The position numbers were made by a program, and so were the translations under genes. From Xenopus tropicalis (taxonomy: Eukaryota > Chordata > Amphibia > Anura > Pipidae): a stretch of DNA of 64,000 nucleotides. Positions 1 to 64,000 of the stretch are shown piece by piece (positions within the stretch are counted from its first letter, which is position 1; each line of letters begins with the position of its first letter). The stretch spans positions 46,873,142-46,937,141 of the forward strand of contig NC_030677.2 in assembly GCF_000004195.4 (NCBI RefSeq), read 5' to 3'. The notes below the pieces were generated by a model. It saw nothing but the letters and a program-made list of their open reading frames with translations, ran no database searches and was not told where the DNA came from.

Positions 1-681
1 CGCATATACATAAGACAGTTCTTAGAAGTTTGGGAAGGTTTTTTTCTACCCCTAAATATCTCATGCATTCATTTTTCACCCACCTTATCTCGTGACAATA
101 TTCTGATTTATATTCATAGCATTTTTACACTTCACAGTTTTAATATTTCTTGCCATGGGCATTTTAATATTCTTTTTCCGAAGAGATAAATGGAGTTGTT
201 AACAATGAAACAATGCTTTAGCATAATTCTTTATTCCCTTTAATTAGGGAAAAGCAATAATATTTTAAATTGATAATTCAAAAATAAATAAATAAAAAAG
301 CAATTGTGGTTTAATATATCATTAAAGCAGAGAGCAACATTTTCCTGACAGTCCCTTTAGCTTAAAATTGCAACTGCGGTACAATGCTGCTAGTATATTT
401 CTAACTGATAAACCAAACCTTTCATTTCTGAAGATGACATACACTGAAACTTCAATCTCATGTCATTTGGTTTACTATAATAATTATCTATTTCTGTCAT
501 AAACAACAAGATGAAACTTTGGTAGACATCTACCGTAAATACCTAGAATTGATCTAAACCTTTGGTTCATATTTTTCAGTCATTGAATATGAATTGCAGT
601 AGAGTCTACAAAGGACTCTTTAGAAGGACTGTCTCTTAGTGGGTATATCATCTTCGAGCTTGAGCATTCATATACCAAAAA
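1..681. other. Unannotated AT-rich sequence
   Basis: I see no gene, recognised repeat or RNA here. It is plain AT-rich sequence with a few short A/T runs (for example around 276-300). Confidence 0.5.
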
Positions 682-860
682 CATGTGTGGGAGTTCCCAA
701 ACTCTAATGTGGTTTCTTCATCTGAATAGCCTGGTTTGTGTGAATTGGGTTTTTGAGCTTTTTATTTTTTGGTCGGGGAAAAGAAAAACCAGATTTGCAT
801 GAATCGGTTGTTGAGATAAAAAAAAAAAAAACCACACAAGAGCTTGGGAACTCCTGCATG
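682..860. repeat. Inverted repeat, probable degraded fold-back element
   Basis: The outer segments around 682-716 and 829-860 are imperfect reverse complements: GGGAGTTCCCAA on the left against TTGGGAACTCC on the right, with ATGTGGTTT against AAACCACAC. An A-run sits just inside the right arm. This looks like the remains of a foldback DNA element. The family is not recognised and no target duplication was identified. The short open frames across it are not coding. Confidence 0.5.
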
Positions 861-3183
861 GTTTTGAGATACAAATACTCAAACCCAAAGGCTACTACTG
901 GTATGGAAGTAGGTTTTATTGTTCCTAAGTCTGGAAATGGTGTAAAAGGGCAGTTCAAACCCAATATAAAAGCCCCCCCTTCCTTAAGACCCAATAGCAA
1001 CAGAATATTTATTAGTAAAACAAGCTAGTAAAAACTGTCATTACTAAAACTGTCATTACTGTCATTTAGCACATTTTATCTGTTAATTAGAACAGGGGAT
1101 CATATGACTTTGCTGTCAACAGCATCTTTTTTATTTCTGTTTTAGGAATATACAATCAAAAAAGTATGCGCTTCGGAGAGGTGTTCTGGAAGACCGTCAC
1201 ACTCTTCTACCTCTCAATCGGCTTGTAGCACTAGTACACATATGATCCACACAAATGCAGAATTACTCATTCACAGGTTGAATATGCACATCCCATTCAG
1301 GTTGCAGAGCAGTTAATTTCGGACACATCTCAGGGATACATACAATCCAGAGACCAGCTTCGCCTCAGGGAATTTTCACACCACCTTCCGGTCCTATCAG
1401 TCCAGTACCCTCCTAGTTACCCTAGGCTCTTCCTTCTGGCCCCTACACTATCTCTCAGTTTTGACTACGGCTTAGTAACAACACTTAAGCCCCTGCCTCC
1501 TCATTGAGGTACATGCTACCCATACTAGGTTGCCTGACTACCTGGAGTACCTACTCTACACCTCCTATAACTGATGCATCAGTGGCCCAACTGTAAAATA
1601 ACATGTTACCTATAATAATTATTACTAACACTTAACCCGATACTGGGGAACTACCAATTATTTGGTGCACCCTCCTACGTGCTTGTATGTGCACATCAGC
1701 ATGTGTCCTGATGTCCACATGCAATGTTCTTCCAGGTCCTGATTCATAGTGCCACATTGTGATGTCATTTTGGCACCAAATTCAAATTTAAAAGGACTGT
1801 TCTGGCAGTAATCCTTGCCCAAGGTGACTCTGTTTATTACAGTTCCTGCTTATGCCTTTGTTTGTTATCCTGATCTCTTGGTTATTGACTCTGTGCCTGT
1901 TCCCTACTCTGCTTGTTTGCTGCCTGCCTTGACTCTTTTACTCTATTTTACTACGCCTCTTTTTACTCTTGCCTGTACCATGCAACTCGCAGTGTTCAGG
2001 TTTTCTCTTCCAGGGCCCCAAAAGGGCATAGATGAAGAACGGTCCTGATAGGTCTCTCCTGCTCACTAAAGAGTGTGATCTCCTAGCTGTCCCAGGGTTC
2101 CTGCCTCAGAGATTGAGAACAGACAGGTTGCAATCTAGACACAAACAGGGGAAGAAGGGAATCATGCAATGACAAATTCTGAAAAATGCTTAAACACAAC
2201 TTTCAGTAAATATCAGCAAATGTTTTACAGACTAACAGGGCATTATTCCAAACGTTCATGTTCTATTGCTCAGAAAATAGCATATATAAATATGACTCTT
2301 TTGATTCTTTTGACCAAGAACTCTAATGTAGCAAGTAAGGCTGCATTCCACTTTGTAAAGTCATGTATTTTGCTCAATTGGCATTTCTTCTGCTTGTAAG
2401 GGCATTCTTTCAGACTAATACATTTTATATTGCAAGCTTTCTATGTCTTGAGTATTCTTCTCTTCTGAATGACAGGCATAGTGCCAGAGCACCTGTAACT
2501 AACACCCATGATCCACAACATAGAAGAGTCAACTTGAGAAATCAATTCTAAACAAAGGAACTCACAAGATAAAATAAACCCAACTTCTACAAAAGGGATA
2601 GAAAAAATTGAATTTACATACAGATAGACTATGTGGCCTACCTGTATATAGGAAAAAGGATCACGTATTGTCTGAAAAAAGAAAGGACTAGCTAGATACA
2701 ATATGCCAAGCAATTATTATCCACTACCACATGTCAATCAATAGGTTTTTAGAGGGCATTTGTTCTTTGCAGTTTCTTTCTTAAACACCGAACAGAAGCT
2801 GATGTTATACCGGTATACTGTATATATGATCAAAACAATACAGAAGAGATGCAGTTATTTATATTCCCCAGGATTTTAACTATTTACATAAAATGTAAAC
2901 AGTTTATAGCTTAACTCTGCCATCATTGATCATTAATCTTTTTATATTGTAATGTACCTGGAGTAATACTAGCAGAGGCTTTGGATATGGATCATGCCAT
3001 TTATTTTAAAAGTATAACCCAGACTTAAGATCTGTTACAAATGCAAACTGATCACACAAAATGTTGTTTATTTTCTGTCTACATTTTGTATTCCTTTGAT
3101 TTTTATCAAATAAAAGGTATTTATAACAAAAGAGAGCATGTATTACATTGTGATATCACTGAAATATGTCTTGTCATAACTGT
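861..3183. other. Unannotated sequence with a less AT-rich block at about 1180-2050
   Basis: No gene is recognised. About 1180-2050 is richer in C and T than its surroundings and has the texture of an old dispersed repeat. The part at 1760-2045 resembles in style the C/T-rich blocks at 15640-15915 and, inverted, 38255-38650. These could be decayed LTR pieces, but I saw no diagnostic LTR ends. About 2050-3183 is plain AT-rich sequence. Confidence 0.35.
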
Positions 3184-3972
3184 TTAAAGGAGAAGGGAAG
3201 GCTAATAAAGAGTTAATCTCAAGCTGCAGGCATACCTTCAGTTGTCTCAATAGTGCCCTTAAGTCTCCCCATATTTCACCTGTTCAGATGATCAGAAGGC
3301 AAACAGGAAGAAAAAACGCTGAGCTGTGTAAAGAAAGTTCCCATAATGCCTCACTCCTGCACAGACACCTAGACCAAGTGAACATGCTCAGTTAGTAAGA
3401 CTATGGGGGAGATTTACCAAGACACAAATGCTCGGAGCGTTCATACGAACGCTCCGAGCGTATTCTCGCCGATTTTTTCGCGCTTGCATGATTTTTTCTA
3501 GCGCCCGCACGAAAAATTCGGAAAGGCTCTGCCGCTGTTTACAATGGTTCGGTATGAAAATTTTGTGACTTTCGGATCACCAATATGATATTATCATGAC
3601 TAATACGATTTTTTCGTAAGCATTTTCGGGATATTTGCAATCTTCAGAAATTTTTGTTTCCAATCTGAATTTTTCCCATTCAGGATTTGAACTCGTGTTT
3701 TGATAAATGTGCCCCTATAAGTCAGCTTCCTGCTGATTAGCTGAGATCCACATTCCTAAGGGGGGGGGAGTGAATTCTTAGCATTCTTGAGGGAGGGGAG
3801 AGCAGGAGAGAGGAGACAGCAGAGAGCTGCGTATCTCTGGCACATGAATTACAGACACAAGAAATCTTTTCACAGAGAAGTTAGTGCAGCATTTCTGTGA
3901 GTGCTGATGGCTGTATTTACATAGACCTTTCTGATAAAGCTTACTTAGTTTTTTCCTTTCCTTCTCCTTTAA
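3184..3972. mobile_element. TTAA-flanked T2/Kolobok-like MITE with a nested MITE
   Basis: The ends are TTAAAGGAGAAGGGAAGG at 3184 and CCTTTCCTTCTCCTTTAA ending at 3972. They form terminal inverted repeats that include the TTAA target site on both sides. The right-hand 120 bp (about 3850-3972) is the reverse complement of 54133-54250, so this is a dispersed family. A second MITE (3415-3715) sits inside and is therefore the younger insertion. TTAAAGGRR ends with TTAA duplications are the hallmark of Xenopus T2-type MITEs; the assignment is by ends only. It encodes no transposase. Confidence 0.75.
3415..3715. mobile_element. Harbinger-like MITE, GGGG...CCCC ends, 3-bp duplication
   Basis: The element starts GGGGGAGATTTACCAAGACA and ends TTTGATAAATGTGCCCC. 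TAT flanks it on both sides (3412-3414 and 3716-3718). The interior is CpG-rich for this region, with a small palindrome built on CGCTCGGAGCG near 3430-3460. A close relative lies at 58099-58454. The 3-bp duplication suggests the Harbinger superfamily; this is inference, as no transposase is present. Confidence 0.7.
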
Positions 3973-5572
3973 CTGCTTTTTGTGCATAGATTGTCATCTA
4001 TATTTATCTGGCAGTGTGAAAAACAATTCACATTGAAGAAAAGGAACTGAAAATGTTCAAATTTAAGAAACTGTTAAATATTATTAGATAGGAGTGTGGA
4101 ATCATTATGAGATAATAATTCAGCCACGGTCAGCACATTATTTTTTATAGCTGCTTGTAACAAGTTAACAATCGTTTTGCAATGGACATGCATCAATGTT
4201 GACATTAAAATGAATACAAAATGGTTTGCAAATGAAATTATTGGTGATTCTTGTATCTCTGGACATATGAAGCTGGTGTTTTGCTGCTTGGTCAGTATAT
4301 ACCTTGGAATTGACATATAAAACTTTCACTTTTTTTTTTTTTTTTTTTTTAAACTGAACTCGTTCCACAAATGTTTTACATTTACTAAAAAACTAGAACT
4401 AAAAAGAGTCGTCACAGGAAATGTTGCAGGAAAAGTCACAGAAAAGTTGTGAAAATTCAGAATTTGTCGACTTATAGCATGGAAACTATGACTTTTTTTA
4501 ACAGACACAGAAAAACCAGTGTTTAAATCTGAAACCTCTAAAGTTTCAAAGCAAAACAAGGATCTTCCAGGGAAGGGAGGGGACATCTAGCTGGAAAATT
4601 GTTGGATCTGGATTTTTAGCCATAGTAAATCTCAGAAAAGTCACAATGTTTTTCCGTGAATTTTAGCACTAAGTATCAGAATTGGGGAAAAAAACTGCGA
4701 CAGTTTGTAAATGGCTCCCTTAGTGGTTGGTAAATTGATTTGTTTCAAAAGAAATTTAAAATACAGGGCAATTTGTATACCAAATAGCACTTTAAACACA
4801 TTGCTTCTGCCATTTGCATTTGTAAATGACAGCTACCATGTTTGCCCAGTGCAGTAGCAACCAATTAGCAGGTAGCATGTACCTTGGCCCACATAGTGCC
4901 TTTAATTACATAAATTACAGAGGTTAAAGGCAGATCTTTTAATTTTTATGATCCAATCATGAGAAAATATCATGACAATACTCAGATGACTATTTTTCCA
5001 CAATCACATTTTTTTTCTGTAGTTGCTAGCCTATTTTTTATTTATTGTTTTTTAAATCTCAAATGGGTTACAAAAATCACATTGTTCCATTCATTTTCAA
5101 TAAGGCTATAAAATTTCTACTGGTTCAAAAACTTGAACATCTACTTGCTTGCTTGCTTCAGATACATTTTCCATTTACTTTTATAGAAATTTAACAGCTT
5201 TTAGTTGCTGATTTTTTTTATTTTTATTTGAATGTTTATGACCTTTTCGTTTGATAAATCCAAAAAGTGGTGTTTGAAAAATATGATCTTGAATATTGCT
5301 AAATTTGCCATTTAGTGGGGCAAATTACATGTTACCAGACATTCCTCAAATGTTACAAAGGAACCTCTAAAAATGTATCAGTGACCTCAAATTACAGCTC
5401 TCTTTCCCAGCCCACTGGCTGCTGAAATACTTTGATTTTAGATTTACTTGAGTTCCAGTTGGGGTAGTGGAGTAAATTCATCTGAACAGACAGTAAATAC
5501 TTAGATTCCTGTGGAGCTTGTTTATGTGAATGGCTGCTTTTTTATTGAGTGCTCTGTATGGGGAGTTAAAAA
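3973..5572. other. Unannotated sequence with a poly-T run and a possible old repeat
   Basis: There is a run of 21 T at 4330-4350. About 4370-4740 contains GTCACAGAAAAG-type words resembling those at 51990-52240, so it may be an old palindromic MITE, but I could not set ends. The rest is plain AT-rich sequence without recognisable genes. Confidence 0.4.
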
Positions 5573-5819
5573 TAGTGATGAGCAAATCTGTCCCATTTCG
5601 CTTTGCCAAAAAAAATTAGCAAAACAGCAAAAAATTTGCGAAACCCAAAAAATATTGCTTGATGAAAAAATGTGTTGCGCAAGTCAAAAATATGACACGT
5701 GCAACAATTTTTTTTAAGCACATCATTTTTTTTAGTGTGTTTTTTTATCTGTTTTGTGAAAAAAATCCACCAAAATTCGATGCGAATCCATGCCTGCCAA
5801 AAAATGTAACTCATCACTA
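5573..5819. mobile_element. hAT-like MITE, TAGTGATGAGC ends
   Basis: The terminal inverted repeats are TAGTGATGAGCAAATCTGTC at 5573 and CTCATCACTA ending at 5819. The flanking octamers GTTAAAAA (5565-5572) and GATAAAAA (5820-5827) differ at one base, consistent with an aged 8-bp hAT-type duplication. The same ends occur at 22496, 27568, 39691 and 44717. It is non-autonomous. Confidence 0.75.
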
Positions 5820-6050
5820 GATAAAAATATGGGCAGTAACCCAAAGCAACCAATCAGTGCTTAGAATGTTTTAAGTGAGCTGCATATAGAACAATGAAAT
5901 CTAACATTGCCCAGTGTTTATAAACTATCCCCAAAGACATATAGGCCCACATATCTGGCCCACCTGGCTGTTTTATTTGGCCCTTGGTGAGTGCGTCTGA
6001 CCATCCAGCCTGATCAATTTCCATTTTCCTCACATAGTAACTAAGACTAA
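5820..6050. other. Unannotated spacer
   Basis: Short spacer between two MITEs. Nothing is recognised. Confidence 0.4.
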
Positions 6051-6224
6051 GTGATATTTATCATGCTGTGTAAAAAGTGGAGTGAAGCATTACCAGTAAT
6101 GTTGCCCAAGGCATCCAATGAGTAATCAGATTTCAACAGTAGCAAAGCATCTGATTGGCTTCTATGAGCAACATCACCGGTAATGTCTTACTCCACTTTT
6201 TACACATTGTGATAAATATACCCC
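6051..6224. mobile_element. Short palindromic MITE (TTTATCATGCTGTGTAAAAA family)
   Basis: The left end reads ATTTATCATGCTGTGTAAAA and AGTGGAGTGAAGCATTACC. The right end is its near reverse complement, closing with GATAAATATACCCC. Other copies lie at 61834-61984 and 63153-63303, with half a copy at 33894-33982. TAA lies to the left and TTA to the right, in keeping with a 3-bp-target (Harbinger-like) element. It has no coding capacity. Confidence 0.7.
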
Positions 6225-8299
6225 TTAGTATCTTACTAAGTATATTAATAAAAAATTTGGCCCGTGACTTAGCCTGTGTTTTAGATTTCGGCCCCCTTAT
6301 GTGATTGAGTTTGACACCCCTGCCCAAAGAGTTTGAAATACAAGCAGCAGCAAGTAAAACTTTTTCAAGGACAATTTCACACCATGTCTTACATACTTGC
6401 TGGGAAGATGAATGCCACTGTTTAAACAGTACAATAGTACAATAGTCAGGACCCACAGTGTTGAAAATAGGACAGACAGCTATTGCTTTCACTAGCAAAT
6501 ACATGTATATAGCTTTAAAAAAAATACAAAAATGTTTCATTCATGCACCTTGGATTAGTTGCTTAGAATGTACTTTTACTGCAATAATGTATGTTTGTGT
6601 CAAGCAAGATCACTGGAGAAGAGGCAAGCCCCAGTGATTCTAATCTCTAATTGGTCTGGGGTTCGTTCACCAGAGTGAGACAAGTCCGTTTTAACTCTTC
6701 TTCCAAATGACCTTCTGAAGTGAATGAAAGTTTGCTCATGTGCAGTACAGAAATGTAACTTCTGTATTACACTTGTGCTCAACCAGGGAGGTATAGAGGA
6801 TCATTTGAGGAAAGACTAAAACCCTGGGTCGGTGCATTTGTTTCTAAAGTATAAGTGCACCAGCCTAGGGTCCCAGATTAGTGTTTAGAGTCGCTAGTGG
6901 ATGTCCAACAAATTGGCGTCTCCAGTGATTTTAGCTTACATTTTCTTGCTCTGCTTAAGGATATAGTCTTGTAATCCTGACCTCTTCATAGCTACATAAG
7001 AGAATGTGTAAAGGTTCCTTAACTATCTTGTTAATTTAGAATTTACATTTGATAAAGTTCCATGATAACTGTAATTAAATGCAAGGGCAATAAAGATACT
7101 TTGAGTTATATACTTATGAATCTATTTTAGCTCTGTTCGGCATTGATATATTCCTGCGGTTTATTTACTCTGAAATAAATGTGTGTAGAGCCATAGTTCA
7201 TTGATTCTGTCATGCATAATAGAGATTGCTTACTGAATTGAGCTGCAAATTGTGTTTATTGGCATTTGGAAGGGTGCATTGCTTGCACATTACAATTATG
7301 ATGCTGGAAGGAAAACAAACAAGAAATGTAGACAGCTTATAGGAATCCATGCCTAAGCAAACCTCCATCTCCTGAGTATTTTTTAGCAAAATGACCGACC
7401 TTTTGGATCAGGATCACTTGTATTATTTCCCTCAAGACATGTTCTCACTCATTAAATTGATTGCACGCACTTTGTATGATTGCCAATTCACCAGATCAAA
7501 CAAATATGTTAAGTCCACTCTTGGACTCAATTATTTTTGTATTGCTAAATTAGTAGTTTTTTTTAACACAATCAAGTTTTAGTTGACTGCAATGATCCCA
7601 ATATGTATTCCTATAACCTCCTGTTTTTCTGTTATTATATATATTTGTGCTGCATAAAACATTTTAGGGCATACAAAGCTAATGGGAGTAAAACAACAAT
7701 AATCCTGAAGGTCTCAATATTTCCTTGAGACTGGTATCCAAACTAATTACCTTTTAAAAAGGATTTGTTTCAAAAGTCACATTCATTTCACTCAGCAGTA
7801 TTTAATAATATACTTTAACACTCTTTTGGCTAGCTCATACACCTGACCAGTTTATTTAGTTACCAACACCTACATCTAAATGCCCATAAGATATAGTTTG
7901 ATATGGGCAATGCATTATTAAAAGTGAAATAAAGAACATGGCACGACAGAAGATTAGCTATAGCCCTTTTCAGGCTCAGATTTAGTTTTGGTGAAATCAA
8001 CACACAAATTACACAACATATTTACAAAAAAAGTGAAATTAAGAAAAAAAACAAAATACAAATATTTTTACAATGTTTAGTACAATAATTTCCAGCAAAT
8101 AGGATGCTGTTATGAAAGTTCTCTCCATGTTCTATTGCCTGCTATTTGCAGTTGTAAAGACATTATAGTAACTTTAGAGCAAATCAAAAGGTCTGCTGTG
8201 TCAACATTCCAAGGTATATTATTCAATGTTTTTATAATTTTGTTAGCTATAAATAGCTTTGTAATTACTTACCACTGGTAAGTGTTAAAAGGGGTCTTT
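6225..8299. other. Unannotated, mostly repeat-poor sequence
   Basis: No gene is recognised. About 7200-7600 lacks any repeat signature I know and has balanced composition. It contains a 63-codon frame (7391-7582) that shows no domain and is probably chance. Confidence 0.4.
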
Positions 8300-8565
8300 C
8301 TGTAATTTTGATCTCCATACCATAAGTCTAAAAAAAAATTATTTAAACTCAATGGGATTATTTGCCTCCAATAAGGATTAATTATACCTTAGCTGGGATC
8401 AAGTACAAGGTACTGTTTTATTATTACTATGGAAAATGGAAAGCATTACAAATGGAAATCATTTTTTAAAAGTAGAGTTATTTGTTTATAATGGCATCTA
8501 TAGGAGATGGCCTTTCTGTAAATTTGCAGCTTTCTGGATAATGGGTAACGGATCCCATACCTGTA
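8300..8565 (-). mobile_element. TACAGGTATGGGATCC-family element, left-truncated copy
   Basis: The right end TCTGGATAATGGGTAACGGA then TCCCATACCTGTA matches the terminal repeat family at 13091 and 57995. The interior carries the shared words CCAATAAGGATTAATTATAC and GATCAAGTACAAGGTAC in the opposite orientation to those copies. The other terminus is degraded. The target may be TA, as in a Tc1/mariner-like element, but TA is ambiguous within this palindromic end. Confidence 0.6.
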
Positions 8566-8925
8566 CCAGTTTATAAAACAATTCAACTGATAATATCTGG
8601 GTGATTTGTATTCCAAACATTAAAATAAATGAACCTTATAGTTATAATCTGAAATACTATGTAATGTAAATGTACATGACATGAGATTGCGATAAGTAAT
8701 TGTTATAACAATTTAAAGTTTTTTTTCAATACCTTCAAGTACCAAAAGTTAAATAAAAAAATAACTCCCAAAAATGTAGAAAAACAAGTTTAATTTTTTT
8801 AATTATAGAAAACATTTTTTTACAAGTTTGACACAAATTAGAGAATAAAAACACAAGGTAATACATTAAAATAAACATCTAAAAATGCATCTATTCTTTA
8901 TTTGCATGACAAAGATAAATTAGGT
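8566..8925. other. Unannotated AT-rich spacer
   Basis: Very AT-rich sequence with no recognised feature. Confidence 0.4.
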
Positions 8926-9004
8926 AAATTAGGTAAAACACTTGCTGGCACCATATAAATAAATGATGATGATGAAGATGATGAAGAAGATGAAGAGAAA
9001 AAAA
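8926..9004 (+). repeat. LINE 3' tail with GAT/GAA microsatellite
   Basis: CTGGCACCATATAAATAAAT runs into (GATGAT/GAAGAT)n. The 'GCxCxATATAAATAAA + trinucleotide repeat' arrangement resembles L2 LINE 3' termini. Only the tail is present. The frames read across it are acidic or basic low-complexity artefacts. Confidence 0.5.
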
Positions 9005-9265
9005 ATCACTTTGGGGGTGGCAGACAGCTGGCCATCCACACCAAGATCTGCTGCTCCAGGTTCCCTATTCTCTCCAGCAGCAAGTATTTTGCAACCTGTT
9101 GTTCCTCTGCTTTGGTTCCTACATCCTACAGCAATGCAGGTGGTTCTTGAGGTGGGGGTACATGTTGTGATGAAGAACATGGGGTGGGTGACAAAGGGAA
9201 TGTAAAGGTGGGTGGGAGGGGGTGTCCAGGTGGCAAAGCCAGAGATGTGGGTGCATCTTGTAATA

Positions 9266-9574
9266 CAGGGATCCCCAACCTTTTTTTTACTTGTGAGCCA
9301 CACGCAGATGTTAAAAGTGTTACTGAGCCACACAAGCATGAAGAAAGTTCTTTAGGGATGCCAAATAAGGGCTGTGATTGGCTATTTGGTAGCCCCATGT
9401 GGCCTGCTAGCATGTAGGAGGCCCTGCTTGGGGAAAACTGTGTCTCTGGGCTTCCAAAACTTGCCACCAAGCCAGAAATGTATAAATAGGCACCTACTTT
9501 AAGGCCACTGGGAGCAACATCAAAGGGAGTAGTGAGCAGCATGTTGCTCCCAAGCCTCTGGGTGGGGATCAATG
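9266..9574. mobile_element. hAT-like MITE with perfect 8-bp duplication
   Basis: The ends CAGGGATCCCCAACC and GGTGGGGATCAATG are inverted repeats. The octamer TTGTAATA is present exactly at 9258-9265 and 9575-9582. An 8-bp duplication with CAGGG... ends is the hAT signature. A related but distinct copy is at 12754-12995. The frames of 77-148 codons across it have no transposase motifs. Confidence 0.85.
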
Positions 9575-9709
9575 TTGTAATACATCACATGAATGTCTAG
9601 AGTACAAATTATGTGAGGTCATTTCTGGAAAACCATCTTCTAAAATGATAAATGACATTGGGGAGGAGCATCTTTAAGGGAATTTAGTAGTATTTTTAAG
9701 GAGATATTA

Positions 9710-10060
9710 TTAAAGGGGAAGGAAAGACTAAGTCACTTGGGGGTGCCAAAATGTTAGGCACCCCCAAGTGACTTAGATCGCTTACCTTGTACCCTGGGCT
9801 GGTGCCCCTGTTAGGAGAAAAAAGCACCAGCCCAGGGTACCTGTAGCGAGCGCTTCCTCCTTCCCTTCTCTTCTGCCGGCGAAATCCGTCGGCCGGCGCA
9901 TGCGAATAGGAAGTAGGAAGTGCTCGCTGCTACCCCGGGCTGGTGCTGTTCTCTCCTAACAGGGGCACCAGCCCGGGGTAAAAGGTAAGCGATCTAAGTC
10001 ACTTGGGGGTGCCTAACATTTTGGCACCCCCAAGTGACTTAGCCTTTCCTTCTCCTTTAA
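9710..10060. mobile_element. TTAA MITE made of nested palindromes
   Basis: TTAA lies at both ends (9710-9713, 10057-10060), with TTAAAGGGGAAGGAAAG-type terminal repeats. Inside each half are two further hairpins: one built on CTTGGGGGTGCC / GGCACCCCCAAG, the other on ACCCTGGGCTGGTG / CACCAGCCCAGGGT. The halves are themselves reverse complements, so the element is a palindrome of palindromes with a GC-rich centre (about 9880-9905). A shorter relative is at 53807-54067. It has no coding capacity. Confidence 0.8.
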
Positions 10061-10269
10061 TAACAATTTACTTTGATATTAAAAGGACAGTATTCACCTC
10101 AAAGAATGCAAAACAAATAGGACTTCTGTTGAACCTAATATATTTATTTTAATAAACAGTCATCTTTTTTTGTAATTAAGAAAACAATATCATTATATTT
10201 TGTTAAAAAATACTCTACCTTCCAGCTCATCTTGAATTTCCTCTACCAACTCTTGAGGAGTTATATCAT
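10061..10269. other. Unannotated spacer
   Basis: AT-rich, with no recognised feature. Confidence 0.4.
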
Positions 10270-10475
10270 AAGAGATTGTAAGCTCTCATATAGATTGTAA
10301 GCTCTATGGGACAGGGACCTCCATCCTCTTGTATCTTTGATTCTTATCTTATTACAATTGTATCTTTTATTTATTTGTGCTTATTGTAATACTTTGTATT
10401 TATCTATTTTAATACCCCTGTTTATATTAATGTATTCTACTTCTACATAAGTAGCGCTTTATAAATTAAATTATT
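10270..10475 (+). repeat. L2-type LINE 3' end fragment
   Basis: ATAGATTGTAAGCTCTATGG, CAGGGACCTCCATCCTCTT and the terminal AAGTAGCGCTTTATAAATTAA match step by step the 3' end of the L2 copy at 28400-28622. Only the 3' UTR remains, as expected for a 5'-truncated LINE insertion. Confidence 0.7.
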
Positions 10476-11239
10476 AATGCCTTGCAGTGCTGTAAAGGTC
10501 GCAGAGGTTAAACTTTTGCCCAGAAAATGTGCATGTTTAATAAAGTGTGCACTTTTAAAGTGCAAGTAATGTGCTACTTTGGACACAGACATTTGTGTCA
10601 CACAAAACCATGCATTTTCTGTTGCAAAAGTTCTAACAAATTATGCACATAGATGGCGCAAAGCTAACAATATATTTCTTTGCATCACCTGCCCAGTCTA
10701 TTCATAAGTCATCTTTTTTGCTGTTGTACTCCTTGAGTCTCTAGTCTTAGATTTTCATAACCTGCTCATAGCGGGTATTTTATAAGGAAGAGTAGCTGGT
10801 GGGGCTTAAAAGAGCTGATTCCATCAGCCAACTTCACTAAAAAGGTTTTCCACTTCTAAAGTTCAAGGCTGAGTGCTATTCATACTGGGGACATGCCCAC
10901 TGACGCTCGGATAATGGGAGTTATCCCATTATCTGAGGGATTTATCAAATTATCAAATTTTACATGCAACCATACTAGCACTTTAGGCATTTTATTTCTG
11001 TATACCCACATCAATATTTGTATATCTGCTACTGGATAAAGTAGACAGCAAACTACATTCAGCATTTATTTTTTTTCATGCCAAATACCCATATGAAAGC
11101 TTTAAATCAATAGATGTGATTTAGCACCACTAAATTTAAAGGCTTTTATTAGTATGACTGCAGTTGTCCCAACAGATTGATAAGAAGCAGATTTTTTTGT
11201 ACTTGGCTATTATGAGCGGCATGACTTGTGTTATTATGG
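10476..11239. other. Unannotated sequence
   Basis: No gene or clear repeat is recognised. Confidence 0.4.
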
Positions 11240-11352
11240 CTATTGGTAGCAATAGGCCACACAACATCAGTTTAGAGAGACTGAGCACTCATTTAAGAGA
11301 CTGCTATTGGTATGCAGGTGTCTCTACAGAGCACACACAAAATAAAGAAATT
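11240..11352 (+). repeat. Direct repeat, copy 1
   Basis: The stretch beginning near GGCCACACAACATCAGTTTA and ending AAAGAAATTAG recurs in diverged form at about 11700-11812, 449 bp downstream. Shared words include AGTTTAGAG, ATTGGTAT, GCAGGTGTCT and GAAATTAG. A MITE lies between the copies. Confidence 0.55.
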
Positions 11353-11353
11353 A

Positions 11354-11681
11354 GGAGGTGATTCATCAACAGTTGAGTTTGATTTTTTGAAGACTCGAAA
11401 GTCTGGTATTTATTAAGTGGAAAAAACAAAAACTTGAATGCAAAAATTTGCCATGTAAAAGCTTGCGAGTTTCTATAGAATTCAAAGGGAATTATCATAG
11501 GCAATGTCAAGCCATATACACAAACTCAAATTTTTTCACGTTTCTACAGCTCGTAAACTTAAAATTCAAGATATTTGAGTTTTTTATCCAAACAAGTTTT
11601 CCCAATTAATAAATAAGCACCCATTCGATATGTGAGTTTATTCGACTTAGAAAAACAAACTCGAAAATTGATAAATAAACC
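11354..11681. mobile_element. MITE between the two direct-repeat copies
   Basis: The ends GGAGGTGATTCATCAACAG and ATTGATAAATAAACC are imperfect inverted repeats. TTA lies to the left and TAA to the right. The interior shows GAGTTTG/CAAACTC-type inverted words. The family is not recognised, and the style is Harbinger-like. Confidence 0.5.
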
Positions 11682-11699
11682 TAATAGAGTGTGTCTAGC

Positions 11700-11812
11700 A
11701 GGACTATGCCACTCAACAGTTTAGAGAAGCTAAGCACTCTTTGAAAAGACTACCATTGGTATAATTGCAGGTGTCTAAACAGAGTGCAAACTAATTGAAG
11801 AAATTAGAGTGT
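11700..11812 (+). repeat. Direct repeat, copy 2
   Basis: Diverged copy of 11240-11352, same orientation. It contains AGTTTAGAGAAGC, ACCATTGGTATAA and GCAGGTGTCTAAACAGAG. Confidence 0.55.
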
Positions 11813-12745
11813 AACAAGTAGCATTATTGCTAAATTTGTAGCTTTGCAGCAGTCAATTTATTAATCATATAAACTCTAACCTACAGAATATGTTTAACAT
11901 AATTATTACATGATAAATGACTACCACCATTTATACCTTTTTTATGTAATCCAGCTAATGTAAATGTAGTTTTATTCACCAATTTCACAAAATTCAAAAA
12001 ACTACAGAAACATCACCAAAATGCATTGGAGTCTATGGGAAGGAGAAATTATATTCTGGTTAAGGAGTTTTTAGCACTCCAATAGCATATACATTGCCCG
12101 ACCTTGTCAGAGAAGGTTCTATCCACCAATGGTTATGCCATTCTTCATGGAAATAAAAAATAGGCTTCTGTGTTGCCAATGTCTTCCAAACATGGTGTCT
12201 GGACACCTCCTTAGATATACTGTATATTAGATATATTTAAGATATATGATTACATGTACTGCTTACTGGCATAAGCTTTAAAATTTGTAATCTTTTTTCT
12301 TCTGCCTGATGGGTCACTAAATACTTTTGTGAGTTCCCAGCTATTTTTTTGCATTGAGTTATATAGAGCATAAAATGCACATGTGACATTAAATCCTCTC
12401 TCCATAAACATGGAATTGAATTTATATTGTAGTTAACATGAGCTAGAATATGTATTTCAGAACTGAAAAAATGAGCTTAAGTTTTCCAGCAAAGAGCCCA
12501 GCACAATAGTTTTCAGAAATCCTAACTCAATGAAAAGTAGCAAGAAGAAGAAAGTCAGGGCATAAATATCTAGTTGGAAAGAAGGCCAAGATTAAACAGA
12601 CCATGTTTTAAGTAGTTATAATCCTTCTTCAATAATAGATATCAAGGAAACTCACAGACAGGAAGATATAAAAAAGTGTTATTTTAAAAAGCAACACATG
12701 GGTATAGGCAAAAGCAAACCAAGGAGCCATAGTTTTTTTACATAA
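11813..12745. other. Unannotated sequence
   Basis: AT-rich. No gene, RNA or clear repeat is recognised. Confidence 0.4.
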
Positions 12746-12753
12746 ATATATGC

Positions 12754-12995
12754 CAGTGATCCCCAACCAGTGGTTTGTGAGCAACATGTTGCTCACCAAC
12801 CCCTTGGATGTTGCTCCCAGTGGCCTCAAAGTAGGTGCCCATTTTTGAATTCCTGGATTTTGGTTGCATAAAACCCAATGTAAAGCCAAACAGGGCCTTC
12901 CATAAGCTGCCAGTCCACATAGGGGGTACCAAATAGCCATTTATAGCTCATTTTTGCACCCCCAGGAAGTTTTTCCATGCTTGTGTTGCTCCCTG
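12754..12995. mobile_element. hAT-like MITE with perfect 8-bp duplication
   Basis: It starts CAGTGATCCCCAACC and ends GTTGCTCCCTG. The octamer ATATATGC is exact at 12746-12753 and 12996-13003. Its interior (GTGAGCAACATGTTGCTC, GATGTTGCTCCCAGTGGCC) resembles the right part of the 9266 element. It is non-coding. Confidence 0.85.
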
Positions 12996-13090
12996 ATATA
13001 TGCCAAGAAATCAAAATAAGTACTTTTACTTTTTACACAAATATAACCATGCAACACATTAGCATTAGTAGTTGCTAAGAAAATATAAAG

Positions 13091-13404
13091 TACAGGTATT
13101 GAAACCCTTATCCGGAAACCTGTAATCCAGAAAGGCCATTTCCCATAGACTCCATTATAAGCAAATAATTCTAATTTTTTAAAATTATTTACTTTTTCTC
13201 TGTAAAAATAAAACAGTACCTTGTACTTGATCCCAACTAAGACATAATTAATCCTTATTGGAGGCAAAACAATCTTATTGGGTTTATTCAATATTTAAAA
13301 GATTTTTAACAGGCTTAAGGTATGGTGATCCAAATTACAGAAAGATCCCTTATCCCGAAAACCCCAGGTCCCAAGCATTCTGGATAACAGGTCCCATAAC
13401 TGTA
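13091..13404 (+). mobile_element. TACAGGTATGGGATCC-family MITE, complete copy
   Basis: It starts TACAGGTATTGAAACCCTTA and ends GGTCCCATAACTGTA; the ends are imperfect inverted repeats. The interior words CTTGTACTTGATCCCAACTA and GGAGGCAAAACAATC are shared with 57995-58614, giving the uninterrupted reference for that nested copy. Confidence 0.75.
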
Positions 13405-14187
13405 TAACTAATCTGTTATCCGCCATGATTTGGCTACAGATTCATTGTGTAAGCAGTAAACACTTTTTTCACTCCGAGCTTACTTCACTTTGCACTGCTT
13501 GAAATGTATTACAAGTTTAGTTTTTATCATCTGTGATCGCCTTGATTTTGCTTGCGTAAATCTGAATTACATATCTAATAGCTACCAGCAGGAATTTCAG
13601 GTACGTTTAAAAAGATCAAATGTGAAAAGTTTTTATACAATTCCACTGCATTAAAAGCTTCTGTGCCACCTAACTATAAAGAATTATGTATAAGGCGGAT
13701 TGAAATATAGGTTAGAATGCTTTTCTTCCCCCACATAGCAGACTCTTGTACAGTAACTACTCTGCAGGAAATCATAGGAAGTGAAAGAGCTCAGAATGTG
13801 CTCTTGAAAAACCTGTTTGATTGTTCTACATAAATCAGCATAACATATCTCAGCCTGATGTGTTTGCATAACAATTATTTGGGAAATATAATGTCCATGT
13901 TTATTTGGTTTTCTAGTTTAACACAAAAAAAAAAAAAAAAAAATATTTAGACTGTACAAACAGGGGTTGATATTGGTTGTTTATTGACATGCTAGATTAC
14001 ACTAATGAGAACATCATTAAATATTTGCTTACTGAATTGTCAACTACACCCTCTCCCATTATGTAATGCAGGATTTAACATATTGCAGACATTTTTTTCA
14101 GGTAGTTTATGGTTTATACTGTACCTTTGTAATAAAAAAACAACCTGCTAATTCATATAAATACGCACTATCCAGTTCTCTTTTTGT
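13405..14187. other. Unannotated sequence with a poly-A run
   Basis: There is a run of about 18 A at 13925-13942. Nothing else is recognised. Confidence 0.4.
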
Positions 14188-14243
14188 TTAAAGGAGAACT
14201 AAAGCTTAATAAAAAAAAGTAGGCTAGAAATGTTGTACATTAT
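14188..14243. mobile_element. Left end of a TTAA T2-like element
   Basis: TTAAAGGAGAACTAAAGCTT at 14188 is a typical T2-type terminus. It runs to TTGTACATTAT, where the GGGG-starting MITE has inserted. A matching right end was not located with confidence; TTTTAGCTTTTAG near 15568 is a possible remnant. Confidence 0.5.
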
Positions 14244-15490
14244 GGGGTACATTCATCAAAGTACGAGTTCGAATCCCAAAATGGGTAAAATTCGGATTGG
14301 ATACGATAATTTCTGATGATCGCAAATATCCCGAAAATGCTTACGAAATAATCTCTTAATATCTTAATATCTTATAAGCGATCCAAAAGTCACAAAGTTT
14401 TCGTATTCAAACGATCATAAACAGCAGGAAAACCTTTCTGACTTTCAGTGCAAGAGTTTAAAAGCCTCCCATAGGATTCAATGGCACTCTGCAGCTCCAA
14501 CCTGGCCCAAGGAAAGTCTCCCATAGGGCTCAATGGCACTCTGCAGCTCCAACCCGGCCCAAGGAAAGTCTCCCATAGGGCTCAATGGCACTCTGCAGCT
14601 TCAACCTGGCCCAAGGAAAGTCTCCCATAGGGCTCAATGGCACTCTGCAGCTCCAACCTGGCCCAAGGAAAGTCTCCCATAGGACTCAATGGCACTCTGC
14701 AGCTCCAACCCGGCCCAAGGAAAGTCTCCCATAGGGCTCAATGGCACTCTGCAGCTCCAACCTGGCCCAAGGAAAGCCTCCCATAGGGCTCAATGGCACT
14801 CTGCAGCTCCAACCCGGCCCAAGGAAAGTCTCCCATAGGGCTCAATGGCACTCTGCAGCTCCAACCTCGCCCAAGGAAAGTCTCCCATAGGGCTCAATGG
14901 CACTCTGCAGCTCCAACCCGGCCCAAGGAAAGTCTCCCATAGGGCTCAATGGCACTCTGCAGCTCCAACCCGGCCCAAGGAAAGTCTCCCATAGGGTTCA
15001 ATGGCACTCTGCAGCTCCAACCCGGCCCAAGGAAAGTCTCCCATAGGGCTCAATGGCACTCTGCAGCTCCAACCCGGCCCAAGGAAAGTCTCCCATAGGG
15101 CTCAATGGCACTCTGCAGCTCCAACCTGGCCCAAGGAAAGTCTCCCATAGGGCTCAATGGCACTCTGCAGCTCCAACCCGGCCCAAGGAAAGTCTCCCAT
15201 AGGGCTCAATGGCACTCTGCAGCTCCAACCCGGCCCAAAGAAAGTCTCCCATAGGACACAATGGCACTCTGCAGCTCCAACCTGGCCCAAGGAAAGTCTC
15301 CCATAGGGCTCAATGGCACTCTGCAGCTCCAACCTGGCCCAAGGAAAGTCTCCCATAGGGCTCAATGGCACTCTGCAGCTCCAACCTGGCCCAAGGAAAG
15401 TCACAATAATGAAGCTTGAATGAATCCGAAACTTTCGTACTCGGCGTGGCATTACGATTTTGACGCATAATTTTTGCAATAAGAAAACAA
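14244..15490 (+). mobile_element. Harbinger-like MITE carrying an expanded minisatellite
   Basis: It starts GGGGTACATTCATCAAAGTA after TAT. The left arm has words such as TACGAGTTCGAATCCC, TTCGGATTGG and GTCACAAAGTTTTCG found in the MITEs at 3415, 35421, 47137 and 58099. The interior holds about 18 copies of a 52-bp unit (14465-15403). The right arm (15404-15490) contains GAATGAATCCGAAAC, as in the relatives. The expected CCCC right end is missing; TAGTGATGAGCAAATTTGTC at 15501, a hAT-like terminus, follows instead, so the right end may have been lost to a second insertion. Confidence 0.7.
14465..15403 (+). repeat. 52-bp minisatellite, about 18 units, derived from a MITE interior
   Basis: The unit runs CCTCCCATAGGGCTCAATGG, CACTCTGCAGCTCCAACC, then TGGCCCAAGGAAAGT, period 52 bp. 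Units differ by a few substitutions, mainly C/T in AACCTGG/AACCCGG and GGGCTC/GGACTC. One unit occurs in the related MITEs at 46377 and 47413, and two units, inverted, at 35621-35729. The 151-codon antisense frame here is open only because three units give 52 codons; it is not a gene. Confidence 0.9.
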
Positions 15491-15500
15491 CGCGCAAATT

Positions 15501-15949
15501 AGTGATGAGCAAATTTGTCCCTTTTGTACATTTATGCAATAAGCTCAGTATATACAATATGGCATTTTAGCTTTTAGTATAAATAAAATACTTTGAGGCC
15601 AATGGAATACTATAAAAGTACAGATATAATTCTTTGTAAGTACTTGTTAGGTCCTGGCAGGATTCACACCTTAGCATGGGTCACAAAATGGCAGTGCTTT
15701 ACCCTGTGTCTAGCTACCAATGGCACTTGGTCATTAGCTGAACTAGCCTGTGTTTCATTCTGAAAATCCAGTGTTCCTGATCTTCAGCCTTGTTCTTGAT
15801 CTTTAGCTTGGTTCCTGTCTGATTTTTGTTTTTTTACCTCTAACCTGTTTCCTGGACTCTGCTTGCCTGTCCACTGCCCAGGCCTTGGCCTGTTTATCAC
15901 ACTCTGCTTGCCTGAAAATGTTAGGCACCCTTATCCTACTTTTTGTTCC
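15501..15949. other. hAT-like end remnant and C/T-rich block of unknown family
   Basis: 15501-15525 is a hAT-like MITE left terminus with no partner. About 15640-15915 is C/T-rich with recurring TTCCTG and CTTGCCTG words; it resembles 1760-2045 and 38255-38650 (inverted). It may be a decayed LTR; this is not established. Confidence 0.35.
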
Positions 15950-16275
15950 ACAGCTCTCCAGTTTGGATTTTCAGCAGCTATCTGGTTGCTAGGGTTCAAT
16001 TTACCTTAGTAACCAGGGAGTGGTTTGAGAGAGTGACTGATATATGAATAGTAGAGGGGCTGAATAGAGAGATAAGTAACAATAACAATAAAATTGTAGC
16101 CTCACACAGCAAAAGTTAGCTGCTGCGGTCAGAAAAAAAAGAGGCAGAAAAAGAAGGCAAATAATTCAATAACTATAAAAGGTAAAAAATGAAGACTAAT
16201 TGGAATGTTGCTTAAAATTAGCCATTCTATAACATATTAAAAGCTACTGTAACTTAAAAATGAACCACCCCTTAC
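15950..16275 (-). mobile_element. T2-like MITE fragment, inverted relative of 52521-52980
   Basis: AGCTCTCCAGTTTGGATTTT, CTGGTTGCTAGGGTTCAA and GCCATTCTATAA are the reverse complements of words in 52521-52980 (TAGAATAGCC, ACCCTAGCAACCAAATGC, CCAGACTGGAGAGCTC). The ends are decayed. Confidence 0.55.
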
Positions 16276-17129
16276 TTGACAGACCTAAAAGTTTATTATA
16301 ATCCTGCTCAGAATGCCACATGTTAATACTGAACCTTATGTCTGATATTTCCTTCAGTTAAATGATTTGGATATGGACCGGCAGGAGTACTATTTGGTTC
16401 TGCTTCTTACTATTGTATATCCTTTGAAACATTTCTAAAGAGAAGTAAAAGAATTTAAACATGTTTCTTGGAGCATTTCTTTGCACGGTAAGTATTGTGT
16501 GCTGTAGATACACTTTAAATGTGACCATATAATAAATATATAAATATATATTTATTTATTGATTGATTGATTATTTAATTACAAACATATTTAAAGATTC
16601 ATTACATCAGTTTAGATAGCATAGCTTTTAAAACTAGGTGACAAATTACAGGCAATAATATGAAACAGACAAAAACAATCTAATATATCATTGCAAATTG
16701 CTTTTTTGGGAGGGATTGGAAAAGGGATATGGACTTCAGCATCCTGAATGTATATTTGCATTTATATTCTCAAAAGGATATTGTATGTGATGAAAAGATA
16801 ATGTGTGAAGACACACAAATCATTGAACTGCAGGAGGCACTGAAGCTTTCATTCCTAACTTACAGAAAAAGCCAGGGTCTGTATATATCCCTGCAGTTTC
16901 AGTGCTGCTCCTTATCTACCAATAGGGTCAGAAATATGAGAGATTAGAAAAAAACCCTGACTTTTACTTATAATATTTAATTTGTATACTGTCAAACTAG
17001 TAGAAATTACAGCCCAATGGAACTTTGTATTATACTGTTGCTTTAACCTGATGTTGTTTATATGAATAGACCCACAGCTTTCATACTTCCAAGCCTTATG
17101 AGAAAACAAACAAGTGAATCAGTGTATGG
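16276..17129. other. Unannotated AT-rich sequence
   Basis: It contains short A/T and TGAT simple repeats near 16535-16580 and a 72-codon frame (16729-16947) without recognisable domains. Confidence 0.4.
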
Positions 17130-17270
17130 AGCAATTTCAAGGCTTATGCTATTCATATCAATATAAATTAGGCTATGAAAAACTGGCTCTGGGGCAAGGG
17201 ATAAAGTGGTATCGGCAATGATGATGAGGGAAGCCATGCCTGTTTGCCTTTTCTAATTTTTTTCATTATC
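17130..17270 (+). repeat. Direct repeat A, copy 1
   Basis: AAATTAGGCTATGAAAAACT, GGCTCTGGGGC and AAGCCATGCCTG recur in diverged form 530 bp downstream at 17660-17800. The family is unknown. Confidence 0.5.
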
Positions 17271-17545
17271 TCAATTTCAGTATTGCTAATATGCGCTCAT
17301 ATTTTTTCAAACAGATACATTTTTTTTCCAACAAACTCCTTTTTTTTTCCAATAAAAGATTTTAATTGAAGAGATGTAATCCCCTGTCAAAATATTGGTG
17401 TGTTTGCCTGTACACTATTACATATGAAACAGGGCTGTAAAAGCACCCTACAACCATTGTGGCAGTGTTACACATTGGTGCAAATAAGTTTGTGTTAATA
17501 TCAGGGTAATTGGAAAGTGAGCAGGGGAACTGGGTGAAACCACAG

Positions 17546-17610
17546 TATTTTTTTGATCATTGATGACATATTTTTTTGATCATTGATGATGTATTTTTTT
17601 GATCATTGAT
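17546..17610 (+). repeat. Three tandem copies of a 23-bp unit
   Basis: The unit TATTTTTTTGATCATTGATG plus three bases starts at 17546, 17569 and 17592. TGATCA in each copy is a palindrome. Confidence 0.85.
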
Positions 17611-17659
17611 ATAGAACAAAAGAGCAAAACAGCAACAATCAGACACATGTATGTAAATC

Positions 17660-17800
17660 AAGCCGTATGAGGTGTATTCTGTTCAAATCAATGTAAATTA
17701 GGCTATAAGAGCCTGGCTCTAGGGCTATAGGGGTCATGGTATAAGCAATGACAATCAGGGGAGCCATGCTGGAATGCTCCTTCTACATTATTCATTCTCT
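17660..17800 (+). repeat. Direct repeat A, copy 2
   Basis: Diverged copy of 17130-17270 in the same orientation. It contains GTAAATTAGGCTATAAGAGC, CTGGCTCTAGGG and GGAGCCATGCTGG. Confidence 0.5.
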
Positions 17801-17810
17801 TCTTTACAGC

Positions 17811-18637
17811 TTGGATGGTGCCTACACAAGGCCCAGTAAGCAGGTAGGAAATAAGAAGTGAAACCATGGCAAATCACTATTGAATAATAAAACAGCAATG
17901 TTAACATATGGCCGAAAAGCAGCTGCAACTGGGTTACTAATGTTGGCCAGTAGGTTGACATAGAGATAAAAGGAGAGAAAGAAAGAGAGGGTGAGAAATA
18001 TAGATCACTACATTGCTAACAAGTGCTTGTGAAATCTCTGCTAGCTATATGAATTTTGAGCACAGTAAAATGCATGGAAGTATTTATTTCCATACTCTGC
18101 TATATAACCGATTTGTATTCTTTTGGCAATATGGTAAGTTAAGATTATTTAAAACAAACACATTTTTTCACCGCTCTTTATTCCTACATTGTCAGTATAT
18201 GTTGACAACATCTTGTCCTCCTGTCGAATCGTGTCCTTTAGACAACATTGCTGAAAAGCAATTTTCTGCCTCAAAAGCACTTGATTTTTGAGTTTGTCTC
18301 TGGGCAATTTTCAGGTCTAACAGAGCTGCAGAAGTGTGCAAATATAAAAAGGCCCATAATCTCTTTGATTCTTCCTCTTCAAAAAAAAAAATTAGCTGAG
18401 GATGCATATGTATGGAAGCTAAACAGGGTATTCCAAAATGACCTGTTATGACAGATCCATTAAAGAATAAAACACAGTCATGATTTTCCTCTAACAATAT
18501 CTCCATAAACAATATCTCAGCTTACATACATGAATATACTGGCACAATACCAAGTGTGTGGGAAATGTTGCTAAATTTTTCCTTTTTTATATATTTTTTC
18601 ACATATTTTATAAAATACACTACAGCAAGTCCATTTA
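17811..18637. other. Unannotated sequence
   Basis: No gene or clear repeat is recognised. Frames of up to 106 codons here show no family features. Confidence 0.4.
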
Positions 18638-18700
18638 TACATAGTAACATAGTAAGTTAGGTTGAAAAAAGACATACGTCTGGCACGTTATACAGATTCT
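18638..18700 (-). repeat. CR1 3' terminus fragment, antisense
   Basis: TACATAGTAACATAGTAAGT followed by TTAGGTTGAAAAAAGAC is the reverse complement of the CR1 3' end seen at 51885-51945 (GTCTTTTTTCAACCCTATGT). Only the last several dozen bases remain. Confidence 0.65.
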
Positions 18701-21700
18701 TTTGAATATTCCCATCAAAGAAATTAACACTCTGGACTACACCTACCTCACCGCATATTTTAACTATGTTAAAAACAGAAAGCAGTGGTCACCACTAACT
18801 TTTAAACCATTGGGTAAGAGTGCAAATCAGCTCAGGGGCCCCTAATGGCCCCTATTACCTTCATACATCCCCCCACAGGAGCCCCCAATACCCTCTGACC
18901 CCCTCCCCCAAGCGCACCTAAATGAAACTCGGGGGAGTGAGACCAGCGGATCGCGGGAGCACCCTGAAGTGTTCAGGTCTGGGATGTCGGGGCCCACTAG
19001 GGCCGGACCGACACTGTGCTAGTGTTGGCCAATATCAAGGGCATCCCCTTGGGAGTTTTAACCTTAACAGCAAGCAAATGCAGATAAATGTATAAGGTAT
19101 AATGAAGCAGTAGAATTCTTAATGAATCAGATGAAATTGGAAGTAGGACTGGCCAGACTGGGAATGACTTTGACATAGTTGACATCTTGAATATATTGCA
19201 ATATGTGGACAAACAATCTCTGTTTTGTGTAAAGGGAAGGGCATTTCCTAGTAGCTTAATGCACAGAATGTCTATATATAAATATATTGATATTTGGTGA
19301 GTGCAGGGGACCTCCTGTTTCTGTCTATGTTTCAATTATGTGACCTGTAGTTTACATATAACTGGTCATGTGTGGCGGCAGAATAGCCAAGTGATTTAAG
19401 AATTTATACACAGTAGCTCATTGGAACTATACACACAGGCTATGATGAGAACATGATCAAGCAGGAGAAATTAATGGATTGTGCATGGATCTAGTACAGC
19501 TCATTAATTACATTACCAGACTGCACACAAATGAGGAAGAATAGCGGCCCATTGTATTTTCCTTGTCAGTCAATGATCTTATCCACTGTGAATAACAAGA
19601 GATGTTGCTTGATGTTTGTTATTTGATATTGTTTCCCGTATCAACTAAACTCATCCTATAAACCACACTTTCTATATCCCATATTTTATATCCCACATTT
19701 CTGTTATTCTGAAAATTAGGAGTTTTCCAATGTGAAATAAGCACATTAGTTTACATGAGGGTTTTCCTGTAAATGTGTATTTTGCACTTACAGATTAAGT
19801 TATATTGTAGTCCATATTCAAAAAGATGAATAAATGGGTGGACCCTGCATTGATAAGAAAAGTGTATCAACATAGATGATTCTTCTGATTCTTCTGAAAT
19901 AAATATTATATATAGTAAAGTACAAAATAGGAAGACATGTTTCAGAAGCCTTTCAAACATGTTGGTTGTTTTATGGAATTCATGTATTGATTCTCTCTGC
20001 TTGAGATTTAGTAGGTTAAAGCTTTTGACCTACTTTCACAAGAACAAAATCTTCATTTTCATTTAAAAGAGTTTGTTTTGATGATTTCAGAAACTTCATC
20101 AAGGTGGTGGACATTCCAACACCAAGGGTTTCTGGCATCAAGCCAAGTATTACTAAATGGCAGAATGGAGCCAAACACTTCATGATAATTATGCAGAGAA
20201 TATTCCATCTGGGATTAACTTCTCTGTAGAAACTACAGCATGAAGAATGCATCCATGGGATAATACATATATAATAAATTTGTTTCACGCTAATTTGCTC
20301 TTTCAAACTAACAGTAATATTTCTGCTAGCAGGAACACCGGTATCAGGTAAGTGAATACAATCACTGAGGGGTGCCTAACTTTTGGGTTCCCCCGTTATT
20401 GTAACTTCTTCTTTAACATTTTTGAATTGTACCCATTTTATAATACGAAAATGTTTAAAAAATATCCACGACTATCAAGCAAAATTCTAGTTAATCTTAT
20501 AAGCTATAGCGTTATATTCATATCCATTGCAAAGTCATATTGAAATGCTCACTTATTAATTCATGTATTTTTTGCACATATACTGTACATTTATAGATGG
20601 AGTAGACCACATTTTACACTGCCATACTCTGCCAGCCCTTTTTTATAGGTATTGTGATGATCATGTGCAGGGGTGAAGCAGAACTAGAAAAAAACCCACA
20701 TGGAGATCTTAGACAGCAGGGTAGATTTCAGCTTTATTGTTGGCTGCTCTCTTCACACAGTGTCCCTCCCCTTTACATCCACTTCCTGTATCCACAACCT
20801 TTCTCATTACTCCTCCCATCGCTAAGCTGCTAATGCAAATTAAAATAAACAGTTCTTCAGTTCTTGCAGGGATGTGTGGAACAACATTACAGGTACAAAG
20901 GCTCGCTAGATGGAAGCAGCAATGGAGCAAATGTTTATCAAGTCTTTACATGATAGTTGGTTTTTAATATAATGTTTTATGAAATATCACATATGTTTAG
21001 TTGTATGCCTTTCTGGATACACAGCAAGAATTAATGTTTGCTAAATAATTATTAAACATATGTCAACCGTGCAGTTGTGTGAAAGTGTTTAATTACCAGG
21101 GTTAAAATTAGAGCTAATAATAAATGGTTGCTTCTTATATGTTTTAAAGATATTGTTTTTTCTGTATTAGACACAAACTTTAGACACATTGATAGCATAT
21201 GGCTGAGAAATCCAGAATGCTTCTTGGTTCATTTCCAGAAATCGATAAGACAAATGGCAATATGCCTTAAGGAACATACTAATGTATAATGTATGTATAA
21301 ATGCATAGTGCTTTTCACTTTTGCCATGATTCTTGTTTTCCTGTATTTTCTGCACCTTTATTTGACAATAAAGGACATGAGAATGAACCATATGTTTTCA
21401 AATATTATTTGTTTACAAAGCATCTTATTTGTTTGCTCACTTAGTCTTGTCCAAGTTGTGACTGTCTGCTACTGGCTGATCACAGCTTTCCTTTTCTTCT
21501 CCCATAGCAATCCTTATATGTTACAAGAAGCTAGCAGGTTAAAGAAGTAGCAGCCCAAAGGACACTGGTTAACGTCCTTGAGGGCCCAAACTGGTGGAAT
21601 GAAATACTTAAAAGTCTGCACAGAGAGATACTATACGCTACTAAGCCAGCATATTTATTTTAAACACAACATGCACAGAAAATTGTAGGGTATTGTGGTC

Positions 21701-22316
21701 TTTCCAAAGAAACCTCGATAACAGATTGTTTTTTCTTTAAAGATGATAAAACCTCTTGTGCAAGATCTCTGCTTTTCTCTATGATTAATTAAATGGCAGC
21801 AGGTGTAGGGGGAGTCAATGATTTCAGACATCTGAATGCCAGAGGCAGAAATGGTGTGCATATAAGTCTATGCTAATGCATGTCTAGTGATCAGACTGCA
21901 ATACAGATATTTCTATCTATCTATATATATATATATATAAAACTCAGGAATAGGTATTTTTATTTGCAAGATATTAACCAGCCACTTATATGTCATTAAA
22001 CATATTGAAAAGTACTTATTTGTGTACAAAATAAGATTGTTAAAATTGTTTATTTATAAAACACAAATATATACCCCAGTACTGCACAAGTAAATGGGGA
22101 GAACACAATGACAGGCAGAACAGAAGGATGATAGGCAGAAAAAAACCATTACTAATGATGAAACAAGCATTAATCAAGAGACAGAGCCAGAGGCCTTTCT
22201 CATGGCAGTTTATAATCTAAAGTTCCAGTTACAAATACAAATTGAAGCAGGTAGTAGTGTTGCACATTAGTTATGTTAGACATGTACCCAGTAAAGGTGG
22301 GTTATAAAGCAGGAAA
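18701..22316. other. Unannotated sequence with a GC-rich patch and a microsatellite
   Basis: About 18820-19020 is unusually GC-rich, with many CCCC and GGGG runs, and may be a dispersed repeat of unknown family. GAGGGGTGCCTAAC at 20369-20382 is a word shared with the palindromic TTAA family at 9710, a likely small fragment. CTAT/TA simple repeats lie at about 21910-21940. About 20700-20960 is a less AT-rich block of unknown nature. No gene is recognised. Confidence 0.4.
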
Positions 22317-22445
22317 GGCATTCCCCAACCTCACTGCCCTCACTGTGAAAAACTACCTATGATGCTTCATATGAAAGTTTTGCTCCTCTAATCTAAAGGG
22401 GTGGCCTCTGGTGTGCTGATCGTTTTTATGGGAAAAAAGAACACC
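22317..22445 (-). pseudogene. CR1 ORF2 C-terminal fragment, antisense
   Basis: GGCATTCCCCAACCTCACTG, CCCTCACTGTGAAAAACT and CTCTAATCTAAAGGGGTGGC are the reverse complement of CR1 ORF2 C-terminal sequence at about 51580-51690. It is a short dead fragment. A hAT-like MITE lies 50 bp further right. Confidence 0.7.
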
Positions 22446-22495
22446 ACCGTCATGATTATTTTATTAATAGTATTATTACTAGTGTCAATGATGGT

Positions 22496-22767
22496 TAGTG
22501 ATGAGCAAATTTTTTCACCAGGCATGAATTTGCAGCGAATTTCCGCATTTTGCCATTGGTGAATTGTTTCGTAAAACTTCTGTGAAAATTTGCAGAGCGT
22601 AAAATTTTTTTGTCGCTCCTCAAATTGGTCGTGGTCGTCAAAAAAGCCTGTGGTCGCATCAAAAATGGATGCTGTCGCAGGTGACAAGAAAGACAGAGGC
22701 GACAAAAAAAAAATGTGTTACGCGAATTTTATGGCAAAGCGAAACGGGACAGATTCGCTCATCACTA
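22496..22767. mobile_element. hAT-like MITE with perfect 8-bp duplication
   Basis: The termini are TAGTGATGAGC and GCTCATCACTA (11-bp perfect inverted repeat). ATGATGGT is exact at 22488-22495 and 22768-22775. The interior holds CCATTGGTGAATT and, near the right end, GGCAAAGCGAAACGGGACAG. It is the cleanest example of the TAGTGATGAGC family in this window. Confidence 0.88.
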
Positions 22768-23095
22768 ATGATGGTGCCATTATTGGAGGAAATATTTAAA
22801 TAGGCATGTCAGGGAGTAGTGGGATATACTTTGTAAAATAGGTAGGTTTTACCCAAGCCTATATTTGTTTCTGAATTTCTAGTAAAATGAATCAGAAATG
22901 TATTGCTTAAGACGTTATTGTATCATATGCATTTGTGGTCATATGACCCTTATTGTGTTTTTACCTGGTATTTGACTTTTGTTTATTGACTTGATCCTAG
23001 TTGCCTATCCTGACTCTTTTCTAATCTTTCATAGGCCTATGATTAAGTGAAACAGAAGCATTGAACACATAATGCTGTATACACAGACTCATGTG
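22768..23095. other. Unannotated sequence
   Basis: Plain sequence. A T-rich block with CTTGATCCTAG and CCTGACTC words lies at 22960-23020; nothing is assigned. Confidence 0.35.
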
Positions 23096-23619
23096 TTAAA
23101 GGAGACATATCCTATAAAAATTATGAATGTACCAGGGAATTATACTCCTCTAGATATAGAAGGATTGTGCTTAAAAAAGTTGTGTTTCTGACTGATTTAT
23201 TGAGAAATTCCACAAAAACCCCACTAGCCCCGCCCATCTGTTCCACTTCCTGCTGGCTGAATTCTCTGGATGAGCTGGGGAGCCGGCGGCCCTCCGTACC
23301 CTGCACTGTGGGATATGAACCAATCAGCAGCTAGGCTGACCTGATAGGGAACTAAAGCCTGTCTGTGCTTGTGTGACTGCAGGGCTGTGATTGGCTCTCC
23401 CCCTCCTACTGTGCTTCTGGCAGGGACTGTTAGGACACGCCCACCCTTCATTTCAAACTCGGACAGAGAAGTGATAGGATCTATAGGGAGCTCCAATAAA
23501 GGGGCCATTGTTACAGATAGGATTAATTTTTAGCACAAAGTGAAACCAGCACCATATATTATTCATAATTGCCTACAAAATTACCTTTTTTTCCCATTTA
23601 TCCAATATGTCTCCTTTAA
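23096..23619. mobile_element. TTAA T2-like MITE, complete
   Basis: TTAAAGGAGACATATCCTAT at 23096 and ATATGTCTCCTTTAA ending at 23619 are inverted repeats that include TTAA on both sides. The sub-terminal words ATTATGAAT and ATTCATAAT are also inverted. The middle (23225-23470) is less AT-rich. The frames of 61-94 codons are not transposase. Confidence 0.8.
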
Positions 23620-23964
23620 TAAAATATTCATCTTCTATGTTACACCTGACTACATAGGTTTTTCCTGCCTGCTTATTTTCCTTGTTCCTGGTTATCTCCG
23701 ATTGCTTATGGTCTGGGGCATATGTGGTTGGACCATACAATATATCTGGTAAACTATTGACACAGCACTACATTTTACTTTTTGCTTTATTCACCCAGTC
23801 TGTACTTAGCTGATTACTAGTATAAACTCTGTTACCTATTGGTACTAATGCAGAAAGTTCTAGGGCCTCAAAAGGCCAAATGGGGGATGCAGTTGATGTA
23901 GTTGGCCAGCTTCATTACATTGCGATAAACAATCTCTGTTTTGTTTAAAAGGAAAGGTCATTTC
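23620..23964. other. Unannotated sequence
   Basis: Nothing is assigned. The C/T-rich texture at 23640-23720 may be old repeat. Confidence 0.35.
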
Positions 23965-24420
23965 TTAAAGGAATACTGTCATCGCAAAACATGTTTTTTT
24001 TCAAAACGCATCAGTTAGTAGAGTTTTTCCAGCAGGATCCTGCATTGAAATTTTCAAAATACACAAACAGGTTTTTTATATTTAATTTTGAAATTTCACA
24101 TGGGGCTAGCCATATTCTTCATTTCCCAGGGTGCCATAGCCATGTGACCTGTGCTCTGATAAACTTCAGTCACACTTTACTGCTGAACTGCACGTTGGAG
24201 TGATATCACAATCCCTCTCCCCCCAGCAGCCGATTAGCATAACTATGGTAAGGTAGCAAGATAACAGCTATAGCCCCACCTAAATATGAGAATAGCACTT
24301 AATAGTAAAACTCCTAAGTCTGGCTCAGCCAAGTTATGACTCCTCCAGTTACATGGGAGTAGGAGAAACAATAGGTAACCGGAAAGCAGTTCTAATGTGT
24401 AGCGCTGGCTCCTTATGGCT
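23965..24420 (+). mobile_element. TTAA T2-like MITE, right end missing
   Basis: TTAAAGGAATACTGTCATCG at 23965 and the following GCAAAACATG, GCATCAGTTAGTAGAG and GGGGCTAGCCATATT are closely shared with 61470-62127. The copy can be followed to GTAGCGCTGGCTCCTT (about 24415) and then loses similarity. Confidence 0.7.
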
Positions 24421-26797
24421 ATATGTTTTTATTGAAAAAAGGACCAAGCAGTCCAAAATGTTGATCTATCAATAAATTCTGGATTTTTCTTTGCAAATCC
24501 TGAGAGTGCTGGTACATGTTTGATCTATATATGTATATATATACTGTATTTATATACTGTATATGTGTATGTAAATGCATGCATACATATGCAGATGCCC
24601 ATTACTGTCAGTTTGAAATACTCTGCAATCTATGTAGTGAACTGAACAAATATAAATATTTCCATACCATTACTATATATGCCTTTCTTACTTGAAATCA
24701 TTAATGCAACCAGAAGATATATTTTAATGATCAACTGCGATGGATCCTAAAGGATGCTATTTCCTTTAAGGCTTACAGATTTCTTCTTAAATCAAACATG
24801 ATTTTACAGATATTTCCAGCTATACAATTTAAATCAGGTTAACTATCTAAACAAAAAAGGTTGAGAAGAAAATCTGAATATATTTATTCAAGAATGTTTA
24901 TTCATTATTGTAAATCTATGTTTCATCATAAAGAGATGTAAATTTAGTGGACTATTTTACTGTATATCTTCATTTAGTTGAAATAATTGCTGCTTTTTGA
25001 CAGTGACACAGCAACCATGAAAGGGTTCGGTGACAGATTTTCAGTTCTGCTTTGCATAAGAAATACAGAAAAAATATGTGTTATAGGAAAAACAGTAATA
25101 AATATGTTCAAACTTCACTGGCACAAATATTCATTTTATTTAGCCAAAGTGAGCGCAGATCAGTAGCACTCGGTATAAATTGATTTTAAACTTAAAAGGC
25201 CCCTAAGAAATTGGATATCCCACTGTAAAATTAATTAATCACTTTGAGGATTTAGTGGAAAGAAATGGCCATAAACATCTTATTTGCCCAGCTGGTGGTA
25301 AAAAGTAGGCTGAAATAAAGCTTTGAGAAGCTGGATGAAACGGGTAGACTGGGACTGCGAGTCAATTGATATATTTTGGAAACAAGATATAATTTAACAT
25401 AGTAGATTACTATACAGAAAGGAAAAGGTTGTGGATTTTTTTTTTTTTTCTAATTTTGATCATCTATGTGAATTATTACCTATATACACGATATGTCCTA
25501 AAAGAAAAACTCTGATGAATAAATAAGTAGCTCTAGAAATCTTCAATAGGGTGCTTTACCTTGCAGGGAATTTTATCATTGGCTTTTGATACAATTTCTG
25601 CTGCAGGGAAAGATTTTCAAAGCTCAGAAAGCTGAAGTACTGCCAAGCGCTCAAAGACCCCCTACTGCGCGCGTCAAACTAAGAAATCTCTCTGAACTTG
25701 TCGAATTAAAAATCATCTCCCTCTCTTGGCATCCTTTGGTTGTGCTAAGAAGAAAACTCTGGCCTCATTTTTTTTAAGGACCTCCATGATAAACAAATGC
25801 TGCCTAAAGCATCTTAATTCTTTATGACAGATAATTAAAACAACTCCATTGTACCAAGTGACACAACATTTAAGCCATAGTTAACAATAGTACTTAAACA
25901 GTTTGCATAGGCCCAATGAACATTCAATCGACTTTCAAAGGTAACAGCAAAACAGCTTGTTAAGATCCTTTAGAAGTGTCTGTTTTATTTTTGATTTTAC
26001 ATCAAGAGGATCCTCCATAATGAAACGTCTCGGCATGATTTATGCTTTCTTGAATGTCATAAGACTTAATTACCAAAACTACTAAGGAAATCTGTGAACT
26101 ACTGTAATAATATATGAAAAAAGCTTGAGGGTTACCAAGCCACAGCAGACGCATATTTATTTCTGTATACATTTCCACAGATAAAAGTCACAGAAATAGA
26201 ATTCTATTTCATTGTGTTAAGTTGACTGTTTTATTCATGTCCACTTTGTCTTCAAAATCTTTACTGGTTTGCTTTTTTTGTTGTTCTAACAGTATTTTGA
26301 AGGGAACGTCATTTTGCTCAAAAACAAAAGCAAAAATAGGATTTTGAAATCCTGGAAAACCATGAACTGCATTCTTAGCTGTGAAATTGTATTACTGTTC
26401 TTGGTGAGAATTCCTGTTTGGTACAGCTTGTAGGAGAAGCCAGATAGTAGGTCTGCTGCTGGTAACTGACAGGCTGAAAGATATCTGGGGCATGCTTTAA
26501 TACTGAACAGTTAACCATCAGCAACCTAATCATGCCTTCCTAGAGAATAGAACAACATCTACATACACCATAACAATCTGCACAACATGTTACATATTTA
26601 GTAATCACAGCTATTAGTTCTATCTGGAGTGTTGTGATTTACCTTTACAGCTAATCCTATTATATAATGTATTGTGGTAGTGTACTGCAGGCCAGTAGAC
26701 CAGCTATTTATATTGGGTAAAGTGACAGTAAAATGAGGTTCCATCAAGAAAGAGGGAGATGATTTTTTTTAGTTTATAAGCACACAACAAAAAAACC
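24421..26797. other. Unannotated; repeat-poor block about 24640-26450
   Basis: 24520-24600 has TATA/TGTA simple repeat. From about 24640 to 26450 I see none of the MITE, LINE or tandem signatures that crowd the rest of the window. It contains many homeodomain-type TAAT cores. A 63-codon frame at 25586-25777 has no recognised domain. See the finding on candidate conserved non-coding sequence. Confidence 0.45.
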
Positions 26798-27334
26798 CAT
26801 ACCTCCCAACTGTCCCGATTTTCGTGGGACAGTCCCTCTTTTGACAGCTCAACCCACAGTCCCGATTCTTACTGAAAAGTCCCTCATTTCCCTTTGATCC
26901 CTGCACTGAAGCTAACAAATATACAAATTTAATTAAGAATAGCTTTTGGCACAGAGCCCAAAAATCTTAACGAGCGTCACCTGCACTTAGAAACATTGTT
27001 TCTCCCATTTAATTAAATCAGTGGGCTTTTGGCAGAGAGCCCAGAAAGGTAAAAAGCCCCCCCCCCCACTGAGACACAATTGTAATTAATAAGCTAATCA
27101 GGTCTCTTGGGGGAACTGAGACTTCCACTTAAAGGGCAATTTAACCTTTTTCAAAACTGTGATAACACATAGGACAGGACCCAAAACCCCCAGAAATGTG
27201 TTCAAACTTTAAATAACCTGCCAAATGTAGTCAAATGGGAGTGGTATTAAGGGGTGTGGTCCCAAAAATGGGCGTGGTCCAGCACAGCATTTATTTTTGT
27301 CCCTCTTTCCGTTTTCAAAATGTTGGGAGGTATG
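26798..27334. mobile_element. DNA element with CATACCTCCCAAC terminal repeats
   Basis: CATACCTCCCAAC at 26798 and GTTGGGAGGTATG ending at 27334 are a perfect 13-bp inverted repeat. Sub-terminal GTCCCGATTTTCG, GTCCCTCTTT and, on the right, GTCCCTCTTTCC are G/C-richer. A run of 11 C lies at 27057-27067. No clear target duplication was found, so the superfamily is left open. Confidence 0.65.
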
Positions 27335-27567
27335 AAAAATTGTTGTTCAGTGTATTACTTTTCTACTGAATCCCCAGCTTCCTTTTATAGTGTTCTGTTA
27401 TCCCAAAACCACCAACATTTTAAGCCAATATAGTTACACAGTTACATAGTTAAGTTGGGTTGAAAAAAGACCATCAAGTTCAACCCTTCCAAGTGAACTC
27501 CAGCGCGCACATATAGAGCCATACCGACCTATATGCCCATATACACATATACCATACCCTTTAAAAT

Positions 27568-27757
27568 TAGTGATGAGCAAATCTGTGAAATGCAGGTACT
27601 GTGCAACTTTTTTGACGTGGCCACGCTTTTTTTGCCTCAGCCACACTTTCTTTGACACTGCTCCTTTCTTCATGCAACTGCGCCTTTTTTTATGCAAAAG
27701 CATATTTTTCACAGCAAAATTTTGTTGCACTTTTGCAAAAAAATGTGCTTAACACTA
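27568..27757. mobile_element. hAT-like MITE inside the CR1 fragment
   Basis: TAGTGATGAGCAAATCTGTG at 27568 is the family terminus. The right end GCTTAACACTA (ending 27757) is a diverged form of GCTCATCACTA. CR1 3' UTR sequence continues on both sides. No exact duplication is visible. Confidence 0.6.
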
Positions 27758-27848
27758 ACTAGCATCAATACTAACTGTAGATTTTAGTATCACAATAGCC
27801 TTGGATACTATGCTTGTTCAAGAACTCATCCAGGCCGCTCTTATAGGC

Positions 27849-28622
27849 ATTATAGGCATCTCATCCTATTCCGACTGGACTACTGCAACCTGCTACTAAC
27901 CGGCCTCCCTAACTCCCATCTTTCCCCCCTACAGTCTATATTAAATACTGCTGCCAGAATTCTCCTCATCCAGGAGAGTTCAGGCCCTTCCCCTGCTAAA
28001 GTCCTTATCATGGCTTCCTATTAAACAAAGAATATCTTACAAACTCCTTCTCTTAACCTTCAAAGCCCTCCATTCCTCTGCTCCTCACTACATCTCTTCT
28101 CTTGTGTCTCTGTACGTTCCTGGCCTTCATTCCTCACAGAGCAATTGTTTGGTTGCGCCCCCCACTACTACTGCTGTTTCCCGCCTTAAACCTTTCTGCC
28201 TGGCTGCCCCTTACATTTGGAATGCCCTCCCTGATTTCCTCCGGAGAGAATCCTCCCTCAGTCTTTTTAAAATTAAACTAAAAGACTACCTTTTGGCGCA
28301 CTCACCCAGCACCTGATCTGGGATCTAGCGCTTATATTGTAGTGTCACCCACTGTAACCTACAGCACTTATATTTGCCTATTTGTGTCTGTAAGTTACCC
28401 TCCCATATAGATTGTAAGCTCTACGGGGCAGGGACCTCAATCCTCTTTTGTCTTTGACTCTCAATTTATTGCAACTGTATTTATCTTGTATTTATTGTTT
28501 ATACTTTGTATTTATCTATTATTATCTTAATAATCCCCTGTTTGTATTAATGTATTCTACTGTACAGCGCTGCGTACATAAGTAGTGCTTTATAAATAAA
28601 CATATACATACATACATACATA
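27849..28622 (+). pseudogene. L2 LINE 3' fragment inserted into CR1
   Basis: The sense strand encodes the C-terminal tail of an L2-type reverse transcriptase polyprotein in broken frames: the DYCNLLLTGLP-like start near 27875, then APPTTTAVSRLKPFC, APYIWNALPDFLRR and SSLSLFKIKLKDYL at 28155-28300. The L2 3' UTR follows (TAGATTGTAAGCTCTACGGG at 28406), ending in AAGTAGTGCTTTATAAATAA and a (CATA)n tail to about 28622. CR1 resumes at once with ATTAACAGAATCTGCCATTA. It is 5'-truncated, as is usual for LINEs. Confidence 0.8.
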
Positions 28623-29410
28623 CATTAACAGAATCTGCCATTACAACATTACTCAGAAGGGCATTCAACAACCTCACTGCCCTCCCAGTGAAAAAACACC
28701 TACGCTGCTTAAAATGTTCCATTCCCCTAATCTAAAGGGGTGGCCTCTGGTTTGATAATCCTTTTTACTGGAAAAAGAACATCCCTATCTTTCTATAATC
28801 CCCTCTAATGTACTTGTACAGAGTAATCATGTCCCCTCTCAAGCACCTTTTTTTGCCAGAGAAAACAACCCCAACCTTGACAGTCTAACCTCATAGTTTA
28901 AATCTTCCATCCCCTTAACCAGTTTAGTTGCACGTCTCTGCACTCTCTCCAGCTCATTAATATCCTTCTTAAGGACTGGAGCCCAAAACTGCACTGCATA
29001 CTCAAGTTGAGGCCTTACCAGGGCAAAATTATGTTTTCATCTCTTGAGTCAATGTCCTTTTTGGACATCCTGCATCAAACTTTTAGTTTTGCACAAAAAT
29101 CAGCAAACATAGTAACTGTACTTTCAATGCCCACCTCCAGGTCATTAATAAAGTTAAAAAGCAAAAGACCAAGGACTGACCCCTGCGGTACTCCACTAAC
29201 AACACTGGCCAATTAAAAAATGTTCCATTTACCACCACTCTTTGAAATCTATTGTTCAGCCAGTTCTCTATTCAATTAGTCTGGCAAGATCTCTTATGCA
29301 TAAAACCACGTGGCACAGACTAATAGTATTGTGATTTGCAATGTATTCAAGTATCCTATCCCTTCTTACCCCTTCCAAAAGCATTTCTACCACTGATGTC
29401 AGACTAACAT

Positions 29411-30020
29411 TCTACTTGTCGAAGCCAATCCTTCACAGAACTTCTTTGCAGGGCCAGTAACAGACAAAACAGGTGGTCTGCCAGTTGTCTCTGGCAGAAC
29501 AGGGAATAGGGAATTGAACCTCCCCTATCCCTTATCTTATTTAGCAAAATACCTATTAGGAAACACCTTGGTAACAGTAAGCATCTTGAGGATGGCTAAC
29601 CTTCAGTAATTTTTCATGATCCTTGGGGTCTGCAGTTTTCTAAGACAATCTAATCTCTCTATACCAGTAGGCAATGTAAAAATCAAGACTCAGCCTGTAG
29701 GTTCTTTTCTCCTCCCACATTGGGATAGCCTGAGGGAATAGACAGCCAAGTTCAGATAGCTTCTCTGGGATTTTTCCCCCTTATTTTAACTTGTTTTTTT
29801 ATTCAATATTTTTGAAACATTATAATTTATGTAATTTATGGGAATTCACCTCTTTGGTTTTGCCAGCACTAACCACATTATTGATTAAGCAGATTTCTTG
29901 GTTTGAATTGATATTTAAACTAAGTCACTTTTTTTGAGAACCTTAATAAGTTAATTGTATGCTTTGGTAATTTTACATTTTGCACAAATACAGGACTAAA
30001 ACATTGGCAAACACTAAGCA
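29411..30020. other. Unannotated sequence
   Basis: No feature is recognised. Some of 29411-29700 may be further decayed CR1. Confidence 0.35.
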
Positions 30021-30292
30021 CAAGGACACTTGTCATAATTAAGAAGCGATGTTCTTGGCATTATTTATCTTGCAACGACATATTTTCAAGCAACGTGCTG
30101 CGTAATATGTTGTGCGCTGCGTAATATATTGCTTGAAAATATGTCATCGCAAGATAAATAACGCCAAGAACATCCCTTCTTAATTATAACAAGTGTCCTT
30201 TTAGTGAATCGAGCGAAAAATAAGAAGTGATTAGATTTTTAACGCATGCTATAAATAGCACTCCTTATTTCGGACTTTAGTGAATCGGGCCC
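30021..30292. mobile_element. Palindromic element, GATTCACTAAAG-type family
   Basis: 30021-30105 and 30113-30202 are long inverted arms (ACACTTGT, CTTGGCATTATTTATCTTGC and TATTTTCAAGCAA, with their complements). The tail 30203-30292 ends GACTTTAGTGAATCGGGCCC, the reversed form of the start of the element at 30413. No coding is seen. Confidence 0.65.
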
Positions 30293-30412
30293 AATATGTA
30301 GGCAAAGGGCTTGGTATACACATGCTCCGTTTATTTACCAACCCTACTCCACTGGGGCAATTAAGAGAGTGTGATTTACTCTAAAAGGAAATTGTATATG
30401 CATTTAACACAT

Positions 30413-30990
30413 TAGGGTTGATTCACTAAAGTGCGATAAAACGAGAGCTATTTATAGCATGCGTTAAAAATCTTATCGCTTATTTTTCACGATTCACTAA
30501 AAGGATACTTGCGTTAATTTAGATGCAATGTTGTTTGCATTATTTAAGTCGCAATGAGCATTTTTCTTGCGTTATTTTCTGCGAGTGCGTTGATTCCCGC
30601 TGGGCGCGATATATTTCGCTGCTTGCTATATTAGCGCACAATTTAACGATTTAACCATTACGTTCTTAAAACTACTTTTCTGCAAATGACCATTCCCCTG
30701 AAAACTGGAGGATGCATCACTCTAGGGCCAACACATACTTGACAAAATCCCACTGCAAAGTCCATGTTGTGTTGCCAAAAGCTCACAAACCACAATTTTC
30801 TTTGAGTACCGCCTGCCCCAAGTAGGTGTTAATTTTCGCACAGACTAATGCGATATTTAGCACATCTAACGCTTCATATGTGTTTGTTAATCATGCGTTA
30901 GTATTATTTATATGCGACAATTAACCCATGCATTCAAATTAATGCATTGCAGTAGTGCGCTATTTAACGCACGCGATATGTGACTTAACA
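30413..30990. mobile_element. GATTCACTAAAG-type element, second copy
   Basis: It begins GGGTTGATTCACTAAAGTGC, then GCTATTTATAGCATGCGTTA and AAAATCTTATCGCTTATTTT, in inverted relation to 30205-30292. The interior has many GCG/CGC words (GTGCGTTGATTCCCGC) unlike the surroundings. The right end is uncertain, near GCACGCGATATGTGAC (about 30987). Confidence 0.55.
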
Positions 30991-32239
30991 CAGACAGACC
31001 TTATGCATTGCCTGAGGGATATGAGCGTGTGGCCCTTAATTACTGTGCAAAAGGGCAGAAACTAACCAATCCATTGTATTAGGAAGCTAGGTTACAGGGG
31101 CATTATTTTTTATCATAATACATTTTTTATAATTGCTTAATTAGCACCGTTTAGGGTAATCAGCTTTCAGTAGGGCTGGTTGAAAATACAGTTATTTCTT
31201 ACTTCCAGTAAAAAATGGATTTTGTGCACCTACTCAATACTTAATGCTATTATCTATACAGAGGAACTAGCATTTCTTGTGTTTCTGTGGGATTATCTTC
31301 TGGTGTATATCAAATTTGATCACAGAGAAATAAGAAATGCAGGGCTGCATATAAAAAACATTTCTGGTTAGGTATTAGTCATGTTCCATACTTGTTTTAG
31401 TTATGCTGTGCAATTACTTGGTCATAGTTTGTATAAGATTAGTATTGCTTGCAGTACACTGCTCTGCATATTGATGTACCTTCGAAGCAGGTTACAGGAA
31501 AAGCCAATTACAATAAAATAAGCTTATGTAGTAAGTCCAACTGCTTAAATTGGCATCAACGTTACATTCAAGGCCTATGAATAATGAAATGACTGCTGTT
31601 GCCTTGTAAGTATCCAACAAATAAAGAGCCCAGTGATTTACAATCTTGCAATCTATTTGAAATAATGCAGATGGGACATAAATATAGATAGAATAAATAT
31701 TCTTCCTTTGGTATTATGAAAATCTATTCTACACACAACAACAAGAACCCACAAATCAACACCATAATTAAATATATTTGTCATTTATTATGAAGGAAAT
31801 TGGGATTTGTAGGAATTAGTCCAGATGTAGCGTAATGACAATATGAATTAGATATGGTTTAAACTTGACAAGGAAATTCTAATTCCTGATATGACAGGAT
31901 AATCCTGTTTTCCCTTATCAAATATTCTTTCCTTGAACACTCACTCGCATACACACAAACACTGTTTATCACAGCGCCTTTCACAGAAAAGGCATATTAT
32001 ATATTAATCATTTATTATAACATTTCATTAGAGTTTAATAAGCATTTGGCATATTCTTCATTATTAAAGGGGAACTGAACGTCTACAGTTTTGATGCATA
32101 CCATGGCAAAGTATTTTCAGTATCTTTTCAGTAAAAAAGTCATTTATTCTCAATTGTATTGTGTTATGAACCCAGCTAAAATCCATACTAAGCCCTTGTA
32201 AAATGCATTCTTAGATTTCTAGGATAGCCCTTGGTTTTG
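30991..32239. other. Unannotated AT-rich sequence
   Basis: No gene or clear repeat is recognised. ATTAAAGGGGAACTGAACG at 32064 looks like a lone T2-type TTAA terminus. Confidence 0.4.
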
Positions 32240-32699
32240 AGTCACAGTGGGCTTTTATTGTACAGTAGAAAAAGGACATCAAGCACCTTTCGGACACCAG
32301 GGATCCGTTTAAAATCCGAACTTTATTTCGTCATGTTTAAAAACAAAGAGTGCCTGACGCGTTTCGTGCGTTAGGAGCACTTATTCATAGGCAAAAAAAA
32401 AAAAAAAAATTCTGCATTTCTTCATAAAACAGCCACAGTAGTATCCCATGTATGAAGATAATACAAGCACAAGTCAATGACCCAAAAAAATGGGCAGAGG
32501 GGATCTAACACTTACATACTGTGTATTATGCCCAGTGGGGGTTGTTCTTGTATTGAGGCAGAAGAGATACCTCTCTCTTTCTTAAAGTTCATTAAGCAGT
32601 TTATTTCATCCTTCCAAACCAATAACAGAATGTAAAAGAGAACTGTAATCCTCAAGGATTTTTCTCAATATATTACTACACTTGGACAAGGTGTTGCCA
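32240..32699. repeat. Unclassified dispersed-repeat-like block with ACGCGTTTCGTGCG
   Basis: GACGCGTTTCGTGCGTTAGG at 32355-32374 is a CpG-rich word of a type common in Xenopus interspersed repeats (from general familiarity, not checked). An 18-A run follows at 32392-32409. The boundaries are not clear. Confidence 0.4.
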
Positions 32700-32922
32700 C
32701 TCTATGTACACAGGGTAACCCTTTTGAAATAAAAAATAAGAAAAGTGGTATAAAGGTGATACCTTTATTGGCTAACTAAGATAATCATAGCAAGCTTTCA
32801 GAACATTTTAGTTCTTGAAAAAGGAACTAAAATGTTCTGAAAGCTTGCTATGATTATCTTAGTTAGCCAATACACCTTTATACCACATTTGTTATTTATT
32901 ATTTCAAAAGGGTTACCCTGTT
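32700..32922. repeat. Long near-perfect palindrome
   Basis: The left arm from GGGTAACCCTTTTGAAATAA to AACATTTTAGTTCTTGAAAA and the right arm from GGAACTAAAATGTTCTGAAA to TTTCAAAAGGGTTACCC are reverse complements with few differences. The symmetry centre is near 32817. The longest uninterrupted stretch surrounds AAGCTTTCAGAACATTTTAG. It is a foldback element or inverted duplication. Confidence 0.8.
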
Positions 32923-33008
32923 AACATCTTAACTGGCTAACACGGTACATCACCTTTTCCTGCACTCTATGTACCAAATTTTTCAAGGTCAGCAACTGGA
33001 CATTTCTA

Positions 33009-33893
33009 GTCCTTCTCAGCCCATTCTGTATCTGTCCTTTTTCGCCTTCTCAGCCCATTCTGTATCTGTCCTTTTTTTCCTTCTCAGTCCATTCTGTATC
33101 TGTCCTTTTTCTCTTTCCCAGCCCATTCTGTATCTGTCCTTTTTTTCCTTCTCAGCCCATTCTGTATCTGTCCTTTTTCTCCTTCTCAGCCCATTCTGTA
33201 TGTGTCCTTTTCCTCCTTCTCAGCCCATTCTGTATCTGTCCTTTTTCTCCTTCTCAGCCCATTCTGTATCTGTCCTTTTTTTCCTTCTCAGTCCATTCTG
33301 TATCTGTCCTTTTTCTCTTTCCCAGCCCATTCTGTATCTGTCCTTTTTTTCCTTCTCAGCCCATTCTGTATCTGTCCTTTTTCTCCTTCTCAGCCCATTC
33401 TGTATGTGTCCTTTTCCTCCTTCTCAGCCCATTCTGTATCTGTCCTTTTTCGCCTTCTCAGCCCATTCTGTATCTGTCCTTTTTTTCCTTCTCAGTCCAT
33501 TCTGTATCTGTCCTTTTTCTCTTTCCCAGCCCATTCTGTATCTGTCCTTTTTTTCCTTCTCAGCCCATTCTGTATCTGTCCTTTTTCTCCTTCTCAGCCC
33601 ATTCTGTATGTGTCCTTTTCCTCCTTCTCAGCCCATTCTGTATCTGTCCTTTTTCTCCTTCTCAGCCTATTCTGTATCTGTCTTTTTTTCTCTGTCTCAG
33701 CCCATTTTGTATCTGTCCTTCTTCTCCTTCTCAGCCCATTCTGTATCTGTCCTTCTTCTCCTTCTCAGCCCATTTTGTATCTGTCCTTCTTCTCCTTCTC
33801 AGCCCATTCTGTATCTGTCCTTCTTCTCCTTCTCAGCCCATTTTGTATCTGTCCTTCTTCTCCTTCTCAGCCCATTCTGTATCTGTCCTTCTG
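33009..33893 (+). repeat. 34-bp polypyrimidine minisatellite with 204-bp higher-order repeat
   Basis: About 26 units of TCAGCCCATTCTGTATCTGT then CCTTTTTCTCCTTC, period 34 bp. The variant TATGTGTCC recurs at 33199, 33403 and 33607, exactly 204 bp (six units) apart. The neighbouring TTTCCC and AGTCCATT variants recur with the same spacing. Toward the right edge the pattern changes to a 68-bp dimer: CCCATTTTG at 33701, 33769 and 33837. The 318-codon and 236-codon sense frames are open because three units (102 bp) keep phase and no unit contains a stop in those frames. I regard them as non-coding. Confidence 0.92.
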
Positions 33894-33982
33894 TCCAAAG
33901 CAAAGTATCTGATTGGCTGCTATGAGCAACATTACTTGTAATGTTTTACTCCACTTCTAACACTGCATGATAAATATACCCC
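33894..33982. mobile_element. Right half of a TTTATCATGCTGTGTAAAAA-family MITE
   Basis: AAGTATCTGATTGGCTGCTA through GATAAATATACCCC matches the right half of the copies at 6051 and 61834. The left half is missing and the 34-bp array takes its place. Confidence 0.65.
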
Positions 33983-35420
33983 TTAGTCTTTCCACCCTTA
34001 TTTACTGGTAAAGCAAACAAGACGCTTTATACATCTTTAAGCAGTGATATCTAACCTCTGTAGTTACTCTTGATCACTAATACTTACCAAATCTTTCTCC
34101 ATTTGTTTTTGGTTAAAGCAACTGCCAGTGGAGCTAACAAGGCCCACAAAAAGGTCAGTGGATGTAGACCACTGAAGCAGGGTACGGTCACACATGGCCA
34201 AGTGACTGAATCAGTGTGCAACTATTTAAATGATCAGTGATCAAATATGTGGCCAAATTGCCCAATAGTAGGTTAGTCAAGCAGTGTCCTAATCAACTAC
34301 ATTTCCTGAATATCAAGTTATCAAGATATTTTGTGTCTCTATTACTCCCAGGAAGCCTTAAAGATTGTTCAAGTCCAAAGTGCAGTTGTTTAATGCAGTA
34401 TTTCAAGGTTTAGAATTTGTTGTTAAATTAAAAAATTGCTTGTACCAGTAACGCCAAGAAATGAAAAGTCCACAATACCCAAGTGCTAAAAACAGAGCGT
34501 ATATATTTATAACACAACTTTATTAACTATATAACTTGACAATGATCTATGCGCAGTATGTCTGCCATGGACATTACTGTTTGTTATTTTTATGAACCGG
34601 CTACAACAGAGAAAGAATATATTCAGCTGATAATCAAGTTGTGTCTGAACTAAGATTATCGGTGTAATTTCCCAGCTGCAAATTATGAATTTTTGGTCTG
34701 CCATTGTTCATTAACAACCAGTAAACCAAATACTAGATTTTTTTTTGCTTTAAATTTAAAAATAAAACAAGTGTGATATATCTGACTTCTTTATAATGTT
34801 AACATTTATAATGTATGTCTTTGTCCCTTGCTTTGTCTATTATTTATCATATCCAGTTCTGAGAACAAAGAGTAGTGAGTCTGTCATTTTACAAAATTAT
34901 GAATAATATCAATCACGGAAATTTACAGCTTACTTAAACACAGAGCTCTTTTAAAAAAAATATGCATTGCATCATAATGCTGCATAGGATATGATGAAAA
35001 GGTAACAACAGATGTAAAATATTTTTATGGGATTTAATGGACAGCACATAAGCATTGAAGAAATATACATTTTTTATTATGGAACAAAAGAAAAACAGTT
35101 ATGACAGCTGTGTTATATAGAACGAAGAATAAACTTTCAAATATTCTATACTGAAAAGTATGTTCTGTCCATGGATACAGTAAACTTGCTCCAAAGAAAA
35201 TCAGATTTTCATAATGCCATTAACACAGTGTGTATTGGCTTGCTGAAAAAGATGGAACCTCCATTCTGAAATCTTTGGGATGAAATTTGGACACGGATAG
35301 CACACAAAATTGATGCATTTGAGTTTTTTTTATGGTTTAATTTGATTGAATTCTTTTATTCAAATTTATACGAACTAAAAAAACTAAACTAAAATTCACA
35401 AATTTGAAAATTAATACATA
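33983..35420. other. Unannotated AT-rich sequence
   Basis: No gene or repeat is recognised. Confidence 0.4.
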
Positions 35421-36004
35421 GGGGCACATTTACTAATCCACGAACGTCCGAAAAGCGTCCGAATGCGTTTTTTTCGTAATGATCGGTATTTTGCAATTTT
35501 TTCGTAAATTGACGCGACTTTTTCGTAGCCATTACGACTTGCTCGTAAATTGACGCAACTTTTTCGTAGCCGTAGCGCCGAGTACGAAAGTTTCGGATTC
35601 ATTCAAACTTCAGTATCGTGACTTTCCTTGGGCCAGGTTGGAGCTGCAGAGTGCCATTGAGCCCTATGGGAGACTTTCCTTGGGCCAGGTTGGAGCTGCA
35701 GAGTGCCATTGAGTCCTATGGGAGGCTTCCAAAATCATGCAAAGTCTGAAAGTTTTGCCCGCAGTTTACGAGCGCTCAATACGAAAAAGTCGCGACAAGA
35801 TACGAGCATATCGTAACGGCTACGAAAAAGTCGCGACTTTTCGCGCAAATCGTAATGGTTACGAAAAAGTCGCGACAATTTACGAAAAAGTCGTGACGGC
35901 GACAAAAAAAATCGCAAAAAATACGAAAAAGTCGCAAAACGTTCGTTTCCAATCAGATTTTATCCCATTCGGGATTCGGATTCGTGGATTAGTAAATCAG
36001 CCCC
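35421..36004 (-). mobile_element. Harbinger-like MITE with two 52-bp internal units
   Basis: It starts GGGGCACATTTACTAATCCA and ends TGGATTAGTAAATCAGCCCC, with ATA on both flanks (35418-35420, 36005-36007). The body is full of ACGAAAAAGTCGCGAC / GTCGCGACTTTTTCGT inverted words. Two tandem copies of the 52-bp segment that is amplified at 14465 lie at 35621-35729, in reverse orientation. Confidence 0.8.
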
Positions 36005-38254
36005 ATAGGCTATTAAATGAGAATTACTTTGAAGAGGTTTTGCATAAACATAACTGCTGTGAATCATAAATACCCTGTTTTATCAAAAACTGAGACCTAG
36101 GATGTTCCTTACCTCAGGGTGACAGCATGATAGACAGAAATATCTGAATATATTACAATTATAGGATCTATTATTCATAATGCTTAGGACTTGGGGTTTT
36201 TTAGACAAGCAATATTTCTATAACAGGTACAAGAACAAAGTTATCATGGGAGTTTGTGACTTTGCAGTTATACTTATCTTTTTTCCATACAGTATTTGCA
36301 TATATTCAGTATATATTTATAGTAATGAGACTCATGCACTCACAGATAAAAGACTGTACTTTTTATACTGATGAACAATGTAGTAAAATGTCTTAGAAAA
36401 TATAGATAAAATGTGTATATTGAAGAAAAAACACAATGCCCTCAAGAAGATCTTTAAAATGTACTATGGTTGATAATAATTTGCAATGCAATAACTGCCT
36501 GATGAACAAAAATACAGTGAAATATATAAATTTTCATTCTTCACTAAGGGGCACAAAAAATATTTGTGTTTTTTCTGGCCTTAAAACTCAACATGGTATA
36601 AATTCATATTAAACTCAATTATTGCTGTATTTATAAAATGTCACGATAATGCTTGAATCGTTCGTACTAAAATTTTGAGTTTACATTCGAAAATTTTTCA
36701 ACTTGAAAGTATTGTTAAAACTAGAGAAATTTGAGTTTAAGTGGGCGTTTGTTTCCATTCATCCTCTTTATTTTTCCCAAACAGGAATTGCTCTAGCAGC
36801 CATTTTAGGAGCATTGGCACTCTTGTAAAACAATAATGTGTTTAAGTTTCACTTGAAACTGGGTGAAATAGAAAAGTGTGAAATAGAAAACAATGAGGGG
36901 ATTAGGTTCCTCTTGAAGCTAGGTGAAACTGAAAACAAAAAAAAGTTAACTAAACATTAATAAATCACGAATTATGGAAGTTAAAACTTAAATTTTTCAT
37001 GGAACAATAAAGAAAAAAATCTGACGAAACCCATTCATAAACTTTGAAATTATCTAGAAGAAAAATCCGACTTTATCTCAAAATTGCTTAGTGTATATTT
37101 TGTTGTTACAGTACATAACTTCTAACACACAATGTTTGCATGATGTTTATCAGATGTACAACTAATGACTTCAAATACATTTTTTTAGGATTCTTTTTCA
37201 ACATTTTTTTCAACACAAGGTAACCTCCAATCTGGGAACAGACAAGATTCAGCAACATAGTTAGTCTACATGGCTTATTTATAGTCTACACTGCTTATTT
37301 AGTAAATCTTTAGAAAATCTTAATTTCCAGTTAAAATATATAAACCTAAAACAATACATGTGTAAAAATGTGTAAATGTATCATACTACTCTAAAGGCAG
37401 TGTATTCGTATATGAATATAATAGTAGTATAGCAATATTTTGATAACATTTCATTTTTTAGTGCCAAATCCCATGCAGTGAAAGGAAACATACTTATCTC
37501 AAAAGCAACAGATTCCCATATTTTCTATAATATCCTTAGTATGAAGTCATATTATCTATCACCTCTGTCAAAAAGAATTCCTAAGAATTCTAACCTTTCA
37601 GACTTTCCTCTCCCATTATGGGCTTTATGATTTATTATAACTGATAGTTGTACTGACAGTTGCAAGATTTGTATTATAACCTACACCAGATCACCTCAGA
37701 CGTTGATTTTTGTATGAAATAAAGAAACTGATACAGTATTTATGATGTAGATAAGTCTATAAAAAAATATTCTGTTAATATGCCCTGATGTTGTGTCCAT
37801 CTTAAACTTTTTAGACTTTTTTTGTCTTTTGCATATGCTGTTTATTAGAGTCTAATGGACATGTCAGTTTATTAATACCTGTACATTCAATTTTCTCCAA
37901 CAGATCAATTTTTTTTCTTGGTGTTTTTTTTTTCAACAAAACAATTTGTGAGCTCAAACCTGCCAAGATTCATTCAAACCAATGGGCACATCATTGTTTG
38001 AATGAAAATAGTACTATCATTTCTGTTACTTACAAACTATTTTCTTTAGCATTAAAGTCCATGTAAATCTAACACTTGTGCTCTTTACACACATGTTTTC
38101 ATACTCGAGAAAAATCAACAGATTATAAATACCCAAGAAAAAAACTCAAGAAACACTCCATAACATTTCCAATGCTTAAAAAAAAAATAGAGACTTTTTG
38201 TAACATTCTAGTTAGATAGGAACCAGGAAGTTGGACCACTGACCAAATTCTGGC
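36005..38254. other. Unannotated AT-rich sequence
   Basis: No gene is recognised. About 36545-37080 has inverted words (ACTCAA/TTGAGT, AATTTTTC) and may be an old MITE without clear ends. 37080-38254 is plain. Confidence 0.4.
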
Positions 38255-38650
38255 TCTTCAGTAAGTAGGGGGTGCCCAACCAGTCATCGACACCCTTTTG
38301 GGGCCCCTGACTTTCTGCTTCGGTACTGGCTGGGAACCTACTAATTTTGGAGTTTTAGACTACAAGCAAGGATGAGACATAAACTAAGGCTAAGGTCAAG
38401 ACGAAGTCGAAAACTGGAAAAACACACCAAAACAAGGCTTAGCAGGATCTGAGGCAACCAGAAGCCAGCTTGGCCAAAGAGGGAATGAAAGCAGAGGTTT
38501 ACATAGGGAGTTTTGGCACCAAAACATAAAAATACATCAACATTTCCCTGTGCATAGGTATGCACGAATGCGCACAGAAGCCCTGAGATGCACCCATTGG
38601 TCGGCGCAAACCATGGTAGGGGAACACGCCCCGGCCGACGGTGCACCTTA
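38255..38650 (-). repeat. Less AT-rich block of unknown family
   Basis: GTAGGGGGTGCCCAACCAGT to CGCCCCGGCCGACGGTGCAC. On the minus strand it is C/T-rich and resembles in style 1760-2045 and 15640-15915. It may be a decayed LTR. I saw no paired ends or primer-binding site. Confidence 0.3.
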
Positions 38651-39072
38651 CCCTTTTCTTTGAATTTTCAGGAATTTTCAGGAATTTTCTCCCCTTTAGT
38701 AAAAAGTGGGGTTTTTTGTTCATTATAACAGAATTATACTATCATAGTTTAAAATATTTAGAGAGCAGAATTTAAGCAAATTTTTACAAGAATATTTGCT
38801 ATTTATTTGTTCTCAGACTTCTGTTCACTAACACAACCCAAAAAGTTCTGAACTCCTCTGACACTGTGTTCATTGGTTTGAATGGTTCTCATCATCTCTG
38901 AGTTCCATGGGTCAAAAAGTACAACTGAATTATCCTTTAGTAAATCTCTGCGTAAATTATTCCTAACTAAAACACTGGGCAATGCTATTTTTTTTAAAGG
39001 TAACCAATTACTTTTAATCAATGGATAAGTAAGCCTTGTATTTTTAAATCCCCTTAAAAGACTAAACAGCCC
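38651..39072. other. Unannotated sequence
   Basis: Nothing is recognised. Confidence 0.4.
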
Positions 39073-39477
39073 CCGGAATAACATACCTTTCTCCCTGCAT
39101 TCAGTCGTATTTTGTTTCTAAACAAAAAATCAACTGCAGCTTTTTTAGCTACTCTGTTTTCAAGTGTGAAGCTCCACCCCCTTTTCTTTTCTGAGCTCCC
39201 CTTCTCTCTTTGGCTGTAAAGATGGGCAAAGAGGTGCCTACTGCACACGGCTAATTGATTTCCATTGGAGCAGAAGCAGCAAGTATGCACAGTAGGCACC
39301 TCTGCAACCATCTGCCCAGTCAGAGGGAGCAACAGAGTGCTTAGAAAAGGAGAGGAGGTGGAGCTTTATGCTAGATAAGGAAAAAGCCAAACATGATGCA
39401 GTTGAGTTTCTTGTGCTGTAGAAATGAATAAAGCTGTAGAAATAAAATAATGCAGAAATAAAGGTATGTTATTCTGG
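39073..39477. mobile_element. DNA element with 18-bp terminal inverted repeats
   Basis: CCGGAATAACATACCTTT at 39073 and AAAGGTATGTTATTCTGG ending at 39477 pair with one mismatch. The interior has second-order inverted words (GAGCTCCCC/GGAGGTGGAGCTTT and GCACAGTAGGCACCTCTGC / GAGGTGCCTACTGCACACGG). The superfamily is unknown. Confidence 0.65.
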
Positions 39478-39569
39478 GCACAATTTAAAATAATTTTAGA
39501 GATAGAAAAAGGTTTATTTATTTTTCAAATGAAATCTCCTGCTCCCCAATTTTTAATCTTATGTTGGGG

Positions 39570-39691
39570 ATTCATTTCTGCCGTTTCACAATTTTTTTGG
39601 TGTCTTGCGAATTTTCCACCGTTTCGCATATTTTTTCAAAGATTTGTGAATTTTTCAATGAAGCAAAATGGGAAAGATTCGCTCATCACTA
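39570..39691. mobile_element. hAT-like MITE, right-end fragment
   Basis: It ends AGATTCGCTCATCACTA at 39691, the TAGTGATGAGC-family terminus, preceded by GAAGCAAAATGGGAA. The left end is absent. Confidence 0.55.
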
Positions 39692-39824
39692 TTTATAAAT
39701 TTTCTCTGATTTGTATTAACTAGCAAAATGAGCTTGCCATGAAGTAGAAAGAGAGCAGTCTTCATAAACTGGTAGCAAGTTATAAATTTACAGTTTCCTT
39801 TTGTTGCCCATAGAAAGTTCTGGC

Positions 39825-40104
39825 TAAGGGTGATGGCCCTAGGAGAGATTAGTTGGCCACCCCCCTTAATCTTAGCTACTGCAGGAAACTAATTCCCCCC
39901 AAATGTGTTTCCACTGGCAATAAAGTGAATCGCCATTGGAAAGGCATATGTGTTGCTTTCTTTTCCAAAGTCACACAAAGGCATATGCCTTTGCACCAGT
40001 GATTCACTTCATTGGTGGTGGAAACACATTTCAGGGAGATGAGTTGCCCGCAGTAGCCGAGATTTACTGCGGGCAACTAATCTTCCCATGGAATATTACC
40101 CTTA
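39825..40104. mobile_element. Palindromic MITE, TAAGGGTGATGG ends
   Basis: TAAGGGTGATGGCCCTAGGA and AGATTAGTTGGCCACC on the left pair with GGGCAACTAATCTTCCCATG and GAATATTACCCTTA on the right. The inner arms GTGTTTCCAC / GTGGAAACAC and GGCATATGTG / ATATGCC are also inverted. It is non-coding. Confidence 0.7.
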
Positions 40105-42085
40105 TTGGGCAGACAAGCACTTAGATACAGTCTTTTTTAGATAAAATTCTTTTTATATTAAGTTCTATTTATAATGTATATTCTGTTTTAATGATGTGAT
40201 GATCAATAACACATCACTGGATGAAATGGTTAAGAAGATTAAAACAATGTTTTATCTGATTGCATGTAATATTCAGGCAATATAAAAGAACACAAAAGGC
40301 CACTGTTATGATGAAGTTAAGTTAAATTCCAGCAGAGCTTCTACAGTCAGTTATATCACCTTATTAAAACAAGACACCACTTGATCTCGTTAGTAAGTGT
40401 TTTACAATATCATAATAAGGAAGTTTCTAAATTATAATCTAGAAGATAAACATTTGAAGATGACCACAATTGTTACCAATTAAAGATAAAAACAAGTGAA
40501 CAATATAAACCATTTGCCTGCTGGTTTAAAATGATGGCACTGCAATTGTTGTTGCAACCTTCTGTTGATAATCTAAAGCACTCTGGTCTGGTCTTTGTTA
40601 AATTAGTGATTTCTCAGCTGATTTATAGATTGTCTGATTTATGATTCATTGCTGTTAAAACATAACTGTTTGATGGAGATGATAAAAGTCACCAATAACA
40701 AGCAAGAGTGGTGTGTTCACTTTTATCCCCATGTTTAAAAAGCTGCTGTCAAATGTTGGTCACGTTTGCTGAACCTCTGCTCTCTATTTCAGAACAATCT
40801 CAGAATTCAAAGGAAAGCTGTGTGTTTGTCCAGTCGTGCAGGCTGTGTAGTTTGGTATGAAGGTGAAACGTCTAAAGTATAGAGTTTTACAATGAACATA
40901 CCAAGCAACTTTGAGTAAACACAAAATGGTAATTGTCGTTCTCTAAGTTTTTTCAAAGAAATAATGCAGAAAGGATACAATTAAAATATTTCAATCAGGA
41001 AGGTTTATTTATCATAGATACGCAGTGTTTTATTCTTTTGCACGGTTGTTTTAACAACCTCCCGTGCCTGACATTTTCTTATATTATTTTCTGTTACAGC
41101 TCAGCAAGAAGAGCAGTACTTTAGCCAGTCATAGGCTAGCAATAATTACAGGGGCTATACACTCAGTGCCCCCTGAAAGTATCATTGTGCTAAAATCTTT
41201 TGTGCTCAGCCTCCTCTGAAGGTAACATGGCATGCCAGGAGAGAAATAAAAGCATGTACTTCCATTGTGCCCTTAACAACTATGGCCCCTACTTCCCATT
41301 CAACTGCTTTTGAACCTTATCCCTTTGTTCAACCTAAACTCTTGGTCAACCCTGACACTGCAAAAAAAGACATTTTATTTATAAAGAATGCACTAAAGCA
41401 ACATCAATACAATGAAAGCTGATATGCTGCAATAGGCACCCATTTTCGGTTTAGCAGAGCTTCATTCTTTTAGTTTAGTTTGATATTAGTAGTTATCACT
41501 GAATATAACCTGACCCACAGAAGTTGTTGGCTGAGGTGCTTTAGGCATCCCAATTCCATCTGTGGAATCTGTGCCCATGCTGCTCCTTCTACCTGTCAAG
41601 TCAAGTGCTAATTATATGGAGCCAGCAAGGAACCTTTTTCGGTTGAAAAACAAAAGAAGATACACAGTAGCATTGCAAAATAAAACAAAAGGGGCAATAT
41701 TTGGTCCCATAATACATAATTATTCTGCTTTGTCTTTCTTTTACACCTGAGAACTCCAATAGCCTAAAAAATATTTTTTATTTTTATAATTTTGTAGTAT
41801 TTGTGTAAATAAAATATATATATATACAAACTGCTATAATGATTATACTTTTCAGACTCACCTATATATTTTCTAGTGTGTCTTCTTACTGCTGTGTGGT
41901 TGTTATTTATTTATTTCTTGCTATTTATTTAGTGCTGACACAATTTTACAGCACTTTGGTGATATGACAAAAGACATTTGGCTTACAGAGACTATCTTTG
42001 TATGCATTTAAATTTCCCTGCTTAGATCTAATTTTTTTAAATTGTATGTTGATAAAGTACTTCCACATCTACTAAACAATAATTT
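40105..42085. other. Unannotated; repeat-poor block about 40380-41150
   Basis: About 40380-41150 shows no mobile-element signature and has balanced, non-repetitive composition; see findings. About 41150-41350 and 41500-41760 have no recognised features. TA simple repeat lies at 41814-41826. Confidence 0.4.
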
Positions 42086-42250
42086 AAGTATTAATTAATA
42101 GGATTGTTTTGCCTACAATAAGGATTAACTATATCTTAGTTAGAATCAAGCACAAGGCACATTGCTTAAAATTGACTCTATGTAGGATGGCCTTTCCATA
42201 CTTGAAGATTTCTGGATAATGGGTTTATAAATAACAGATCCCACACCAGT
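42086..42250 (-). mobile_element. TACAGGTATGGGATCC-family fragment
   Basis: AATAGGATTGTTTTGCCTAC, AATAAGGATTAACTATATCT and, at the right, TTTCTGGATAATGGG then ACAGATCCCACACC match the 8300-8565 copy in the same orientation. Both termini are decayed. Confidence 0.55.
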
Positions 42251-42671
42251 ATTAGTGTGACTAAAGTGGGCCCTTCTAACAGTTTAAAGAGTATTATTTT
42301 TTTGGTTGTTGCTACCTGTGGTTAATTATCAGGACAGGAGTCTTTTGGAGCTTGTTCTAGGCCAAATGTACAGAGGTGTTGACTCTGTACATTTGTTATA
42401 TCACGTTTAGATAATATTTCAGTGCTAGAAATATTTGTGGGATTCCATGTATCTTGGGATGTCTTTAGCTAAGACCGTTGTTTTAAACTTAAGGGATTTG
42501 GGATGTTTGCGCTAGCTGATATAGCAGGGTCGGGCTGTACCTAGTCTGCTTTGCATTGTGTGTTATTTGAATTATGGGGTGTGGTATTACCCATTCTTGG
42601 TGTCTGAAAGCTGTGTGTCTTCTGTCTCCTTCATCTTTGGCTAATTTGCCCCCATTCCATGTAGCATCTAT
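42251..42671. other. Unannotated sequence
   Basis: Nothing is recognised. The last part reads into the composite tandem duplication. Confidence 0.35.
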
Positions 42672-43445
42672 ATGAACAGATAACAGGGTTATGTCTCAAT
42701 GTTTGGGTTGTGTGCTCAAATATTATTCTCTAATTGGTTATACTGATTATCCAGATTTTACTCTGTTTTATTGGATTATTTTTGCCTCCTTATGGTTTCA
42801 TTTCATTTACAATTTATATGAACAGATACCAGGGTCATGTCTCACTGTTCAATATTCTTGTTTAATATTCTTCTCTTACTAGCTATAGTGCTTGTCCAGA
42901 TTTCATTATGTTTTACTGGAGTAATTTTACTTCCTTATGGTTCATTCTGTAATATTTTATATGTTTATTTAATATTGGTCTGTATGTTTATCCCACACCT
43001 GCTAATTTATTATTGTTTATACTGGTTGTCCAGTGGCTCTTTTGTCCTTATTCCATATATGAACACATAACAGGGTTATGTCTCAATGTTTTGGTTGTCG
43101 GTCCAAAAATTCTTCTCTTATTGGTTATACTGGTTGTGCAGATTTCACTATGTTTTATTGGATTATTTTTACCGCCTTATGGTTCCATTTCATTTAGCAT
43201 CTATATGAACAGATAACCGGGTTACGCCTTAATGTTTGGGTTGTCTGCCCAAATATTATTCTATTAGCTATACTGGTTGTCCAGATTGTCCAGATTGTCT
43301 CTGTTTTATTAGATTATTTTTACCTACTTATAGTTCATTCTGTAATATTTTATACAGGTCTCTTTCATATTGGTCTGTATATACTGTATATCCCACACCT
43401 GCAAATTTATTCCTTGAAAGCACCTTGCTAAATTTTATATTCCAT
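42672..43445 (+). repeat. Two diverged copies of a 387-bp composite unit
   Basis: ATGAACAGATAACAGGGTTA-like boxes start at 42672, 42818, 43059 and 43205, giving spacings of 146, 241 and 146 bp. Each 387-bp unit thus holds a short (146) and a long (241) subunit. The long subunits share TTCATTCTGTAATATTTTAT and CCCACACCTGC, absent from the short ones. Shared words in all: TGTTTTATTGGATTATTTTT-type and CCAGATT. Frames of 63-77 codons are hydrophobic by composition only. Confidence 0.7.
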
Positions 43446-44355
43446 TCCTAACAACTTCAAAACTTCAATATATTAAGTAATATTGATTAATCCTCACATA
43501 CATGAATCTGTTTTTTTACATCTTGTATAACAGCCAGTATCAACTGACACATTGCTCCACAAACTGAAATGGTTGAGTAGAAAATTAGCTGTATAAGGCT
43601 ATAAAAGATAGGCACTTGTTCTTTTGACTGAAATGCTTTAAACTGTTTCTCTTATGGCTTGAAGACATAGATTGTTTTTAGAAACCCTTTGAAGCTATTT
43701 TCTTTGCTGCTACAAAAAAATCTCTCCAGTGTAATAATAGTTCCACCAGAAAACGCAGTCTATGATAAAACTTCAAGAGTCATGGCAAGAACCTGAGAGA
43801 GGGTTTTGATCTAAATCCCTGTGGGGCACGCACATTTGTGTCGCTTTTCAGAACTATTCTTTCAAATTATTAGAGCATTATTTTCTAAGGAAAGAAAACA
43901 AATAGCAAGGCAAACACAAGTGATTTTAATTTGAATACTGCTGGAATTACAGAACATTAATATGGTGAACATCAACAAATGAATATAGTCCCAAGCAAAG
44001 ACTATCCATACTAAAGAGCTCATTGATACACACAATCCTTAAGAGGTTTACTACAATGAATTATTCATTATTCAATCTTTAATCAATGTTATATCCTTTT
44101 TAATGTATGATATTGTTATTGTAGTTTACATGCATGCTTTATTTATTCAGTTTAAAGGTTAAACTTTTAATCAGTAGACAACTTTTATATATGTATGTTT
44201 TCATTTTAATTTTGTATTGTTTGGCACTCCACATACACTAGTCCCAAATAGATTAAAGAATAGGAAAACCTATTTATATTTTAACTGGCAGGAATATTGA
44301 TAAAATGCATTACTTTTTTTATTACAATAATGTCTGTGTGATAGGACTGTACTAA
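43446..44355. other. Unannotated, repeat-poor sequence
   Basis: No mobile-element signature or gene is recognised; about 43480-44000 has balanced composition. Confidence 0.4.
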
Positions 44356-44466
44356 GGGGCAGATTTATCAAATTAGAAATTAGAGTTTACCACAATAAAA
44401 GCCCATTGCTCTAGAGAGTGGTGGAATTTTACTGTGGTGAGCTCTAATTTCACAATTAATCTGCCC
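44356..44466. mobile_element. Very short palindromic MITE with TAA duplication
   Basis: It starts GGGGCAGATTTATCAAATTA and ends CACAATTAATCTGCCC. TAA flanks exactly at 44353-44355 and 44467-44469. The arms GTTTACCACAATAAA / TTTTACTGTGGTGAG and TTAGAGTTTACC pair around a short loop. The length is only 111 bp. Confidence 0.75.
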
Positions 44467-44559
44467 TAATTGTAAAGTCAATTAAATTATTTGGTGTATA
44501 ATTTGGGAAAACACTACCACTGCTTCAATGTGCCCCATGTAGGAAAACACTAGTAGACA

Positions 44560-44717
44560 AATAGACTGCGCCTATTTCAACGTGACAATGCCCATTTTGA
44601 CGCAGCCGCACCCAAATTGACGCGGCCATGCCCATTTTCTCTGAAACAATTCACCAATGGCGAAATGCGCAAATTCAATGCGTATCCATGCCTGGCAAAA
44701 AAATTCACTCATCACTA
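44560..44717. mobile_element. hAT-like MITE, right-end fragment
   Basis: It ends ACTCATCACTA at 44717, preceded by CCATGCCTGGCAAAAA and ACAATTCACCAATGGCGAAA, shared inverted with the 22496 element. The left end is missing. Confidence 0.55.
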
Positions 44718-46250
44718 TTATGCAGTAGATCATGCATATGGTGTTTAGGGTAGCGCTGAGGAAATCAAAGGGGCAGACGAGGTGGGAGAAGCAACAAGGG
44801 AGTTCCATAATGGTTGCATCTAAAGAATCAGGTGCATGCAACACTCTTGCCCAAACACCAAATATTTGTAAGATTTACTGAAAAGTGCGCAATTGCATTA
44901 ATATCGATTCATTTACAATAGGCGCAATGCCCTACCCCCTTTTGACTACAATGACACTGGTGTTCTGGGGGCAACACTGCATGAGAAAACAACATAGCAG
45001 TTGCACTCAAAAATCAAACATTGCTCACCGCACTTGCAGACGTAAATTGCTATCCTATAATGTAAACAGAAATATCTTAATTAAAAAATTCATACATTAA
45101 ATTAAATAAATTAATCATTTTAAAGTATAGTTCAAAATATATTAGAACATTGAGGGACCCAAGCAATGTAGTAAGAAGTTTGTATATTCTAGTGGAGTCT
45201 GTTTGGGATATCTCTGGGCACTCTGTTTCCTTATACACCCCAAGCTCATAAAGGCAGGTGAATAGACTACTGATATACAGTAGTTGACCATTGTGTTTGT
45301 GAATGTGACCGGAACCTTAAATTGTAAATTCCATTGGGACAGGGAACAATATGAGTGATGAACATTCCCTAGAAAAACCTACCTCGCAAGTCAGTGCTGC
45401 ATGGATAAAGGATATTCGTAATAATTTTAACTGCCACTGATTAAAAATTATTACAAAGGCAGACACTCTAAAAATGCTCAGAAGTTTCAAAAATCCTAAA
45501 TTAGATAAACTACTTTATGAAAAAAAAGTTCTCTATATTAGAAGAGAAGTGACCTTAGGCACTTTTCTAGCTGAAATAGTTTATAAATATTTTAAAACTC
45601 ATATGGAGAGTTTCATATCTCCATCAGCATTCAGTGCCATCAAGCAAAGCAATGATGTTTTGTCACTAATAACAGCTTATCTCAAGCCGTGCTGACTCAT
45701 TACAACAGAGTCTGCTTTCCGAACAAGTGCTATAATGATGCCATAAAAATACACAAGATAAATCATTCTTAGTTATCGAACAGGCGACAGTGAGCAACAC
45801 ACATGGCCCATGAATTTTCATGAAAAGTGTCTGACACACATTCAAAGGAAATTTTATTTTGTGACTTTTAGGAGAAAATCGTTACCCATAATCGAACAAG
45901 CATGACATTTCTTCATGAACTACCCTTCAAGGTTAAATGTTTAAAGTCAGAATCATAAAAAAATCAAAGTAAAAATGCCATACATTACTATTTGTACAAT
46001 ATTCAAACGTCTTTAAAGAAGAGGAAAAAAACAAAGCCAGGGCTTGCAAGTTCTGTTTTGTATAATGATTTGCTGCTCAGGATTTGCTCTAACAAACTCA
46101 GTAATTAGCAATACACCAGGCTGGTAACCTATTACAACCACAATCAAATACAAGAAAAAGCTACCTTCTGATTGGACACTTTGGGGCCACCAATTTTCGC
46201 CAATTAAAAGCATGATTGGAAAAAATTATCGTAACCACATATAATACCAC
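44718..46250. other. Unannotated; repeat-poor block about 45180-45860
   Basis: No repeat is recognised. A 73-codon frame (45474-45695) is not assignable to any family. The stretch around 45600-45850 is discussed as a candidate conserved non-coding sequence. Confidence 0.4.
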
Positions 46251-46590
46251 ATATAATTTCTGATGTGTGAAAATTGCTTGAAGATTTTTTCTTGGTCATG
46301 AAATTTTCATATCCGAACGATCGTAAACGGTGTGAAAATCTTTCTGGCTTTGAAACTTCAATGCAGGATGTTGGAAGCCTCCCATAGGACTCAATGGCAC
46401 TCTAGAGTTCCAACCTGGCCTAAGCTTGAATAAATTCTGAAATGATCGTAGTCGTGGAAGTTAACAAAAACCATGAAACAGTCATACTATTTTAATGATA
46501 TTATCATGGTCATTACGAAAAGTTCTAAAAACTAGAAAAAATAAAAAAATTTTCTGAAAAAAAAAATTTGTGGTTTAATGAATGGACCCC
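46251..46590 (+). mobile_element. Harbinger-like MITE fragment with one 52-bp unit
   Basis: The right end TTTAATGAATGGACCCC closes at 46590. The interior carries one copy of the segment amplified at 14465 (CCTCCCATAGGACTCAATGG, CACTCTAGAG at 46379-46408) plus CGAACGATCGTAAACGG. The left end is not clear. Confidence 0.6.
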
Positions 46591-47136
46591 AAAGTGTTGC
46601 AAGACCTGGTACAAACTATGCATCTCACATTAGATTTCTCCGAAAATGTTACTGGTAAATGTGTAGAACGGAAATTCTGTGCATAGGAATAAAGTGATAT
46701 TAACTTACATCATTATTGATAACACAATGGGATATTCTGTTCATAATGACCTATGAGAAGCTAACAGATGTAATATTATTAAGTTGCCATATATACACTG
46801 GATTTATAGTGAGGACTTGTGGCTCAGTAATTAGACCTGCTCATTACCTGCAAGGGAGTTTATATGTTCTTCCTGTGTCTGTGTGAGTTTCTTCTAGGTA
46901 CTTTGATTTCCTATAATACTGAAAATTAAATCTAATGTGTATTGTATAAGAGCCATTTAGCAGGGACTGATTGGAATAATGTACAATCTCTCTGAAAAGC
47001 ACAGTATAAATGTATTGTCACTATAGAAATAATGACTAATAATAAAATGATGTAAATCAGTGGAACATAAAAAATAAGTATCATGAATTCAAAATCTAGC
47101 TTACAATTCTGATAAAATATCAAATGAATAAACTAA
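46591..47136. other. Unannotated sequence
   Basis: Nothing is recognised. Confidence 0.4.
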
Positions 47137-47725
47137 GGGGCTGATTTACTAAGACACGAATTCGAATCCGAATTGGAAAAATTCCGATTGGAAAACGAAC
47201 ATTTTGCAACTTTTTCATATTTTTTGCGATTTTTTCAGCGCCTTTACGACTTTTCGGAAATTGTCGCGACTTTTTCGTTACCCATACAATTTTCGCGAAA
47301 AAACGCGAGTTTTTCGTAGCCATTACGATTCGCTCGTATCTTGTCGCGACTTTTTCGTATTGAGCGCTCGTAAGCAGCGGGTGAAACTTTCAGACTTAGC
47401 ATGATTTTGGAAGCCTCCCATAGGACTCAATGGCACCCTGCAGCTCCAACCTGGCCCAAGAAAAGTCACCATACTGAAGCTTGAATGAATCCGAACGCTA
47501 CGAAAAAATCGCAACATTTTGCGCAACTTTCGGAATGGCTACGAAAAAGGCACGACTTTTCGCGCAAGTTTTAACTCTATGAAAAAATCGCCAGATTTTG
47601 CGCAACATTCGGATGGCAACGAAAAAGTCGCGATAATTTTCCGAAAAAATCGCCAAATACCGATCATTACGAAAAAAACTCAATCGGACGCATTCGGCCG
47701 GTTCGTGAGTAAGTAAATGGGCCCC
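47137..47725 (+). mobile_element. Harbinger-like MITE with one 52-bp unit, TAA duplication
   Basis: It starts GGGGCTGATTTACTAAGACA and ends GTAAGTAAATGGGCCCC. TAA is exact at 47134-47136 and 47726-47728. It contains one copy of the segment amplified at 14465 (about 47413-47465) and many TCGCGACTTTTTCGT-type inverted words. It is the best single-unit reference for the minisatellite origin. Confidence 0.82.
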
Positions 47726-47866
47726 TAAATGTTGTTTAATATTTCACAAACCATTGGATGGACCCTGCCATGCTGTCCCAAAATAGGGGAGATGGTCTAA
47801 AGGCTACTAGGGTGAATTTTAGCTGTGATGCTCCTGAAAATACATTAACGGGGCATAACCTGCCGC

Positions 47867-48804
47867 ATGTATGCAGTTGTGGAACAACAGTTCCAAAGTG
47901 CATACCTCTGTTGTGGATGTGAGCGAGTTGCCACTTTAGAGGCTCGCGTTAGAGCACTAGAGGAACAAGTTGCAACACTGCGTTCTATTGACAATCTTGA
48001 AAGAAGTCTCTTGCTAACTGAACAAGAACTAGCGGGGTCAGATAGTATGGGGGGAGGGGAGCAAGGAAAGGATGATAGGGCAGTAAGCTGGGTGACAGTT
48101 AGGAAATCGAGTGTGGGGGAAAAAAAAGGGAGGCTGCTCCAGGGTTTGCGCATCCCAACAGATTTGCCAGATTGTGTGAAGAAGATGGGAGTGTGAACTC
48201 TGGACTGGCGGTTCTAGATGAGGCTGATCTCTCTAACAGCCGGGAGACCAGTTTCTCTAGTAGTGGTGGGGAGGAGAGCAGAGCTAGGCCTAAACAGATG
48301 GTGGTCATAGGGGATTCGATCATTAGGAAAGTGGACAGGGTAATCTGTCGAGCGGATCGCTTCAACCGGACAGTTTGCTGTCTTCCTGGTGCCAGGGTTC
48401 GGCATGTGGTTGATCGGGTCGACACATTATTGGGAGGGGCTGGGCATGACCCGGCTGTCTTGGTACATATCGGTACTAACGACAAAATGAACGGTAGGTG
48501 GGGGACCTTAAAGAGTGAGTTCAGGGATCTAGGCTCTAAAATTAAGCAAAGGTCCTCCAATGTCATTTTTTCGGAAATTTTGCCGGTGCCGCGTGCTAGT
48601 TTAGGGAGACAGCGGGAGCTTAGGGAGCTAAATGCGTGGCTAAAGTCTTGGTGTAGGAAGGAAGGGTTTGGGTTCCTAGAGCACTGGGCTGACTTTTCTT
48701 TGTGGTACAATCTATACAGCCCTGACGGATTGCACCTCAATGGAAGGGGGTCTACTGTGCTAGGGGAGAGAATGGTTAAGAGGCTGGAGGAGTGTTTAAA
48801 CTAG
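47867..48804 (+). pseudogene. CR1 ORF1: coiled coil plus SGNH esterase-like domain, frameshifted
   Basis: The first frame runs 47867-48196. It opens with a Cys-containing segment (CCGC at residues 15-18) and a leucine-rich coiled coil (about residues 20-50: VATLEARVRALEEQVATL). The second frame, entered somewhere in 48116-48171 and ending at 48804, encodes the esterase-like domain. Numbered from 48172, GDS (47-49) supplies the nucleophile Ser49, CLPG supplies Gly73, GTND supplies Asn103, and DGLH supplies Asp185 and His188: the four SGNH blocks in order. The two frames overlap, and a homopolymer stretch (GGGGG, eight A, GGG at 48115-48130) lies where they must join, so slippage there is the likely break. 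ORF1 of CR1/L3 elements is taken to act as an RNA-binding and esterase protein in the retrotransposition particle. Its stop overlaps the ORF2 frame. Confidence 0.85.
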
Positions 48805-50255
48805 ACAAGGGGGGGGTTGGTAAGCTAGATTCTTATGGGAGAGCTAGTGTAGATGGGGCAGTGGGACCAGTAAAGGGTTGTGGGGGAGGAGTGAGGGGGG
48901 CATATAGTTTATCAGATAAGGAGCTTCCATTGTTACAAGGGAAACAGACTAATTTTCACCTTAGCTCTAACTGTCCTTTGGCTAATGTAAGCATCAGAGG
49001 AAGAAGTAGTAATCTCCGCTGCATGCTGGCTAATGCGCGTAGCTTGTCGGGAAAAATAGGGGAGCTGCAGGCTATTGCATGTATTGAAAATTATGACTTA
49101 ATTGGTATCACTGAGACCTGGTGGGATGAAAAATGCGACTGGGCTGTGAATTTAAATGGGTATACGCTTTTTAGGAGGGACAGAGGGATTAAAAAGGGTG
49201 GAGGGGTTTGTCTTTATGTAAAGTCAGATTTAAAGCCATGTAATAAAGACATTACAAATGAAAACGTTGAATCTCTTTGGGTAGAAATTTCAGTAGGGCT
49301 GAAGGTCACAAAGAAAATGATCATTGGTGTATGCTATAAACCACCCCGTATAGATGAGGGGGATGAGGCCCAGCTACTTTTGCAAATGGAGGAGGCTTCA
49401 AAATTGGGTCAAGTTGTTATTATGGGGGACTTTAATTATCCGGACATTGACTGGAGTAATGGGGTGGCTAAGTCAGAAAAAGCTAGTAGGTTTGTAAATA
49501 TGCTAAATGACAACTTTTTATTTCAGGTGGTTCAAGAACCTACTCGGAATGAGTCTATTTTGGACCTGGTAATATCTAATAATACTGAACTTATCTCTAA
49601 CATTTGTGTGGGTGAGCATTTGGGGAACAGTGATCACAACACGGTCTCCTTTGAGATAATGCTACAGAGACAGCGCTATAAGGGAGTAACTAAAACGCTC
49701 AATTTTAGACGTGCAGACTTTGCCAGTATAAGGGCATCTCTGCAATGTGTCAACTGGGAAAGGCTTTTCATGGGGTTAGACACAGAAGGAAAATGGAACA
49801 TCTTTAAAACATTGCTTTGCAAGTATACACAACAGTATATTCCCCTTGTAAGCAAGGAGAGGCATCGCAAAGCAAAACCTTTATGGCTGAATAAAAGAGT
49901 TAAGGTCGAGGTTGGTAATAAAAAACGTGCTTTTAAAGCATTCAAGTTAGCTGGGACAGCGGAAACTTTCATCAGGTACAAGGAAGCAAATAAAGCATGC
50001 AAAAAAGCTATCAGGCAAGCTAAAATAGAGATGGAAAGGGATATTGCAGCAAGGAGTAAAAAGAATCCAAAATTATTTTTTAATTATGTGAATAGTAAAA
50101 AAATGAAGCAAGAAGGGGTGGGAACTTTATTATCATGGGGGGGTACGTTGGTTGATGAGAACAGGGAAAAAGCAGAAATTTTTCATCTGTCTATACATCT
50201 GAGGAGCCAGATAATGAAGGCTTCCCTTTTAATTTACCCAGTGCTAGTAATTTAG
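48792..50255 (+). CDS. CR1 ORF2 N-terminal part: endonuclease domain (frame broken at its end)
   Basis: The frame is open from 48780. No ATG occurs until residue 78 (49023; numbering from 48792), which lies inside the first strand of the endonuclease, so this is not a plausible start; expression by frameshifting or reinitiation from ORF1 is more likely. The apurinic/apyrimidinic-type endonuclease shows LANARS (79-84), ITETWW with catalytic Glu108, GDFN with Asp213 (212-215) and SDH (280-282) with His282, in the expected order. A basic linker (about 360-440) leads toward the reverse transcriptase. Around 50180 the frame shifts: in frame 2 the sequence SVYTSEEPDNEG follows, while in this frame the reading ends at 50255 in unrelated residues. 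A short deletion is the simplest cause. The product would nick target DNA to prime reverse transcription. Confidence 0.88.
   Translation: MFKLDKGGVGKLDSYGRASVDGAVGPVKGCGGGVRGAYSLSDKELPLLQGKQTNFHLSSNCPLANVSIRGRSSNLRCMLANARSLSGKIGELQAIACIENYDLIGITETWWDEKCDWAVNLNGYTLFRRDRGIKKGGGVCLYVKSDLKPCNKDITNENVESLWVEISVGLKVTKKMIIGVCYKPPRIDEGDEAQLLLQMEEASKLGQVVIMGDFNYPDIDWSNGVAKSEKASRFVNMLNDNFLFQVVQEPTRNESILDLVISNNTELISNICVGEHLGNSDHNTVSFEIMLQRQRYKGVTKTLNFRRADFASIRASLQCVNWERLFMGLDTEGKWNIFKTLLCKYTQQYIPLVSKERHRKAKPLWLNKRVKVEVGNKKRAFKAFKLAGTAETFIRYKEANKACKKAIRQAKIEMERDIAARSKKNPKLFFNYVNSKKMKQEGVGTLLSWGGTLVDENREKAEIFHLSIHLRSQIMKASLLIYPVLVI
48795..48801 (+). promoter_or_regulatory. Candidate -1 ribosomal frameshift heptamer T TTA AAC
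   Basis: In the ORF1 frame the final codons are TGT TTA AAC TAG. The heptamer T_TTA_AAC (X_XXY_YYZ) is in the right phase, one codon before the stop. Slipping back one base gives TTT AAA CTA, the ORF2 frame, which is open from 48780. After a 7-nt spacer there is a run of eight G (48809-48816), and further GGG runs follow to 48900. Function is inferred only. Confidence 0.55.
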
Positions 50256-51805
50256 CTACTGACGCGTGGGTCACTCAGGAGGAAATTAAAAAGAGACTTG
50301 AACATGTAAAGGTAAACAAAGGTCCAGGACCGGATGGGATTCATCCCAGGGTATTAAATGAGCTGAGCGCTGTGATTGCCAAGCCTCTTCACATAATTTT
50401 TCAGGATTCGTTGAGGTTTGGCATGGTGCCGAGAGACTGGCGGATTGCTAATGTGGTGCCATTATTTAAAAAGGGATCTCGTTCTCAGCCTGAAAACTAT
50501 AGGCCTGTTAGTCTGACATCAGTAGTAGGAAAGCTTCTGGAAGGGGTAATAAGGGATAGGATAGTTGAATACATTGCAGTTCACAATACTATTAGTTTGT
50601 GCCAGCATGGTTTTATGCGTAACAGATCTTGCCAGACTAATTTAGTTGCCTTTTATGAGGAGGTGAGCAGGAACCTTGATGCTGGAATGGCAGTTGATGT
50701 CATCTACTTAGATTTTGCTAAAGCGTTTGATACAGTACCTCACAGAAGGTTAATGATCAAATTGAGGAATATTGGCCTAGAACATAATATTTGTAATTGG
50801 ATAGAGAACTGGCTGAAGGATAGAGTACAAAGAGTGGTTGTAAATGGAACATTTTCTAATTGGGCCAGTGTGGTTAGTGGAGTACCGCAGGGGTCAGTCC
50901 TTGGTACTTTGCTTTTTAACTTGTTTATTAATGACCTGGAGGTGGGCATAGACAGTACTGTTTCTATTTTTGCTGATGACACTAAATTGTGCAAAACTAT
51001 AAGTTCCATGCAGGATGCTGCCGCTTTGCAGAGCGATTTGACAAAATTGGAAAACTGGGCAGCAAACTGGAAAATGAGGTTCAATGTTGACAAGTGCAAA
51101 GTTATGCACTTTGGTAGGAATAATATAAACGCAAACTATCTACTGAATGGTAGTGTGTTGGGGGTTTCCTTAATGGAGAAGGATCTAGGGGTTTTTGTAG
51201 ATCACAAGTTGTCCAATTCCAGGCAGTGTCATTCTGTGGCTACTACAGCAAATAAAGTGCTGTCTTGTATAAAAAAGGGCATTGACTCAAGGGATGAGAA
51301 CATATTTTTGCCGCTTTATAGGTCCCTGGTAAGGCCTCACCTTGAGTATGCAGTGCAGTTTTGGGCTCCAGTCCTTAAGAAGGATATTAATGAGCTGGAG
51401 AGAGTGCAGAGACGTGCAACTAAACTGGTAAAGGGGATGGAAGATTTAAGCTATGAGGTTAGACTGTCGAGGTTGGGGTTGTTTTCTCTGGAAAAGAGGC
51501 GCTTGCGAGGGGACATGATTACTCTGTACAAGTACATTAGAGGGGATTATAGGCAGTTGGGGGATGTTCTTTTTTCCCATAAAAACAATCAACGCACCAG
51601 AGGTCACCCCTTTAGATTAGAGGAACAGAGCTTCCATTTGAAGCAGCATAGGGGGTTTTTCACGGTGAGGGCAGTGAGGCTGTGGAATGCCCTTCCTAGT
51701 GATGTGGTAATGGCAGACTCTGTTAATGCCTTTAAGAGGGGCCTGGATGAGTTTTTGAACAAGCAGAATATCCAGGGCTATTGTGATACTAATATCTACA
51801 GTTAG
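50186..51805 (+). CDS. CR1 ORF2 C-terminal part: reverse transcriptase
   Basis: It continues ORF2 in another frame from about 50186; its first ATG is at 50372 and the end is a TAG at 51803-51805. Numbering from 50372, the motifs in order are NYRPVSLTS (42-50), QHGFMRNRSC (78-87), YLDFAKAFD (112-120) with catalytic Asp114, GVPQGSVLGTLLF (170-182) and FADD (200-203) with Asp202 and Asp203. Thr179 replaces the Pro usual in the PQGSVLGP motif. KGPGPDGIHP lies upstream of the first ATG at about 50316-50345. A C-terminal RRATKLV...LGLFSLEKRRLRGD region is typical of CR1. Reading is uninterrupted to the stop. It would perform target-primed reverse transcription of CR1 RNA. The shift from the endonuclease frame makes this copy probably inactive. 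Confidence 0.92.
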   Translation, partial: SVYTSEEPDNEGFPFNLPSASNLATDAWVTQEEIKKRLEHVKVNKGPGPDGIHPRVLNELSAVIAKPLHIIFQDSLRFGMVPRDWRIANVVPLFKKGSRSQPENYRPVSLTSVVGKLLEGVIRDRIVEYIAVHNTISLCQHGFMRNRSCQTNLVAFYEEVSRNLDAGMAVDVIYLDFAKAFDTVPHRRLMIKLRNIGLEHNICNWIENWLKDRVQRVVVNGTFSNWASVVSGVPQGSVLGTLLFNLFINDLEVGIDSTVSIFADDTKLCKTISSMQDAAALQSDLTKLENWAANWKMRFNVDKCKVMHFGRNNINANYLLNGSVLGVSLMEKDLGVFVDHKLSNSRQCHSVATTANKVLSCIKKGIDSRDENIFLPLYRSLVRPHLEYAVQFWAPVLKKDINELERVQRRATKLVKGMEDLSYEVRLSRLGLFSLEKRRLRGDMITLYKYIRGDYRQLGDVLFSHKNNQRTRGHPFRLEEQSFHLKQHRGFFTVRAVRLWNALPSDVVMADSVNAFKRGLDEFLNKQNIQGYCDTNIYS

Positions 51806-51919
51806 TATTAATGGTTGTATATATATAGTTTATGTATGTGAGTGTATAGATTGGTTAGTATAGGTTGTGTGCTGGGTTTACTCGGATGGGTTGAACTTGA
51901 TGGACAATGGTCTTTTTTC

Positions 51920-51950
51920 AACCCTATGTAACTATGTAACTATGTAACTA
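51920..51950 (+). repeat. CR1 3' terminal octamer repeats
   Basis: Three tandem CTATGTAA-type octamers end the element. Reversed copies of this end at 18638 and 27437 confirm it as the family terminus. Confidence 0.85.
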
Positions 51951-52520
51951 ACAAAACTAATTTGTTTTTTCTTGATTTTGATTTTTTAGCGCTAAAAGTC
52001 ACTCATAAAAAAGTCACGACTTTTACAAGATTTACTATGCAACAAAACTGGAACATCTAAAACTTGTCAAGATTATGTAAAAGTCAATAGCAGATGTCCC
52101 CCCTTACCACATCTTTCTTTGCTTCAAGGTTTTCGGATTTTAAGACAATATAAAACAGTTCCAGTCGAAAAAGTCTCTGTTTTCACAACTTTTCCATGAC
52201 TTTTTCAGTTCAGATTTTTTGATAAATGTCAAATATTCGTGGAAAATAGTTTCTTCGAATTGAAAAAATGCTAAAATTAGATGTGAGCTAATATGACTCA
52301 GTGTCTGATCGTTTGCCCTATGGCCAAGCAATTGGTTCCCATTATCACCCTTCTTGCCAAATGAGTGAATCTTCAGGTGAACTGTCAACTTTATTCAGAG
52401 AAGACCTACACATGTATAAATGTATGAATAACACTTTAATACAATAGTCGTACAAACAGGGTGAACAAACATAGCAATAAATAAAAATTACACTAATTTA
52501 TAATGATTTGCAGTACTTTA
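51951..52520. other. Unannotated; possible old palindromic repeat
   Basis: GTCACGACTTTTAC and CATGACTTTTTCAG words at 52010-52210 resemble the MITE interiors at 35421 and 47137 and the 4370-4740 region, but no ends are visible. Confidence 0.35.
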
Positions 52521-52980
52521 TTAAAGGTGTAGTTCACCTTTAATCTAACTTTTAAAATTTTATAGAATAGCCTATTCTAAGCATCTTTCACTTGGTCTTT
52601 ATTATTATTATTTATAGTTTTGAATTATTTGCCTCGTTCTTCCAACTCTTAAATGGGCGTCACTGACCCTGGCAGCCAAAGACTATTTCTCTGTGAGGCT
52701 ACAGTTTTATTGTTGTTGTTAAGTAAGGTACAACATTTTTTTATTCAGGCCCCTTCCAAATCATATAACAGCCTTTCATCCAAATCGCTCCCTGATTGCT
52801 AATGTAACTTGGACCCTAGCAACCAAATGCTGAAATTCCAGACTGGAGAGCTCCTGAACTGAAAATGAAATAACTAAAATACTGCAGATAATAAAAAATA
52901 AAGACCAATTGCAAATTGTCTCACAATATTACTCTCTACATCATACTAAAAGTTAAATCAAAGGTGAACAATCCCTTTAA
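52521..52980. mobile_element. TTAA T2-like MITE, complete
   Basis: TTAAAGGTGTAGTTCACCTT at 52521 and AAAGGTGAACAATCCCTTTAA ending at 52980. TTAA is present on both sides and the termini are inverted repeats. An inverted fragment of the same family is at 15950-16275. It is non-coding. Confidence 0.82.
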
Positions 52981-53806
52981 TATCTTTAAGGAAATCAACT
53001 GAACAATCATGGGGTGAGTATGAAATGATTTACTTTTACACTTTGGTGACTGACCTAAAGTATACCTGATTTAGTTTAATTTGTGATTTCTTAAAGTCAT
53101 TGACACCCCATTTGTTTGCTTTCACTTGCAAATACATTTAAAAATAGCATTTAACAAGTTTTTTAGATGTAAATAAAAAAAAATGGGATGATTTGCAAAT
53201 AATTTGATCCCTATAATTAATTGAAAATAGTACTAGACAACATTTAAAGTGTTGAAACCTAGAAATTGACGAAACAGCAAATTGATCAATGGGTATTTCT
53301 AAGCAGCAGCTTTTTCTGCACAAAATACATTGGAGTTTACGGTTGTTTTTCATGGCTACTTTGTTGCAGCAGTTTTGCAAAAATATTTCCCAATAGCAAA
53401 GTGCAGAATTTTGCTGCAAATCCATACCTAGCTAAGTTTTACTGTACAGATTTTAGAGCAACATACGCTGCCAACAAGATGACACCTCTTTAGGAAAGGC
53501 CATGCCACAGAGCCAACCTGTCAGGCTAGTGTATTTTTTTTTTTTTAAAAAAGCTACTTCCCTGAACATTAGCGGAATCCATGAACTAAAGGGGTAATTT
53601 ATAACCACAAGTGTAATGTGCAAAATGTAATTTTGGAGGCAAATCAATGTTTTTACCCATACTGCAGCGTTTTCACAAATAATTCCAGAACACTTATGGC
53701 TGCACTAAATCACCTCCACCTTAATTGCTCCAAAATGGAAAAAAATCATGCAGGTTTCTTTATGAAATAGAACCCATTGCATTTTAGGAAAAAGAACTCA
53801 TTGCTA
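52981..53806. other. Unannotated sequence
   Basis: No gene is recognised. There is a run of 12 T at 53535-53546. Confidence 0.4.
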
Positions 53807-54067
53807 TGAAAGGAGAAGGAAAGGCAAAGTCACTTGGGGGTGCCAAAATGTTAGGCACCCCCAAGTGACTTTAATCGATTACCTTTTACCCCGGGCTGGT
53901 TCCCCTGTACAGAGAGAACAGCACCAGCCGGGGTAGCTGCCAGCTTCCTCCGGGACAATTGGCTGCAGCGCGAGTAGGAAGGAGGAAGCACTTGCTACAG
54001 GGTACAAGGTAAGCGATTTAAGTCACTTAGGCACCTCCAAGTGACTTAGCCTTTCCTTGTCCTTTAA
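53807..54067. mobile_element. TTAA palindromic MITE, relative of 9710-10060
   Basis: The left part GAAAGGAGAAGGAAAGGCAA, GTCACTTGGGGGTGCC / GGCACCCCCAAGTGAC and ACCCCGGGCTGGT matches the 9710 element. The right end is CCTTTCCTTGTCCTTTAA with TTAA at 54064-54067. The left TTAA is lost (ATGAAAGG). The right inner hairpin is shortened by deletion. Confidence 0.75.
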
Positions 54068-54132
54068 ACCCCAAGCATCCCCCTTTCCTCCTTCAAGGAG
54101 TAAAAAGGGAATGCATATGATGTGTTGTTGTC

Positions 54133-54350
54133 TTAAAGGAGAAGGAAAGGTAAAAACTAAGTAAGGTCTATGTACAGTAAATACAGCCATAAGCACTCAC
54201 AGAAATGCTGCACTGAGTCAAAAGAAACACAGGATTTTTTGTCTCCTTTTTTGTAAACATGATCTTCCGGTATCTGACTTCCTCTCAGAAAAGACCTTCA
54301 TTCACGGGGCCAGAGTCTGTGCAGTTCTTTCCTCTCTCCCCTCTCCTGCT
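54133..54350. mobile_element. TTAA T2-like MITE end, relative of 3184-3972
   Basis: TTAAAGGAGAAGGAAAGGTA at 54133, then GCACTCACAGAAATGCTGCA, is the reverse complement of the right end of the 3184-3972 element. The other terminus was not located. Confidence 0.65.
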
Positions 54351-56009
54351 TCCCCCTCCTATAAGAATTCATAAAACTCACCCCATCATAACAAAGTTGT
54401 TGAAACGTAATCAATTAATACAAAGCAACCATAATCTTTACAACTTCATTTTTTATCAAGCATGCAAATATTTAGTTCATGTATGTAGCACAAGAACAAT
54501 ATGTTTGGCCCCCAAGAATGCCTTAATGTTACAGAATGTATTTATTTAAAGCCAGCATTTCACATAACTTATTTAAATCTGCCTGAAAGTGCTAAATTGT
54601 TCGCCATACTTCATATTACAAAAATGACAACAAAAAGTTAATGCTTGGCAGGTCCAATATATTTTATTTTATTTAGGGACAGTATAATTGCTGTGCTTTT
54701 ACTCAGAAGTTAAAAAATAATGTTGTCAGTGTATATTATAATGCCTACATATACATTGTCTGAAACATACAAATGAAGAGAATCTCTAAAAGATTCCTTC
54801 TTGTCTGAAATATACAAATGAAGAGAATCTCTAAAAGATTCCTTCTTATGTCACTTGGTATATACATATAGCAATATTTTCATGGAAAACCTATTTTTTA
54901 CCCTTTCATGTGTTATTCATAAGAAGATAAGCCAAGATATTTGATGTCAGAAGAGTTAATTACATGCCCCAGTGAGAGTTTATGAAATGAGAAGGAAAAG
55001 GAACCCAAGATAGTGCCTTAGGGTAAATCAGCAGGAAGTCTGCAGAAATCTAAGGAACTATAAGCAAAAATGAATGATGGGATAAGTAAAAGAAAACTCA
55101 GGATAGAGCTTTGTTATGAATGTTGAAAAGATGTAGAATGAGAAATAAAGAAAGGGTCAATAGTATAAAAAACAGCATGATGCTTGAAAAAAGGATGAAT
55201 AAATATTGCACGTATTTTGTGAAGAATTTATATGCAATGGGAATGTATATGGAAAAGTGCTGATGACAAGAGTGCCTTGCTTATTGTGCTGATTGCAACA
55301 AAAAACAGCAAAGCAAATGTTAAATACAATGTTCGAACAGCTTCTCCTACTGAACAAGTAATCCGTCCAGAATTTCCACTTGTGTTAAAGAGATTCAGAT
55401 AAAAACCTTTGTGATCCTTATTCCACTTGCAAAGAGGAAATGGACAATAAAACACATCAAAAGAAAAATGTTCGTTCAATTAAATGACAGTAAAAGAAAA
55501 GGGGAAATTAGTTCATTACTCATTACAAACAGGTAGTGAATAACTTTACATTTTTATCTGATCAAGTTTTTGTGGTTTAAATCCATAAATAAGTGCACAT
55601 GAGATTTTTAATTTTTTCTGTCTTTGATTTTTGATCTCCCCATTTTCATAAGAAAAATGAACTGAATTTTTTTTTTTTTTATAACAAACGGAATTGAGTT
55701 ATTTAGATTTTCTGTTCAAATTTAATTGTACACATGAAGCAATTTAGAATGTAGAAACACATCACTTGGTTTCAGATTGCAATAGATCCTCTTTCACCAC
55801 AGTACCTTTTGCCATAGTCACTAATACAATTGCCAAAGAGGATTTTGGTGAAGGATGAAACAGGTGGAAGCGAGGGATAGAACCAAGGTAAATAAAAGGA
55901 AAGGGTGGAGTCTTTTTTATACTGATTTTACTGAAAGTTTCATTAGTGAAACAACAGCGCCATGGGTAATTTTAAAGGATACAATATATAAATACATGAA
56001 AACACATGT
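54351..56009. other. Unannotated AT-rich sequence
   Basis: Apart from a 45-bp duplication at 54756-54847 and a run of 14 T at 55667-55680, nothing is recognised. Confidence 0.4.
54756..54847 (+). repeat. Tandem duplication of a 45-bp segment
   Basis: TTGTCTGAAACATACAAATG through AAAGATTCCTTC is repeated at 54801 with one visible difference (AAACAT against AAATAT), so it is recent. Confidence 0.92.
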
Positions 56010-56172
56010 GTGAAATCAGAGCTCCCACAGAAAAACTCACCCACTTTCTGTTCATTCCTATGGGATTATTAGAAGTGTATCAAGGAGTGAAAATTAGAGT
56101 TCACCGTTTGATAAATATGCTTAAAATCCCATAAAAATGAATACAAAGTGGGTGAGTTTTTCTGATTTCACA
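56010..56172. repeat. Palindromic MITE-like repeat
   Basis: GAAAAACTCACCCACTTTCT and TTCATTCCTATGGGATT on the left pair with AATCCCATAAAAATGAA and AAAGTGGGTGAGTTTTTC on the right. The outer word TGAAATCAGAG pairs with CTGATTTCA. The flanks are not clear. Confidence 0.65.
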
Positions 56173-56400
56173 AATTAATAATTCTGCCCTGTGTGTGTTT
56201 TGATATATTTATACAATCGTCTAGCTAAGTCACAGGACCAAAACTTCCACAAGAGGACTAAACACACTTTCATGGACTTAAATTGGATATTCTAGATAAT
56301 CCATTTGCTGGGTTCATTGAATGCTGTTATACAACATCTTCAATTGTGAGTAGCCTTTCTGCAACTTTTTAACTTTTGAAATAATTAAAGATAGTATTAC

Positions 56401-56402
<2 letters not shown>

Positions 56403-56453
<51 letters not shown>

Positions 56454-56459
56454 TATATG
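56403..56459. repeat. TA dinucleotide microsatellite
   Basis: Over 40 bp of near-perfect (TA)n followed by CATATATATATG. Confidence 0.95.
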
Positions 56460-57230
56460 TTCTCTTTTATGGTCATATTGACTTGAGCACAAGCCAGGAA
56501 TCTGATAATTCAATGAGCAATATTGATAAAATAGTGATTGCTTGATTATCCACTACCTAAGGGTGTGTAAGTCACATATCGTAACATCACCTTTCAGTGT
56601 GTCATAGAACACAACCTTATTGATTGTTGGTACTAGTGTGATTTGAACACCTGTTTGGTGTGGTGGTGATGGTGGTGAAATTGTTAGCATACCACTACTT
56701 ACTTCACTTAAAAGAGCATGTTTACTTTTTTAATGCTGACCCAAATGCTTTAACTAAATTAATGCCAAGCAGTTATCTTATTACTAGTTATACTAACAGA
56801 AAGTGGTCTGTGATTGCAGTATAGTCTTCCAGCTAACAGCTGGATAGAAAGGATAGACTTAACTGGAGGCTATTTAGAACAGATTTTTGGCTGATGGACC
56901 CAGCTGGCATGTATATTGTTATTATTATTCTAAATCTGCTATATATTGTGTCTGGTTAAATCCCCTTGGTAGTATTTGAAAGTATTCTCACAAGCAAAAG
57001 AAATAGAAATAGATCAAAACTAGAATATTTTACATGGTATAAATCTTCAATTGTCAATATAACCATTTTCTTTTCACAATACATTTGTAGCTAAACTTGA
57101 GCTCTCTCTCTCTCTGAAGTGCATATTCAAACAACCTCTGACTATGCGCAGTGTTTCTGGGAGTTGATAGCATGGGTGGAATGCCTGCAAAGCTTATACT
57201 AGACCTAGTAGTTCATACCCACCGAGCAGA
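56460..57230. other. Unannotated sequence
   Basis: No gene is recognised. There are short GGTGGT and CTCTCT runs near 56660 and 57105. Confidence 0.4.
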
Positions 57231-57418
57231 AGTATGGGATCTCTTATCTAGAAGCTCAATAACCAGAAATATTTGAATTATAGGGAAAAAAATACATTGT
57301 TTTTTAAATGATTTCCTTGTTCTCTTTAATAATAAGACAGTACTTCGCACTTGTAAGAAACCATTATCCAGAAAAGCCCAGGTCCCAAGCGTTCCAGATA
57401 ATAGGTCCTATACCTGTA
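57231..57418 (+). mobile_element. TACAGGTATGGGATCC-family MITE, short copy
   Basis: AGTATGGGATCTCTTATCTA at the left and CAGATAATAGGTCCTATACC then TGTA at the right are inverted. GCCCAGGTCCCAAGCGTTCC is shared with the 13091 and 57995 copies. It has an internal deletion. Confidence 0.65.
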
Positions 57419-57994
57419 CTATTAACTGGTCTCCCGTTTAAAACAAACTCTGGATTGGTTGCTAACTATATCAATAACAACTACACTGTATATAACCTTA
57501 ACCAAAACATACAAACAATACCTACAGTATTATAAAATGAATCCTAATACATCCTTCAGTTTGGTAATTATACGTCTGTTTATATTACTACATTGAATAA
57601 TATCTGAAAACACTAAATCAGTTGAATATGCTATACCTTCTAGCAATCATTTAAACAGTAAAATAGCAATATATGTATCAAAATTACTAGGTTTTATTTT
57701 GCACACTAAACTAAACAATGGAATTTATCTTCTACACAGAGTCTTTTCTGATGGGTCAGAGGAATTTAATTTTAGAATAAAATATTTTAATGCATATCAT
57801 AGTTCATAAGTGTTGGAAGACAAGCTTTACCATTTGATAGATACCGTTTGAACTTACCAATATGGATTTGCATAAGAATTAGTTATTGGACATGACTTGA
57901 AGATCTGCAAATGCCATAAATATATTCAAAGGACACTCATTATTAATATTGTGCCTGTAGCAAATAATTAACAATTTCTATGTTGTAAAACTAG
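57419..57994. other. Unannotated sequence
   Basis: Nothing is recognised. Confidence 0.4.
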
Positions 57995-58614
57995 TACAGG
58001 TATGGGATCCGTTATCCGGAAACCCATTATCCAGAAAGTTCCAAATTACGGAACAGTTGTCTTTGATTGTACTTGTACTTGATCCCAACTAAGAAAAAGG
58101 GGGAGATTTATTTAGACACGAACGCTCGGAGCATTCATCCGAACGCTCGGAGCATTCATCCGAACACTCCGAGCGTATTTTTGCGTTTTTTTTCGCATTT
58201 GCGCAACTTTTTTGTACGCCCGTGCGACTTTTTCGTGCGCTTGTGTGCCTTTTTCGAACACTTGCGCAAAAAATTCGGATAGGTTCTGCCGCTGTTTACA
58301 ATCGTTCGGTACGAAAATTTCATGCGATATTATCATGACTAATACGATTTTATCGTAAGCATTTTCGTGATATTTGTGATCTTCAGAAATTATCGTACCC
58401 AATCCAAATTTTTCCCATTCGGGATTCGAACTCGTGTTTTAATGAATCGGCCCCATTGTCAATCCTTACTGGAGGCAAAACAATCCTATTGGGTTTATTC
58501 AACATTTAAATGATTTTTTAGCAGACTTGGTATGGAGATCCAAATTACGGAAAGATCCCTTATCTGGAAAACCCCAGGTCCCAAGCATTCTGGATAATAG
58601 GTCCCATACCTGTA
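57995..58614 (+). mobile_element. TACAGGTATGGGATCC-family MITE with a nested MITE
   Basis: TACAGGTATGGGATCCGTTA and AGGTCCCATACCTGTA are well-kept terminal inverted repeats. Without the nested insertion (58099-58454) it aligns with the uninterrupted copy at 13091-13404: CTTGATCCCAACTAAGA before the insert and AATCCTTACTGGAGGC after it. Confidence 0.85.
58099..58454. mobile_element. Harbinger-like MITE nested in the TA-type MITE
   Basis: It starts GGGGGAGATTTATTTAGACA and ends TTTTAATGAATCGGCCCC. It is a close relative of 3415-3715 (CGCTCGGAGC, CGGTACGAAAATTTCATG and GATTCGAACTCGTG). The word CGAACGCTCGGAGCATTCAT occurs twice in tandem at its left. No exact 3-bp duplication survives. Confidence 0.75.
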
Positions 58615-59753
58615 CAGCAAATAAAGGGCATAAATTCTTCTTTTAAAACTTGGCTTGGGCTATACTTGGCATAGTCTGTGCTTTAGCTATTTTTGGGCTT
58701 GGGTGCATTTGTACATGCAGAAGGTTCTCTAGCTATTACAGGAGACCTAACATTAAAAATTCTAGACATGGTTGCATCATCAGTTACATTGGCTGAACAA
58801 AAATGGACACTGTAATAATTAAGAACAGCATGTTTTTTTGCAGCAGAGTTATCGTGTCTTTTGGCATGGGAAATGTTTTGGTTTAAATGTGTGCCCTATC
58901 ACTTTGCAAGGTTTCATTTGTGGGGCTTTCTATGACCCTAAAGGTCCTAACAACATTATGGAAGCTTGCATATAACTGCCTAAAACTATGGAGATGCCTC
59001 TCAAGGTTAGAAAGTATCAACATTTATATGACTGAAATAATAAGTCCAACAGCATCATGTTTTTGTCTAATTATTTTCTCATAGGCTTTTTGTTTCTTGC
59101 ATTTAATATGGAGTGTTGTTGAATTTTAGTCATAGATAGCATAGGTCTTATCAAACTCCTCTATGCTGACGCTCAGTTGACGAAATGGTTATTTGTATAT
59201 TGATTTACAGCATTATTTTTAACCATGAATATGTGGGATAGCTAGTTTTGTCATGTCTATAAGAATAGACCTGCTCCCCTGTATGTGATTGATATTTTAA
59301 ACTGCTCAATATATACTTTGGGGAAAAAAAAAGTTCTTTACAATACTGTGAAGAGAAACCTGTCTCTGGGAATTTTAATTGGATTGTTGATCAAGCCTTT
59401 TCTAGTAACTGTCCTATCTGCACAAAATAATTTTATTTTCTTCTCTGCTTCTTAATTTTTTTCTAAATTGAATCCAAAGGCAGAAGTGGACCTGCCAAGA
59501 AGAGTCTCATTGTAAACTACTGCTTTAGTAAATTGAATACAGATCGGAAGAGTGATACTTTCATAGCATGTTTTAACAGTCCACCCAAGCTTTAATTATT
59601 GCTTAATGTCTTGCTCTTAGAGAACAGTCCAAAGTTTTGAATTTGGTTTGTGAACAAATAGGGAATTACAAAGAACAATGTCTATTTCATCTATTGATAG
59701 CCTCTGTTTGAAGTATTATTTGGTTTTATAAATTAACTAAAGGGCATATATAC
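58615..59753. other. Unannotated, repeat-poor sequence
   Basis: No mobile-element signature or gene is recognised. The 65-codon frame at 58887-59084 has no domain. Confidence 0.4.
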
Positions 59754-59761
59754 CTTTACAG

Positions 59762-60188
59762 CAGGGGTCTCAAACTCGCCGCCCGCGGGCCATTTGCGGC
59801 CCTCGGTACAATATTTTGTGGCCCGCACCAACGCCTTCTCAAATGCAATGAATGGATCGCGATTTTTATTGCGATTCAAGGGATAATGCAAGGCACGGCG
59901 GGCGGGAGCTGCTGATTGCGGAAATTACGTTATGCCATCATAACAGTTACTATGGGAAGACGTTCTGTGTGCACAATTAGCTCCTTAGCAGCTAATTGTG
60001 CACACAGAACATCTTCCCATAATAACGGTTATGATGGCATAACGTCATTTCCGCAATCAGCAGCTCCCGCCCGCCGTGCCTTGCATTATCCCTTGAAAGC
60101 CAATTTTTTGTGAAATCCCTTATGCGGCCCAGCCTCATCCTGACTTTGCCTCCTGCGGCCCCCAGGTAAATTGAGTTTGAGCCCCCTG
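59762..60188. mobile_element. hAT-like element with exact 8-bp duplication and long palindromic core
   Basis: It starts CAGGGGTCTCAAACTCG and ends GAGTTTGAGCCCCCTG. CTTTACAG is exact at 59754-59761 and 60189-60196. The core arms 59876-59982 and 59990-60096 are about 107-bp near-perfect reverse complements around a 7-bp loop (CCTTAGC). Sub-terminal GCGGCCC words recur on both sides. CpG-rich arms (GGCACGGCGGGCGGGAGC) stand out from the AT-rich surroundings. It is non-autonomous; the 65- and 84-codon frames are readings of the palindrome. Confidence 0.9.
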
Positions 60189-60196
60189 CTTTACAG

Positions 60197-61469
60197 GGTG
60201 CAAGTGTTTTATGTACTAATAGGTAAACAATTGCACCCATCAGCATTCATTATATACAGCACTTGCACTGGGCAGAGCTGCTAGGCTCCATACCCTTGTT
60301 GCACTAGAACCTTTGATAGCATATCCAGAGGTACAGTACAGGGTCTGCATACACATTAATTTCATAGGTGTTCATATGTGTTCTTGTAAATTGACACAAG
60401 TATGGTATGTCCAAGTTAACACACCCAATATCTGGCTTAATATATCAAGGTCAAGGGCAAATGTTGCACCTACATAATAATAATTAACAAAGATTTGTTT
60501 CTATTCATCTATAACAGGAGCAAGGTGCTATATTTTTTTTCAAATAAGAACTTGTAATTGCTGGGAAATAAAGCACTATTTTTTGCACTTTTCCGCCTGC
60601 CCCAGGTTCCTTAATGAGCCCTCTAGTGTATGTTCTTCAAACAATATTCTCTATTACAGATGTCATTCCTAATAATACAATCCTTTAACCTGTTGTTCTT
60701 TCCTACCTCCTTTGTACCATTCCAAAACAGCATGTAATGTTTCTCTAAATTACTCTGAAAACTAGAGTTGTGGGATGATGAATTTGTGCATATTTAACAA
60801 TATTTTTTTTTACTCTTTTTGAACTGAAGAACATATTGTGCCTTTGGGCGAAAAATAAGCAATTTTCAGCTAATTGTATTCCAGGTGCCATGTCACCCAA
60901 GCCAACTGTACTCTCAGTCATTTAACATCCATGTCTTGCAGTTAAATCAAAAATAGTATATAAGCTTTTTTTCTTTTTTCTTTATCATACAAAATTGCTA
61001 TTGCAGATACCAAATATTCATGCTGTTTTGGGCTCAGAGATGCCTTTGGTGTGCAATGCCACACTTCAAAGCAGTATTTTGACACATTTCATCTTAAAGT
61101 GTTTCATTTTTAGCCTTTAGGTGCAGGTAAGTTTATAACTTAGTCCAAAAGTTAAACTGTTTTGAAAATAAGGAAAATGAACTCCATATGTCTCTCAGTC
61201 TTGTTTCCAGGTAACTGAAAAAAATGTTATCAAAAGGAAGTCATTGAATCAGCATTACAAATTGCTCAAAATGAAACTTTCAAAGAAGCTGTTTTTAATA
61301 TTAGGTTAATTCTGAATGTAATGTTATTAAATGCATTGCTTTAATCATTTGTTAAGCAGTAAGACTGAAAAATGGCCACTATACCTACTTTTTACATTCT
61401 GAATTCACTTACAGTTTCTGTTTTAAATAAAATACCATTGTTTTCCCATTCTCCAGCTACAACTATATT
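60197..61469. other. Unannotated AT-rich sequence
   Basis: No gene or clear repeat is recognised. Confidence 0.4.
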
Positions 61470-62127
61470 TTAAAGGGATTATTTCATGGCAAAACATGTT
61501 TTGTTTTACAAAATGCATCAGTTAATAGAGCAAACCTTTTTTTATATTAACTTTGAAATGTGTCATGGGGCTAGCCATATCTTAGTTTCCCAGTTGCCTT
61601 TAGCCATGTGACTTGTGCTCTGAGAAACTTCAGTCACTGCAGCACTGCAAATGGAGGTAATGCCACCCCCTCCCTCCCCCCTAGTAAAACAATGGAAAGG
61701 TAAATAGGAGAAAAGCACTCAATAGTGAAAGTCCAAGTCCCAAGTAACAGAAACAATAGCTTAGCTGAAAGAACTACACTTATGTGTAGCACTGGCTCCT
61801 TTTGAAAGCTCAGACTCAGGCACAATACACTTAGGGGTATATTTATCATGCTGTGTAAAAAGTGGAGTAAAACATCACCGGTGATGTTGTTCATAGCAGC
61901 CAATCAGATGCTTATTCATTGGCCTTGGCAACATCACCGGTAATGCTTCACTCCACTTTTTACACAGCATGATAACTATACCCCTTGGTGCCTACACACC
62001 AATATTACAGCTAAAAAAAAAATACATTTGTTGGTTCAAGAATAAAATGGTGGAATTATTTGCTGTGTACATAGTGTAATTTAGTAATAAAAACTATACC
62101 ATAAAAATCATGACAGAATCCCTTTAT
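61470..62127 (+). mobile_element. TTAA T2-like MITE with a nested MITE
   Basis: TTAAAGGGATTATTTCATGG at 61470 pairs with ATCATGACAGAATCCCTTTA at the right (the TTAA is decayed there). The left half is closely related to 23965-24420. A palindromic MITE (61834-61984) lies inside. Confidence 0.75.
61834..61984. mobile_element. Short palindromic MITE (TTTATCATGCTGTGTAAAAA family), nested
   Basis: GGGGTATATTTATCATGCTG at the left and CAGCATGATAACTATACCCC at the right. The internal arms AAAAAGTGGAGTAAAACATC and GCTTCACTCCACTTTTTACA are inverted, with ACATCACCGGT repeated in each arm. TTA lies to the left and TTG to the right. Confidence 0.8.
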
Positions 62128-63152
62128 CCACTTGAACTACTCCGACAACCATATTGTAGTATTATAAAACATAATTATAAAAAAAAGGAAATGTCCTAGC
62201 AACTGTAGGCTGTAACCAGAGCTCTAAATTTATTTCATTGTGGTGTGATTCAAATAATTGTGTTCAAATAATCCAGTTCCAAAAATACTTTCTCCTTGTG
62301 CAATATTATGATATCTTTTACACACTGTAGTAAAGGGAAAAGATTGCACATTTTTATTATTTTTGCAAAAAATATGCCCGCTTTATGAATGTCTTAAGTA
62401 GTACTGAACATTACTACATTGCTAAATGCATTTTTTTTATTTTTATTTTAATGTAATTGCCCTAATGCTGTTTATTGCATATTGTACTCTGGGGCCAAAA
62501 CTATTCTTCCAGCACATACCAGTGTTTCTGTTTGTTACATTTTTATAATGCTATTGAAAACTGAAATTTATCATAGTTCACAAAATCTATCAGCATAATT
62601 ATACCTGTTCTGCTCTTTTTCTCCTCTACATCAGTAACAGTTGTACTAATTTCTTTGGCCTGTTTTAACTTACCAAACTTATTTAACCCCCATAACATGC
62701 TTCCTCTTTTGTCCTTGATTATGTTTGAGGGGGAGTATATACTTATTTATACCTTATTTATATGTATTTTGTTATGTACAGTGTGACATGCTGACTGCCT
62801 GTACACATAATTTTGGGGGAATTAGCAATGGTAGGCAGGTATGCAGAGGATCAGGAGCATAGGAGACAGGGACACACATGTGACATCATGTTTTTTCCTC
62901 AAAAACATGATCCCAACATAAACATAACAGTCAGTTCATAAACAGTTTATCATACATGGTTATGATTTGTCCCTGCTTCAGGGCTCTCACCTTCCAGGGT
63001 AACTTTCACACTGGAACCTTTTTCTCACCATCCCCAATGGCTTTCATACACCCACAGTGACTCTCACACTCGTGAACACTCGGGCTACTCACTCTGCCCT
63101 GCTGTCTCTCCCCTACTGGGAAACCAGCTCACACCAGCCTCTGGCACACTTT
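62128..63152. other. Unannotated sequence
   Basis: 62128-62900 is plain AT-rich sequence. 62960-63150 is C-rich with CTCACAC words and may be related to the adjacent minisatellite. Confidence 0.4.
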
Positions 63153-63303
63153 GGGTTATATTTATCATGCTGTGTAAAAAGTGTAGTAAAACGTCACCAG
63201 TGAGGTTGCTCATAATCAGATGCTTTTCTTTGATTGGTTGCCCTGGGCAACATCATTGGTAATGTTTTACTCCACTTTTTACACAGCATGATAAATATAC
63301 TTA
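63153..63303. mobile_element. Short palindromic MITE (TTTATCATGCTGTGTAAAAA family)
   Basis: GGGTTATATTTATCATGCTG and CAGCATGATAAATATAC ends, with inner arms as in 61834-61984. It lies about 20 bp left of the 41-bp array. Confidence 0.75.
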
Positions 63304-63321
63304 TCCTTATACTTATCCTTG

Positions 63322-64000
63322 CAGTGGCAGGCAGCACCCCCAGCCTCTCTGGGAGTTCCTCACACAGGCAGGCAGCACCCCCGGCCCCTCTGGGAGTTCC
63401 TCACACAGTCAGGCAGCACCCCCAGCCCCTCTGGGAGTTCCTCACACAGTCAGGCAGCACCCCAGCCCCTCTGGGAGTTCCTCACACAGACAGACAGCCC
63501 CCCAGCCCATCTGGGAGTTCCTCACACAGGCAGACAGCCCCCCAGCCCCTCTGGGAGTTCCTCACACAGTCAGGCAGCACCCCCAGCCCCTCTGGGAGTT
63601 CCTCACACAGTCAGGCAGCACCCCCAGCCCCTCTGGGAGTTCCTCACACATGCAGGCAGCACCCCCAGCCCCTCTGGGAGTTCCTCACACAGTCAGGCAG
63701 CACCCCCAGCCCCTCTGGGAGTTCCTCACACAGTCAGGCAGCACCCCCAGCCCCTCTGGGAGTTCCTCACACAGTCAGGCAGCACCCCCAGCCCCTCTGG
63801 GAGTTCCTCACACAGTCAGGCAGCACCCCCAGCCCCTCTGGGAGTTCCTCACACAGTCAGGCAGCACCCCCAGCCCCTCTGGGAGTTCCTCACACATGCA
63901 GGCAGCACCCCCAGCCCCTCTGGGAGTTCCTCACACAGTCAGGCAGCACCCCCAGCCCCTCTGGGAGTTCCTCACACATGCAGGCAGCACCCCCAGCCCC
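63322..64000 (+). repeat. 41-bp GC-rich minisatellite, running past the window end
   Basis: About 16.5 units of GGCAGCACCCCCAGCCCCTC then TGGGAGTTCCTCACACAGTCA, period 41 bp. Early units are more variable (a 40-bp unit, and CAGACAGCCCCC variants at 63488-63540) than later ones. A CATGCAGG variant occurs at 63649, 63895 and 63977, that is 246 and 82 bp apart (six and two units). The array is cut by the window edge, so its size is unknown. Confidence 0.95.

What the first reader, a model, noticed from the sequence alone, without database searches (positions are those of the whole stretch)
48780..48900. Canonical -1 frameshift site at the ORF1/ORF2 junction of a frog CR1 LINE
Seen: ORF1 ends TGT TTA AAC TAG. 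T_TTA_AAC fits the X_XXY_YYZ rule in the ORF1 frame and sits immediately before the stop. The -1 frame (TTT AAA CTA) is ORF2, open from 48780 after an in-frame TAA at 48777. The two frames overlap by only 25 nt, and the heptamer is inside that overlap. A 7-nt spacer leads to an eight-G run, then many GGG runs (to about 48900) that could form a G-quadruplex or stable stem. ORF2 has no ATG until residue 78, inside the endonuclease fold. Established: UUUAAAC is one of the most efficient -1 slippery heptamers, with 5-9 nt spacers to a structure. Inference: ORF2 is made as an ORF1-ORF2 fusion by programmed frameshifting. The alternative is termination-reinitiation at the overlapping stop.
Basis: partly seen in the sequence, partly recalled or inferred. 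Interest (0 to 1): 0.75.

Follow-up and report, generated by a model that had tools for sequence, protein, structure and literature searches.

The report
Frameshift site in frog CR1 retrotransposon
A jumping gene in a frog genome appears to make its copying enzyme by having ribosomes slip back one base at the end of its first gene, and the protein trace of that slip site recurs in related elements from frogs, fishes, sharks, rays and a turtle.

Summary
In a decayed frog CR1 LINE, ORF1 ends TGT TTA AAC TAG (48793-48804); T_TTA_AAC is in frame, ORF2 is open in -1 from 48780, and the overlap is 25 nt. The first ORF2 AUG is residue 82 (not 78), after three out-of-frame AUGs. Proteins of relatives support the site: of 76 ORF1-like hits, 45 reach the last two positions; 44 end Leu-Asn, one Leu-Ser. 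The residue before LN changed at least 17 times on a tree, across 11 types, yet was never E, K, Q, M or W, which lack pyrimidine-ending codons; none of the other 83 columns with 9 or more types does this. A dart-frog gene model reads GGVFKLG across the site in -1. Of five distant elements with junction DNA, two have ORF2 in -1 with U_UUU_UUA or A_AAA_AAC in the overlap; three have one in-frame UGA instead. A stem is not supported (z about 0); a G-quadruplex is untested. No vertebrate junction DNA beyond the window and no assay was available. Programmed -1 frameshifting giving an ORF1-ORF2 fusion is by far the best reading.

The parts
47867..48120 (+). 5' part of ORF1 (zinc finger and coiled-coil region), in a different frame from the esterase part in this copy; ends approximate
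   Evidence: Read by eye; matches P0001 MYAVVEQQFQSAYLCCGCER...
48103..48804 (+). ORF1 esterase-domain frame, ends TGT TTA AAC TAG
   Evidence: PF13472 E 2.5e-11; 96% identical to a X. tropicalis protein
48795..48801 (+). slippery heptamer T_TTA_AAC in the ORF1 frame
48802..48804 (+). ORF1 stop codon TAG
48780..48804 (+). overlap of ORF1 and ORF2 (-1) frames, 25 nt
48802..48808 (+). 7-nt spacer TAGACAA
48809..48900 (+). G-run-rich stretch, possible but unproven 3' stimulator; no stable stem predicted
48780..50255 (+). ORF2 5' part, -1 frame: linker plus AP endonuclease; first ATG at 49023
   Evidence: (PF14529, PF03372)
50159..51805 (+). ORF2 3' part: reverse transcriptase, in another frame in this decayed copy
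   Evidence: PF00078 E 1e-32
51924..51950 (+). 3'-terminal 8-bp repeats (CTATGTAA)x3.4, CR1-like 3' end

Best explanation
A CR1 LINE makes ORF2p (endonuclease and reverse transcriptase) as an ORF1-ORF2 fusion by programmed -1 ribosomal frameshifting. After TTA and AAC are decoded, both tRNAs slip back to TTT and AAA on T_TTA_AAC, immediately before the ORF1 stop. Most ribosomes stop and give ORF1p; a minority give the fusion, as in retroviral gag-pol. Shown: anatomy, frames, lack of an ORF2 AUG near the junction in this copy, and a protein-level signature kept in vertebrate relatives. Inferred: that slippage occurs, its efficiency, and any stimulator.
For: Heptamer in frame and in the 25-nt overlap, ORF2 in -1. 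44 of the 45 ORF1 relatives that reach the last two positions end LN, though members of alignment A1 share as little as 33% identity with the first; two outliers at 26% identity, with no Pfam hit at E 0.1, also end LN (P0187, P0188). The pre-LN column has 11 residue types, at least 17 parsimony changes and 0 of 44 E/K/Q/M/W, against 32 of 44 and 26 of 44 at the two positions before it; it is the only zero column of 84 with 9 or more types, and of 47 with 16 or more changes. P0095 (Ranitomeya imitator) carries GGVFKLG in the -1 frame; if its ORF1 frame ends Leu-Asn-stop, the bases can only be TTTAAAC or TTTAAAT followed by TAG, both X_XXY_YYZ (and the codon table). Three out-of-frame AUGs precede the first ORF2 AUG here, and a Met at that place is found in 4 of 13 aligned ORF2s. 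DNA relatives: L003 has U_UUU_UUA, 8-11 nt, then a 9-bp hairpin; L004 has A_AAA_AAC; both have ORF2 in -1.
Against: No frameshifting measured. No vertebrate junction DNA other than this copy; protein data cannot tell TTA from other Leu codons, AAC from AAT, or NNT from NNC. The zero count weakens at lower thresholds: 3 of 124 columns with 8 or more types and 8 of 176 with 6 or more also lack E/K/Q/M/W, and 2 of 77 with 14 or more changes. LN is fixed within the 44 because they were chosen for it. No stable stem downstream. One relative ends LS (P0050). Nine of 12 aligned ORF2 relatives are annotated from a Met upstream of that position, and in L003 an AUG in the ORF2 frame lies 29 nt after the ORF1 stop, so reinitiation could serve some. 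The -1 relation is not universal: three of five distant elements have ORF2 in frame after a UGA. Chance of a heptamer in the overlap is 0.04, 0.05 and 0.14 for window, L003 and L004. The window copy is dead.
Confidence: 0.86

Rival explanations
1. Termination-reinitiation or other unconventional initiation: the ribosome ends ORF1 at TAG and restarts on ORF2, at a non-AUG codon such as GTG 48792 or at AUG 49023. The conserved bases would be a reinitiation element.
For: SART1 and human L1 are reported to translate ORF2 by ORF1-dependent reinitiation or other unconventional initiation (passages of PMC2881922, and PMC5972666). GTG 48792 lies in the overlap. L003 has a suitable AUG, and 9 of 12 aligned ORF2 relatives are annotated from an upstream Met.
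Against: No AUG at the junction in the window; three out-of-frame AUGs precede the first in-frame one, which lies three residues before an invariant endonuclease Asn. A reinitiation element would not need X_XXY_YYZ grammar in frame.
Confidence: 0.08
2. Leu-Asn is a conserved C-terminal peptide motif of ORF1p, and the heptamer is a by-product.
For: LN is kept at protein level, and the protein data alone cannot show the codons.
Against: The preceding residue is free in chemistry (G, Y, C, T, S, D, H, I, L, F, A) but never one without a pyrimidine-ending codon, which points to a base-level limit. LN persists where the esterase is no longer recognised by Pfam (P0187, P0188). The -1 frame reads FKL in window and dart frog.
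Confidence: 0.04
3. Chance heptamer in a decayed copy; the real frame relation differs in live copies.
For: The copy is dead, and the chance of a heptamer in the overlap is about 0.04.
Against: An ORF1 relative 96% identical (P0001, 11 member sequences) ends in the same EECLN, and 44 of 45 relatives that reach the end close with LN.
Confidence: 0.02

Closest known systems
CR1 clade non-LTR retrotransposons (ORF1 zinc finger, coiled coil and esterase; ORF2 endonuclease and RT; 8-bp 3' repeats)
   Same: Esterase, Cys-rich finger, endonuclease, RT and 3' octamers are present. Best PDB relative is 4c1b, named ORF1-encoded protein; that it is the zebrafish ZfL2-1 esterase of PMC3905857 (abstract and passages seen) is recalled, not shown by the call
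   Different: Passages seen on vertebrate CR1 describe ORF1 and ORF2, those on insect CR1 a single-ORF element; none of these passages gives a frameshift mechanism
-1 frameshift signals of retroviruses and coronaviruses (X_XXY_YYZ, spacer, structure; from general knowledge)
   Same: In-frame heptamer (UUUAAAC, and in relatives UUUUUUA and AAAAAAC), ORF2 in -1, position at the end of a gag-like ORF
   Different: Sits in a LINE; no stable stem found in the window copy; G-rich stretch instead
SART1 and L1 ORF2 translation (reinitiation type; passages in PMC2881922 and PMC5972666)
   Same: Two-ORF LINE in which ORF2 needs an unconventional step after ORF1
   Different: Those are described with an ORF2 start (SART1 UAAUG); here there is no AUG at the junction
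HeT-A gag frameshift in Drosophila telomeric LINEs (passage in PMC5009743)
   Same: Frameshifting in a non-LTR element
   Different: It serves gag itself; HeT-A encodes no reverse transcriptase of its own

Membership tests
CR1 clade LINE | ORF1 with Cys-rich finger and GDSL/SGNH esterase | tested here: met
   the finger was read from the alignment, not from a family match
CR1 clade LINE | ORF2 with AP endonuclease and RT | tested here: met
CR1 clade LINE | Short 8-bp 3'-terminal repeats | tested here: met
   (CTATGTAA)x3.4; avian CR1 octamers described in passages of PMC2612034
CR1 clade LINE | RT phylogeny inside CR1 | not tested
   No RT tree was built
Programmed -1 frameshift signal | X_XXY_YYZ in the 0 frame inside the ORF overlap | tested here: met
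Programmed -1 frameshift signal | Downstream ORF open in -1 without its own start codon near the junction | tested here: met
Programmed -1 frameshift signal | Heptamer conserved in relatives | tested here: met
   Protein level only: 44 of 45 LN, pre-LN column; no vertebrate junction DNA beyond the window
Programmed -1 frameshift signal | 3' stimulatory structure at 5-9 nt | tested here: inconclusive
   Window: none predicted (z 0.19, 0.35), G-quadruplex untested; L003: 9-bp hairpin 11 nt (8 nt with three more pairs) after the heptamer, z -1.80
Programmed -1 frameshift signal | Measured -1 product | not testable with these tools
   Needs a reporter or mass spectrometry
Stop-start reinitiation (SART1 type) | AUG overlapping or next to the ORF1 stop, in the ORF2 frame | tested here: not met
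   218 nt lie between the stop and the first in-frame AUG, with three out-of-frame AUGs among them

The most novel reading that the evidence does not exclude
CR1-group LINEs in general make ORF2 as a gag-pol-like ORF1-ORF2 fusion by recoding at the ORF1 stop. Vertebrate CR1s keep U_UUA_AAC by base-level selection, for several hundred million years if inherited vertically. Distant relatives use other -1 heptamers (U_UUU_UUA, A_AAA_AAC), and others with a PHD-like ORF1 instead keep a leaky in-frame UGA-CUN right before the endonuclease.
Probability: 0.5. Interest if true: 0.78.

Novelty: new variant of a known kind. Interest (0 to 1): 0.66.

Why it matters
How two-ORF LINEs make their reverse transcriptase is a long-standing question; for L1 and SART1, ORF1-dependent reinitiation or other unconventional initiation has been proposed. 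A conserved frameshift in CR1, a major vertebrate LINE group, would mean that ORF2p is a fusion to the esterase protein at a fixed ratio. That changes how CR1 particles should be reconstituted and annotated, and it can be tested with one dual-luciferase experiment.

Tried and rejected
Vertebrate CR1 DNA was sought in viral contigs, genome contigs with the ORF1 alignment, and, with P0001 only, plasmids and phages: no relative found. Genome contigs with the ORF2 alignment gave 7 distant loci; six hold an ORF1/ORF2 junction, and L007 starts inside ORF2. blastn of 47501-51960 against the window found no second junction copy; the other CR1 pieces are 3' fragments.

RNA fold of the window's downstream region: no better than shuffles, so a stem is rejected. 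The UGA loci L001, L005 and L006 show no strong stem either (z 0.72, 0.57 and -0.88); L004 has z -1.55.

Looking for -1-frame readings of the junction in the 120 ORF2 hits listed of 138: judged by position, only P0095 has FK[LPQRH] in a junction-like place.

Literature: ten searches, some with only part of the papers listed (25 of 27, 15 of 19, 15 of 17). I read passages of eleven papers (for PMC3905857 also the abstract). No listed title or passage that I read describes a CR1 ORF1/ORF2 frameshift. Kapitonov and Jurka 2003 is not held; Haas 1997 and 2001 (seen only as references) and Kajikawa 1997 (recalled) were not read, so the claim is limited to this library.

Full report
What is there. 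The junction is as described. ORF1 reads ...GAG GAG TGT TTA AAC TAG to 48804. The heptamer TTTAAAC is at 48795-48801 with its first T as the third base of a codon. ORF2 is open in the -1 frame from 48780 to 50255, so the overlap is 25 nt. The first ORF2-frame ATG is residue 82 at 49023. Three ATGs between the stop and that point are in another frame and give ORFs of 5, 6 and 1 codons. The element has the marks of a CR1 LINE: ORF1 esterase (PF13472), ORF2 endonuclease and RT, and 8-bp 3' repeats; no RT tree was built. The copy is decayed in both ORFs. The ORF1 piece is 96% identical to a Xenopus tropicalis protein.

Chance. In-frame X_XXY_YYZ heptamers occur at 5 of 720 in-frame positions of this element, and the overlap offers 6 positions, so one copy alone gives P about 0.04. 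Conservation must decide.

Conservation of the end of ORF1. Two protein searches gave 76 different ORF1-like proteins (56, 20 more; in the latter only the 7994 candidates sharing most words were scored). Forty-four end in Leu-Asn. One more reaches that position and ends Leu-Ser (P0050). The other 31, by my reading, stop short or have other tails such as gene-model joins. Named sources among the LN enders include Xenopus, Leptobrachium, Hyla, Paramormyrops, Latimeria, Scyliorhinus, Hypanus, Mustelus, Stegostoma, Pristis, Acipenser and Gopherus. In alignment A1 (24 proteins) the members share as little as 33% identity with the first, and L and N are invariant after a variable tail. Two divergent proteins, P0187 and P0188 (26% identical, no Pfam hit at E 0.1), also end LN.

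Base-level signature. If the rule is T_TTA_AAC, the codon before LN must end in T, so E, K, Q, M and W cannot occur there. Of the 44, the residues are G 12, Y 8, C 7, T 5, S 4, D 2, H 2, and I, L, F, A 1 each: 0 of 44 forbidden. At the two positions before it the same five residues make up 32 of 44 and 26 of 44. Among 84 alignment columns with 9 or more residue types this is the only one without them; with 8 or more types there are 3 such columns of 124, with 6 or more 8 of 176. On a FastTree tree the column needs at least 17 changes, and it is the only one of 47 columns with 16 or more changes that never enters the forbidden set (2 of 77 with 14 or more). The 44 were chosen for ending in LN, not for the residue before it, and include some near-duplicates such as P0016 and P0052. 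Protein data cannot separate NNT from NNC or identify the Leu and Asn codons.

The other frame. P0095, a Ranitomeya imitator gene model, contains GGVFKLG in a G-rich context; the window's -1 frame reads GGVFKLD. If the dart-frog ORF1 also ends Leu-Asn-stop, only TTTAAAC or TTTAAAT followed by TAG fits both frames; both are X_XXY_YYZ heptamers. Its DNA was not seen.

DNA of distant relatives. The ORF2 alignment found seven contigs in prokaryote MAGs, which I take for eukaryote contamination. Six contain a junction, from five elements. L003 has an esterase ORF1, ORF2 in -1, a 34-nt overlap, and U_UUU_UUA ending one codon before the stop. A 9-bp hairpin follows after 11 nt, or 8 nt counting three further pairs (z -1.80). 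However, an AUG in the ORF2 frame lies 29 nt after its stop. L004, whose ORF1 matches no Pfam family, has ORF2 in -1 with A_AAA_AAC and C_CCA_AAA in frame in a 52-nt overlap, and no Met in the first 110 ORF2 residues read. Chance for a heptamer in these overlaps is 0.05 and 0.14, so each adds only modestly. L001 and L002 (99.6% identical over 2634 nt, so one element) and L005 and L006 (ORF2 51% identical) have ORF1 and ORF2 in one frame with a single UGA between; L001 has a Met at ORF2 residue 38. The ORF1s of L005 and L006 resemble the PHD family but score below its cut-off (23.9 and 20.8 against 24 bits). Their UGA is followed by CUA and CUC, and the endonuclease begins within about three codons. 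That UGA has survived great divergence and suggests readthrough. So the -1 relation is not universal in the wider group, but none of these three UGA elements has an AUG start right at the junction either.

Stimulator. The window region after the spacer is G-rich (7 runs of GGG+ in 100 nt, matched by 1.3% of 100-nt windows of the element) but poor in C, and folds no better than shuffles. A G-quadruplex is possible, not shown.

Mechanism. The best reading is programmed -1 frameshifting that yields an ORF1-ORF2 fusion. Shown: frames, heptamer, conservation signature, and no ORF2 AUG near the junction in this copy. Inferred: slippage itself, its rate, the stimulator. Termination-reinitiation remains the main rival because it is the proposed mode for SART1 and L1 (passages), and because 9 of 12 aligned ORF2 relatives are annotated from a Met further upstream.

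Known or new. -1 frameshifting is a classic device; that UUUAAAC is an efficient site is general knowledge. The recoding review PMC5009743 (passages only; its held text is cut) mentions non-LTR elements for HeT-A gag, and for TART and mammalian LINE ORF2 gives unknown or initiation-type modes. Ten literature searches (listed in Tried and rejected) found nothing on CR1 frameshifting; a key older CR1 paper is not held. Hence: new variant of a known kind, with the reservation that older CR1 papers may note the overlap.

Noticed in passing
L005:1490-1570 and L006:1195-1280: LINEs with a PHD-like ORF1 have ORF1 and ORF2 in one frame separated by one UGA followed by CUA or CUC; the endonuclease starts within about three codons after it, with no AUG in between. 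ORF2s are only 51% identical, so the UGA looks kept, suggesting stop readthrough.
   Followed up: partly
L001:1191-1290 and L002:311-420: Another LINE with a single in-frame UGA (UGA CAA) between ORF1 and ORF2; the two contigs are 99.6% identical copies of one element.
   Followed up: partly
L001-L007: LINE contigs of eukaryote type are binned in archaeal and bacterial MAGs (Thermoprotei, Thermocrinis, Bathyarchaeota, Flavobacteriaceae, Poribacteria, Gammaproteobacteria), probably contamination in the genome collection.
   Followed up: no
P0179, P0012, P0078 (protein hits): CR1-like proteins filed under Pseudomonas aeruginosa, the frog parasite Protopolystoma xenopodis and the plant Tanacetum; contamination or misassignment is likely, though a transfer between frog and parasite was not excluded.
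   Followed up: no
47140-47720 and 35419-35939: Palindrome-like repeat rich in TTTTTCG/CGAAAAA flanks the LINE on its 5' side, with further copies near 35.4-35.9 kb; it looks like a MITE.
   Followed up: no
18638-18673, 22311-22443, 27431-27860, 28623-29409 (- strand): Further CR1 pieces in the window, 3' fragments on the other strand, 81-91% identical; none holds a junction.
   Followed up: partly
48099-48800 (- strand): A 233-codon open frame runs antisense to ORF1; a X. tropicalis gene model (P0002) has used part of it. Probably a by-product of codon use.
   Followed up: no
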